Shown: piece by piece, positions 1 through 64,000 of the stretch
Layout: every line of letters begins with the position of its first letter
Position numbering within the stretch: the stretch's first letter is position 1
Origin: Brachyhypopomus gauderio
Lineage: Eukaryota; Chordata; Actinopteri; Gymnotiformes; Hypopomidae
DNA length: 64,000 nt
NCBI RefSeq assembly: GCF_052324685.1
Contig: NC_135219.1
Span: 19,545,985-19,609,984 of the forward strand
Direction of reading: 5' to 3'
Notes under the pieces: generated by a model
Databases searched by the model: none
What the model was told of the DNA's origin: nothing
The model's input: the letters and a program-made list of their open reading frames with translations, nothing else
Made by a program: the position numbers and the translations under genes

Positions 1-20
1 TCTCCTCGCTCCTCCATCAG

Positions 21-2823
21 GATGTGCTTCGAGGAGTTCCAGAACACCTTCACCAAGCTGGAGATCTGCAACCTGACCCCAGACGCGCTGCAGGATGACG
101 AGATGCTCAAGTGGACCGTCTCGGTCAACGAGGGCCGCTGGGTCAGGGGCTGCTCCGCCGGCGGCTGCCGCAACTTCCCCGGTGGGCCAACGTGACACCA
201 TCCCACCAACAACACCAACAAGTTCACAACAAGCTACACTATAATATATATAACACGAGTAATAGTACTATCGATAACAGAACCGTGTGTAAGTCGAGTC
301 ACTCGGAGGAAGAGGCCACTCTGGGCTACTCTGACACTCTCTCTGCCCCGTCCCGCCCCAGACACGTTCTGGACGAATCCCCAGTACCGGCTGCACCTCA
401 CCGAGGAAGACGACGACGAGCCGGAGGAAGGAGAGAAGGGCTGCACGGTGGTGGTGGCCCTCATGCAGAAGGGCAGGAGGAGGGAGAGGAGCTCCGGGGC
501 CGTGCTGCACACCATCGGCTTCGCCATCTACGAGGTGCGGCTGCCCTTCCTCACGCGCATGAAAACATTAGCATTAGCATGTCTCAAATGCGTGAGTTTG
601 TAAACATTGTTTTGAGGTGTTTCAAATATTGCTACTTATTTTCTATAGTGTACACAAACATATCTTGATGTACATGTTTTGTAACATGTTAATATGAAGT
701 ACCACATAGACTATGCTAAGAAGCTTTTAAAGTTTTACTGTATTATAATTTTAAATGCACATGCTAGTGATATACCACAGTGTTTCTACAGAACATTTGC
801 ACATTCTTAGTAATATCTCATTCTGAAATGTGGTTGTGATTTAATGCCTACTACAGATCTATTATTTAGCTTAAGTGGATTTAGCATGAGTAACATATGA
901 ATTCCATGTGCCCAATGAATGTTGTACCAGTCAAACCATTAAACAGTTAAATAGTGGGCCACTGTAACTGATATTTTGTCCTGTTTTTACTCAATCAATA
1001 TTTTAGGTTCCAAAGGAGGTATGACTAAAAGAAAGACTGATCCTTTTCTCATGACATCAGAACTAGCGTGAGGCATCTCAGTGGTTGTCTGTTCTCACAT
1101 ACACTCTCTGGTGGGCCTGCTATGAATTAGCCTACTGCTGTTGTAATAGCTATTAGTTACATGTAAGGACATGTGTTGTCAGAATAGCACACAAAAATGT
1201 ACAACCTCTATCTCCTACAACTTGTTTGTGCAAATTGTGCTAATATAACTCATCTAATAATAAAAAGTAATAAACTACAATGTAATAAATTAGTGAATTT
1301 CAAATGAATATTTGTTTTGCATTATGAGTAACAAAAACGACATATTTACAATCTCTATCTCCTGTAGATGCATGGCAACACACAGCATTTGTCCAAAGAC
1401 TTCTTCCTCTACACGGCATCCAAAGCCCGCTGCAAGAGCTACATCAACATGCGTGAGGTGACGGAGCGCTTCTGTCTGAGCCCTGGAGAATACGTCATCG
1501 TCCCATCCACCTTCGAGCCCCACAAAGAGTCCGACTACATTCTCAGAGTCTTCTCCGAGAAGAAGAGCACCTCAGAGTGAGTGGTCTAGTTGGACTCTGA
1601 AGGCAAGCGCGGATCTTTCACTGAAATCACTCAAATTGATAAATATGTCAATAGAACTAGTGGCTTTAGTGATGCCCTAGTGATGGTTCTGTGCGGACCC
1701 AAAACTTCGGATGGTTAGGCAGGCCGTCCACATGCTGAAGCTTACTGTGGTGTGTTGTCTCTCAGGCTGATGGGTGCAGTTATCGAGGCCGAATCCTGCT
1801 TGGTGAGTTATGTCTACAGCAAAGGCAAACAAACGAGTCCTTTGGCTGAAATAATAAATATAAACAGAGGACATTGGAAGCAAATGCACAGTTCATTTCA
1901 AATTGTGTTCAAAGTCTAAACTGACTGCTGTCTGTTAGGGGACACTGTTTTAATTCTGCTTCTCTTCAACAGACGGATACGGAGAAGAAGAAACTTAAGG
2001 TAATGCATGTTGATAAGTATTCCTCCTTTATCCACGACACGGAAGATTCTGGCTCCTTTCACGGATGTTTATTGCTGGGCTGCAGTAGCACCGACACGTT
2101 GACCTAACGCGGTGTCATTACACCAACATTATTGCATCATTGGACTAAAAGGAAATGCACATGGAGGACAGACTATCAGAACATTTTACTTCATTCTTAC
2201 AGTGAAGAAGAAAAAACAGTAATGAATTAGACCTAAAAGTGAAAAGAAGCTGTTTGGGTTTGGCCAGTGTGTGCTCTACAGATAGTGTGTGATGACATCT
2301 GCGTGTGTCAGAAAGGGAGACACAGAAATAGCACATCTGGCTAGGGCTGCATCTATGTGAACAATATAGGAAGGCCTATATTGTGTCTATACATGATTGG
2401 GCCTGTATATTACAGACAGAGAGAGATTGAGGGTGCCAGAGACTATGCTTTGTTAATTCACTCCTTGCACACCTTGCACGCCTAACATGACTGCCTGTGT
2501 ATTCAAAGTATGAATGTAGTCTGCAAAGCCTGGCATTACATGACTGACATGACTGGCATGACTGACATAACTGATATGACTGAAATGACATCACTGGCAT
2601 GATGAACAAAAGTAATATGACTGATATGACTGACATAACTGGAATGAGTGACATGACTGGCATGACTGTAATGACATGACTGATATGAATGACATGACTT
2701 ATGTCTGACATGACTGGACTGACATGACTGATATGACTGGACTGAAATGACTGACATGACTGGACTGACATGACTGTTATGACTGGACAGATATGCATAC
2801 AAACTATACATACATTTAGGTAG

Positions 2824-2854
<31 letters not shown>

Positions 2855-5800
2855 GTAGTGTATGTACTGAAACTATGACAACATATACTAATACATACAT
2901 ACATAAGTATACATAGAAACTATACATACATATAGGTATAAAGGTGTGTGTGTCTGTGTGTTTGTGTGAGAGAGAGAGACAAAAAAGAAGCCAAATATCA
3001 GTTTGTATAAGCATGTGTTAGTCACTGAGATATGGGTGGGTATGGCTAGGGAAGTGTCATTGTGAATGCTATAGGAAGGCCTGCTTGTGCCTGTATGTGT
3101 GTGTGCCTGGTTAATAGACACAGAGAGATCTAGGTAGCCAGAGCAATGTTTACTTAGGGCACAGAGATGGGAGGGGGAATGTGGGTGAGAGTGTGAGAGA
3201 GACTGAGAGTGTGAGTTTCAGCTTGCGTGCGTGTGAGAAGGAGAAGGTGACAGAGGGACTTTACATGCATTCTTATGCATTGTATATAATACTGCACTGT
3301 AGAGCCATACGATAACCGATTTAGATGAAACTTGACAAATTTGTTCAGGATGGGATTCTGAATGGGCTTGTGCATTTTGGTCAGAATTGGGTAAAATATG
3401 AAAGAGCTTTAAGAATATGAATATTATATGTATCGATGCTGTCCATTAAAAAAATATTTAGCAGGTATAAGTGTCCTCAAATTCAAAATCTTTGGATTGT
3501 TTTTTGATTTCACACTCTGTAGAGTATTATAAGACTTTGCTTGACATGATAGTATGAAAATCCTAGGAGGAGTATGAAAAATGATGATTTCAAACTATTA
3601 TTAACTGTAAATAAACTGTGCATTTTTTAATAGGACATGTAATGGGAAAGTTGTTCGCACTACTGCAAGGAATCAAAAGAGTCCAATTGCATGTTCCCAA
3701 GTGGAATTATGTAGGGGATACACTTGCTTTTTTTGCAATAGCGCCCCCCAGTGGCCAATCGACACCCGGCTGGATTATGTCATAGGGGGCGTGCACTTGT
3801 CCACACCCAAGAGGTTTCGTGCAGATCGACCAATGGTAAGCCTGTCAAACGCGTGCCGATCACTGATTGGCCGATTACGTCAGCCATTTTGGAAGTATGG
3901 CATGTCTGCTTTAGGACCTGGTTTCCAGAGGCCCATAGATGATGTCTGTCAAGTTTCATGTGGATCGGCCAATCTGAGTGCATGGGGCAAATTTTTGCAT
4001 GTTATAGCGCCCCCTAGCAGGTGAGGTATGGCAACCACTGCGAGCTGCCCCAGACCCTCACACGGAAGCTGTCTGTGAAGTGCCATCTCATTACATGCAA
4101 GTTTTCTTAAGTTAGAGTTCCATATGTGCAAAATTTACTATTGAATTTACGCCCCCTCATTTGATTGGCTTATACTGACTAGGTAGTGAAGAAATTAGCA
4201 TTTTTGTTGGATACATTTTAAAGTTCAGACTCTTCTGAACGTTTTGATACCACATATGTGCACGTATGTGAAAAATCCAGGGACTAGTTCGCGCTCAAAG
4301 ATGTGTGTGATTTTGCACATTATGCAAATTAACTCGAAATCTAAGTGGGCGGAGCTTAATGGTTGTATATTAATTGTCCTATTGAATTTAGTCAAGGAAT
4401 GCATAGGAACTGGAATTTTGGTTCTAGGACCTACGGTGTAGGAGATATGGACAAAAAGTCAATATGGTCTGCTATAGCGCCACCATCAGGCCAATTTGGG
4501 GTCCCTGTATGGGAATCTGGTCCTTGGAGGTAACTGAACCTTTTTGCCAAGATTGGGTTTTCTAGGCATTACGGTCTAGGCTGCACGATGCATTTTATGT
4601 CAAAAAATGGGCAAAAGAATAAGAAAAATAAGAAAAATACCAGCAATTACAATAGGGTTCCCACACTATGTGTGTGTGAACCCTAACAATACAATGCCCC
4701 CTAGCTGGAATAAGCACTCCCAAATTGAGACTGGTCAACTGCCGACACGATAAGTCTGAGGCCATAGTTCTTGTGTTTCTGGCATGTTGGCACATCCATG
4801 CATCCTTGACATCATTACCACAATTACAGACATCATAGCTACAGTTATCAACATCACAGCCACAATTCGCAACATCTGTCTTATCGTTTTGAACTTTCAG
4901 ATACCCAGACCTTTTGAGGAGGAGGAGAGTGAGGAGGACAAACATTTCAAGGGCATCTTTCAGCAGATCGCTGGAGATGTGAGGTCCAAAACAACTAGCA
5001 CATGTCACTTTTGCTAGACAGCAAGTCCTCCTCTAACCTTTACTCCCATAATTGTGACTTGCGCTCTTAGGATTTGCAGATCACTGCCAAAGAGCTGAAA
5101 AGCGTCCTCAACAAAGAGCTGACCAAACGTAAAGAAAACTGCTGTCTAGGAATTATTTCTTTGCCTTTTTGCCTAGTTCACATTCCTATTTATTTTATTA
5201 TGTTTTTGTCTTTTAATCTAATCAGAAAAAGGACTGAAAACAGAAGGCTTTAGTCTGGATAGCTGCAGAAGTATGATAGCACTCATGGATGTATCCTTGA
5301 CCATAAGTTATTTCTTCTGCATTTGCTAATGGTTGAGCATGAATAATGCAAAGTTTCACCTTGACTTGGCAAACTATGAAAGACGGACGGGACAGGCCGG
5401 CTAAACCTGCAAGAGTTCAAGCACCTATGGAACAAAATCAAACAGTGGCGGGTGAACGGACCACTTCTCCTCTCCCCTCAGCATTAAATATGCTATTTTA
5501 ATAATCACAATGTATAATTTATGTAATAAATAATAATCAGCAAAACATATATACAACCACTCTTCAGAAATTAGCATACGCATGACACGCTTTTATTTTG
5601 TGCACAGTCGATCTTCATTCGCTATGACACAGACAAGTCCAACACCATCAGCAGTTTTGAGATGCGCAACGCTGTTGCTGACGCAGGTACGGCTCTTCTT
5701 CCAAGCGTCACGTGCGAGTGTCACGTGCGAGTCGTTGTCGTTGTTCGCTCAGAAACGTGCGCTCTCTGGTGTCGACGCAGGTTTTCACCTCAACCCGCAA

Positions 5801-6404
5801 CTCCATGACATCATCGCCATGCGTTACGCCAGCGAGCACTTGTATTTGGATTTCGACAGCTACATCTGCTGTTTAGTGCGGTTGGAGGGCATGTTCAGTA
5901 AGTTCACATTTGACACTTGGTCTTGTGTGTATTTGATTTACAAACATTTTTAAAATTAGGTGGCTCACTGTGAAAAAATGTTTATTTTTCACATAAAGAG
6001 ATTTTACATTTAATATGATAAAGAACAACTCTGGCTTATGCAAATCTAACATATTTATTCCACAGTCTCCTAATGTTTATTGGGATATAACAGTTAATCA
6101 CTGAAATGGTTAATTACGAGTCTTCTGGATACATCTGAAAATGGATCTTTATATAAGAGTATTCTGGATTCCAATGCAGATAAGACTGACCATTTTTCTA
6201 GAAAATTCCAGGAATAACGTATATTCTCTTACAGGGGCATTCAAAGCATTTGACAATGATGGAGACGGCCTTATCAAGCTCAATGTCTTTGAGGTACATT
6301 CAATACCAGACGTAACACTTAAAAATATATATATTGCTGCAGACCGCTCTGTAAATGTCTTTTTGCCTTATTTGCAGTGGCTTCAACTGACCTTGTACGC
6401 ATAG
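21..6404 (+). CDS. capn3: Calpain-3 (3' half: C2-like domain, IS2, penta-EF-hand)
   Basis: C-terminal half of a calcium-dependent cysteine protease; the catalytic core lies off the left edge. Exons: 21-181, 362-534, 1007-1018, 1368-1576, 1766-1802, 1973-1999, 4901-4978, 5071-5128, 5226-5290, 5383-5451, 5608-5686, 5781-5897, 6235-6293, 6378-6404 (stop TAG). All phases join. The first exons encode the C2-like domain ([29 protein letters not shown]). After a short acidic linker comes the penta-EF-hand domain, with canonical loops [24 protein letters not shown] and [14 protein letters not shown] and the end [27 protein letters not shown] and LVRLEGMF resemble CAPN3 more than CAPN1 or CAPN2, and TTBK2 nearby fits the human 15q15 neighbourhood. 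CAPN3 is the muscle calpain that binds titin in sarcomeres. The IS2 insert is much shorter than in mammals. Which teleost paralogue (a or b) is undetermined. Confidence 0.92.
1007..1018 (+). other. capn3: 12-nt microexon of capn3
   Basis: The 12 bases encode V-P-K-E between a tttag acceptor and a gtatga donor. They restore the junction IYE-VPKE-MHGN that mammalian calpain-3 has. Both flanking phases are 0. It is too short to appear as an ORF and is easily missed by gene finders. Confidence 0.9.
2539..2786. repeat. Degenerate TGACATGACTGG-type tandem repeat
   Basis: Imperfect 6-12 bp repeats of the form tgacatgactg(g/a) fill about 250 bp of a capn3 intron. A (GT)n tract at about 2826-2855 and further GT/GA-rich DNA to about 3240 follow. 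The long minus-strand ORFs here are products of this low-complexity DNA. Confidence 0.75.
3735..4560. repeat. Probable dispersed repeat in capn3 intron
   Basis: Within the 2.9-kb intron between 1999 and 4901, phrases recur in slightly changed form: 'atagcgccccc', and a 'gatcg(a/g)ccaat' block near 3825 and 3963. This self-similarity suggests an old dispersed repeat with internal duplications. I could not assign a family. No coding exon was recognised in the intron. Confidence 0.4.
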
Positions 6405-8442
6405 GCAGACAAAATGGCTACATCACCTTTCTATAAAGTATGTGTCAACATTTCCACTTGCGACCTTCGGGACAAGAGCCAGAAATATTGAACACATAAG
6501 ACTGGATTCGTTTATGTATTTTATACCAAATGGCATTATTGTTGCTCAGAGCTGGAGCCTGGAAAAAACAGACTAGAATGAGACTACTTCCTTTGGGTTT
6601 GAGTTGATCTAACAGGTGAAATTATACTTAAACACAGGATAAGATGGTGAAATATCCTATGCCACTCCCATACTCCTCACAAGGCCCTACCGCCCATCTA
6701 CTCTCCAACAACCATAACCGTGCATGTTATTAACCAACCAACCACTATTAGAACACTGCAACATCTACAAACTGATACTGGCTCGGCAAGGATCCAGAAG
6801 CACAGCGTACTATGTTCATGGTCCATTGCTTCAACTGCCAAGTACTCAGATCATCACATCAACCTGGACTGACCTTCAAACAAAGCAACAACGACATCCT
6901 AAACATGTTAATGGTGGTATTAGTGTTGTATATGCTAATATCAGATTATGCTGCATTTCCTTTAGGGTTTTCTTCTTTGGGCAATAGTAGTGGCTCCATA
7001 GACTTTGCAGTCACTACTGAAACACTACTATTGAAACTAATAAGTGAACTAATTCTACACATAAATAATATTTTTGCTTACAAAAATTAACAAATTTTTT
7101 ATTTAAAAGGATTAAACAAATGTAATGTTTATCAACAAACAACTTGGTTTAGGTATTTTTACACAATTCTTACAAATAATGTTTTGCAACATTGTATTGT
7201 AATATTTGCTAACATCATGTACATGTATGAATAAACCAGAAGAGATGCAACTGTATATTATTTGCTGTGATATTTATTCTTTTTCATGGAAAATACATGT
7301 GGCATGTTAATGTCGCAAAAAAACTGCTCCTTTGGGGCAAAATGGGTCACCAAAGAATTAGAAGATGGTACTGTGGTGTTGTACTTAATCAGTGATTTGG
7401 GGTTTTTTTTTGTCAGTATTCAGTAGATAACTTTCTAAGAATCAGATGTGCAACCTGGAGACTCCAGCAAAAAAGTCTGATTTTAACTACAAATGAATAC
7501 ATACAAGTTCTGAAACAGAGCAACAGTCTCTGCGCAGACGTGACATATGGTTCATGATGAGATAGAGGCGAACATGGAGACGGGTACCTTGGCCTCCTAC
7601 CTACTTGTGCTTTGACTTGGAATTTCAGGAGCATATTTTCAAAAAGCTGAACCAAACAGCTTCCTACAGCGATACCACAGACATCAACATCACATGATCA
7701 TTTTGTTCCATGGTAAGTATAAACTGTGCATAATTAAACATGATCGGTGAGGCATACGTCAAAGCACAGAGTCAGTCCAAAATTAAATTTCACATTCATA
7801 TTAGCTCATCTTCTTAATCTCAAGAGAGATGACAACATGACTCTGACTAATAAACTAACTGTCTGTGGGCATTTCATTCACTATCTAAACACTATTTAGT
7901 TCAAAGTGTCCAGGATACTGTATAAACCTATATGTATAGCGAAGTGATGTGTCATAGCAACCTCTTGTGAGAGCATGTAATTGCTAATCCTGGGTTGTTC
8001 TGAAGTTCTCTCTAGTGGCGGTGCAATAATGATATCCAGTAGATCATTATGAGCACTTCTCTGTTGTGATCTCCTCTCCGTCCCTGGCTGGTCAGCTGGG
8101 CTGTAAGTGAAACCCCACCCCCATAGAGGAGGCCCTCAAAACTGTATTCATGCGAGCAGTTCTACATCACATGGTCTTGCAACCGTCTTCATTTTGGTCA
8201 GTGCTGATTACAGACCTGCGTGTGCCGAGGTAGGTGTCTGTGGTGAGGGGAGGCTGGGTAATGCTACACTTCAACAGTTGTCCCTGTATAACATACATGT
8301 GCAGCCTTCTTCAAGAAGCCATGTGCACTCTCGCACCTGTGACAGGCTTCTGTGATGGAGCTGATGTCACTCTGAGGCTCAGCGGACGCCCCTTAAGAGG
8401 CGGAGACGGAGGTCTACAACTGGCACAGTGCAGGGGCGGGGT
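6405..8442. other. capn3 3' UTR and convergent intergenic DNA
   Basis: The capn3 3' UTR probably runs to the AATAAA at 7230-7235. The rest is AT-rich sequence up to the stop of the minus-strand gene. A reverse-strand AATAAA (tttatt at 7273-7278) could end that gene's 3' UTR. No other coding signal was seen. Confidence 0.5.
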
Positions 8443-11147
8443 TTACAGGCCACTCCCTCTCCGAGATGATTCAGCAGAATGATTCAGCAGTGATGATGGT
8501 TGGTCTGTAGAGGTATGTGGCACCCTCTGGTGGGTCTCTATAATGACACGGTTAGGAGAAAAGCCACTGCAGGGTTTGCAAACATTGGAATCTTTAGATA
8601 ATAAATACAGAGTTCAAGGATGTTTACACAGGGTAAACTTTGCTTCTTGTGACACAGAGAAGGAAAACCATGTTTAAAATAATCAGGAATACAAGTTCTG
8701 CGAAGAGTAGGCTTACTTTGCAACCTGCGCAGGGTCTCTAGGCGTTTCTCTCTGAGGGAGGCGATCTCTGTAACAACCTAATATAAATGTAGCATTTAGC
8801 ATGTTTAACACAACATTAGCAAGCCACGCTCCTGCCTACCTGCTGTCTGACCACTAGTAGGCGCAGTGCTCCCACGTAAGCAGCACAGAAGGCGGCTTGC
8901 GCCTGAAGCAGGCGGCCGTCCGTGTTCTTCAGAGAGCCGCTCAAATGCTTCTCTCTCAGAGACACCGCCAACAATTCACTTACATGTTCTGAAAAAAGTG
9001 TACACACAGATATACGCTTCTGTGCAGAACAGTTCATAAAATGCTTTAACAGATGTTAACATCAGTGTACAGGGACAGGGTCCTCTAATTTATATCTGTT
9101 TGCCAACTTCCTTCTCAGAGTTCTTTTACTAAAACTGAAAAACGAATTTTAACAGTAAGTTTCACTCACCGTATGTGGGCACTTTCATGTTTGGAGGTGT
9201 AATCTGTAAAGGGAAATACATCATTCAACTTTAAAATAATAAGGTCTTATCCCATGTCATTTATTCCAGAGTTTTTGTCATACATGTTTTTTCTCTGGTT
9301 TCTTGGCTCCAGATCTTTTGTAGTCATAACTTCTCTGGAACTGCTGTATGGTTTTGTCCAATCTCTCAGCCTTGATGCTAGCTAAACTAACCCGTGTTAT
9401 TACACCATTTTGTGTCTCCAAAGCTTCATCAAGATTATTTTCTGGTTTCGTTATGAGTGAATCTTGTGTGTTTTCTCTCACTCGGTTTGATGTCTCCACC
9501 TCCTTCCCTCCGACATCACTGATGCCTCCACATCTTCTCTGTTCATTTCTCAAGACAGCACTGTCATTTGGCTGCAAAGCATGGTGTGTACTTGGTGTTC
9601 CACCATCTTGGTTCTGAGTACCAGGACCTGCGGGGGGTGGAGGGGCGTCTGCTGACTGTGCTCTGCAGGGGTCTTCACCCATGGGGATCATCTGCACTGT
9701 CTGGGACTCTGCAGTGTGAGAGCTGGTGAATTCCCACTGGAGCCCTGCAGCTAAGGTAAGGTCTTTTTCCACTGCTTTAACAGCACCTTTCTGTGGCTCA
9801 GATGCTAAGGCACTGAGAAGACCGGTCCCAAACCTTCAAATTGATCAGAGATTTGAAACATGTACAACCATAAACTTTGTTTCAATTAGAACTGTTGAAT
9901 TGGTTACTGCATTGACTGCATTAACTCTGCATTGACTGTTCCATCACATTATTAATGGACTTACCTGGGCTCGACCTTCTCACCTTCTTGATTCCTCTTT
10001 GGAGCTTCCTGGCAGATCTTCCCCCAGTTCACCCTCAACTGTGAGCTCTCACTGCTCATGAGCTTCTGTAGGTTGGATTCCTCCATCGTGTTGCTCCGAG
10101 AGGCAAGCACATCTCTGGCCAAGGTCAGGTTGGGTTTTCTGACTCCTGCTTTGCTTGCAGATCGGCTCGGCTCGGCTGGCAGAGCCTGCTTGGTCTGCAG
10201 AGGTCCTTGGTCTTTTTGTTCAACTTTTTCATTCATCTTCTGCACGTCCATACTGGGTGTTGCCAGCTTCTTCATGGCGATCGAGGCCTTCGTTTCTGGA
10301 GATGGTCTTTTCTTGGCCTTAGACATTTTCTTTTTAAAAAAAACTTCAGCTGCTTGGCTTCCTGAAGATGGCCTTTGGCACTTTGCAGACAAACAAAGAG
10401 CCACGGGCTGTGCAGGGAGGGTTTTTTCGAATAGTGTTTCGTTGGGGTGGTCATGCTGGCTTTTTTGTAATCTATTGGGGTTTGCAGGTGTGGACTTGGA
10501 ATCCGCTGCCGAGCTGTTCCTTTTCCCAACACCCTCTACAGCGCACCCATCTGAACCTGCCGAAGAGTCAACAGGATGAGCCGCTTCAGCCAGAGACTTA
10601 TGGACACCCTGCTCCAACTCAGACGCCCTGGGTTCATCGGTGGAAGGTCTTCCACAAGCTGATATGATTCGTTCATGCTTCAGTGAAACCTGGCTCAGAC
10701 GCCGTCTCCTCACACGGGAGGAACTTGAAGAACCTGCATCGAATCTATTTTGATCCTTTTTTTGCATCAACGTTCTTGTTTTTGTCTGCTGCCCGGATGC
10801 CGATGGGCTCTGGTGCGAGTCGTTCTCCTGCCAAAAGGGAAAGTCGACGCCCCCTTGACAGGGCGGGTTGGTCAGTCCACAGCTCCTGTAAGGAAATGTA
10901 CTGTTGCCTGTAAAACATGAAATGGCGCACGATCAGCAAAAGTTCTTTGGTCTCAGACTACACAATACACACTCCTGAGTTGATGTTTTTAGGACTTTTT
11001 CTCAATTCTTTCTTGTCGTTGTGGAAATTAACTTGACTGCGGGTTGCGGCTCTATCACAAGTTGTCGTCTAGTTACCTTGCAGCCTGTTTCGCAAGTTGG
11101 ACGGACGTTTGGTAACTGTTCTCCATTTCATATTCATCATCTGCCAT
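8443..11147 (-). CDS. Unrecognised basic, Ser/Lys-rich protein with C-terminal helical segment
   Basis: Seven exons join in phase on the minus strand: 11147-11077, 10900-9965, 9812-9284, 9203-9170, 8988-8840, 8765-8717, 8504-8443, giving 609 residues. I do not recognise the family. The N-terminus is acidic (MADDEYEMENSY). Exon 2 has a poly-Ser/Arg patch (SSSSSRVRRRR) and Lys-rich stretches (FFKKKMSKAKKRPS). Exon 3 is low-complexity. Exons 4-6 look like an ordered helical region (ITPPNMKVPTYEHVSELL, then FCAAYVGALRLLVVRQQ and IASLREKRLETLRRLQ). This composition resembles microtubule or centrosome linker proteins, but that is inference only. The exon 2 acceptor is uncertain: the best-looking site (10907) puts exon 2 in a frame that stops after 50-odd codons. 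The site 7 nt downstream opens the long frame. Confidence 0.7.
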
Positions 11148-12710
11148 TTCTGCTGAAAGGCCTCCTGAGACTCGGGTGTGACCTTCGCACTCATCATTTT
11201 CTGCTTCTTTCTTTTCCTTTGCTTTCTAACAATGGAAAGAACACAATACTGTCCAAGTTTACGAAATGTTTGTGGACAACAGACGTAAAAATATCATTTT
11301 AAACAATACAAATCCAAAGCCCAACAGTTCTACATTTGAAAAAACCTTTCACTGCACAGACAGTTTTTGTTCATTTTTTTCCCTCTCGGTAAAAGGCACA
11401 TTAGGAGTTACAAAAATTGAGCACACAAGGGAGAGGGGCGTAATGAGTGACCGGGGAGGCAAATCTGATCACCAGATCCACACATTAACCACAACGCAGG
11501 CAATTGAACTGCAGGCGGTACTTTGATGAAGGGCCTAACTACATCAGACACATAGATTATGACAAGTTCAAATCTAACGACATCCACAACAATAGATGCA
11601 TCGATGGCTTGTCCCATAAAATCACTTGGCTTACAGCAGCATGCACGAGTAGCGATCCATGTTTCATGTTTCTTCAAAGTCAGCATACTATCTGCATGTG
11701 GGGCCCGTGTGTTTTCAGTGTGCGTATTAAAGCGTCTCTTCCTTAGAATAACTCAATCGCAAGTGACTAATATATCAGCATAATTTATTCCAAAATTAAC
11801 AAATTTTAAAACATTTTCCACATGGCTATGTTGCCTTTACTACACGTGGATCTAGTTTACATTATTCATCAAGTTGTTCCCTCTCTTATCTCCATGCTAT
11901 AGTATCTCGCTCCCACACCTTAAGCTGTGAACATGCCTTAGTTTGTCACCAGCAGGGCTCTGCACTGATCTGTAATATAGACATAGATCTGTAGATCACT
12001 TTGGATCAGAGGGAGCAACTGAAATAAAATCTTTTGGATTCCACACGGTTTAGCAGAACTGTCATAATTAATCATTCTAAATAATCCTACTAGCATATAA
12101 TAATACCATTTTGAGTTGTTTGGCTCTAAAAAACCTCCACCATCATTATCTGCTGGCTACATAATGTATAAAGACGTTCTTTAAATTAAGCCTCTCTTGC
12201 CATCTCAAATGGCATTGACATCAGCATCATTATAATCCACTGTAATCCCATGTCTGTCCTAAAGGTAATCCAGGTTAATAAAGTGCCCAGTGGTGGAAAT
12301 GTGTCTCACCTACAGCTCGAGCCCAAGTACCCACACCCCACACGAGTATATCTTACCGTGTGTTTTCTATGTAGATACTGAATTTCTCTTTTCTACATTC
12401 CACATATGGTGGTAATATTTTTCTTTATTTGTGATGTTCTATATTATGACAAAATAATGAACGTAAGAGAGATATACACCACAGGAGGGTGCCTGATGCT
12501 GCAAACCTACCCGCCTTTAAGTCTCTCCATCACTTCATGGTGAAAATGACTATCCATGTGCTTATTCATCTGCTGCTCAGAAGGAAAAGAAAATGAATGG
12601 AAACGTTTAGGTTACCAGACTGAACCGGGGAGATTTGTATATTTTTACAATGTATATCCTTTTAACTTCCAATATTTTTGATCTGATATCTTTCCCAGAG
12701 CTACAGTGGT
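11148..12710. other. Upstream region of the minus-strand gene; nothing else recognised
   Basis: It should hold the 5' UTR and promoter of the unrecognised gene, whose ATG is at 11147. The plus-strand ORFs of 74-93 codons between 11021 and 11783 have no splice context or family resemblance. The sequence is AT-rich and unremarkable to me. Confidence 0.4.
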
Positions 12711-12712
12711 AC

Positions 12713-13293
12713 AAGAAATGGAGAGGGAGACAGGAGGACAAGTTAGAAATGGAGAGGGAGACAGGAGGACCCGGTCAGAAATGGAGAGGGAGACAGGAGG
12801 ACCCGGTCAGAAATGGAGAGGGAGACAGGAGGACCCGGTCAGAAATGGAGAGGGAGACAGGAGGACCCGGTCAGAAATGGAGAGGGAGACAGGAGGACCC
12901 GGTCAGAAATTGAGAGGGAGACAGGAGGACCCGGTCAGAAATGGAGAGGGAGACAGGAGGACCCGGTCAGAAATGGAGAGGGAGACAGGAGGACCCGGTC
13001 AGAAATGGAGAGGGAGACAGGAGGACCCGGTCAGAAATGGAGAGGGAGACAGGAGGACCCGGTCAGAAATGGAGAGGGAGACAGGAGGACCCGGTCAGAA
13101 ATGGAGAGGGAGACAGGAGGACCCGGTCAGAAATGGAGAGGGAGACAGGAGGACCCGGTCAGAAATGGAGAGGGAGACAGGAGGACCCGGTCAGAAATGG
13201 AGAGGGAGACAGGAGGACCCGGTCAGAAATGGAGAGGGAGACAGGAGGACCCGGTCAGAAATGGAGAGGGAGACAGGAGGACAAGTTAGAAAT
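12713..13293. repeat. 32-bp minisatellite, about 18 copies
   Basis: The unit is 32 bp, beginning atggagagggagacaggagg and continuing acccggtcagaa. The units are nearly identical; one (near 12908) has aaattgag in place of aaatggag. The first and last units both carry acaagttaga where the interior units have acccggtcag. Because 32 is not a multiple of 3 and the unit lacks stops, all three plus frames stay open and give the same 32-residue periodic peptide, so the 208-codon ORF here is not a gene. It lies upstream of both the unrecognised gene and churc1. Confidence 0.97.
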
Positions 13294-13444
13294 GTGGAGG
13301 GAAGAGCTTCTCAAAGGATAAACCACAAATAACGAAGCTAGGAAACATTTAGTTAAAAAAAATGTCACAGATGAGCCATCACTTAGAGTAAATTCAATTT
13401 TACAATTTTGTGAGTGCTTAACACACATAATAATAAAAAAATTA

Positions 13445-13596
13445 GTGTTTAACCCACCTCTCTCTTTTGAGTGCTTAACCCACCTCTCTCTTTTGAGTGC
13501 TTAACCCACCTCTCTCTTTTGAGTGCTCAACCCACCTCTCTCTTTTGAGTGCTCAACCCACCTCTCTCTTTTGAGTGTTTAACTCACCACTCTCTC
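13445..13596. repeat. 26-bp tandem repeat, about 6 copies
   Basis: The unit is gtgcttaacccacctctctc followed by ttttga. The last copies drift (gtttaactcaccactctctc). It lies 150 bp beyond the 32-bp minisatellite, so this intergenic interval has two unrelated arrays. The remaining sequence up to 14668 shows nothing I can support as a gene. Confidence 0.95.
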
Positions 13597-14668
13597 GAAT
13601 GGATGAAAGCAGATGTGACATTTCTGCATGTTCTTCTTTTTGCATTTCATGTTTCAGTGTTGAGTTTGACCTCTTCCTCAAAACATGGACACATTACCCT
13701 TAAAAACATGTATTGAAAGCTCATGTCTTCACACAACTTTAACAAAAGTTTCAAATGTGTATACACAATACATGAATCACATTAACAGATCAGTTACTGC
13801 AAATTCCAGAGCTGGTGTTTCCTGGAGAAAAGGATAGAAAAGTGCACAAATATAGTGATAATTTACATTAAATTACACTCCATTTACACTACAATGGCTG
13901 TTGTAGATGGATCTAGCTAACCAACATCCCTGATCACATATGGCTGGTTGCACAGGGGACACTTTATGTGAAGATGAATTCATTCTATGCTGATGGTGTA
14001 GTCTATAGCATATAAAGTACACCGTCAGTGGGGCTGTGAACAGCCTTAGACTCCAAGGCCAATGTTTACATCTAAAGAGATCTTGTTTTAAAAGTGAGCT
14101 TGGAAGGAGACGGGATTGGCACACCAGACCTCACTGTCGATCCCTCTGGAGGGGTCAGTTTAGTGAAACAATAATAAAGACAGGTGCCAACCTGATGACC
14201 CTTGTGAAGAGCTTGTAAAGTTGTGAGGTTTAGGTTTCTTTTATGAAAACAAAGAGCCTATGTGAGTATCTTAACATTATCTTGTGAAAAATTAAAATTA
14301 TGTGCTGAAGTTACCTCCACATTCATTCAGGTTCACTGTCAACCATAATATATACCATAATATATATTGTAATTTACCCTCAGACCAGCATAAACAAACG
14401 TTTCTGTTAATTATCAGCAAAGTTGCAGACATTATGCTCACCTAGTGTATTATTTAATATGTTTAAGGACATCATCCAATGTGTCTTTGATAATGTATTT
14501 CATCGAAAGTATTTGTTCTAACCACTTGGTGGCGCTAAAACTTGCAAGATCAACTAATTCTGAGCAAAGAAGAAGAAGAGGAGCATCCGGAAGAGGCTCG
14601 AACGAAACAACATCCAGCTACTTTATATCTGTATTGTTCTTTAGTCTTTTTTAGTGTCTTAACTCACA

Positions 14669-14868
14669 ATGTGCGCCGGTTGTGTGCAGAAAGAATACCC
14701 TGACAGGGTAGGTTAATAATACTTCCCGACTGGCGATAGGTCCGACCTTTCTAATACCATAATTTAATTAAATGGTTTCCTGCAGTAACTTATTTGTGTT
14801 GTTATATAGCCCAGCCACCATTTACTTGCTATGTTTGGACATACTTACATGTAAATGAGGCTTCAGTC

Positions 14869-14904
<36 letters not shown>

Positions 14905-15937
14905 CTACCATACGACTCGTGCTCCGTTAGGCGTGAGCGATACGAATGTTTTACGGTTGTGTGGTTCTTTGTGTTCGCCCTGAAATATATGTATGTGAAT
15001 TATGGCTTTAAAAGTAAATGTTTGGCCAAGCGTGAGTTCAGCTGTTGATTAGGGCGCAATCGACCAGTCACGTGCATCATTAACCAGTGGGCTCGTTATC
15101 ACGTGACTATGCTGCACGTGAGCGCGAGTGACGCTATATTTACTTTAAGTGGCCTTATAATAATAGATGTTGCTATATTTATGGATTAATGTTACTTAAT
15201 TATTTATGGATTAATGTTAAGTACATTTATCTCTAAATCACTAGTTTTGTAATTCTGGCCCACCTATGGATTTGGCTTTCTGAGCAGTTTGTGTTTGTAA
15301 ATCTTTTCCAGCTCTATAATCTAATTTTATTGTTTACAGGGAAACACCTGTCTAGATGATGGATCATATCTAATGAACTTCCTGGCCTGTGCCAACTGTC
15401 AGCAACGAGATTTTGTGCTCATCAGCAACAAAACCATGGTGGATGAAGATGAGGAGGAGATCGTCACTTATCTCCGTAAGTTATTTTAGTAAAAATAAAT
15501 GAGAATGGATAAACCTTGAAATCATACAGGATATCTCTGGGTGGAAAAAAAGATCTCAAGTCACATTTAACTTTCCCACAGACAAGTGCAAGAACTGTGA
15601 TCACGTCATAGCCCGACATGGATACACCTTTTCTGTGGTGGATGATTATCAGGTAATGGCCTTGCTGAGACTACTGTCACCACACAGATTTTCCTTTAAA
15701 AGGACAATCATGAGCACACGGGTTAAAACACATTGCCGTCAGATATTATACGAAAAGAAAACCAAGGAGCAAACAGCGCATTGCACCTTTATTTATTCAC
15801 AGTTTAGGCTTGCACTAAATGCTTTGTCATCTGATCTGTCCCAGGAATACACGATGTTGTGTATGCTGTGTGGGAAGGCAGAGGATTCCATCAGTGTGAT
15901 GCCAGACGACCCAAGACAGTCTGCCCCCCTCTTCTAG
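14669..15937 (+). CDS. churc1: Churchill protein (zinc-binding developmental factor)
   Basis: Four exons, 14669-14707, 15340-15475, 15582-15652 and 15845-15937 (stop TAG), give 112 residues, the length I remember for vertebrate Churchill. Paired zinc-ligand cysteines are all present: CAGC at the N-terminus, CANC, CKNC with HVIARH, and CMLC near the end. The end [20 protein letters not shown] is characteristic. Churchill is a small zinc-coordinating protein reported to act in the FGF response during neural induction. The start is fixed by the short first exon [13 protein letters not shown], matching the family's MCGxC start. Its 3' UTR converges with that of ttbk2; ATTAAA signals lie at 16542-16547 and 16565-16570. 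Confidence 0.97.
14870..14901. repeat. (AT)n microsatellite in churc1 intron 1
   Basis: About 16 uninterrupted AT dinucleotides. Confidence 0.95.
15069..15120. promoter_or_regulatory. Cluster of three CACGTG E-boxes in churc1 intron 1
   Basis: CACGTG palindromes occur at 15069-15074, 15100-15105 and 15115-15120, about 370 bp inside intron 1. The middle one reads ATCACGTGAC. Such sites are bound by MYC/MAX, USF or TFE-type bHLH factors. Three in 52 bp is far above chance, but function is not shown. Confidence 0.5.
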
Positions 15938-18358
15938 AGTGGCGTGGATTAGTAGAAACGGGGAGAGAAAGAGAGAAACGGGGAATCCCTCTAGAGCAGA
16001 TTAGGCCATGTCTGTTCTGGAGTACCAGCGTATGTTCGGGGTTTTCGTTCGTGCTTAGCACCAGAGAATATTAGACTAATTGTAAGCCTCTTAGAAACAA
16101 GCGTTTGTAAATATGCTGATCCTGGAGAACATATCCTAAAGCGCATTGTCCACTGGTATTATTACACTCGTATGAGAATGAACAGGTACCTGCATGTTTT
16201 ACATGAAGGCTCGTAGAGTTTTTGATGTGCTGATCTGTTCCACAAATAGAGCCTGACAGCCTAACTTAGTATTTCTGAATTCATTCCGACGATTTATCCA
16301 TTATGAACCTCATTAGTAAGGACAGTACTCAACTAGATCAGGGTGTTTAAGCAGTGTGCAACCTTAATCTGTAGTATTTCCTAATTGCAGAAGGGATTAG
16401 CAAAGAACAAAACTGTAAGGTTACTGAAAAAGTGTAAACGTAGGCTCATATTGACAGTGTTTTAGAGTGCATATTGCATTCCACTCTTTCACTATTTCTG
16501 CTTGTACAGATACCCATTTATGGTAAAAGTACTGTACTTTTATTAAACTGTATTTCTAAAGTTTATTAAACGGGGAAAAGACCATTTTGTATGCTTTGTC
16601 GAAATTAATAGCAGAAAATAATTGATGCTCCGTCACTTTACAGCTTAACTTTGTCACTTTATCCATTTCACACGTGGGGACAAAATCATCATTAAAGGAA
16701 TTTCAAATAATGGTCAACTACAGCAGTATCTTGCACTTTATTTATTGTGTTTATATGAATACATATACATTCCAACATAGTGACAATTTTTTGCAACTGA
16801 TCCATGTTCATTAGCAAAATACATGAAGCATGAGGTGTTCCTTCCTATTTATACCTATATACAGTTTAGATTCTGTACATTTCTTAAGTAGTAAGCCATG
16901 TTACCATTATGTCACTCTACTGATTAATGTAAAATAAGCACTTTCAGAGGTCAAGAGAGACTATCCAAAACTAAACCACTAGTCTAACTGCACAGTACAC
17001 AGAGTTCTCAGCTATGCCGGTATAAATGTGACACCACCATCGGTCTGAATTTTCTAATTACAGTCTGATAATCAGAATAATTACAGTCATTTGACATGCA
17101 TCACTGCAGAGGCCATTTATCTCTCAAACACATTTCAGTCTTTAAAAAAAATGCAAGACACCATGGAATCATATTCATGTAAATGGGTTTGAATGAATAA
17201 ATACACATTATGCTGATTTTTCCCCCCCAAGTAATATCTTGACTATATAATGTAATATGGTATTCTGTGTTCCAATTATTTGAAGAGTTCCTTGTGCTGC
17301 TGACTTGACAGATACACATCGCAGCTCCGCAATTCATTAAGGTTTTAAAGATGTTGCTGTTAATTATGCTAGCACGATATAGCAAGCACTGAAGAGAGAC
17401 ACTTGGCAAATGCGAAGTGACCGACCCTTAATAAGGCATGAGCCAAGGTCAGCCCAGAGGGAGTAGTTGACCTTCATCGTCATGTTTACGCGTCTAATAA
17501 ATAAATAAATAAATACCCTCTATAGATGATGTAGTTTACAGTACATACATTCCCTGAAATACATATATACACATGCTTGCTTGTATGATACACTGTATGT
17601 CTATGCATACATTGACTTTACACAGCATGGATAGCCAGCATTTGACATGAGAGCTAAATTGAAGTCTAGCTATTCTCAGTGACAAATATAGGTTAGAGTG
17701 GGGGTGGGGTAAAGAGAAATCAAGGACAATGGCAAAACAATGAATGCAGAAAAATAACAACATTTCCACTAACAAACCAATGCCAAATCTGTATTTGGAG
17801 CACTCTATCTGGAAGCATGCATCAAGTTGAGAAAAATACAATGTTTATTCTGACATTTTAGATTGAAAACAATCAAACACGCCAAGCTTCAAATACATAC
17901 TTGACTGTGGTTTGAGCTGAATAATATGTAAACAATAAAAGGATATCTAGAGAAATTGGCACAAAACACGTGAAGCACTTCTCTGAACTGTTTAAGAGAC
18001 AAAAGACAGGGAATGCTTCAGATGGCATTAAAACGGGCTAAAGGCAAGAGACGGAGTGGCATAGGAAATTCAAAGAAGCATTTTAATGCCAGAGGTATGA
18101 TGAAATGGAATACAAACTATGCTTTCAAGTAATCTGACCCATGATTGCTGGCTTTAGCCAATCTCATTTTTTCGTTTCTTCCTCCCACTTCATCTACTGG
18201 TCCTCTCAACTTTATAGGAATGAATTATGCATTGTTTCCATCTTTCTTTCCTCATCAGTACCACGTTAAAAGCTACTTGTAACCGTAAGATCCTTTTATA
18301 ACCAATAAAATCAAGTGAGGCCCATGATAGCAGTCATATATCTTCACCATTATCCCTT
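15938..18358. other. Convergent 3' UTRs of churc1 and ttbk2
   Basis: AT-rich sequence without exon-like coding potential. Plus-strand poly(A) signals near 16542 and 16565 suit churc1. A reverse AATAAA (tttatt, 16741-16746) could end a roughly 1.6-kb ttbk2 3' UTR. The minus-strand ORFs at 17101-17409 and 17536-17841 resemble no family I know and fall inside that presumed UTR. Confidence 0.5.
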
Positions 18359-25642
<7,284 letters not shown>

Positions 25643-28600
25643 CTTGGTGCTCAAGCGCGTACTGAGCACGTCCAACGGTGATCAGCACCGGGCATCAGTG
25701 ATGCAGGCTCCTCACTGGAATTCAAAGCAACGCATGCACTATAAACACAACAGTGGAACGGCGCAACAATTCATGCATGTGCCAAGGGAAAGGCCCTGAA
25801 AAGGTGGTACCTCCTGTTGGCTAAAGGCACAAAAGATCATGAAGATCATAAAGATCATGCCCACTGAAGAATACATAACAGAACTGCACTTGGATGAACC
25901 TAATTAAACTGCGTTCCCGCTGAAAAGCACAAGCGAGATCTGCTGAAGGAAGGTGTAGTTACTCTTTACTTCACATCTTTAGGAACATAGAGCAAAATTG
26001 CTTTGTGAAATATCAGCAAATCCTGGAGAGTATCTAATTGTCTCGCAGACGGTTCACCTTTACTCATGGTGCTTTTGTCACACGTTACATGGACACTAGA
26101 GGTGTGAATTTAAGGCATGTTAATATTCAATCATTTAAGAGAGAAGCAGATTTAAAGACTCTAAATTGTAAACAAATTAAAACTAAATCAAATGTAACTG
26201 ATTACAGCATATTAAAGTGCAGGACTAGGTAGATACTATATTAGGCAAAGCTAGCCTTCATTCAATAGAACAAGTCTGCGTACAAAAACAATTAGCTAGT
26301 CAGCCAACAATTAAATAACTGCTAACTTGCCTTTACACAATCCTGACTACAATTATGACTGCAATGTCAAAACAGCATTTTCTAGTTAATGTAGCACGAA
26401 TGATTACTGCAGTTCTTGCACAGGGGTATACAGTATATGCCCCATCAGGGGCGCTACTATAACACAGTAACCACTGAACAGAGATGTCACCACCCTTTAA
26501 CGTCAGACTGTGATTTCAAGAAAACATCAATAACCTAGGATACATTGAAAACTGGCATAATAAAATACCAACTGTGCAACTGGCTCACAGGAAGAGAAAA
26601 AAGGCCGACAAACGTCAGATTTGATGGAGGCAGTGTTGCAAGCCAACAGCACACTGGAAGAATGTGTCGTTCTCGCCAGCCGCCTGTTATTACCACGGTG
26701 ACAGTCCGCTGCTGGTGTTATTACGGCTAGCTAGTACGGCACTGCGGAAGAATTGGTCAAGAAACAAATTCGCCGTTATAACGAGTAATAAAACATTCCC
26801 CCTATTTTACCAGCCCATGTTTGTACACTACTTCATTCAGTGCTCTTCACTGCGATACCACGCAGACACAAGCTGAAACGGTAAGCTGTACGTTTTAGCC
26901 AGCTAGCCGCACTAGCTAGTTGGAACACAAGCGCGCGCTCGGCTCACGCGGCGCTAGCGCGAGCTCACTTGTGACGCGAGAGAGCACGAGCACCTTGGCA
27001 ACGTAAACGCGCATCGTTCCAGCTAGGCTAATTCCGCGAGGGAACTGACGCGGTGGCCAATTAGCTAGCGGGCTAACTGCCGCTAGCTAGCTACTTTATC
27101 CCGCCAAGTATCCAAACTCGGCAGCTAACCAGCCAATTAGCTAGTAATTTAGGGACATAGTAGTAAACGGTTATGGTTTATATAGCTAGCAGCTAGCATA
27201 ACACGGCTAACCAGCCAGGCTAACGCGAGCCTACCTCCTGTAGCAGGCGCGAGCCAAGACCCGTGTACCTCAGAGGACTTCAGGACATCACCGCGCTCTC
27301 CGCGAGACTCAGCGACACGGCGACGAGGGTGAAACGTAAATTCCATAACGTGCCAGGCTAAATAAATGAATAAATAACGAAAAACCGCGACTGCGAGTGA
27401 AGAAGTGATGGTGTTTCTTAACGGTAAGACTCCTCTGGCAGCGTCTCGGTCGGTGTGACGTCACCCCGAGCGCCCCGTTTCTATGGGCATGTGACGTCAC
27501 GGCGAGGCGCGCGCGCGCGCGCGCTTCCAGATAACAAAGGTTTCTATGGACAAGTTTTAATTTAAATGGTTTTGGAAGACGTGTCATTTACTCTATGAAA
27601 TGGAAAGGGATTAAATGCAGCAAATGCATTACAATTTGACTCTAAATTCAAGTATTGGTCAGTATTGGTATTAGTTATACCGTCAGGACTAGTGTTTAGA
27701 ATCTGCTGTGCGGTTGTACATATACAAGTGCATTATTGCTGTATTTCTCAAAATTGAATTAATTAGCTATTTAAATGTGTTGACAGGCCTACTGGATTGT
27801 CTAAATACCCCCAGAAATGATGGACTTCTAATTGGACTTCTACTATCAGTTGTAAACAATGCAATAACAATCTTATACTTCTAAAGGCATTACTTGATAT
27901 AAACCAATGAGGTAAAAAACCAAACAAACAGCATTAAATCATTTGTGATTTTCCTTTAATTCTAGAGACTAAACGACAATTTTACGTTCTAAACTATTTC
28001 TACTGCTAAAATTTAGATGTATATATCATTGTAGTTTTACATAACTTGTATTATATTAACATAGCCACCATTTTGCCTCATAAATATGGTCTTTAAGAAA
28101 GAAAAGAAACAGTGTACCATTTAACTACATTTTTATATATAAACATGATAGGACTACCTTAGTAATTTGAGACAATGTTTAAAAAAGTTGCAGCACGGCA
28201 GCAGAATGTCTACCAAGACCGTCTCATCTTTCATATGAAATGTTCCAGTGCAATTTGGCCTTAACAAAATGTAAAAATCGAGCTCATCACAGGTTCTCAG
28301 ATAACAAATATGGCATCACATGACACTAAATATATCTCAATCATAGTTTGTTGCACAGACTGAATGACAGATTGAATTAAAACTCATTTCATTACTAGTG
28401 CACAGACTGAATGACTGATTGAATTAAAACTAGTTTCATTATTTATTATGAAAATGCCCAGTCCATTAAATTTACCAGAGCCAAATAAACTTTAAAACAA
28501 GCAAAATAATCAAGTTACACAAAAATTTATGTAAATGCAGAACTGGCTCTATTTGGCTCCAATTGTGTGTCTAATATTGTCAACACTACACTGTTACACA

Positions 28601-28793
28601 GACTGATAGAAGACCATACATAATTACACAACCCAAGTTAATACATATACATGTATAAAAACTCCACATTTTAAAGGCAGCATGTGTTCTTGATCAAATC
28701 TGTGCATAAAAAACAAATGAAGACCAGTTTTAAAATGCAATGACCAGGCAGCCATAGCACAAACAACATAAAGCATACTGGGCATTTGACGTT
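25643..28793. other. ttbk2 5' region and promoter; intergenic DNA toward slc35f6
   Basis: Sequence at 26880-27540 is CpG-rich, with many GCTAGC-type motifs. A plausible ttbk2 non-coding first exon ends near 27236 (minus-strand CAGGAG before gtaggc). Beyond 27540 the DNA is AT-rich with no genes seen, up to the slc35f6 3' end. Confidence 0.45.
27456..27499. promoter_or_regulatory. Two palindromic CRE sites (TGACGTCA) in the ttbk2 promoter
   Basis: Perfect TGACGTCA octamers at 27456-27463 and 27492-27499 have starts 36 bp apart. A (GC)9 alternating tract follows at 27507-27524. CREB/ATF proteins bind this octamer. The location, in a CpG-rich region just upstream of the likely ttbk2 5' exon, fits a core promoter. 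Confidence 0.65.
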
Positions 28794-28799
28794 TTTATT
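28794..28799 (-). terminator. slc35f6 poly(A) signal
   Basis: Reverse-strand AATAAA, about 220 bp beyond the slc35f6 stop codon. This gives a short, plausible 3' UTR. Confidence 0.5.
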
Positions 28800-29020
28800 A
28801 TTAATTAAAAAGATGTACATTTTTAAACAAGTTTTATGTACTGACACGCATCCCTTTTATATATTCAAACCCGCCGTTATGTTAGAAATCTTTACACCTC
28901 TTTAGGTTCCTTGCTGAACCTAGTACAGAGCTGATGCAAAGTAACTAGACAACACACCTGAACAGAGGCATCAAAAAGTTAAGAGTCCAGTCTTTTACTA
29001 GCAGTCTTTCCCAGGCATCG

Positions 29021-32000
29021 TTAGCTATCCTCTGCGGCTCTGTCACCCAGCAGTCTCTCTCTCTCGGCCCCGTCTCCTTCACCCGGCCCTGGCTCTCCAG
29101 CGAAGCATGGCAGCTTAGCCATTAGGGGCTTATGGAGTCCGTTGTAGAGCCCGGTACCCACCAGCAGGATGAAGAAGCCCAGGATCTGCAGGCCATGGAA
29201 GGTCTCCCAGCCCAAGGCCAAGCTCACCACCCAGATGATCAGCGTTCGCAAGCTGTCCAGCACCATACGGGTGGTGGCGCTGATCTCTTTGGTGACGCTG
29301 ATGCCGGCGAAGTTAAAGAAGGCGATGCTAACCGTGTTGCCGAGAAGGGCCACGATGAGGAGAGGAGCGTGGCCGATCTGGCAGAACGCGTCCAGCGCGT
29401 CTTCCAGGACATGCCGGGGGTTGTTGGCGAAGCTGCCCACGGGGATGTAGAACATGGGGATTAGGAGGATGGTAAGGATCACAAAACCGAAGAACCCTGG
29501 CACAGAATGAGGAGAAAACATGCCATGTTACTGTAGGAAATGCTAGCAAATGAGTAACGTAACAAGGATGCAGAGAAAGAAGCTAGTCATCCGAGATAAA
29601 AATTAATAATTTATTGAGGTTGTTTAGTGCAATTTAACATTGACTTGAGAAATAACAACATTTACCCTCGGTCCCCACTGCTTTGAGAGGATGAACGTTG
29701 TGCTTATAAACAAATTTCTCTTCAAGGACCATCTGTACAGCAACAATAATCTGAGCTATGATGATCAAAAGGTCACCTGCAGATCATAGGTCAATCATAG
29801 GTTCAATATATAATATTTAAATACAAACAAACTAACAAAAAAAAACATTAGACTAATACACATCCGAATTCTAAAATGAAACCCCTTTAACACTATACAT
29901 GGATTTGAACACCAAGCATTATTACCTGTGATGACCTCACTCAGTTTGTGCCCATCATTTCTACTGCCGCTCACGAAGTCTGCAAGCCCGACCACCACGA
30001 GGCCCAGGATGGTAACTAGAATCCCAATCCACTGACTGGGTTGCAATCGTCGGTCCAGGAAGGCCACAGACAACAGCCCGGTAAAGATAATGACAGCCCC
30101 TCGCAACATCTGGAAACTGGAGGCACTGGTCATGTTGAGTGCTACATACAGGTAGAGATATGAACACATGTTATGGGATAACAGGGTGGACATTTAAAGA
30201 AAAATGGTAATTTCAGGATTCATGAACAAATGTGAGAGGCGGCTCATACTGCTTCCAGCTGATTTGCGAGGTGGCTCCTGCTTACCAACATACATAATGG
30301 AGGTTCCTACCAGGTCACAGAGAGCAGGAGGGAGGAAGAGTATGGGGTTGAAGCTCTGGCCAGGATCCACGGTGGGCTCCGGTTTGCGCCGATCATGACA
30401 GAGGAGAATGTAGAAAACGACGAGGCAGCTCAGCTCCCCCAAAAACATGAACACTGCCTAGAAGGAGAGAGAGAGAGGTGTGATGGAGAGAGTGGTGTGA
30501 CAGAGAGGGTGGAGTGGTGATGGGTGGAGAGAGTGGTGTGGTGGAGAGGGTGGAGTGGGTGGTGTGGTGGAGAGGGTGGAGTGGGTGGTGTGGTGGAGAT
30601 GGTGGAGTGGGTGGTGTGACAGAGAGGGTGGAGTGGGTGGTGTGGTGGAGATGGTGGAGTGGGTGGTGTGACAGAGAGGGTGGAGAGGGTGGTGTGACAG
30701 AGAGGGTGGAGAGGGTGGTGTGACAGAGAGGGTGGAGAGGGTGGTGTGACAGAGAGGGTGGAGAGGGTGGTGTGGTGGAGAGGGTGGTGTGGTGGAGAGG
30801 GTGGTGTGACAGAGAGGGTGGAGAGGGTGGTGTGACAGAGAGGGTGGAGAGGGTGGTGTGGTGGAGAGGGTGGTGTGGTGGAGAGGGTGGAGTGGGTGGT
30901 GTGGTGGAGATGGTGGAGTGGGTGGTGTGGTGGAGATGGGTGGTGTAGTAGAGAGGGTGGAGTGACGGAGAGGGTGGAGTGGGTGGTGTGGAGAGGGTAG
31001 AGTGGTGGAGAGGGTGGTGTGGTGGAGAGGGTGGAGTGGTGGAGAGGGTGGTGTGGTGGTGTGGTGGAGAGGGTAGAGTGGTGGAGAGGGTGGTGTGGTG
31101 GAGAGGGTGGAGTGGTGGAGAGGGTGGTGTGACAGAGAGGGTGGAGAGGGTTGTGTGGTGGAGATGGGTGGTGTGGTGGAGATGGGTGGTGTAGAGAGGG
31201 TAGAGTGGTGGAGAGGGTGGAGTGGTGGAGAGGGTGGAGTGACGGAGAGGGTGGAGTGGGTGGTGTGGTGGTGATGGGTGGAGTGACAGAGAGGGTGGAG
31301 AGGGTGGTGTGACAGAGAGGGTGGAGAGGGTGGTGTGACAGAGAGGGTGGAGAGGGTGGTGTGACAGAGAGGGTGGAGAGGGTGGTGTGACCAAGAGGGT
31401 GGAGAGGGTGGTGTGACAGAGAGGGTGGAGAGGGTGGTGTGACAGAGAGGGTGGAGAGGGTGGTGTGACCAAGAGGGTGGAGAGGGTGGTGTGACAGAGA
31501 GGGTGGAGAGGGTGGTGTGACAGAGAGGGTGGAGAGGGTGGTGTGACAGAGAGGGTGGAGTGGTGGAGAGGGTGGAGAGGGTGGAGTGGGTGGTGTGGTG
31601 GAGATGGGTGGAGAGGGTGGTGTGACAGAGAGGGTGGTGTGGTGGAGAGGGTGGAGTGGTGGAGATGGGTGGAGAGGGTGGTGTGACAGAGAGGGTGGTG
31701 TGGTGGAGAGGGTGGAGTGGTGGAGATGGGTGGAGAGGGTGGTGTGACAGAGAGGGTGGAGAGAGTGGTGTGGTGGAGAGGGTGGTGTGACAGAGAGGGT
31801 GGTGTGGTGGAGAGGGTGGAGTGGTGGTCAACAGTGACCGGAATGACCAACAATGTGAACAGAACAAAAAAAGAAAAAAAAAAAACAAGAAGAAGAAGCA
31901 TTGACGTAGAGGAGAGGAACAAAGACGAGTCAGCAGTATTCATTCTGAACAACTCCAGTACATATAGTCTACAACTCAGCATCACAGGAAACCTGGGCCT

Positions 32001-33611
32001 TAACCAAGAACATTCACCCCCCCATACCCCCCCCCCCCCCCCCCCCCCCCAGCACCACCACCCAGAGAGGTGAGTACCTGCAGGAAGGGGTGGGAGAAAG
32101 AGTGGTCAGTACCGCTGGTGCAACCAGGAGCAGAAAATATGTCAGCCCACCTGAAAGGTTAAGAGCACATATTAATATATGCTGATATGTTAGATATGTT
32201 CTTCGGTTAATGCTAGTATTCAGTAGTAAAAAAAAAAAAAAGCAAGTAAACGCTTAATGAACGAGAACTGAAATGTTTCTAAAGTCAGGAACCGCTACTC
32301 CTGAAGGCTCAAAGTGCATACTACAGTTTCTGGTATCATATATAGGCTAAAAAGAAGAAACAAGATAGGAAACCTGCCAACTATGCAGCAATACTCCCCA
32401 GAGTACACAGACAATACAGAACAGTGACCCACTATCAGCAGACTACAGCTGACCCACTGATACTACAGGTTAGTCTGAATATAAACATTTTCAAAAATCT
32501 AACTTTTGATTGTGCAACTCGACACCCTCATTCACACTGACAAAGTGATCAGCACTTTATGTGATTGATTTATTTTATTTTCTTTGAATTAATGGAATGT
32601 GGTTAATATGTGACTGCACATTATGGAATGGCGTTAAAAGCCAGACAGTATGGGGAAAAAGGCATGACTGACATGTGATTACCATGCCACTTCATCAGCA
32701 AATACTTAGCTTGAGGCAACTAGTGGTATCAGCAAGTAGTATTTTTTCCAGATTTGTTCCTTTTTCATGTATTCCTGAACAGTAGTACTTTGAACAAAAT
32801 AATCCGCTGCACCTACAAATTATAAAAACTGCCAACAATGTCATACTAACCTGATTGGCTAGAATTACATAATATAGACTAGTTTGGTCCTACCCAGCAC
32901 TGAATCACCTCAGCTGGAGTACTTTCACTATAAATCTGAAACAGAACTGAGAGCTTTTGTCACACTTAAGCAAGATCATAATGAAGATTCTGTGGTAAAT
33001 AGAGTAATCCAAGCAAACATGTAGCCTTGCAGAAGTGTTATTATGTGGACAAATACTTTATTTTGTTTTAAACTCGTGTTACATATTTGATATGCCATAC
33101 TTGTTAAAAGTTTAAGAATTGAACGGATCACTGCCATCTCAGGGAGCATTAGATATCCTCTCTGCAGGCGTCTGATACCACCATACCTCCAGTATTATAT
33201 GACCTCCTGTTGCAGTCCGTATTGCTCCAGCTGTCGTGATTTGAAGTAATTGAGTGTAAACACTGGTGATTTAATGCAGTTTTGTTTTGTCGGTGGATCT
33301 AATGTGGATTCAAGTGTCACAAATGACGCCGTCATATTTGTTTTCTCGCAAAACTATGACTTATATACGTGACAAAGAAAGCAAACATTAGATATTATAA
33401 TTAAGAGTGACTAGTAAAAGAAAATACTCTATATCTCCAGTTAACCATTAACGCGGATTTGGGGAAACAAAAACAACCAGATTAAATGTATTCCATTAGC
33501 ATTATTACATTATTATCTGAGTTAGCATACTTACTTTGCCGACAGTGTATTAATGGAGCCTGTAGTAAGCATTAAACCAGCGAGAAATAGTTGGTACTTT
33601 GTCCAAGCCAT
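29021..33611 (-). CDS. slc35f6: Solute carrier family 35 member F6 (lysosomal/mitochondrial transporter-like)
   Basis: Six exons, 33611-33535, 32150-32078, 30457-30286, 30141-29926, 29776-29666 and 29496-29021, join in phase to 374 residues; I recall the human protein as 371. It is a ten-segment drug/metabolite-transporter fold protein. Diagnostic stretches are MAWTKYQLFLAGLM, FLPPALCDLVGTSIMYV, ALNMTSASSFQMLRGAVIIF, VLEEKFVYKHNVHPL and FFNFAGISVTKEISATTRMV. The human protein (also called ANT2BP) is found in lysosomes and mitochondria; the transported substrate is unsettled. The C-terminal tail ERERLLGD carries an acidic-dileucine-like sorting motif. The start exon matches the family N-terminus exactly in length. 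The intron between exons 2 and 3 holds a very large minisatellite. Confidence 0.96.
30470..31830. repeat. 1.35-kb purine-rich minisatellite in slc35f6 intron 2
   Basis: Variants of gagagggtgg, tgtgacagagagggtgg and tgtggtggagagggtgg are arranged in higher-order blocks. On the transcribed strand this is C/U-rich. The array begins about 15 nt upstream of the exon 3 acceptor (at 30457/30458). Two overlapping minus-strand ORFs of 476 and 530 codons (His/Pro/Leu/Ser/Thr repeats) are artefacts of stop-free repeats. Confidence 0.97.
32028..32050. repeat. Poly-C tract
   Basis: A run of about 23 C, 28 bp downstream (on the minus strand) of the slc35f6 exon 2 donor. It is G-rich in the transcript, next to the splice site. 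The assembly length may be unreliable. Confidence 0.9.
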
Positions 33612-33722
33612 GGTAGAAATACAGTGGGAAGCCCAAACGTTAGACGCTACGCTACTGCTACCGGAGTTTCTTCGCTCACACACAAAGCTAATGGGACTGC
33701 GCACAGTTCCCTCGCATGAACA

Positions 33723-33736
33723 TCACGTGACGTCGT
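33723..33736. promoter_or_regulatory. CLEAR-like CACGTG box plus CRE-like site in the slc35f6 promoter
   Basis: TCACGTGAC at 33723-33731 overlaps TGACGTCG and lies about 112 bp upstream of the slc35f6 ATG. The lysosomal CLEAR element bound by TFEB/TFE3 is GTCACGTGAC; here the first base is A. The match suits a lysosomal gene. Binding is inferred. Confidence 0.5.
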
Positions 33737-33739
33737 GAT

Positions 33740-36700
33740 CAGCTGACGCATCACCGGACCTAAAGTGGGTGAGTTCACGTAACTCAAATCTGCGCAGATT
33801 TAATCGACTGTTCTTGAGATTTAACAGTCATCCCCCTCCCCAAGTCTCTTCTACAGTTCGTTTTTTTACAGTTCTGTTCATTAATCACACTAGTCACGTA
33901 GTCTCAAACGTTGTAGTATGTTTTTATAAATCTAGAATTAACGCAATGGTAGTGCATGTATAATTTCTGCATTTCGCTGTTCTATAGGCCTATGTTGCAG
34001 TATCAGATTGCACCAGCAGATTTTTCATATTGCTATTTGCTCCATTACCCATTTGGCCTATGTCAGTTTCTTTGATTAATTGTGTAACAGTGTTTATTAA
34101 AGCATAACCACATGGTCATTCGATGTTTAAGTGTTATAACGCAGTGTATGCTATTTGTCCATACTATTTGGATTTTGAATCACATAAGAATCCACTAGGA
34201 ATTAAAACATAGTTTATAAAATCTTGAGAAATTATCTTTCCTCGAAAACTGTGCTTATCAATGAATGGCTGTTATTGAAGTCTTAAGATTGTTGCTTCCG
34301 ACAGATGTAACCACTGAATTAGTCCTCCCCTCCACTCCACTCCCTATGCCCACAAGCAACATAAAAACATCTCAAAGGTTCTCCAAACACACGTGCACAC
34401 TCAAATAATTAACAGCCAGACCATGTTCAAATTTGTTTTGATAATTAGAGTCCAGGAAAGTCATGATTACATTTTCATTCACAGAGCATTTATAATGATA
34501 GGTGTGAAGATGTCAGACAGATATCTGCTCTAAGTAGGTCTAACAATAATGCCAGCTTCAAAAACTTAGGCTAATTAACGAATTAAAAAGTTGCTAATGA
34601 TTGAACTTTTGCACTTTTGGCAAAGTTGGGGTTATGGTTAGTGTTATCGTAACCTAATATTAAGATACTTATGAATTTACATTAAATAGTTTGGTTGCCA
34701 CTATATTCACTATACTAAGTAACCTAGCAATATATCATTTTAAAGTACCCACCTAACACTCAAAGGATGCAAATTTCAGAATATTATTTGGAATGATGGT
34801 ATGGACAGTATCTCAGCATATAGGCAAAATGGAATATTTCAAATGTTATGCAAATATATGTACTTAAGTGTAATATATTTGGCCTTATAGCTTCAAGCAT
34901 AATTTACTTACTACCATACTACCATACCATACATACATACGACCATATTGTTCCTATTTGTTTGAGATTTGTTTTAAAAAGTTGATCAAGAAAGCACGTT
35001 CACAAGGGTCCAGAATAATCCTGAAATAATAACAAAATCTCTGAAAAAAAAACGTTTTACAGAAAAAAGGATTTTGACTTGCAAATTACTTTCCTCACAT
35101 CATGGATTGTAGTAAAATTTACATGGCTTTACAATTAAGGCTGCGGTATTAGATCCAGCGTTACTCTGTGACAAAATTAATGAAGCACTTTATAAAGCTA
35201 CACGGTACATGGCATTTGACAGTTTGGTAGTTGAAACTGGTTATGGGTCCAATCACGGTTTCCTTCGCGTCTTTGCCCTTCCTTGAATCTCAAAGGCGCT
35301 GATTGGTCGGGGCTATACGCGCTTTTTGTTGGTAAATAACGAGAATAGGTTGATCGTCCTGCGTACGAGCTCTGAAACCTGTCAAATCCGACTCGTACGT
35401 TTCACGGAAGATGTGCAAATTCGAACCTAAGTTTAAACGAAAAGTATTTTTAGGTTTCGGTCGTCAGTTTGAAGTCGTGGAGTGACGAGGCCAACTCTGC
35501 AAGAGTTCGTGCAAAATGTCCCTCGGTGCGGAGGAATGCGTTCGTTCCTCTAACTTTATTTTACGCTCGCGTGTTTCTGAACTCAACATATCGACGTGCT
35601 GAAGCTTCAAGTCCTCCCAGAACCCGCTCGGTTCCGCCGTGACTGGACCGTCGTAGACGGTGTGCACGCACGCAGTCGACTTTGCCCTGGGTTGGAGCGG
35701 TTTCTGCGGAACTCGCCCGTCCTCCGAACTTGAAAGCGTAAGGAAGAGACCAAACACGACACTGCCATTGAAGAGTAAGTACGTTTTGTCACGCAAATCG
35801 AGTTACAGTTTGATTTGGTTCTGGACGTGTTTGCTGTGCCAAGAGTGGGTCGGGGTGTCTGGACACAGGACGCATTCCTCCCGAGCGCGAGTGCGCGTGC
35901 AGGCCCGAGCAATAGAGACCACGGTGAGTTTGTACAATCGGTGCTTTAACTCTCTGCGAAGATTTTGTTGTGACACTGTTTCCATCGTGATCTCTAAAGA
36001 GTCTGACAAGGGAGGGGTCGGTAATGGTGAGGGGAAAAGTTGCTCGCTTGTTCTCTCTCCCATATTCTTTCTCCCCCTTCCCTCCCTACTTCCTGTAATT
36101 CTTGTTGTCTTGGACTGCGCCGTTCACGCCCCTACAGTTTGTCTGCTGCGCTGTGCTTCAGTGCAAATGAAGTTTCCTCCTAGACAGTAAACCTCCCAAA
36201 GGACTTACGAATCAGATCTTTCTCGGAACTCTAAAAACGAGCTTATAAAAAAAAAAATTGGAATAGCAATGGTTCAAACATATAGCTAAACAAGATCAAG
36301 TGAAAAGGTATTTGAGTATCACCACATCCATATACTATGTAGTGAAACAAAAAGTTGTTACAGGGCCTTTATGCAATATGCAAAAAAAGGAAAGGACTGT
36401 TTGTACTTTGGAAGCTGTTAGTGCTGAGTTACCATGATTTTGACCTGAATATTTAGCCCCTGTGGAGATGTTTTTATTTATGTATTTATCAAGCTCTAGT
36501 GCAAACTCAGCACACTGAAATGATTTCAGATTTACTGCTCCTGTGTGGCTGGCCACTCCAGAAAGAGGCTGAGCTCCAGCCTGCTTCATGCTTTTCTGCT
36601 TCTAGTCTGGAGAAACCATTTTAGCTTAGCTTGACAATTTGTAGATCGCGCAATGAATTAAGGAAGTGCTCATTTAAAAACATCAGCTACGTGAGCCGAA

Positions 36701-36764
36701 TTGCATGCAGACGTCTAGATTGAATGTTCGTCTTCTATGCTTATTGTGGGCCGCTCTTTTTCAG
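33740..36764. other. Divergent intergenic region and mideas 5' non-coding exon(s)
   Basis: 33740-35200 is AT-rich with nothing recognised. Around 35249-35312 two CCAAT-type boxes in opposite orientation (ccaatca; tgattggtcgg) precede GC-richer DNA. This probably holds the mideas promoter and a non-coding first exon that could end at an ACG|gtgagt donor near 35921 or an AAGA|gtaagt donor near 35774. The acceptor for the coding exon is tttttcag ending at 36764. Confidence 0.5.
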
Positions 36765-36780
36765 GAAGGTCGCCTGAGGA

Positions 36781-36972
36781 ATGACCGAGTGTTTAGCTGT
36801 TTATAGAACAACTCGTTCAGAGGAGAGAGGCACAGGGGGAAGTGCGATTTGTGCTCTCTTCCCTCTTCCATATGACGTCTGCTCGCTGAGACGCATCTTT
36901 CTGACCCGCACTACTGAGCGGTTTCCCCTCGGATGGTCTGTTCTGACGATCACTTCTGCACACCCTTCATAG
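36781..36972 (+). other. Upstream ORF in mideas 5' leader
   Basis: A 63-codon ORF begins with ATG 36781 and ends TAG 36970-36972, 15 nt before the main ATG (36988). It is in the same frame as the main ORF, so read-through would add an N-terminal extension. The peptide itself has no recognisable features. It probably tunes translation, if it is translated at all. Confidence 0.55.
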
Positions 36973-36987
36973 TTGTTACACTTTACC

Positions 36988-37779
36988 ATGAGCCTCTCGC
37001 CCCACCAGAGAGGGAATATAAGTAATATTATCAAGCAGAATATTGAAGGAACCGTCGAGGAACCGGCCCAGCACTCAGAGGAGGTCTTCTACAACGTTGG
37101 TGCTCCATCCTTGGAGCAAACCCACAGCGGTGCTGGTGGAAGGGTGGACCCAAACCTTGATCTCCAGAGCTCGAAAGCATATCAAGTATGGGGTAATTTC
37201 CAACAGTCGGGTCCAGTGAAGTGGGTGCAACACGACCCAATTCAGCCCTCCAGTTGGTTCCAGGGTATGCCAAACCCGGCCAAACTGCCCCAGAACTTTG
37301 GCCCTTCACTAAGTGGAATTGATGACGCACGGGGTCATCAAGCTTTGCACAAGTCCAATCACGAGATGGACGCCTTGCAGCAAGACAAAATGTCTGCAGG
37401 CTCGTCCGTGCCCTACTCGGAAACTTCGCAGGGTCTGGTGTCAGGAATGGAGTGGGAGCGTCACTCCATGGCAGCCATGCATCAGGCCCAGTTCCAGGCA
37501 CTCCAACAGGGCCTGAAGTCCAGTGAGCCCCAGTACCAACCCCACACCCTGCGTCACGCCATGGCTGACTCCACCTTGCAGCCCTTCCCGCTGGCGTTTG
37601 GGCCCACCAAGCAGTCCCCCCAGGCCCCTGGCTTCTTCCAGGGCTTCCATGGTAGCGCCGTGTCGCAGAACCTGGGCTACAGCGACCAACCAAAAACCCA
37701 GCAGCAACTCATGCAGTTGCAACAGCACCAGATGCAGCAACAGCACCAGATGCAGCAGCTGCAGCAAATGCAACAGCAG

Positions 37780-37814
<35 letters not shown>

Positions 37815-40800
37815 GCGACTGCACCACATGCAACAGCAGTACCACAGTCAGCAGAAGCTGCAGGAACATCTACAGCAGATGCACCAGCACCAGCACCTCC
37901 AGCAGCAGCTTCAGAGTCTGCAGCAGCCCGACCCGTTCGCCGCACAGGCGCGTCAGCAAGACCAGCGGCTCGCCAGGCCGCGCCAGCCGGACGACAAACG
38001 CCCCAGAGCGAGTTCCGGCCCGCCGCCCGAGCAGAGCCGGCCGGCGGCCGCGCAGACCCAAAAGCGCGACGCGAGCCCCCAGTCGCCGACGAACCAGGAC
38101 CCCGATCTTGCGAAGGCACCACAGGTGGTGCAGGAAACCCAGGGCAAACCAGAGGCCCTCCCTCGTCGCTCTCGACGGCTGTCGAAGGACGGAGTCTCTC
38201 CTCAGAGCAGCCAACCGCCTAAAGAGCCTGCTCATAATGGAGGCACGGGTGGTGTTCATGGACCTTCTGGTAGTGTCATCCAAAGCACACAAAGGAGGAG
38301 GAGGGCTTCCAAGGAGATCAACCTTGAGACTCTTGCTCAGAAGGCTTCAGAGATGGAGTTTTTGCCTGCAAAGGTAAGAATGTTTGACTAAAATAGATTT
38401 GTTAATTGCTGCAATAAGCGTGTGCAGTACATTTACATTTTTTTTTCCGCATTTAGCCATGTTTGAACGACGGTATTCCCCGCTACCAAATTAAATGAAC
38501 CATAACATCTAGTGCCATAGCCGCGCCAATTTCATCAGAGTATCTGAATTTGATGGCTAAAATCAGCCGTGTTTGTCATATGGGAAGGAAGACTTTGGAA
38601 ATGAGATGAGATTTGAATTATGGCAGCTCTGACCCCTTCTTAATATATTTTCCTACTCAAGTTTTCGAAGGACCTGGCTCTCACGAATATCAAAATACTC
38701 TCCACTTAGCTTTAAGACAAAACAAACCTGTCTTTTGTAGCTCCCTTAAACTGATCATGTGGAAAGAAACCGGTTAAAGAGTACGTAATCCAAGAGTGGA
38801 CACTCATAGCAGCACGTGGAGATGTTTTAGTTTTATTCGCACTTCATACCCATCCTCGTAGGCGGTGCAATTTGGGCAGGCGCTAAAGGGCGTCTAATGG
38901 AGTCTGTCCCCTGCTCCATGAGCGCAGGCAGTCTGAGTGGTGAGTCCGGCTATGCAAGCTAACGGAGATTTGCTGCATGTCTGCACACCTACACATTCCA
39001 CACGTGCTCCAGACACGTTTGGCAGTGCTAGGGAGGGGCTCGTTCTCCCGCCCCCTCGCCTCTGTTTGCTAGCAAATATCATGCGCAAGCTGTGTTCACA
39101 AGCACTCCTTTTTAATTTCAGTCTTGATGGAGTCCACAGTTCCGACTTATGCCCGTCTGTTCTAAAAAATAAAATAAAATGAATGAAAGAATGTAGTGCA
39201 GTTGTATAAATATGTTGAAATCTGAGTGATGGGTTTGTAGAGAGATGACTTTAATACCTAAAAAATGATTCTGCACTAGCAAAACTGCACTAATGTTTCA
39301 AAGGTAAGCTGTGCTTTTGTCCTGTTGAATCAGATGATCACAGAAACATCGTGAGGCAGGGTTTGCTGTCTGTTTCCTGACACGCGGCCAATCCAGCTTT
39401 ATCCAGTTTCACATTGAAACTCTCCCAAATTCAGATAAACATTGCAGAACATTCAATCAGGTTCTAGTGACACTATGTTGGCTGTGGTTGAAAATACATG
39501 AAGATATATTCATTGGATTTCTCAGTGTGTTGTAGATTAATTTGATCACACACTTGAATGGCTTACCATGAGACAAACTGTAACTAAAGGGTTTACTAAT
39601 ATAACAAATTCTTAGTACTTTCTTTAGCTAATGTGCAGGTCAAATTACAGTGAGAATACATCACATTTATCATAAAAGTTACACATAAATGTTACACAAT
39701 TGCATAAGCATCCTTATAAATAACTTACTAATAATTAAATGCTGAACAAAAAGATTCATTTGTTTTCTCTCTATTGTTCTTCCATTTTGTGTCCCAGTAG
39801 ACCTATTTAACACATCCTCTCTCCCTCCATTTTCCTCCTGCCCACTGCAGCGTGAAGAAGGCGCCCCGGGCAGGCAGGCGGGTATGGTACCCCTCGTGAT
39901 CCCTGTCTCTGTGCCTGTTCGTAAGGGCCATGCCCAAACGGAGCAGGTGGCTCACTGGGGCGGTGAGCAGAAGCCGCCTCCGGACGCCTCTCATCAGCAG
40001 ACCCAACCTGAGCGCAAGCCCTCCGTCATCGTGGCACGTCGCCGCTCGCTAAGGAACTCTGACACCTTTAACCAGGTAGATGAGGCAAATGGATTTCAAG
40101 GCAGCTGTGTCACTGTGTTGTTTCACATGGCGTATTTTGACTTCGCACGTCACCTAAGTGGGAAAAGTAATGCGTAGAAGACATCACGGACGGTTCCAAG
40201 CAGATACATAGTGTCTCTTTCCATGTCGCCTACAGGACGAAGAGAAGGAAGACGGGAGACCTTCGGACAAGATCAAGCGGCGTCCCCGTCCTGAGCCCCT
40301 AGTCATCCCTCCACCCAAGTCCTGCACCTTCATCGTCCCGTCTGCGTACCCTAGCATCACGACCTACCAGAGCCACTTACGCTCACCCGTGCGCCTGCTA
40401 GACAACCCGCTGGCCCTGCCCCCCTACACGCCTCCGCCCATCCTGTCGCCTGTGCGGGAGGGCTCCGGCCTCTACTTCTCCACCTTCCTGTCCTCCATTG
40501 CAGCGGGCAGTCAGGGCCCGCCTCTGTCCTCCACGCCCAAATCGGCCCCCAGGAGCCTCCTGCACTCTAGTGAGCAATACGTTTTCTTCAGCACTTATCT
40601 GATGACGTGCGCATTCGGTGTTCATGTACAGTAAGTTATGTTAGTGTTGTGAGTTGACAGTGTGCGGCTTTTGGTGTTGACAATTTTATAGGCAGCTCCG
40701 ATATCACTCCACCAGTACTTCCTCTGATTGAAGAGGCCACACCTGTCAGTCTAGAGCCGTGAGTACAAACCATTTAGTATATAACCTAAAATTCTCATCA

Positions 40801-40940
40801 TTACATTTGTAATATTAAAATAACCATATATTCCATAATCTTAATTAATCTAGATTCATTTAATGCTTTTACAGCATTAATTTAAAAAAAGCATCTTCAA
40901 AACATCTAGGCAGATATTTTCAAACCTTCAGTGTAACTGC

Positions 40941-41002
<62 letters not shown>

Positions 41003-42888
41003 GACGCATAAACATCGGTTCCCAGTATCAGGCAGAGATTCCTGATCTCCAGGACCCATGCTTAGTCCAGCAGGACGAACACAAAGCTACACTGGTTTGG
41101 CTTCCTTTGCCAGAGCATAAACCTGCCTGCTCCTTGGACGAGAAAGGTAACTCGCTGTGGATGAAGACCGCAGCTCCTAGATGGTTGAAAATGTCTGTTT
41201 ATCCACCTTCTCACTGATATCCTTCACTCACTCTGGCTCTAGTTGACAATCTAGTGAACCTGGCCTGCTCAAGTGTGCTGTGTGGTGGGGGGACCAACAC
41301 GGAACTTGTGCACCACTGCCTGCACGAAAACAAAGGTGATGTCATGGTAAGAGGACCGGCCACAATCTGTTCTGTGTCACGTGATAACGTGTGTAATATA
41401 ACAATACATTTACTGCACTGAAGCAGTGGTTTGACACTGTATTTTAGCATTAGACTAGAGGTGGCACAGTATATCCAGAGACGATCTGTATAGGAGATAA
41501 CCATGCAGCCTGGGTGTTCCTCTAGAAAACTCTGGAGCAGCTGCTGATGAAGACCCCCATCTATTCTAGAAGCCACCACCTCACTGACTACCACTATGCA
41601 GGCAGGACACGTCATGTTGTTTTGGTGGGGCTGAGCATGGGTGGCAACCAGGGGTATCGGCGCGCTGACGCTATTCTCTTCTTCCTGAACTCACTCCATT
41701 CAGGCCCGTGTCAGTCAAAGTGAATTGTAATGGTTAGTGAGAGCAGATTGTGTAAATGCAAGCGAGTCTAAATCAAGGCCAAGATTATTACTACACATAC
41801 AAAGGCCTAATGATTAAAATGCTGAAATATTGTCATGATGGAAATGCATTGTGTTATGAAGAGACAATTGTGTGATCTGTCCCTTCAGGGTCAGACAATT
41901 GGACTGCAGAGGAAAAGTGCTACTTCAACAAAGGCATCTCTGCTTACCGGAAGGATTTCTTACTGGTTCAGAAGCTGGTATATATATTTTTAAAGAACAC
42001 ACTGTTCATTGATTTGTTTTCAAAGGCCAGCCTTTCTAGTAGGACTTCCTTTTAGCCGTTTAGGTTCCTGTTTATGCTGCTCTTCTAAAGCAGACGTTTA
42101 AATCTCCGTTTTTATCTCGTTTTAACTTGTTTACGTGTGCGCAGGTGCGGAGTAAAACGGTGGCACAGTGTGTCGAGTTCTACTACACCTATAAGAAACA
42201 GGTGAAGATCGGCCGTAACGGCTCCCTCCTGTTCGGCCACGTGGACCCAGCCGAGAGGAGTTCTGAGGTTTGCCCGTCCTGCTCACCCTCATCCTTAAAC
42301 CTGGCGGGTCGCTGGTTCGTATTTGTTGAGGAACAACGGTTCTCTCTCTTTCGCCTGTACAAAAGATCGCAGTGAAACAGGAAGAGCCTGGAGCGGCAGT
42401 GGATGTCAGACAGACGAGAGACCACGACCCCGTCCAGCTCCAGGTCGTGACCCAGATGCAGCGGGCCAGTGAGAACGTGAGCGTACGAATCTGGCGCCTG
42501 CTGGGTTCTCCCTTGTGATCGCTAGTCTCAAAAAAATATATATGATTTTCAGTGAAATGATACACCATTGATCCGTTTGTAGGTTTCGCTTTCAGGGGTA
42601 GAGAAAGCTTCAGAAAGTTACTGGCTGTCGTCCAAAATAAATTCAGTTAAACTCTGAATGCTGTCACTACTCTTGTACAGGAGGGGAAGGTTCTGGTGCT
42701 ACGCGACCCAAAGATTGAAGCCACCGTGGCGAGACAGGAGACCTGGACTCCTCCGTCCTCCGCTGCAAAGCCCCGCCCTGAAAGCGCAGGGAAGAGGAAT
42801 AAGCCCCCAGCTGCTTCCAAGAGTCACGGAGAGCCAGAAGGCATTTTCCCCTGCAAGAAGTGCAGTAGGTAAGGGTGAGCACATGCAC

Positions 42889-42936
<48 letters not shown>

Positions 42937-43745
42937 ACGCATGTGTCTACATGTGCACACGTGTTTGTGTTTGTGTGCTTACATCTATCCCATGTTTGCG
43001 TTTACTTACTTACTTACTTACTTGCGTTTACACTAGGCAAAACATTACTCAAAATTACTGCAAAAGCCATCAGCACCTCATTTAGTATGCATTGGTGGAA
43101 TCATAAACGACTGATTTACTTCTTGCATTTTACATTACATCTATTTCTTTTATGGAAATTATTTCCTGTAAGTACCCTACCTCTCAAGAAAATCATATTC
43201 TCAACCAATATACTGGACACTCCAGTGGTTATAAATTAAATTAGTTTTCAGGCAAACAATGACACCTACTGACAATTTAACACATGGCAGTTTAGTTTCA
43301 CTTCATCTACCAGACCTTTCCTGACAGGATTGTTGTTGTTATGTTTCATACCGTTTATATTTCAGTTCTGTGCCACATAATTTTGGTCTCTGATGTGCCA
43401 TGAAATGCATTGGAAAAACTAGACACATGCGTTTGCTCACAATACGCATAAAGCATCAACATTATGGAAGAAGACCTCTGATTGGACGGCGGTGGTTAAC
43501 AGCCTGTAATCCGCAGGGTCTTTTACAAAGTGAAGAGCCGCAGTGCCCATATGAAGAGTCACGCGGAGCAGGAGAAGAAGGCGGCGGCTCAGCGGCAGAG
43601 GGAGGAAGAGGAGCGAGCGGCCGTGAAGGCCAGGCAGGAGGAGGCAGGGGCGGAGAGAGGGGGAGGGGACAGCAGCGGATTGGAGGAGAGTTCCGCCAAG
43701 GCGGGGCCTGAGGCTGAGGACAAACGGGAGGAAGCCTGGTGCTGA
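36988..43745 (+). CDS. mideas: MIDEAS/ELMSAN1, ELM2-SANT scaffold of the mitotic deacetylase complex
   Basis: Twelve exons, 36988-38373, 39851-40075, 40236-40569, 40692-40758, 41004-41146, 41243-41346, 41526-41601, 41889-41977, 42145-42267, 42366-42476, 42681-42868 and 43517-43745, give 1024 residues. The large first exon holds a poly-Gln/His tract (about residues 237-314) and [11 protein letters not shown]. Conserved blocks are [25 protein letters not shown] and [23 protein letters not shown]2 spans about residues 671-778 and SANT about 780-830 ([28 protein letters not shown]). A C2H2 zinc finger ([20 protein letters not shown]) lies near 945-965. The human homologue recruits HDAC1/2 with DNTTIP1 in the MiDAC complex. 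An in-frame TAG at 36970 fixes ATG 36988 as the first start. Intron 7 has a GC donor. The teleost paralogue letter is unknown. Confidence 0.95.
40939..41001. repeat. (CT)n(CA)n microsatellite at the mideas exon 5 acceptor
   Basis: About 22 CT then about 10 CA dinucleotides run straight into the cag acceptor of exon 41004-41146. The simple repeat itself forms the polypyrimidine tract. Confidence 0.95.
42888..42935. repeat. (GT)n microsatellite after mideas exon 11 donor
   Basis: About 22 GT dinucleotides, beginning some 20 nt downstream of the exon 42681-42868 donor. Confidence 0.95.
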
Positions 43746-43881
43746 GAGCACCCTGGGCCGCTCGCTGGCCCTCACCAACCCACGGAGCTGGCCCGGTTTT
43801 CACTGGCTTCTCCTGTATACTGTAGAAGGTTTCTTCTGATAAATATTTACCAAAGGTGACATGAATGCAATGTGTGTGTGT

Positions 43882-43936
<55 letters not shown>

Positions 43937-44920
43937 CACAGAGTGCTTTATCAACAGATTTGTAACATTGTTAAGGGTCTAGAAACATAACCTCAGATGA
44001 AGCACATGCTTAATGTCTGACAAGGTATCGGACTTCTCAAATGAATGTAAATTACATTCACTACATGGCCTCTCCAAGGTGCCCCTATATTTGGAATTCA
44101 TATTTACCAATGTTTTTACTGCAACGTTTGTAATAACTGAGGTATTATTATCTATGAATGTCAGATTTATATAACTTTACATATACGTATGTCACTTAAA
44201 GAAATTTTCTGTCACACTTGTGTAGTAAATTAGGATTTATTGAATGCGACTTTTTTGCAGTGAATTTGATTGTGTGAAAAGGACTGTTAATGCTAAAAGA
44301 AAAGTAAGAAAGTATGATCGTATTTTTACATTTATATTATCACTTCAAGGATACACTATTTTAATCATTATTCCACATCCTATGGGTAAATTCAAAATGA
44401 ATATATTTTGTGTATGAAAAGTATAAATGGTGTAAAAGAGTATGATGACTTGTCAGTGTGGTTGTTGCTGTTTTTTAATAACTACAGTACATATTTTTTG
44501 CAGAAATGGGTTGAGGGGGTGGGTTGGGTTGTTTGATCAAAATTCCTATAACCAAACTTACTGAATGATATATACATTCATAACTCTGACAACCATCTGG
44601 AGCATTTGTGTCTTTCTCATATAGCCATTACGTGTTTGTGTTCTGTTTTTATATGCTTATGAGAAACTACAGCTGCAGGATAATAAAACTATGTTTGTAA
44701 ATACAAGCGCAAGGTTGAAACAACCTTCAAGTTTGATTACATTGCACAATAAAATACATTTTAATTCCATTTAGCTGACATTAAAAACAGCAATCGGCAT
44801 TAAAATTTATCTCACAAATAATGACAACTGTTTGTTTAGAACTGTGCTACCGAATTGTGTTATGGAAGTGTGTTTTAACTGCCACAAACACTGGTATAAT
44901 GTATCAGATGAATTCCTTGG
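43746..44920. other. mideas 3' UTR, convergent with enpp7-like
   Basis: An (AT)n tract lies at about 43889-43935. Plus-strand AATAAA signals at 44682-44687 and 44748-44753 are likely mideas ends. The last enpp7-like exon starts only about 170 bp beyond them, so the two 3' UTRs probably abut or overlap. Confidence 0.6.
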
Positions 44921-47703
44921 CTATGCATGTCCAATAACTGCTAAGATGAGCATTGTGGTGGCCAAGAGACTGATGGACATCTGTATTCTTCCAGCATTTC
45001 CACCTGTGGTAAGGAATATACATAGTTACAGTATGCTACAGTAAGATTACTGAGATCTGTATTTGATATGTGACGCTTTTATAACATGAACTTTACTATA
45101 AGGATAGTATTTGCTGAAGGAAACGCAAAAATATATTTGATGTGTGGTTTAAAAATGTGCAGAAAATAGCTTCTGAGATTGGCTGGTTTATCCTGACACA
45201 CCAGGATAGGTGTGGATTGGTGTTTTTGTTCGGGAAACCGCATTGCATTTATACTGAGATACCTAGCGGCTCACCCTTACAGTCAACAAGCCAATAAATG
45301 ACATGGCTGTACAGTAAGATTAGTGGACTTACCAGGACCAAAGTCATCCACCACCATGCCTTCAGTGTCACTAAGGCTGCCATTGTTTGGGGCTGGCTTT
45401 ACACCCAACAACTTGCACATTAGTGGGTAGATACTGACACTGTCGAAAGGCTCAGCTAAGAAGTTTTTCTTGAAGTCTGGTCCAAATGCTCTAAATATTG
45501 CTTTCATGTCCATTTCCTGGTTACTGAAGCCATGGTCCCCTTTGTTAACGTAGAAGATGTACCTCTGCACAAAAAAGTATATACAATATGTATTAAAATA
45601 TATACATTTAAAATTGATTGGCACTTAAAATGTTATAGCGAGGGGAAAAGCTTTTATTTGAAAGAGGTATATATCTTACCGAATTCAAATTGAAACCTAG
45701 GTCTCCAATAAGAACAATATCTTGTATTCTACTGTTCTTTGCAATATGAAAATGTTCAGGAATATCTTCTTTCTTGTAGACAGTTAGGTTTGGATGGGCA
45801 TTCCGAAGAGCATCAAAAACTTCCTGCTCTTTACCTTCTGTGGGTCTTAACATCCCAAATCCCCCATAGTCGAGCAGTTCAAAATAGCTCAAATTCTTGA
45901 AATTTATGTAATTGGAGAGTTTGATTTCCTCCACCATGGGACTCTTCTTAATGGTGGTCATGCCATGATCTGAGGTGATGATGACATTAAGGTGGTCAGA
46001 TAACTTGTTCTTTTGTATAGACTCTATGAGGTACCCTATGGTGCGGTCAATCTGTTCAATGATCTTCCTTCTCTCGGGCGTCTCTGGTCCTACGCTGTGG
46101 CCGACATTGTCTGGTTCCCCGTAGTAAAGAGTGACAAAGTCAAAGTTCTCTTTGGTGTACCATCCCATAACTGTATCGATTTTCTCACGCCACTCTGTTT
46201 CATTATCATCAGGGTGATTAAAATTCTCTACCAAGGATCGTTCCACAGACTGCCCCGTATAATTAACTCCACCACCAGGATAAAAATACGAGGCAGTCTT
46301 GAGGCCCTGTAAAGCATGCAGTAAGAGGAATATTATTACACTTCACAGACTGTCATACTTTAATGCTAGTAGTAAATGTGCAGCAAACGTAGCCTTAGAC
46401 TACTGCTTACCTGATTTTGAGCTGTTATCCACAGGGGCAATGCACCATTGTCCCACCACTCAGATCGCTTCAGTGTTGTTTTATGAAGTAACTTCGAGCG
46501 AGTTGTGGAATTGAACATCATGTTGTGGACTACACCATGATCCTCTATCCACCTTCCTGCATCAAAAAGCAGACAGAATATTTTTCTTGCAGTGGCAGAC
46601 GATTGCAGATGTGATGTTTAAAACGATAGTCAGCCATAGGTTCACTAAAATTTAATCCAGGCATCCCAAAACCAAAGCATATTCTATAAATATAAACCAA
46701 AGAATGCAGTCACAAATGCACTGGAACAGTAATGCTTAACAGAAGTAGAAGGACTTGACAGTGTGAGGACAAACAAAGACATAAAAACAATGAGTCTGTG
46801 ATATGAGACATGGTACATGTAAACCTGCACTGCAAGTCAGTGGTCAAATCCACTGGTCTCCCAGAGAGGGAGTGACCAAAGATAAGCACAAACTTGATGT
46901 AATAATTTTTCCTGGCTATCTATACTTATTTAACCTTTGATATCTTCTGGAAATGGATCTGGAAATGGATCTAGGTAAGAACAGGTCCAACAAGGATTGA
47001 AGAAGAGACTATGAACTCAATTTAAAAAGAAATCTTATCAGAGATCTTCGAAGTATCTGACCCTTGTGCCTCACCTGCACATATTTTAACAGTGTAACTC
47101 AAAAAATGAATTAATGAGTACATAATTATATACAATACATATTATAAAATGTGTGTTTAAATATCTGCTGGTCCTAATTAAAGTCCTAATTGTGTAACCC
47201 TCTATAACTGGGGTTATCGTGTCTCAAGCACATGATAATCCCAAGGTTTGCAGTAGAGAACAACTCATCCTCTAAGAATGGACAAGAATTGTACTTGCTT
47301 TAGTACCATAAGTGTCAGAACACAAGTGTCTAACACTGTAATGGAGATGTTTAATATTCATATTGGTTTATGAATAGTATTCTCTTAAACCCTAAACATG
47401 TTTCTATATAGCAATCACATTGATAATTATACAGGAGTTCATTGAACGTTTCTTACCAGTAATAGTAGTAAAATGGGACGGAGATGTCATAGTGATCATT
47501 GGTGGTGTAACATATTTTGCCTTCACGCCCTCTTGTACCAGCTTGTCCAGATTTGGTGTATCAACATCTTGATCATAGTCCCATCTGAAACCATCGAAAG
47601 ACAATAAGAGTAACTTGTTACATTTCCCCTTACCTATGTTGGACAAAGGCTTGCTGTCCACACAGAGGGAAAACACAAAGACCAGCAGAATCTCCAGCTT
47701 CAT
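44921..47703 (-). CDS. enpp7: ENPP7-like ectonucleotide pyrophosphatase/phosphodiesterase (alkaline sphingomyelinase type)
   Basis: Five exons, 47703-47457, 46556-46411, 46306-45680, 45564-45333 and 45003-44921, join in phase to 444 residues (human about 458). A hydrophobic signal peptide (MKLEILLVFVFSLC) leads the protein. Metal and nucleophile residues of the NPP fold are all present: SFDGFRWDY, the threonine in MTSPSHFT, PDNVGHSVGPE, TSDHGMT and KGDHGF. The last short exon encodes a hydrophobic stretch (ISLLATTMLILAVIGHA), probably the C-terminal anchor. In mammals ENPP7 is a brush-border ectoenzyme that hydrolyses sphingomyelin and lysophospholipids. VDTPNLD, WWDNG and the anchor favour ENPP7 over ENPP6; a fish-specific ENPP7 duplicate is equally possible. 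Confidence 0.92.
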
Positions 47704-50251
47704 ATTGAGAGTCAAGATGAGAGTAGATGTCTGCTCTTTATAGTCCTCACAGGGCCAGATAACGTTGTGCTGAACACCGTTTATCACAGCTGGCAAGATA
47801 GAAAAATCTTTGACCTTTATGAATTTTCTGCAACCAATGAGAATTTTCAGTGTAATACTGAACACTATAGTGCTGGGAATGTGCAGAACTGCTAATTACA
47901 TTCAGAAATTATTCTGCCTAGTTGATTGCGACTAAATGCCAGTCTTTCAAGATTCCTTTTCCATAATATAGTGTAATTCTTATATGAGCCATGAAAGGCT
48001 GCAGTCTTTCAAGACGTGGACTAATAAACACTTTGACTGGGATGAATTATCACATCTGTAAAACTAGGAATACATTACAATACAACAGGGGTGAAGCAAA
48101 TTAGAGTGGTCAGCCAGAAATTAAATGCATTGTACTCTTCACCGTGGTTGACTAATAAATTCACATGTCCCCTGTATTAGTATCAACGGGACAATCAATA
48201 GTCTGCATCCTTTATTTAGCATTACAATCTACAATATCAGACAAGCCATTAGTAAGTCTAAATCCACCAATGAGCCTGTGTCCTTTCTATCAGCACATAA
48301 AGTTGTCATGTCAAGTATGGTAATAAATGAAATGGGTGTAAATACAGAGTCTGATATGGTATCAGTTTTAACATTTAATAATAATAACAATAAGAATAAT
48401 AATAGCAACAACAACAATAATAATGTGGTGCCTTTCACGATCTCAAGGATACTACACACACACACACACACACGCACACACGCACACACACACACAGACA
48501 AAACCCCATCATGTTATGGACTACACCATTTGATACCACTGACCATTAATTTCTTAGAGATAAACTTGAGAGATTGAGCTCTCAGGAACAGTCCTAATAT
48601 GGTTCAGTCTGTACATGCGATGCAAGAATTGCTTGATGATGTAGGAACAGCAAATCTATCTGATATGCAGCAGTGTTACAACATGAGCAGAACTCTGAGA
48701 CTGTTAGTAATTAGTCATAACTGTTGTTATCTTTACGTCTCACACATATAAACTCCAGGAGGAAGACTTTTTATCATTTCACTTTTATTATTTTCAAAGG
48801 TTGATTGCAAGCTGCTTATCTCCAATTCAGTCAATCAAAATATACCTACGAGCAAGATTTAGTGTGCTTTAAGATTACCATTTTCTTGAACAATACTTAT
48901 TATAAAGAACTAATGATACCTTTCTTTGATACATCTTTTTGATACAACATTTCATTTCAAATGTGACAGTAGGATCTGCGAACAGCTTGGTAAATTAGAG
49001 ATTACTATGGAATATGCTAAGGATATGACATTTTTGCGACTTGCAGCATGGTTGCAGGGAACTTCGTAGTCAATATGTATTAACCTCTGTATTAATCTCT
49101 AACCATGAAAATGTTTAGGTCGCAAATTTCATTTTTCTTGTAATTACTGAAATTACATTAAAGTATTGCTCTGATAAAACAAGTCTTTTAAAATACTGTC
49201 AATTAGATATTTTAGACCTCTGGTGGTATAACGGTTTTGCCTGCCGTTACCACTGCGTTTTTAACATTTCTTAACAATTTTCAGCAGTACAATACACATC
49301 TATGACCATTTGTTTTAGTTTACTTAGATCTCTTTTCGATTTAATACTTTTATTCAACTCTGTTTGAAGTACTTTGAAATGCTGCTATGAAACGTGCTAG
49401 GCCTATATAAATAAACTTACCGTGCCTAATATGACAAATGTGAGAAATATGAAGTCAGTGTTTTTGTTTTATTGTTTGTTTGTTTTAGTGAATAATGCTA
49501 TTTGTGTAACAAACATTCGGCTGACACTAAAATCAAGAATCTCAAAACTATTATTATTACATACAGGAGTATTCGCGACCTATCGATTAGTCATTTTTTT
49601 GGGGGGGAAGAACACCCTCAAATTGACATAATCTGGCTATTTTGAAATGTATTACAATTTACATAACCTAGCAATTTATCAAAATTTACATAACCTAGCT
49701 ATTTTGAAATGTATTACAATTTACATAACCTAGCAATTTTTCAATTTATTAAAATTTACATAACCAAGCTATTTTGAAATGTATTAAAATGTACATAACC
49801 TAGCTATTTTGAAATGTAATAACATTTATATAACCTAGCTATTTTTCAATTTATAAAAATTTACATAACCTAGCTATTTTGAAATGTATTAAAATTACAT
49901 AATCTAGCTACGTTGAGACGTGTATCCAGCTCTTATGTAGCCGACAGCTGCTCTGTCTCGGCCAGAAAAGCCCTCAAGCACTCATGATTTTGTGAGGCTG
50001 CTTGTTTATAGTCAAATGACCGTAACGGTTAAACTGTAACTACGCGCCGAATGCGTTACACTTCTCGTGTTTCTCGGGGTTTCCAGCACGGCGTGAGCGC
50101 TTTTCTCACGGCAGAATACACGTTAAATAGTGAAAACGCCCCGTATTGCTCCATCAGGTCGATTGGAGGCGGTGGTGCTCGGAGCTTTTACAGCTGAGGT
50201 TCAGGGGAGGAAAAAACCTGAATCGTTCGCTACACATCCGGAGTTTTTTCG
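47704..50251. other. Divergent intergenic region between enpp7-like and laptm4a
   Basis: It contains CA and AAT simple repeats (about 48376-48495) and a 35-bp tandem array. A CpG-richer stretch from about 49910 should be the laptm4a promoter and 5' UTR. No other coding signal was found. Confidence 0.5.
49621..49913. repeat. 35-bp AT-rich tandem repeat, about 8 copies
   Basis: The unit contains tacataacctagctattttg followed by aaatgtattaaaatt. Copies differ at scattered bases (tagcaattt, taaccaagct). The array ends about 370 bp before the laptm4a start. Confidence 0.92.
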
Positions 50252-50278
50252 ATGTTCTTTCACACTCTGGAAGACGAC

Positions 50279-54798
<4,520 letters not shown>

Positions 54799-57700
54799 TG
54801 CCTCCCCTCCGCCCCCGATTAAAGTCTCCGCAGTTTCTCTTCTTGGCCTTCTGATCCCATGATTCGCTCTGTTGAATGGAGGGGTGCTAAGATTCCCCCC
54901 CGCCACCAGTACAACTCTGCACACTGCGTAGACTCGACCATAATTGTCATTAGCATGACTTTAAATGCCTCTCATAACGTGTTGTGACTGTTCATCACTT
55001 ACAGATCTATTTTTGTAAAGTAAACGAAATCAGATGAAATGAGACATTGCAGTCGGTGAAGTGGGGAAGTGGTTGTTTTGAGTCGGAAGGACTTTGGCAT
55101 GCAGTGGTAATGCCTCATTGCGAACCGAGTTGCATAGCAAATTGTGCTTTTGATAGCATTGTATAGTTTATTCATGGTGAATCATTTTAATGAGGAGTTT
55201 CTACTAAGAGATGCGGATAATCCGCCAGCAACTAACGCACATTACTTTTCACGCCTGTCCTTTAGAATCATTTCGTCTTGCTTTTTCTAGTGTCCGAGTT
55301 GGAGATGATGTGTGAATTATTGCTTTACCACTTTTCTGTCAACTAACACTTAGAAGCATTACTTTTATCTTTCGGCTAATGTAAATATAATCTGTTTTAG
55401 TTTTAACAATGGTCTTGACAATCCAGTATGGGATTAAAAATAATAATAATTAATTACTTTTCCATCTGTCCATTTTGTGCTAAAGTAAGATTTTATCAAA
55501 GCGTAGGCGGAAGAGGTTGTAGCACTTTATCTTGTTTTTATATATTTAGTATTGTCAGTCCATCCACCTATTCATCAGGCCCTGGTTGCCATCGTGTCAG
55601 CAGTCTGTATCGTGCTCTGTTGTAGTAGATAGTGTTTATCATAGCTGACCAGGGGGCGCTCTCGCTCTCTTTCTCTCATGAGATGATGCTTTGGAATAAA
55701 CAAGAAACTGCTTTTATTGCCAACATCTGTGGATGCATGCTACTCTCTTTCTTGTACATGTTCTGGTGAGCCAATTTCTTCAGTAATAAACATTTTGAAA
55801 CATTTTTTTGTCTCATTTTTTTTCTCCCCTCATTCTACACAAACATTTTTGGAGCAGGTTTCTTAACACAAAACAGATTGTTTTCAACTGTTGCCTGAAA
55901 GCAGGATCACACTTCAGCATAACAAACGTGTTTATGAGGACATGCTGCCTTGTGCCAATGGTAGAGGCTGTTGTTACCTGCACGATGGTGTGGGGAATGT
56001 TTGTCTTACACATTAGGCCACGTAATACCACTTGAGCGTCATGTGAATACGTTGCATCTAAGCTTTACCACATGTATCTCTTCATACCCACATTTTCAAA
56101 CGGGCTTTGAGCAGCATGGTGCACCCCGTCACAATAATGGATCATCTCAAACTGGTTCCTCAAGCACTACTATTCTACTGAGAGCATGGATAAAATAATG
56201 TTTACAGCACCTTATTGAGTTCTTGCCATGAAGACGTTTTGCTAATCTGAAGTCAAATAGACCCCCTCTGCAGTGGTCAGTGGTAGACAAGTGGATATCA
56301 GTTATGCGGTGTGTTTTTCTATTAAAGAAAGTGAGGTTTTGGCTTTCGATAGAATTGACTTTCAGGTATTGGCAGCCTAACTACATTTATTGCTTTTTTA
56401 GCCATGCAGTTCTGTTCATGCCCGTTAGATGGCGACTACGCACTGGCGACTTTCAATTCTACGCACTGCAAAAATGGTTGATCAAAATAGATAACAGTGT
56501 AGTCCTATTTTGTTTTGAAGAACTACCATAAACATCTGATAAAGATATGAAAGATCAGTTTTCCACTGATTAAGATAATTATTATTACAAATATGTTTCA
56601 TATATGGGTGACCCCAGAACCAGGGCCGGAGTGGGACACTTTCAGCCCGGGAGTTTCATGCCCAAATCTGGCCCAAAATTATTTTTCCCTCCCAATCGGC
56701 CCAAACTAGAGATTGACATGAGCCGGCCCATCGGGAATCCTCCCGAATCTCCCGATTAGCCACTCTGGCTCTGCCCAGAACTGATTACTGCAAAATAATG
56801 CTAAAGTATTTTGATAGCAACAAACAATAACTGTTTATTTATTTTTGTGTTAAACCTCAAAACCTGAGTCATGGTTATGGAATAATAAAGCTACTATAGT
56901 GACCCACATAGGCCTATCCAAAATAATCAAAGGTGATTCTTCTGAAAACATGGGCACTGAACAAGTAGTATTCATGAACCTTTTATTAATTTACAGAAAA
57001 CATCTTTGAAGTCACCCTGTGTTATGTGAGGCTCTGACTCTTAGATCACTATTGTGATGTGACGTTTTTGTGGCTAAGAGAAAGAGGACATGGAGTTTAA
57101 CTCTGCTGCTTCTTCAGGTAATGGCCATTATAAGTGCTACTCTCTTTCAAGTTCAAAGCTTAGCTTTGCTGGGAATGCTAGAACACAGTGCTCATTCTAT
57201 GGCCCCTTCCCCCAAAGGACGACCGAGAGGGAAGACCGGTTGGTAAAGGCCAGGTTAGTGCACACATGCTGTTAATCATACCATTTTCTATCACTGACAT
57301 CTCTAACCTTTTCAAACCTCATGATCATCCAGGGAATTTCTCACTTTCATGCTTTCCTGTGAACTTAGGATGGGAAAATATTTTCCAGGACCTTTTTTTT
57401 TTGCAATACAGCATACATCTATTCCAAATATGCCAGCCTCTACAATTATGTAGCTAAATTTGAATTCAGTAAAATCCATGACAAACATATAATCCATCTG
57501 TCATCTGGGACCATCGGATAAAGTGTGCTGCGTGGTCTTCGTATGCCTCTCTGCCAATACTATTTACAAACATTCTAGGTCATACTCAGTGTTTAAGTTC
57601 CACCAGGATATATTTACCTTTTTCAAATTCCACATTACATTAGTTCACCATCACCATTGAATACACAGACATGTGAAATCTGAGTGTCGAGGGAACAGCT

Positions 57701-59205
57701 GATTAAAATATATGGAAAATGCACTTTGGAGGCTGTCAGGTCAGTCTAACCAGCCTAAGGCGACTGGCTTTGGCACCAAGTTGAAGGACGGTGGGAGAAC
57801 TTGAAGATTTCTGCTCCTTCGCAAGACCTAAATATTGGTGTTTGCTGTGAGAACTAACACGAGGATCTGAAGTCTACCCTGTGAAGAGGAGACTGTCCAG
57901 GCAGAAACAGGCGTCAGTCAGCCCCCGCGTCTCCTGGCAACCAAATGTTTGCCTTTTCTCTTTTTTTTTTTACGTTTTCACGTTGGAGACACTGCGCACG
58001 GGTCATCCTGATGGTACGATCATTTCTGAGACGGGTCATATCTAAAGCTCTGGTTCATTTAAGGTTGCCTTCTCTTCACCGTTTTCCTTGTGTGTGGCCT
58101 TGTGTGTGCACATGTGCATATGTTTGGTGGAAGAATGTTAAAATAAATGTTGCGTTTGGGAAATGATTTGTGTAATGCTTTGTCACTCCAATGACAAGCC
58201 AGGTTAGCAGACTTAGGGTCTGTACCATTCCGATGGTGAGGTCTGGAACTGTTGACTTAAGCACATCTCACAGGTGTATCAGACAGAGACACATTTCTTA
58301 GGGGCTCTGATATTTTCACCAACATGGTTTGCTGGTTGGCTAGTCTGTGACAACCGGCCTTTTCTAAAAGTCTAGACGTGTCAGTGTATTACTGTGCCTC
58401 TGTTGGACCTAATTTATGTAAATTATGTCAGTCATGCCAAGAATATTTTTATTGACAATTATTTTTTCCACTGATCAACATGAATAATAGGTATAAGATA
58501 TAGTACATACTTAAGACATACTGTATATGTAACTTACAAAACCATATAACTATATAATTATAACTATATAAGTTAACTTTTAATATTGAAAATCATATTG
58601 TAATATAAAAGATAGAAGACATTACAGTGATATAAAAGATGCAGAGAAGGTATGAATATTAAAAGCATGACTGTTGCTCTGAACACTGATCCCATACAGT
58701 TTGAGAAAGAAAAAACTGTCACAGTCACTACAAAATGTCTTTACACATAGATGATTTTCAGCAACGGCATCTAGAAATACATACGGTATGTCCCATGCTC
58801 ACACGCAAGGCCATACACCTTTTTTCTTTAATCTGTTTTCAGATTATATGACATAATCTGGTCACTTTGATCAGAGACACAATAATCATTTACTCTCAAA
58901 TATAATTCTGGATTTACTGTCGAAAGCTAATGGTGGGATGTTGAGAACTTGTGAGAACTTGTTGCCCGTACACTGAAGCTGCTGTGTGGAGGTCCGTGTG
59001 GTCTGTGATGACGCTTTGGTAGCATCGACGAGGAAAGGAGTGTGTTTCTGTGACTCGGTGTCCTACACGGCCGAAACATCAGCCCGGGCGTCACAGAATC
59101 AGAGTGGCCTTCATTAATATAAAAACAGTTAAGGGAACGGGTAACAGTGCGTACATCTGGGTGCTACGGCCAATGAGAGGTCAACACTCACCGAGCCATG
59201 ATCTG
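54799..59205. other. laptm4a 3' UTR and convergent intergenic DNA to matn3
   Basis: The laptm4a 3' UTR probably ends near 55805. The rest holds a hAT MITE, AT-rich DNA and no recognised gene. A reverse AATAAA at 58448-58453 could end the matn3 3' UTR. Confidence 0.5.
56613..56781. mobile_element. hAT-type MITE with 8-bp target-site duplication
   Basis: The element spans 56621-56773 (153 bp). The terminal inverted repeats are CAGGGCCGGAGTGG at the left and, read inward from the right, CAGAGCCAGAGTGG (12 of 14 match). It is flanked by perfect direct repeats CCCAGAAC at 56613-56620 and 56774-56781. An 8-bp duplication with CAG-starting termini is the hAT signature. It has no coding capacity and so is non-autonomous. 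Confidence 0.93.
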
Positions 59206-61393
59206 TCATTTGTGAGCGGCCATCTGCTGTACTTTTCTGGAGAGGTCAGCTAGTTCAGCAGGTGTTAAGGTTACTGCATAGTTGTTTCAGACCCTAGGAG
59301 TTCTCCTTGAACAGTTAATAAACATCACTGTCTTATATACTACATATACTATATACTAATACACCATATATTTTCTCTCTTACATGCTCAAATCAAAGAT
59401 CATCTTCATTCCATAGACAACATTATTTGGTAATTCATTATATATCAATGTACTGTGAGCTTCGATCTTAAACAGTATATAGTACTAAATCATGGTTATA
59501 GCATGGTTATAGCATGATTATAGCATGGTTATATAACATGGTTATATTACTCCGAGTGTAAAGACCAATATTTAATGTCACCCACTAAAAATAAAGGATA
59601 TGCTTGGCATTGATGTCCTGGATGGAGTTTTGTGTCTGCCTCTGGAAGGCCAGTCTGGCTTCACAAATGCAGGGGTCCTGAATCACCTGTGCCTTCAGTT
59701 CTTTACATCAGAGTTAAGCACAGGTGATTAGACAAATGCAACCTGTACTTTCTTCACAATTGCATGGAACTAATCTTGTGATGCTAAAATGTTGTGGGGA
59801 CAATCCGATTTTTATATGATATATGATTCAATTTATATGAATTTTGGATTATGTTATTTTCTTCACATGGATTTCACGGTTTGAAAGCTTTAGTATAAAT
59901 TATACAATAACCGAGACTTTATTGACTCCATAAATGTCCACTCAAAGACCATCTGTGTTCATAAACATAAATGCAACACTTAGCAATAGCTAATGCAATG
60001 CTATGGTTAGGTCATTGCAACATTGCTAGTGTTACATGCTGTTTTGGAAATTGAGCCACAGTGTCGAATCAAAGCTGAATTGATTCACAATACAAACGCA
60101 TTCACAGACAGATGAGGTCTTGCCCAGAAATCAGTGATGATTCTATTTTTCAAATTTCTCTCATATTGAGGTTTTCTACGTTTCTGTGGAAGCCCAATGT
60201 AAATTTCCACTCACCATTACCAATCCATAAACATGGCAATGGATTAACCAATTAAAAAATGCAGACTAGTTACATGAAACACCAACAAACCTTAAAATAA
60301 TCTAACAACCTGGAGCTTCTCAAGTAACTGAGCGAATGAGTCTAATTCTGTAATCTACTACAGGAATATTCAATCTTGGTTATTGAGTGCTGCAACATCC
60401 CTGTAGTTTCTCCAACCACTTTGCCAGGTCACCATTTTTGAGCTGAGCAATCAAGAGTTCTTAACAATGTCTGGATAAGTTTGTCCAGAGTTGAGAACTG
60501 AATTGAACCAATGCTATAAAATTGCTCCATTGTAGTGGTGCTATGTGTCCAAGAGATATTGGAGTTGATAAACCAGACTAGATTGGATTTACCTTAAGGG
60601 GTAAAATTCAAATAAAATGTGAAACTATATGGTAGGGTGCCTGATTGGGGAGAAGATACAGGACTTGTGCTCTCAGTTGAATATCCTGGTGCACCAGTTC
60701 TTACGTGAACACGTTTTCTTGTCTTCATTCAAAACAAAACCCTCCTGGCATTCACAGTGATAGGAGCCATCACTGCTGACACAAATATGGTCGCAGTCAT
60801 GCCCCAGTGCACACTGGTCCAGACCACCCAGACCTGCAAGAAGCTTTGAGTAAGGCACTAAAGAAACATAAATACCACACAAACACATAAAGTCATTTGA
60901 ATTGCCTAGTTCACGGGGTCTTACGTGAACAGGTTTTCTTGTCTTCGTTCAAGACATAGCCCATATTGCATTCACAGTGATAGGAGCCATCACTGCTGAC
61001 ACAAATGTGCTCACAGTCATGTCCTATTACACACTGATCCAGACCTGGAATAAGGTTTAAGCAAGATTTCACACTAAAATATACAATAATATCTGAGAAA
61101 TGTTCTTTCATGACAGCCAGTCTTAAACTACAAAATGGTCATAAAATGGTATGAGTCGAGTCATGACCTTTTATGACACCAGCTAACTCACTGGCACTAC
61201 TGTCCCCATCATCATCACCACTGGCCTTGAAACATGATCTCCTGTCCTCCATCAACACAAAGCCTGGTGGACAAGTGCAGTAGTAGGAGGAGCCACTGCC
61301 CACACACGTGTGCTGACAGTCATGGCCCAGTGCACACGCATCCACACCTGCAACAGGTCACAGCCCTTGAAATACCATATATATATATATATG

Positions 61394-61484
<91 letters not shown>

Positions 61485-61498
61485 TATATATACACACC

Positions 61499-61544
<46 letters not shown>

Positions 61545-62821
61545 TAGAGAGAGAGAGAGAGAGAGAGCACAAAGAACACATCTAGCAACACAGAGAAGAA
61601 GGTCTGAAAATATGTTAAGTGTTAAAATGTTAAGTGTTTTGTAGATACATTAATGAAATTAGTGCTCAGTTAATAAAGGACCTCTCGTCTGAAACGGCCT
61701 GTATTTCTCCAAATCTCGTGTATTACACTACAATTTTTCCTACTTCTACATGTTTATATTTTTACAACAGTACACCTCCTTAATTCCTGGAAAATTCTTA
61801 TATATGTTCCTTTTATGTTTTCTATCATATCAGATTTCTGAGTGAGGATTGGGGCACTATGGTTGGTATAAAATGACTAGCAAAACATTGGATGCAGCTA
61901 GAAGCACGTGGCCCAAGTGCAGCTGTTAGCCAGTCAGGTGTGGGTTATCTAGGTTGCCATTGTCACATTGTGGGGGGGGGGGGGGGGGGGGGGGCCCTAC
62001 CGGTCGCCCCCGGTTACAGCGGCAGCGGTCCTGTTTTTGGTCACGTGATGTTCGTCCCTCAGGTGGGCGGGACCCGTGATCCGTCTCACCTGAGGGTCGT
62101 TTGTTCGTCTATATATGTCTTGTCTTTGTACCAGTTGACTGCTGGTTATTATTTCCTTCATTTGGAACAATGCACGGGTTTTTGGTTTGCACACTTTCTA
62201 TTAAACCATCCTCTTTCCCTGAGACTTGGCGTGATCGCTTCCTTTTTGAGTTGCTCACCCTGCCCGTCACAGCCATTTTGTTTATACACAAGATAAACGC
62301 TCAGACTCGATGAATAAGCTGATACCAAAGTGCCAAGACAGGAAATTACATCATGGTCCAAACATTATAAAGGGGAGAGTCCAGCTGCAACATATTTGTT
62401 GTAAGGGGAAGCATACGCTTCTGGCATAAACCAAAAAAACGTGCGATTCCTGAAAACAAAGTCAGAGTAAATGGTCAGCTAGACTATTCATGTCAGATCT
62501 GTAACGTAAGATCTGTGTATCATTCAAAGTAATTTATATTACTATGCTGCGGTAACATCAGTAATTTATACATGGGTTAGCGATTGGGATATTCTAGTGG
62601 AATGTTCTTCAAGATGTTCCTTGAACTACCTTCACTATCACTGTGGCCGTTGCTGATCCAATTTCTGTGTTGTCCAGTGCCAGGGCCAATATCACTGTGG
62701 ATGGAGCATGTTCTCTGGTCTTCATTCAAGATATAGCCCGGGCGACACTTGCAGAAATAGGAGGGGCCATTTCCAACACAAATATGCTGACAGTCATGCC
62801 CCATTTCACAGGCGTGCGCAC
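59206..62821 (-). CDS. matn3: Matrilin-3, 3' part: four EGF modules and coiled coil
   Basis: Cartilage extracellular-matrix adaptor. Exons on the minus strand: 62821-62630 (EGF1 plus linker), 61347-61192 (EGF2), 61044-60925 (EGF3), 60833-60705 (EGF4), 59700-59602 and 59252-59206 (coiled coil, stop TGA). All are phase 1. Each EGF module has the matrilin pattern C-x3-GHDC-x-H-x-C...Y-x-C-x-C...C, e.g. [20 protein letters not shown]. The vWA domain and signal peptide lie beyond 64000. The tail carries [12 protein letters not shown], whose cysteines make interchain bonds, and the heptads [15 protein letters not shown], which oligomerise the subunits. The last intron is U12-type AT-AC. Four EGF modules and laptm4a next door point to MATN3 rather than MATN1, 2 or 4. 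The alternative EGF2 donor (61168) is weaker. Confidence 0.9.
59253..59601 (-). other. matn3: U12-type AT-AC intron of matn3
   Basis: The 349-nt intron starts ATATCCTTT (59601-59593), the exact U12 AT-AC donor consensus. It has the branch-like motif AACCTTAAC (59272-59264) and ends AC at 59254-59253, about 12 nt past the branch A. The join keeps phase and completes the coiled coil. Confidence 0.93.
61377..61563. repeat. Long (AT)n with inverted-repeat core, then (AG)n
   Basis: About 145 bp of AT/TA dinucleotides in a matn3 intron, followed by GA repeats. ATGGTGTGTATATAT near the left end is mirrored as ATATACACACCAT near the right end, so the whole tract is palindromic and could fold into a large hairpin. 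The Tyr/Ile repeat ORFs here are artefacts. Confidence 0.93.
61956..62276 (+). mobile_element. Solo LTR with 5-bp target-site duplication (forward orientation)
   Basis: The LTR occupies 61961-62271 (311 bp), flanked by GCCAT at 61956-61960 and 62272-62276. It starts TGTCAC and ends GTCACA, with CTATATATG at 62109-62117 and ATTAAA at 62200-62205 in promoter-to-poly(A) order. A G20 run (about 61973-61994) sits near its left end. It shares long blocks (gcgtgatcgcttcctttttg; the region around ctcacctgagggtcgtttgt) with the reversed copy at 24200-24496. It lies in the matn3 intron between EGF1 and EGF2. Confidence 0.9.
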
Positions 62822-64000
62822 CTGGAATTTTGCATAAAATGGATAGTGTTGTTCATCATAACAATTCTTGGAGAAAGGTAACGTCTAATTTACTAAGTAT
62901 TCTACTAAAAAAGGATTTAGAATACTGAGAAACCCATAATGTTTTGTTGTGTCTGTGTGACAATCACTGGATATATCTATTTAGATGCGTAATGTTTAAT
63001 AAGGACCAATTTCATTTTGGATTTGGTCCAATTTCAGGTTTGTAAATAAGCCATTCTGATGTATGTACAGATGGACAGAACCCGATAAATCTGGTATTTT
63101 AGATATAATGGCGAAGCTGAGATAAACGCACCAGCACTGAAGACAATACCACAGAGTATAGGATTGTGGAAGAATGGAGTGGTGTTCACAACCAAATCTG
63201 TAAGGATATGTAGCACTGCTTAAAGATGAGAACTTTCAGTTCAGTATGAAGATGTTGATATAGAGAAACACGGTGAGATTCAGCTCAGAACTTGCAAGTC
63301 CCATCAGTGATGGCTTTAAAGGAACAATGGTTCTGAATCCTTGAGTCTTCCACTTTGCTTATACACAAGAAACATTACCATACTTAATGGATAAGCTGAT
63401 GATGTATCAAACATGTGATCAGTACCCAAATTGGAAATTACAGAGTCCCTCTTAAAAAACGTTGCTGTGAGCTTTTTGTAACATGTGTATTAAGGCAAGC
63501 TGAATGTTTGTTTCTGAATCTAGGTGAGATAGCGAGGCCAATTCTGTCAGCTTTGCCAGGACAGAAGATGATGCTCTGAGCAGTTGACAGAGGATCGTTC
63601 AAATTCATGTGTGCTGCAGTGATGCCAGCAATCTGCACATTGGCTAACATCTAGAAAGTTCTTCAGGGTGCTCCTTTGAAGGCACAATCATGGAATTAAC
63701 AGAGAACCTGGTCAGTCTACAAGGTAGACAAAGACGAATGCTGTAAGCTGTAGAGATGGTGAAGCTATTTTGTTGGTTTTGACCTCCAGAAAAGGTACAG
63801 AAGACGTTCACAGTAAGGAGTTATGCCAAAGCATCTCCTGCATTCTACACCTTGTGTGGGCCACATGCATTGCATAAGAGACCAGTTAAATCCTTACATT
63901 ATATGTAGCCTAGCACTGACACTAGTAAACCAAATGATATTGAGATTCCTTATCCTAAATCTAAACCTCACTCTATGAAAAGGCATTTTTCATAGTCATT
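62822..64000. other. matn3 intron upstream of EGF1
   Basis: No exon was recognised between the EGF1 acceptor (62822) and the right edge. The vWA exons expected upstream are not in the window. The sequence is ordinary AT-rich intron. Confidence 0.5.

Follow-up and report, generated by a model that had tools for sequence, protein, structure and literature searches.

The question raised by this locus is where the coiled coil of a matrilin-type gene ends. On the minus strand of the window, the whole stretch of 64,000 nucleotides of Brachyhypopomus gauderio DNA that was analysed, the exon that opens the coiled coil has no GT donor at its end and runs into a stop codon after a few heptad residues. 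The answer argued here, to which we give a probability of about 97%, is that the exon is followed by the last coding intron of teleost matrilin-3, a U12-type AT-AC intron that goes back to the matrilin ancestor.

Identity of the gene

Four exons upstream of the coiled coil encode EGF-type stretches, and all four are found in the protein joined from the exons of the window. Their limits were set by AG/GT bounds and translation.

62630..62821, minus strand: EGF-type exon, phase 1-1
61192..61347, minus strand: EGF-type exon, phase 1-1
60925..61044, minus strand: EGF-type exon, phase 1-1
60705..60833, minus strand: EGF-type exon, phase 1-1, the final one before the coiled coil

The vWA domain lies beyond the window (L007:3502-4131; VWA, 171.7 bits). 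In the stretch that separates the final EGF exon from the coiled coil, no second vWA domain was seen in the translations read by eye, and positions 59701-60672 hold no minus-strand open frame of 60 residues or more. The domain order is thus vWA, EGF repeats and coiled coil, as for matrilin-3. The gene neighbourhood was also informative. A LAPTM4-type match is present at 53786-54070 of the window (32.7 bits vs. a cut-off of 25.2, with four stops inside), while WDR35-type exons adjoin a second matn3-like locus of the genome, C25 (one scores 83.1 bits vs. 80, and most single exons fall below the family cut-off). The two fish MATN3 copies are described as retaining opposite sides of the tetrapod neighbourhood of LAPTM4A, MATN3 and WDR35 (PMC1464127), a pattern that the neighbours of these two loci match. 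A further LAPTM4-type match, about 23 kb away from locus C7, fits the pairing of MATN2 with LAPTM4B given in the same source (PMC1464127). The identification as matrilin-3, already made in the first-pass annotation, is supported by domain order and neighbours together.

The number of EGF repeats stated for matrilin-3 is four (PMC2427018). Besides the four in the window, one repeat is found just outside it, slightly under the Pfam cut-offs, and DNA similarity points to a possible sixth. About 1.2 kb upstream of the first EGF exon of the window (62630-62821) is a close copy of it (L007:961-1293, with its EGF part just beyond the window), in which the unusual tail SNGHSDSEG recurs. A further stretch is related (L007:2401-2500, 76% over 100 nt). 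Given these copies, the gene may possess more than the stated four repeats.

Elsewhere in the window, nine of ten long open frames were without a Pfam match at E 0.01, and one of five further frames gave a match. Open frames at 45608-46342 and 47404-47895 (minus strand), which match type I phosphodiesterase / nucleotide pyrophosphatase, are probably exons of an ENPP-like gene.

Structure of the proposed last coding intron

The features on which the reading rests are as follows.

59602..59700, minus strand: first coiled-coil exon, 33 residues plus one base; starts after AG, no GT at its end
59253..59601, minus strand: U12-type AT-AC intron, 349 nt, phase 1 (sequence signals, intron enumeration)
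59594..59601, minus strand: donor ATATCCTT (+1 to +8), exact to the published consensus (PMC2831892)
59585..59587, minus strand: in-frame TAG met on intron retention, after HILYF (translation)
59264..59271, minus strand: branch motif ACCTTAAC, 7/8 to the published TCCTTAAC (PMC2831892)
59253..59254, minus strand: AC acceptor (motif at intron end)
59206..59252, minus strand: last coding exon; finishes the split Leu codon, then 14 residues and the stop TGA (59208-59206)
58448..58453, minus strand: AATAAA polyadenylation-like hexamer 3′ of the stop (motif only)

The first coiled-coil exon begins at the sole AG within 60600-59690 that preserves both phase 1 and an open frame, and the acceptor there (gatgtaaag) has no clear pyrimidine tract. 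At its other end, the exon continues into ATATCCTTT; bases one to eight of this sequence are identical to the U12 donor consensus in the literature (PMC2831892). Exon, intron and exon read aatgccaagC / ATATCCTTTATT ... gtAACCTTAACacctgctgAAC / TAGCTGACC on the minus strand. The first-pass annotation had proposed an exact U12 AT-AC donor, a branch motif, and an AC acceptor that removes 349 nt and keeps phase 1. Donor (ATATCCTT at 59601-59594), acceptor, length and phase were all confirmed (59601-59253). The branch motif is present at 12-13 nt before the acceptor end, with the correction that it agrees with TCCTTAAC at seven of eight positions. Its candidate branch adenosines, 59266 and 59265, are 13 and 12 nt ahead of the final base of the intron; the optimum is put at 11-13 nt, with either A usable as branch (PMC3584512). 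Donor, branch site, spacing and acceptor at 59253-59601 are those of a U12-type AT-AC intron.

Splicing of this intron gives a C-terminus of 19 residues that is followed by the TGA at 59208-59206. The unspliced frame, as had been pointed out, reads ...INAKHILYF and then meets the TAG at 59587-59585. Two ATTAAA hexamers (58832 and 58584) lie closer to the stop than the AATAAA listed above. The acceptor itself is of a tandem form, AC/TAG at 59254-59250, in which a frame-preserving AG lies 3 nt past the AC; ACTAG is also found at C7.

Coding evidence from the coiled coil

The peptide of the first coiled-coil exon alone scores 41.1 bits against the Pfam Matrilin_ccoil profile (PF10393), and its genome match stops at profile position 31. 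The spliced peptide scores 54.8 bits (51.3 bits inside the 246-residue joined protein) and the read-through peptide 43.5 bits, against a curated cut-off of 26.3. The earlier statement that the spliced form gives a proper coiled-coil end therefore stands on these scores and on its core residues, TIILLVM. The companion statement, that GT-AG-only annotation would truncate the oligomerisation domain, stands in part: the domain would be shortened, but it would not be missed, since the read-through peptide is above the cut-off.

The seven core heptad positions were assigned by spacing in PDB 1AQ5, which we take to be the coiled coil of chicken cartilage matrix protein (matrilin-1). They read VILLVIL in 1AQ5, TIILLVM in the spliced protein and TIIHY-- in the read-through form. 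Splicing exchanges the five residues HILYF for 15 residues and supplies four of the seven core positions. This bears on the simplest alternative, in which there is no intron and the exon ends at the TAG, leaving a short coiled coil that closes with INAKHILYF. The frame is indeed open up to the TAG, and the 43.5 bits of the resulting peptide would pass as a Pfam match. That reading forfeits the four core positions, however, and it leaves unaccounted for both an 11-residue coding stretch and a set of U12 signals common to all five cut-off loci described below; we regard it as highly improbable.

A second alternative accepts the donor and places the acceptor elsewhere in frame, at the AG at 59250 (giving PDLSRKV...) or the AC at 59262 (giving PAELADL...). 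Both keep the frame, and the AG, 3 nt past the preferred AC, is 15 nt from the branch A. Their Matrilin_ccoil scores are 45.5 bits for the AG and 50.5 bits for the AC at 59262, in each case less than 54.8, and the core register is lost in both (TIIPSQA and TIIPLSV, respectively). The AG would moreover give AT-AG termini, which are described as disfavoured, and lies outside the 11-13 nt optimum (PMC3584512), while the AC at 59262 ends just 3-4 nt from the branch adenosines. Use of either acceptor is thus very unlikely.

The same question was put to introns in general by enumerating 1985 candidates (690 AT-AC, 602 AT-AG, 518 GC-AG and 175 GT-AG), with donors from exon start +20 to 59581 and lengths of 61 to 1500 nt, and scoring each against the 1AQ5 stretch. 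The AT-AC intron 59601-59253 ranks first, by a narrow margin (62 vs. 60, 60, 60 and 59), and 160 of the 1985 exceed the read-through score of 49. Completion of the coiled coil by a major-class GT-AG or GC-AG intron would have frame-keeping GT donors available at 59664 and 59585, the latter being the last base of the TAG. Yet none of the 175 GT-AG introns beats read-through (best 49), and the best of the 518 GC-AG introns reaches 54 vs. 62, which makes a major-class intron the least credible of the alternatives. The TAG read-through, the AG at 59250, the AC at 59262 and the GT-AG and GC-AG introns were accordingly rejected on Pfam scores, 1AQ5 scores and heptads.

Chance expectation of the splice motifs

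The donor ATATCCTT occurs seven times in the 64-kb window, against a mean of 2.53 across 100 shuffles, none of which reaches seven, and CCTTAAC occurs eight times against a mean of 7.79; from these counts, neither motif is rare here. The donor copies are at 12654, 17939, 24313, 41217, 49019, 59594 and 63202, and the six outside the matn3 intron were viewed in context only. The donor combined with CCTTAAC within 1 kb and an AC at 8-17 nt past the branch A is found once in the window, at the matn3 site, and 7 of 200 windows simulated with a first-order model contain it at least once. Motif counts by themselves were not taken as proof of an intron. Chance is made implausible by the placement of the signals at the exact codon of the matrilin coiled coil and by their repetition in all five cut-off loci. 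Counted against the preferred U12-type intron are the branch site one base off consensus, the recurrence of the motifs in the window, the simulated windows just given, the narrow margin of the first rank, and an AG past the AC in four of the five loci.

The same arrangement in paralogous loci

The PF10393 profile was searched against the source genome (796,539,105 bases in 840 contigs). Among the best-scored candidates, at least 13 matches were obtained at E up to 10, and five were above the cut-off: C6, C9 (the matn3 gene of the window), C25, C8 and C7. In our reading, C25 is a further matn3 copy and C7 is matn2-like, and C6 would be matn1-like and C8 matn4-like. All five matches stop at position 30 or 31 of the 45 in the profile, which is the position of the intron. 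At each of the five loci a phase-1 ATATCC donor follows a Lys codon, giving a Lys/Leu split. The full donor ATATCCTT is present in four of them, and C7 has ATATCCTC. Acceptors were scanned at 8-17 nt beyond branch-like motifs, with tails of 10-35 residues. Every locus has a branch motif resembling TCCTTRAC and, beyond it, an AC acceptor, with 12, 12, 10, 11 and 11 nt from branch A to AC (C6, C9, C25, C8 and C7, respectively), and coding resumes with Leu each time. In this limited scan, four of the five loci also showed an AG that lies a few bases 3′ of the AC and keeps a short open frame.

The introns are 192 (C6), 349 (C9), 177 (C25), 858 (C8) and 1291 nt (C7) long, and comparison of their interiors gave no significant similarity (best E 0.13), which fits with selection on the splice signals. 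Two of the eight sub-cut-off matches, at C6 and C7, sit at the next-exon start of a cut-off locus; at another, on L013, a donor scan found none. The C25 copy (L005), whose tail is 51% identical to that of the window gene, seems by eye to have one EGF exon only between vWA and coiled coil.

Proposed splicing and the possibility of retention

The genome carries genes for U11 (112.9 bits) and U6atac (130.6 bits). The U11 gene starts with AAAAAGGGC, has AAAAAGG near its 5′-end and, with pairing counted by hand, can pair with CCTTT of the donor. The U6atac gene has AAGGAGA near its 5′-end, of which six of seven bases are pairable with TATCCTT of the donor by the same count. In the mechanism that is most likely, ordinary minor-class splicing, the U11 and U12 snRNPs would recognise donor and branch, U6atac would pair with the donor afterwards, and the minor spliceosome would join C to TA, thereby creating the Leu codon for one of the core heptad positions. 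A message spliced in this way would encode the full coiled coil, which would oligomerise the protein. Actual splicing, the common ancestry of the matrilin introns and oligomerisation are what we infer from sequence.

Retention of the intron would stop the frame inside it in four of the five loci. The 192-nt intron of C6 (L008) is a multiple of three with no in-frame stops, so its retention would insert 64 codons in the coiled coil without truncation. In matn3, retention of the last minor-class intron could conceivably act as a switch, although we consider this unlikely. If there is no 3′ UTR intron, a message that kept the intron would have no later exon junction. Such messages should escape nonsense-mediated decay, and the matrilin-3 made from them would be stable but, with its coiled coil cut short, would oligomerise poorly. 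In mouse tissues (PMC6717393), and likewise in zrsr2-mutant zebrafish (PMC9501576), the minor introns that are retained are reported to be the shorter ones, and the short matn3 introns (349 and 177 nt) would thus favour retention. The terms 'matn' and 'matrilin' are absent from the main texts of both papers.

Comparison with known matrilin introns

A literature search on matn3 with a minor intron found no paper. AT-AC U12-type introns have reportedly been described in mouse Matn3, by the title of a report by Wagener in 2000, and in human MATN2 and the matrilin family, by that of a report by Muratoglu in 2000. Such introns in matrilin genes are published family biology, and the first-pass view of the locus as conservation rather than a new system was right. 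The 1AQ5 coiled coil aligns to the window gene without gaps over 39 residues; the two share Lys-Leu at the split codon, and their core patterns are similar. It differs in that a single-sequence search is weak (E 0.028) and in having Val at the first core position, where the window gene has Thr. The C6, C25, C8 and C7 loci resemble the window gene in ATATCC donor, phase, split codon, branch-like motif and AC, and are unlike it in intron length and, for C7, also in donor. As for mechanism, the matn3 intron adds nothing new. What it offers is a clear case, from a fish, of a class of introns that would escape gene finders limited to GT-AG, and all five matrilin loci found in the genome have one. 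In the mammalian genes the intron presumably occupies the same codon position. The AT-AC termini and the U12 type are alike in the fish and mammalian introns, and nothing could be shown to set them apart in kind.
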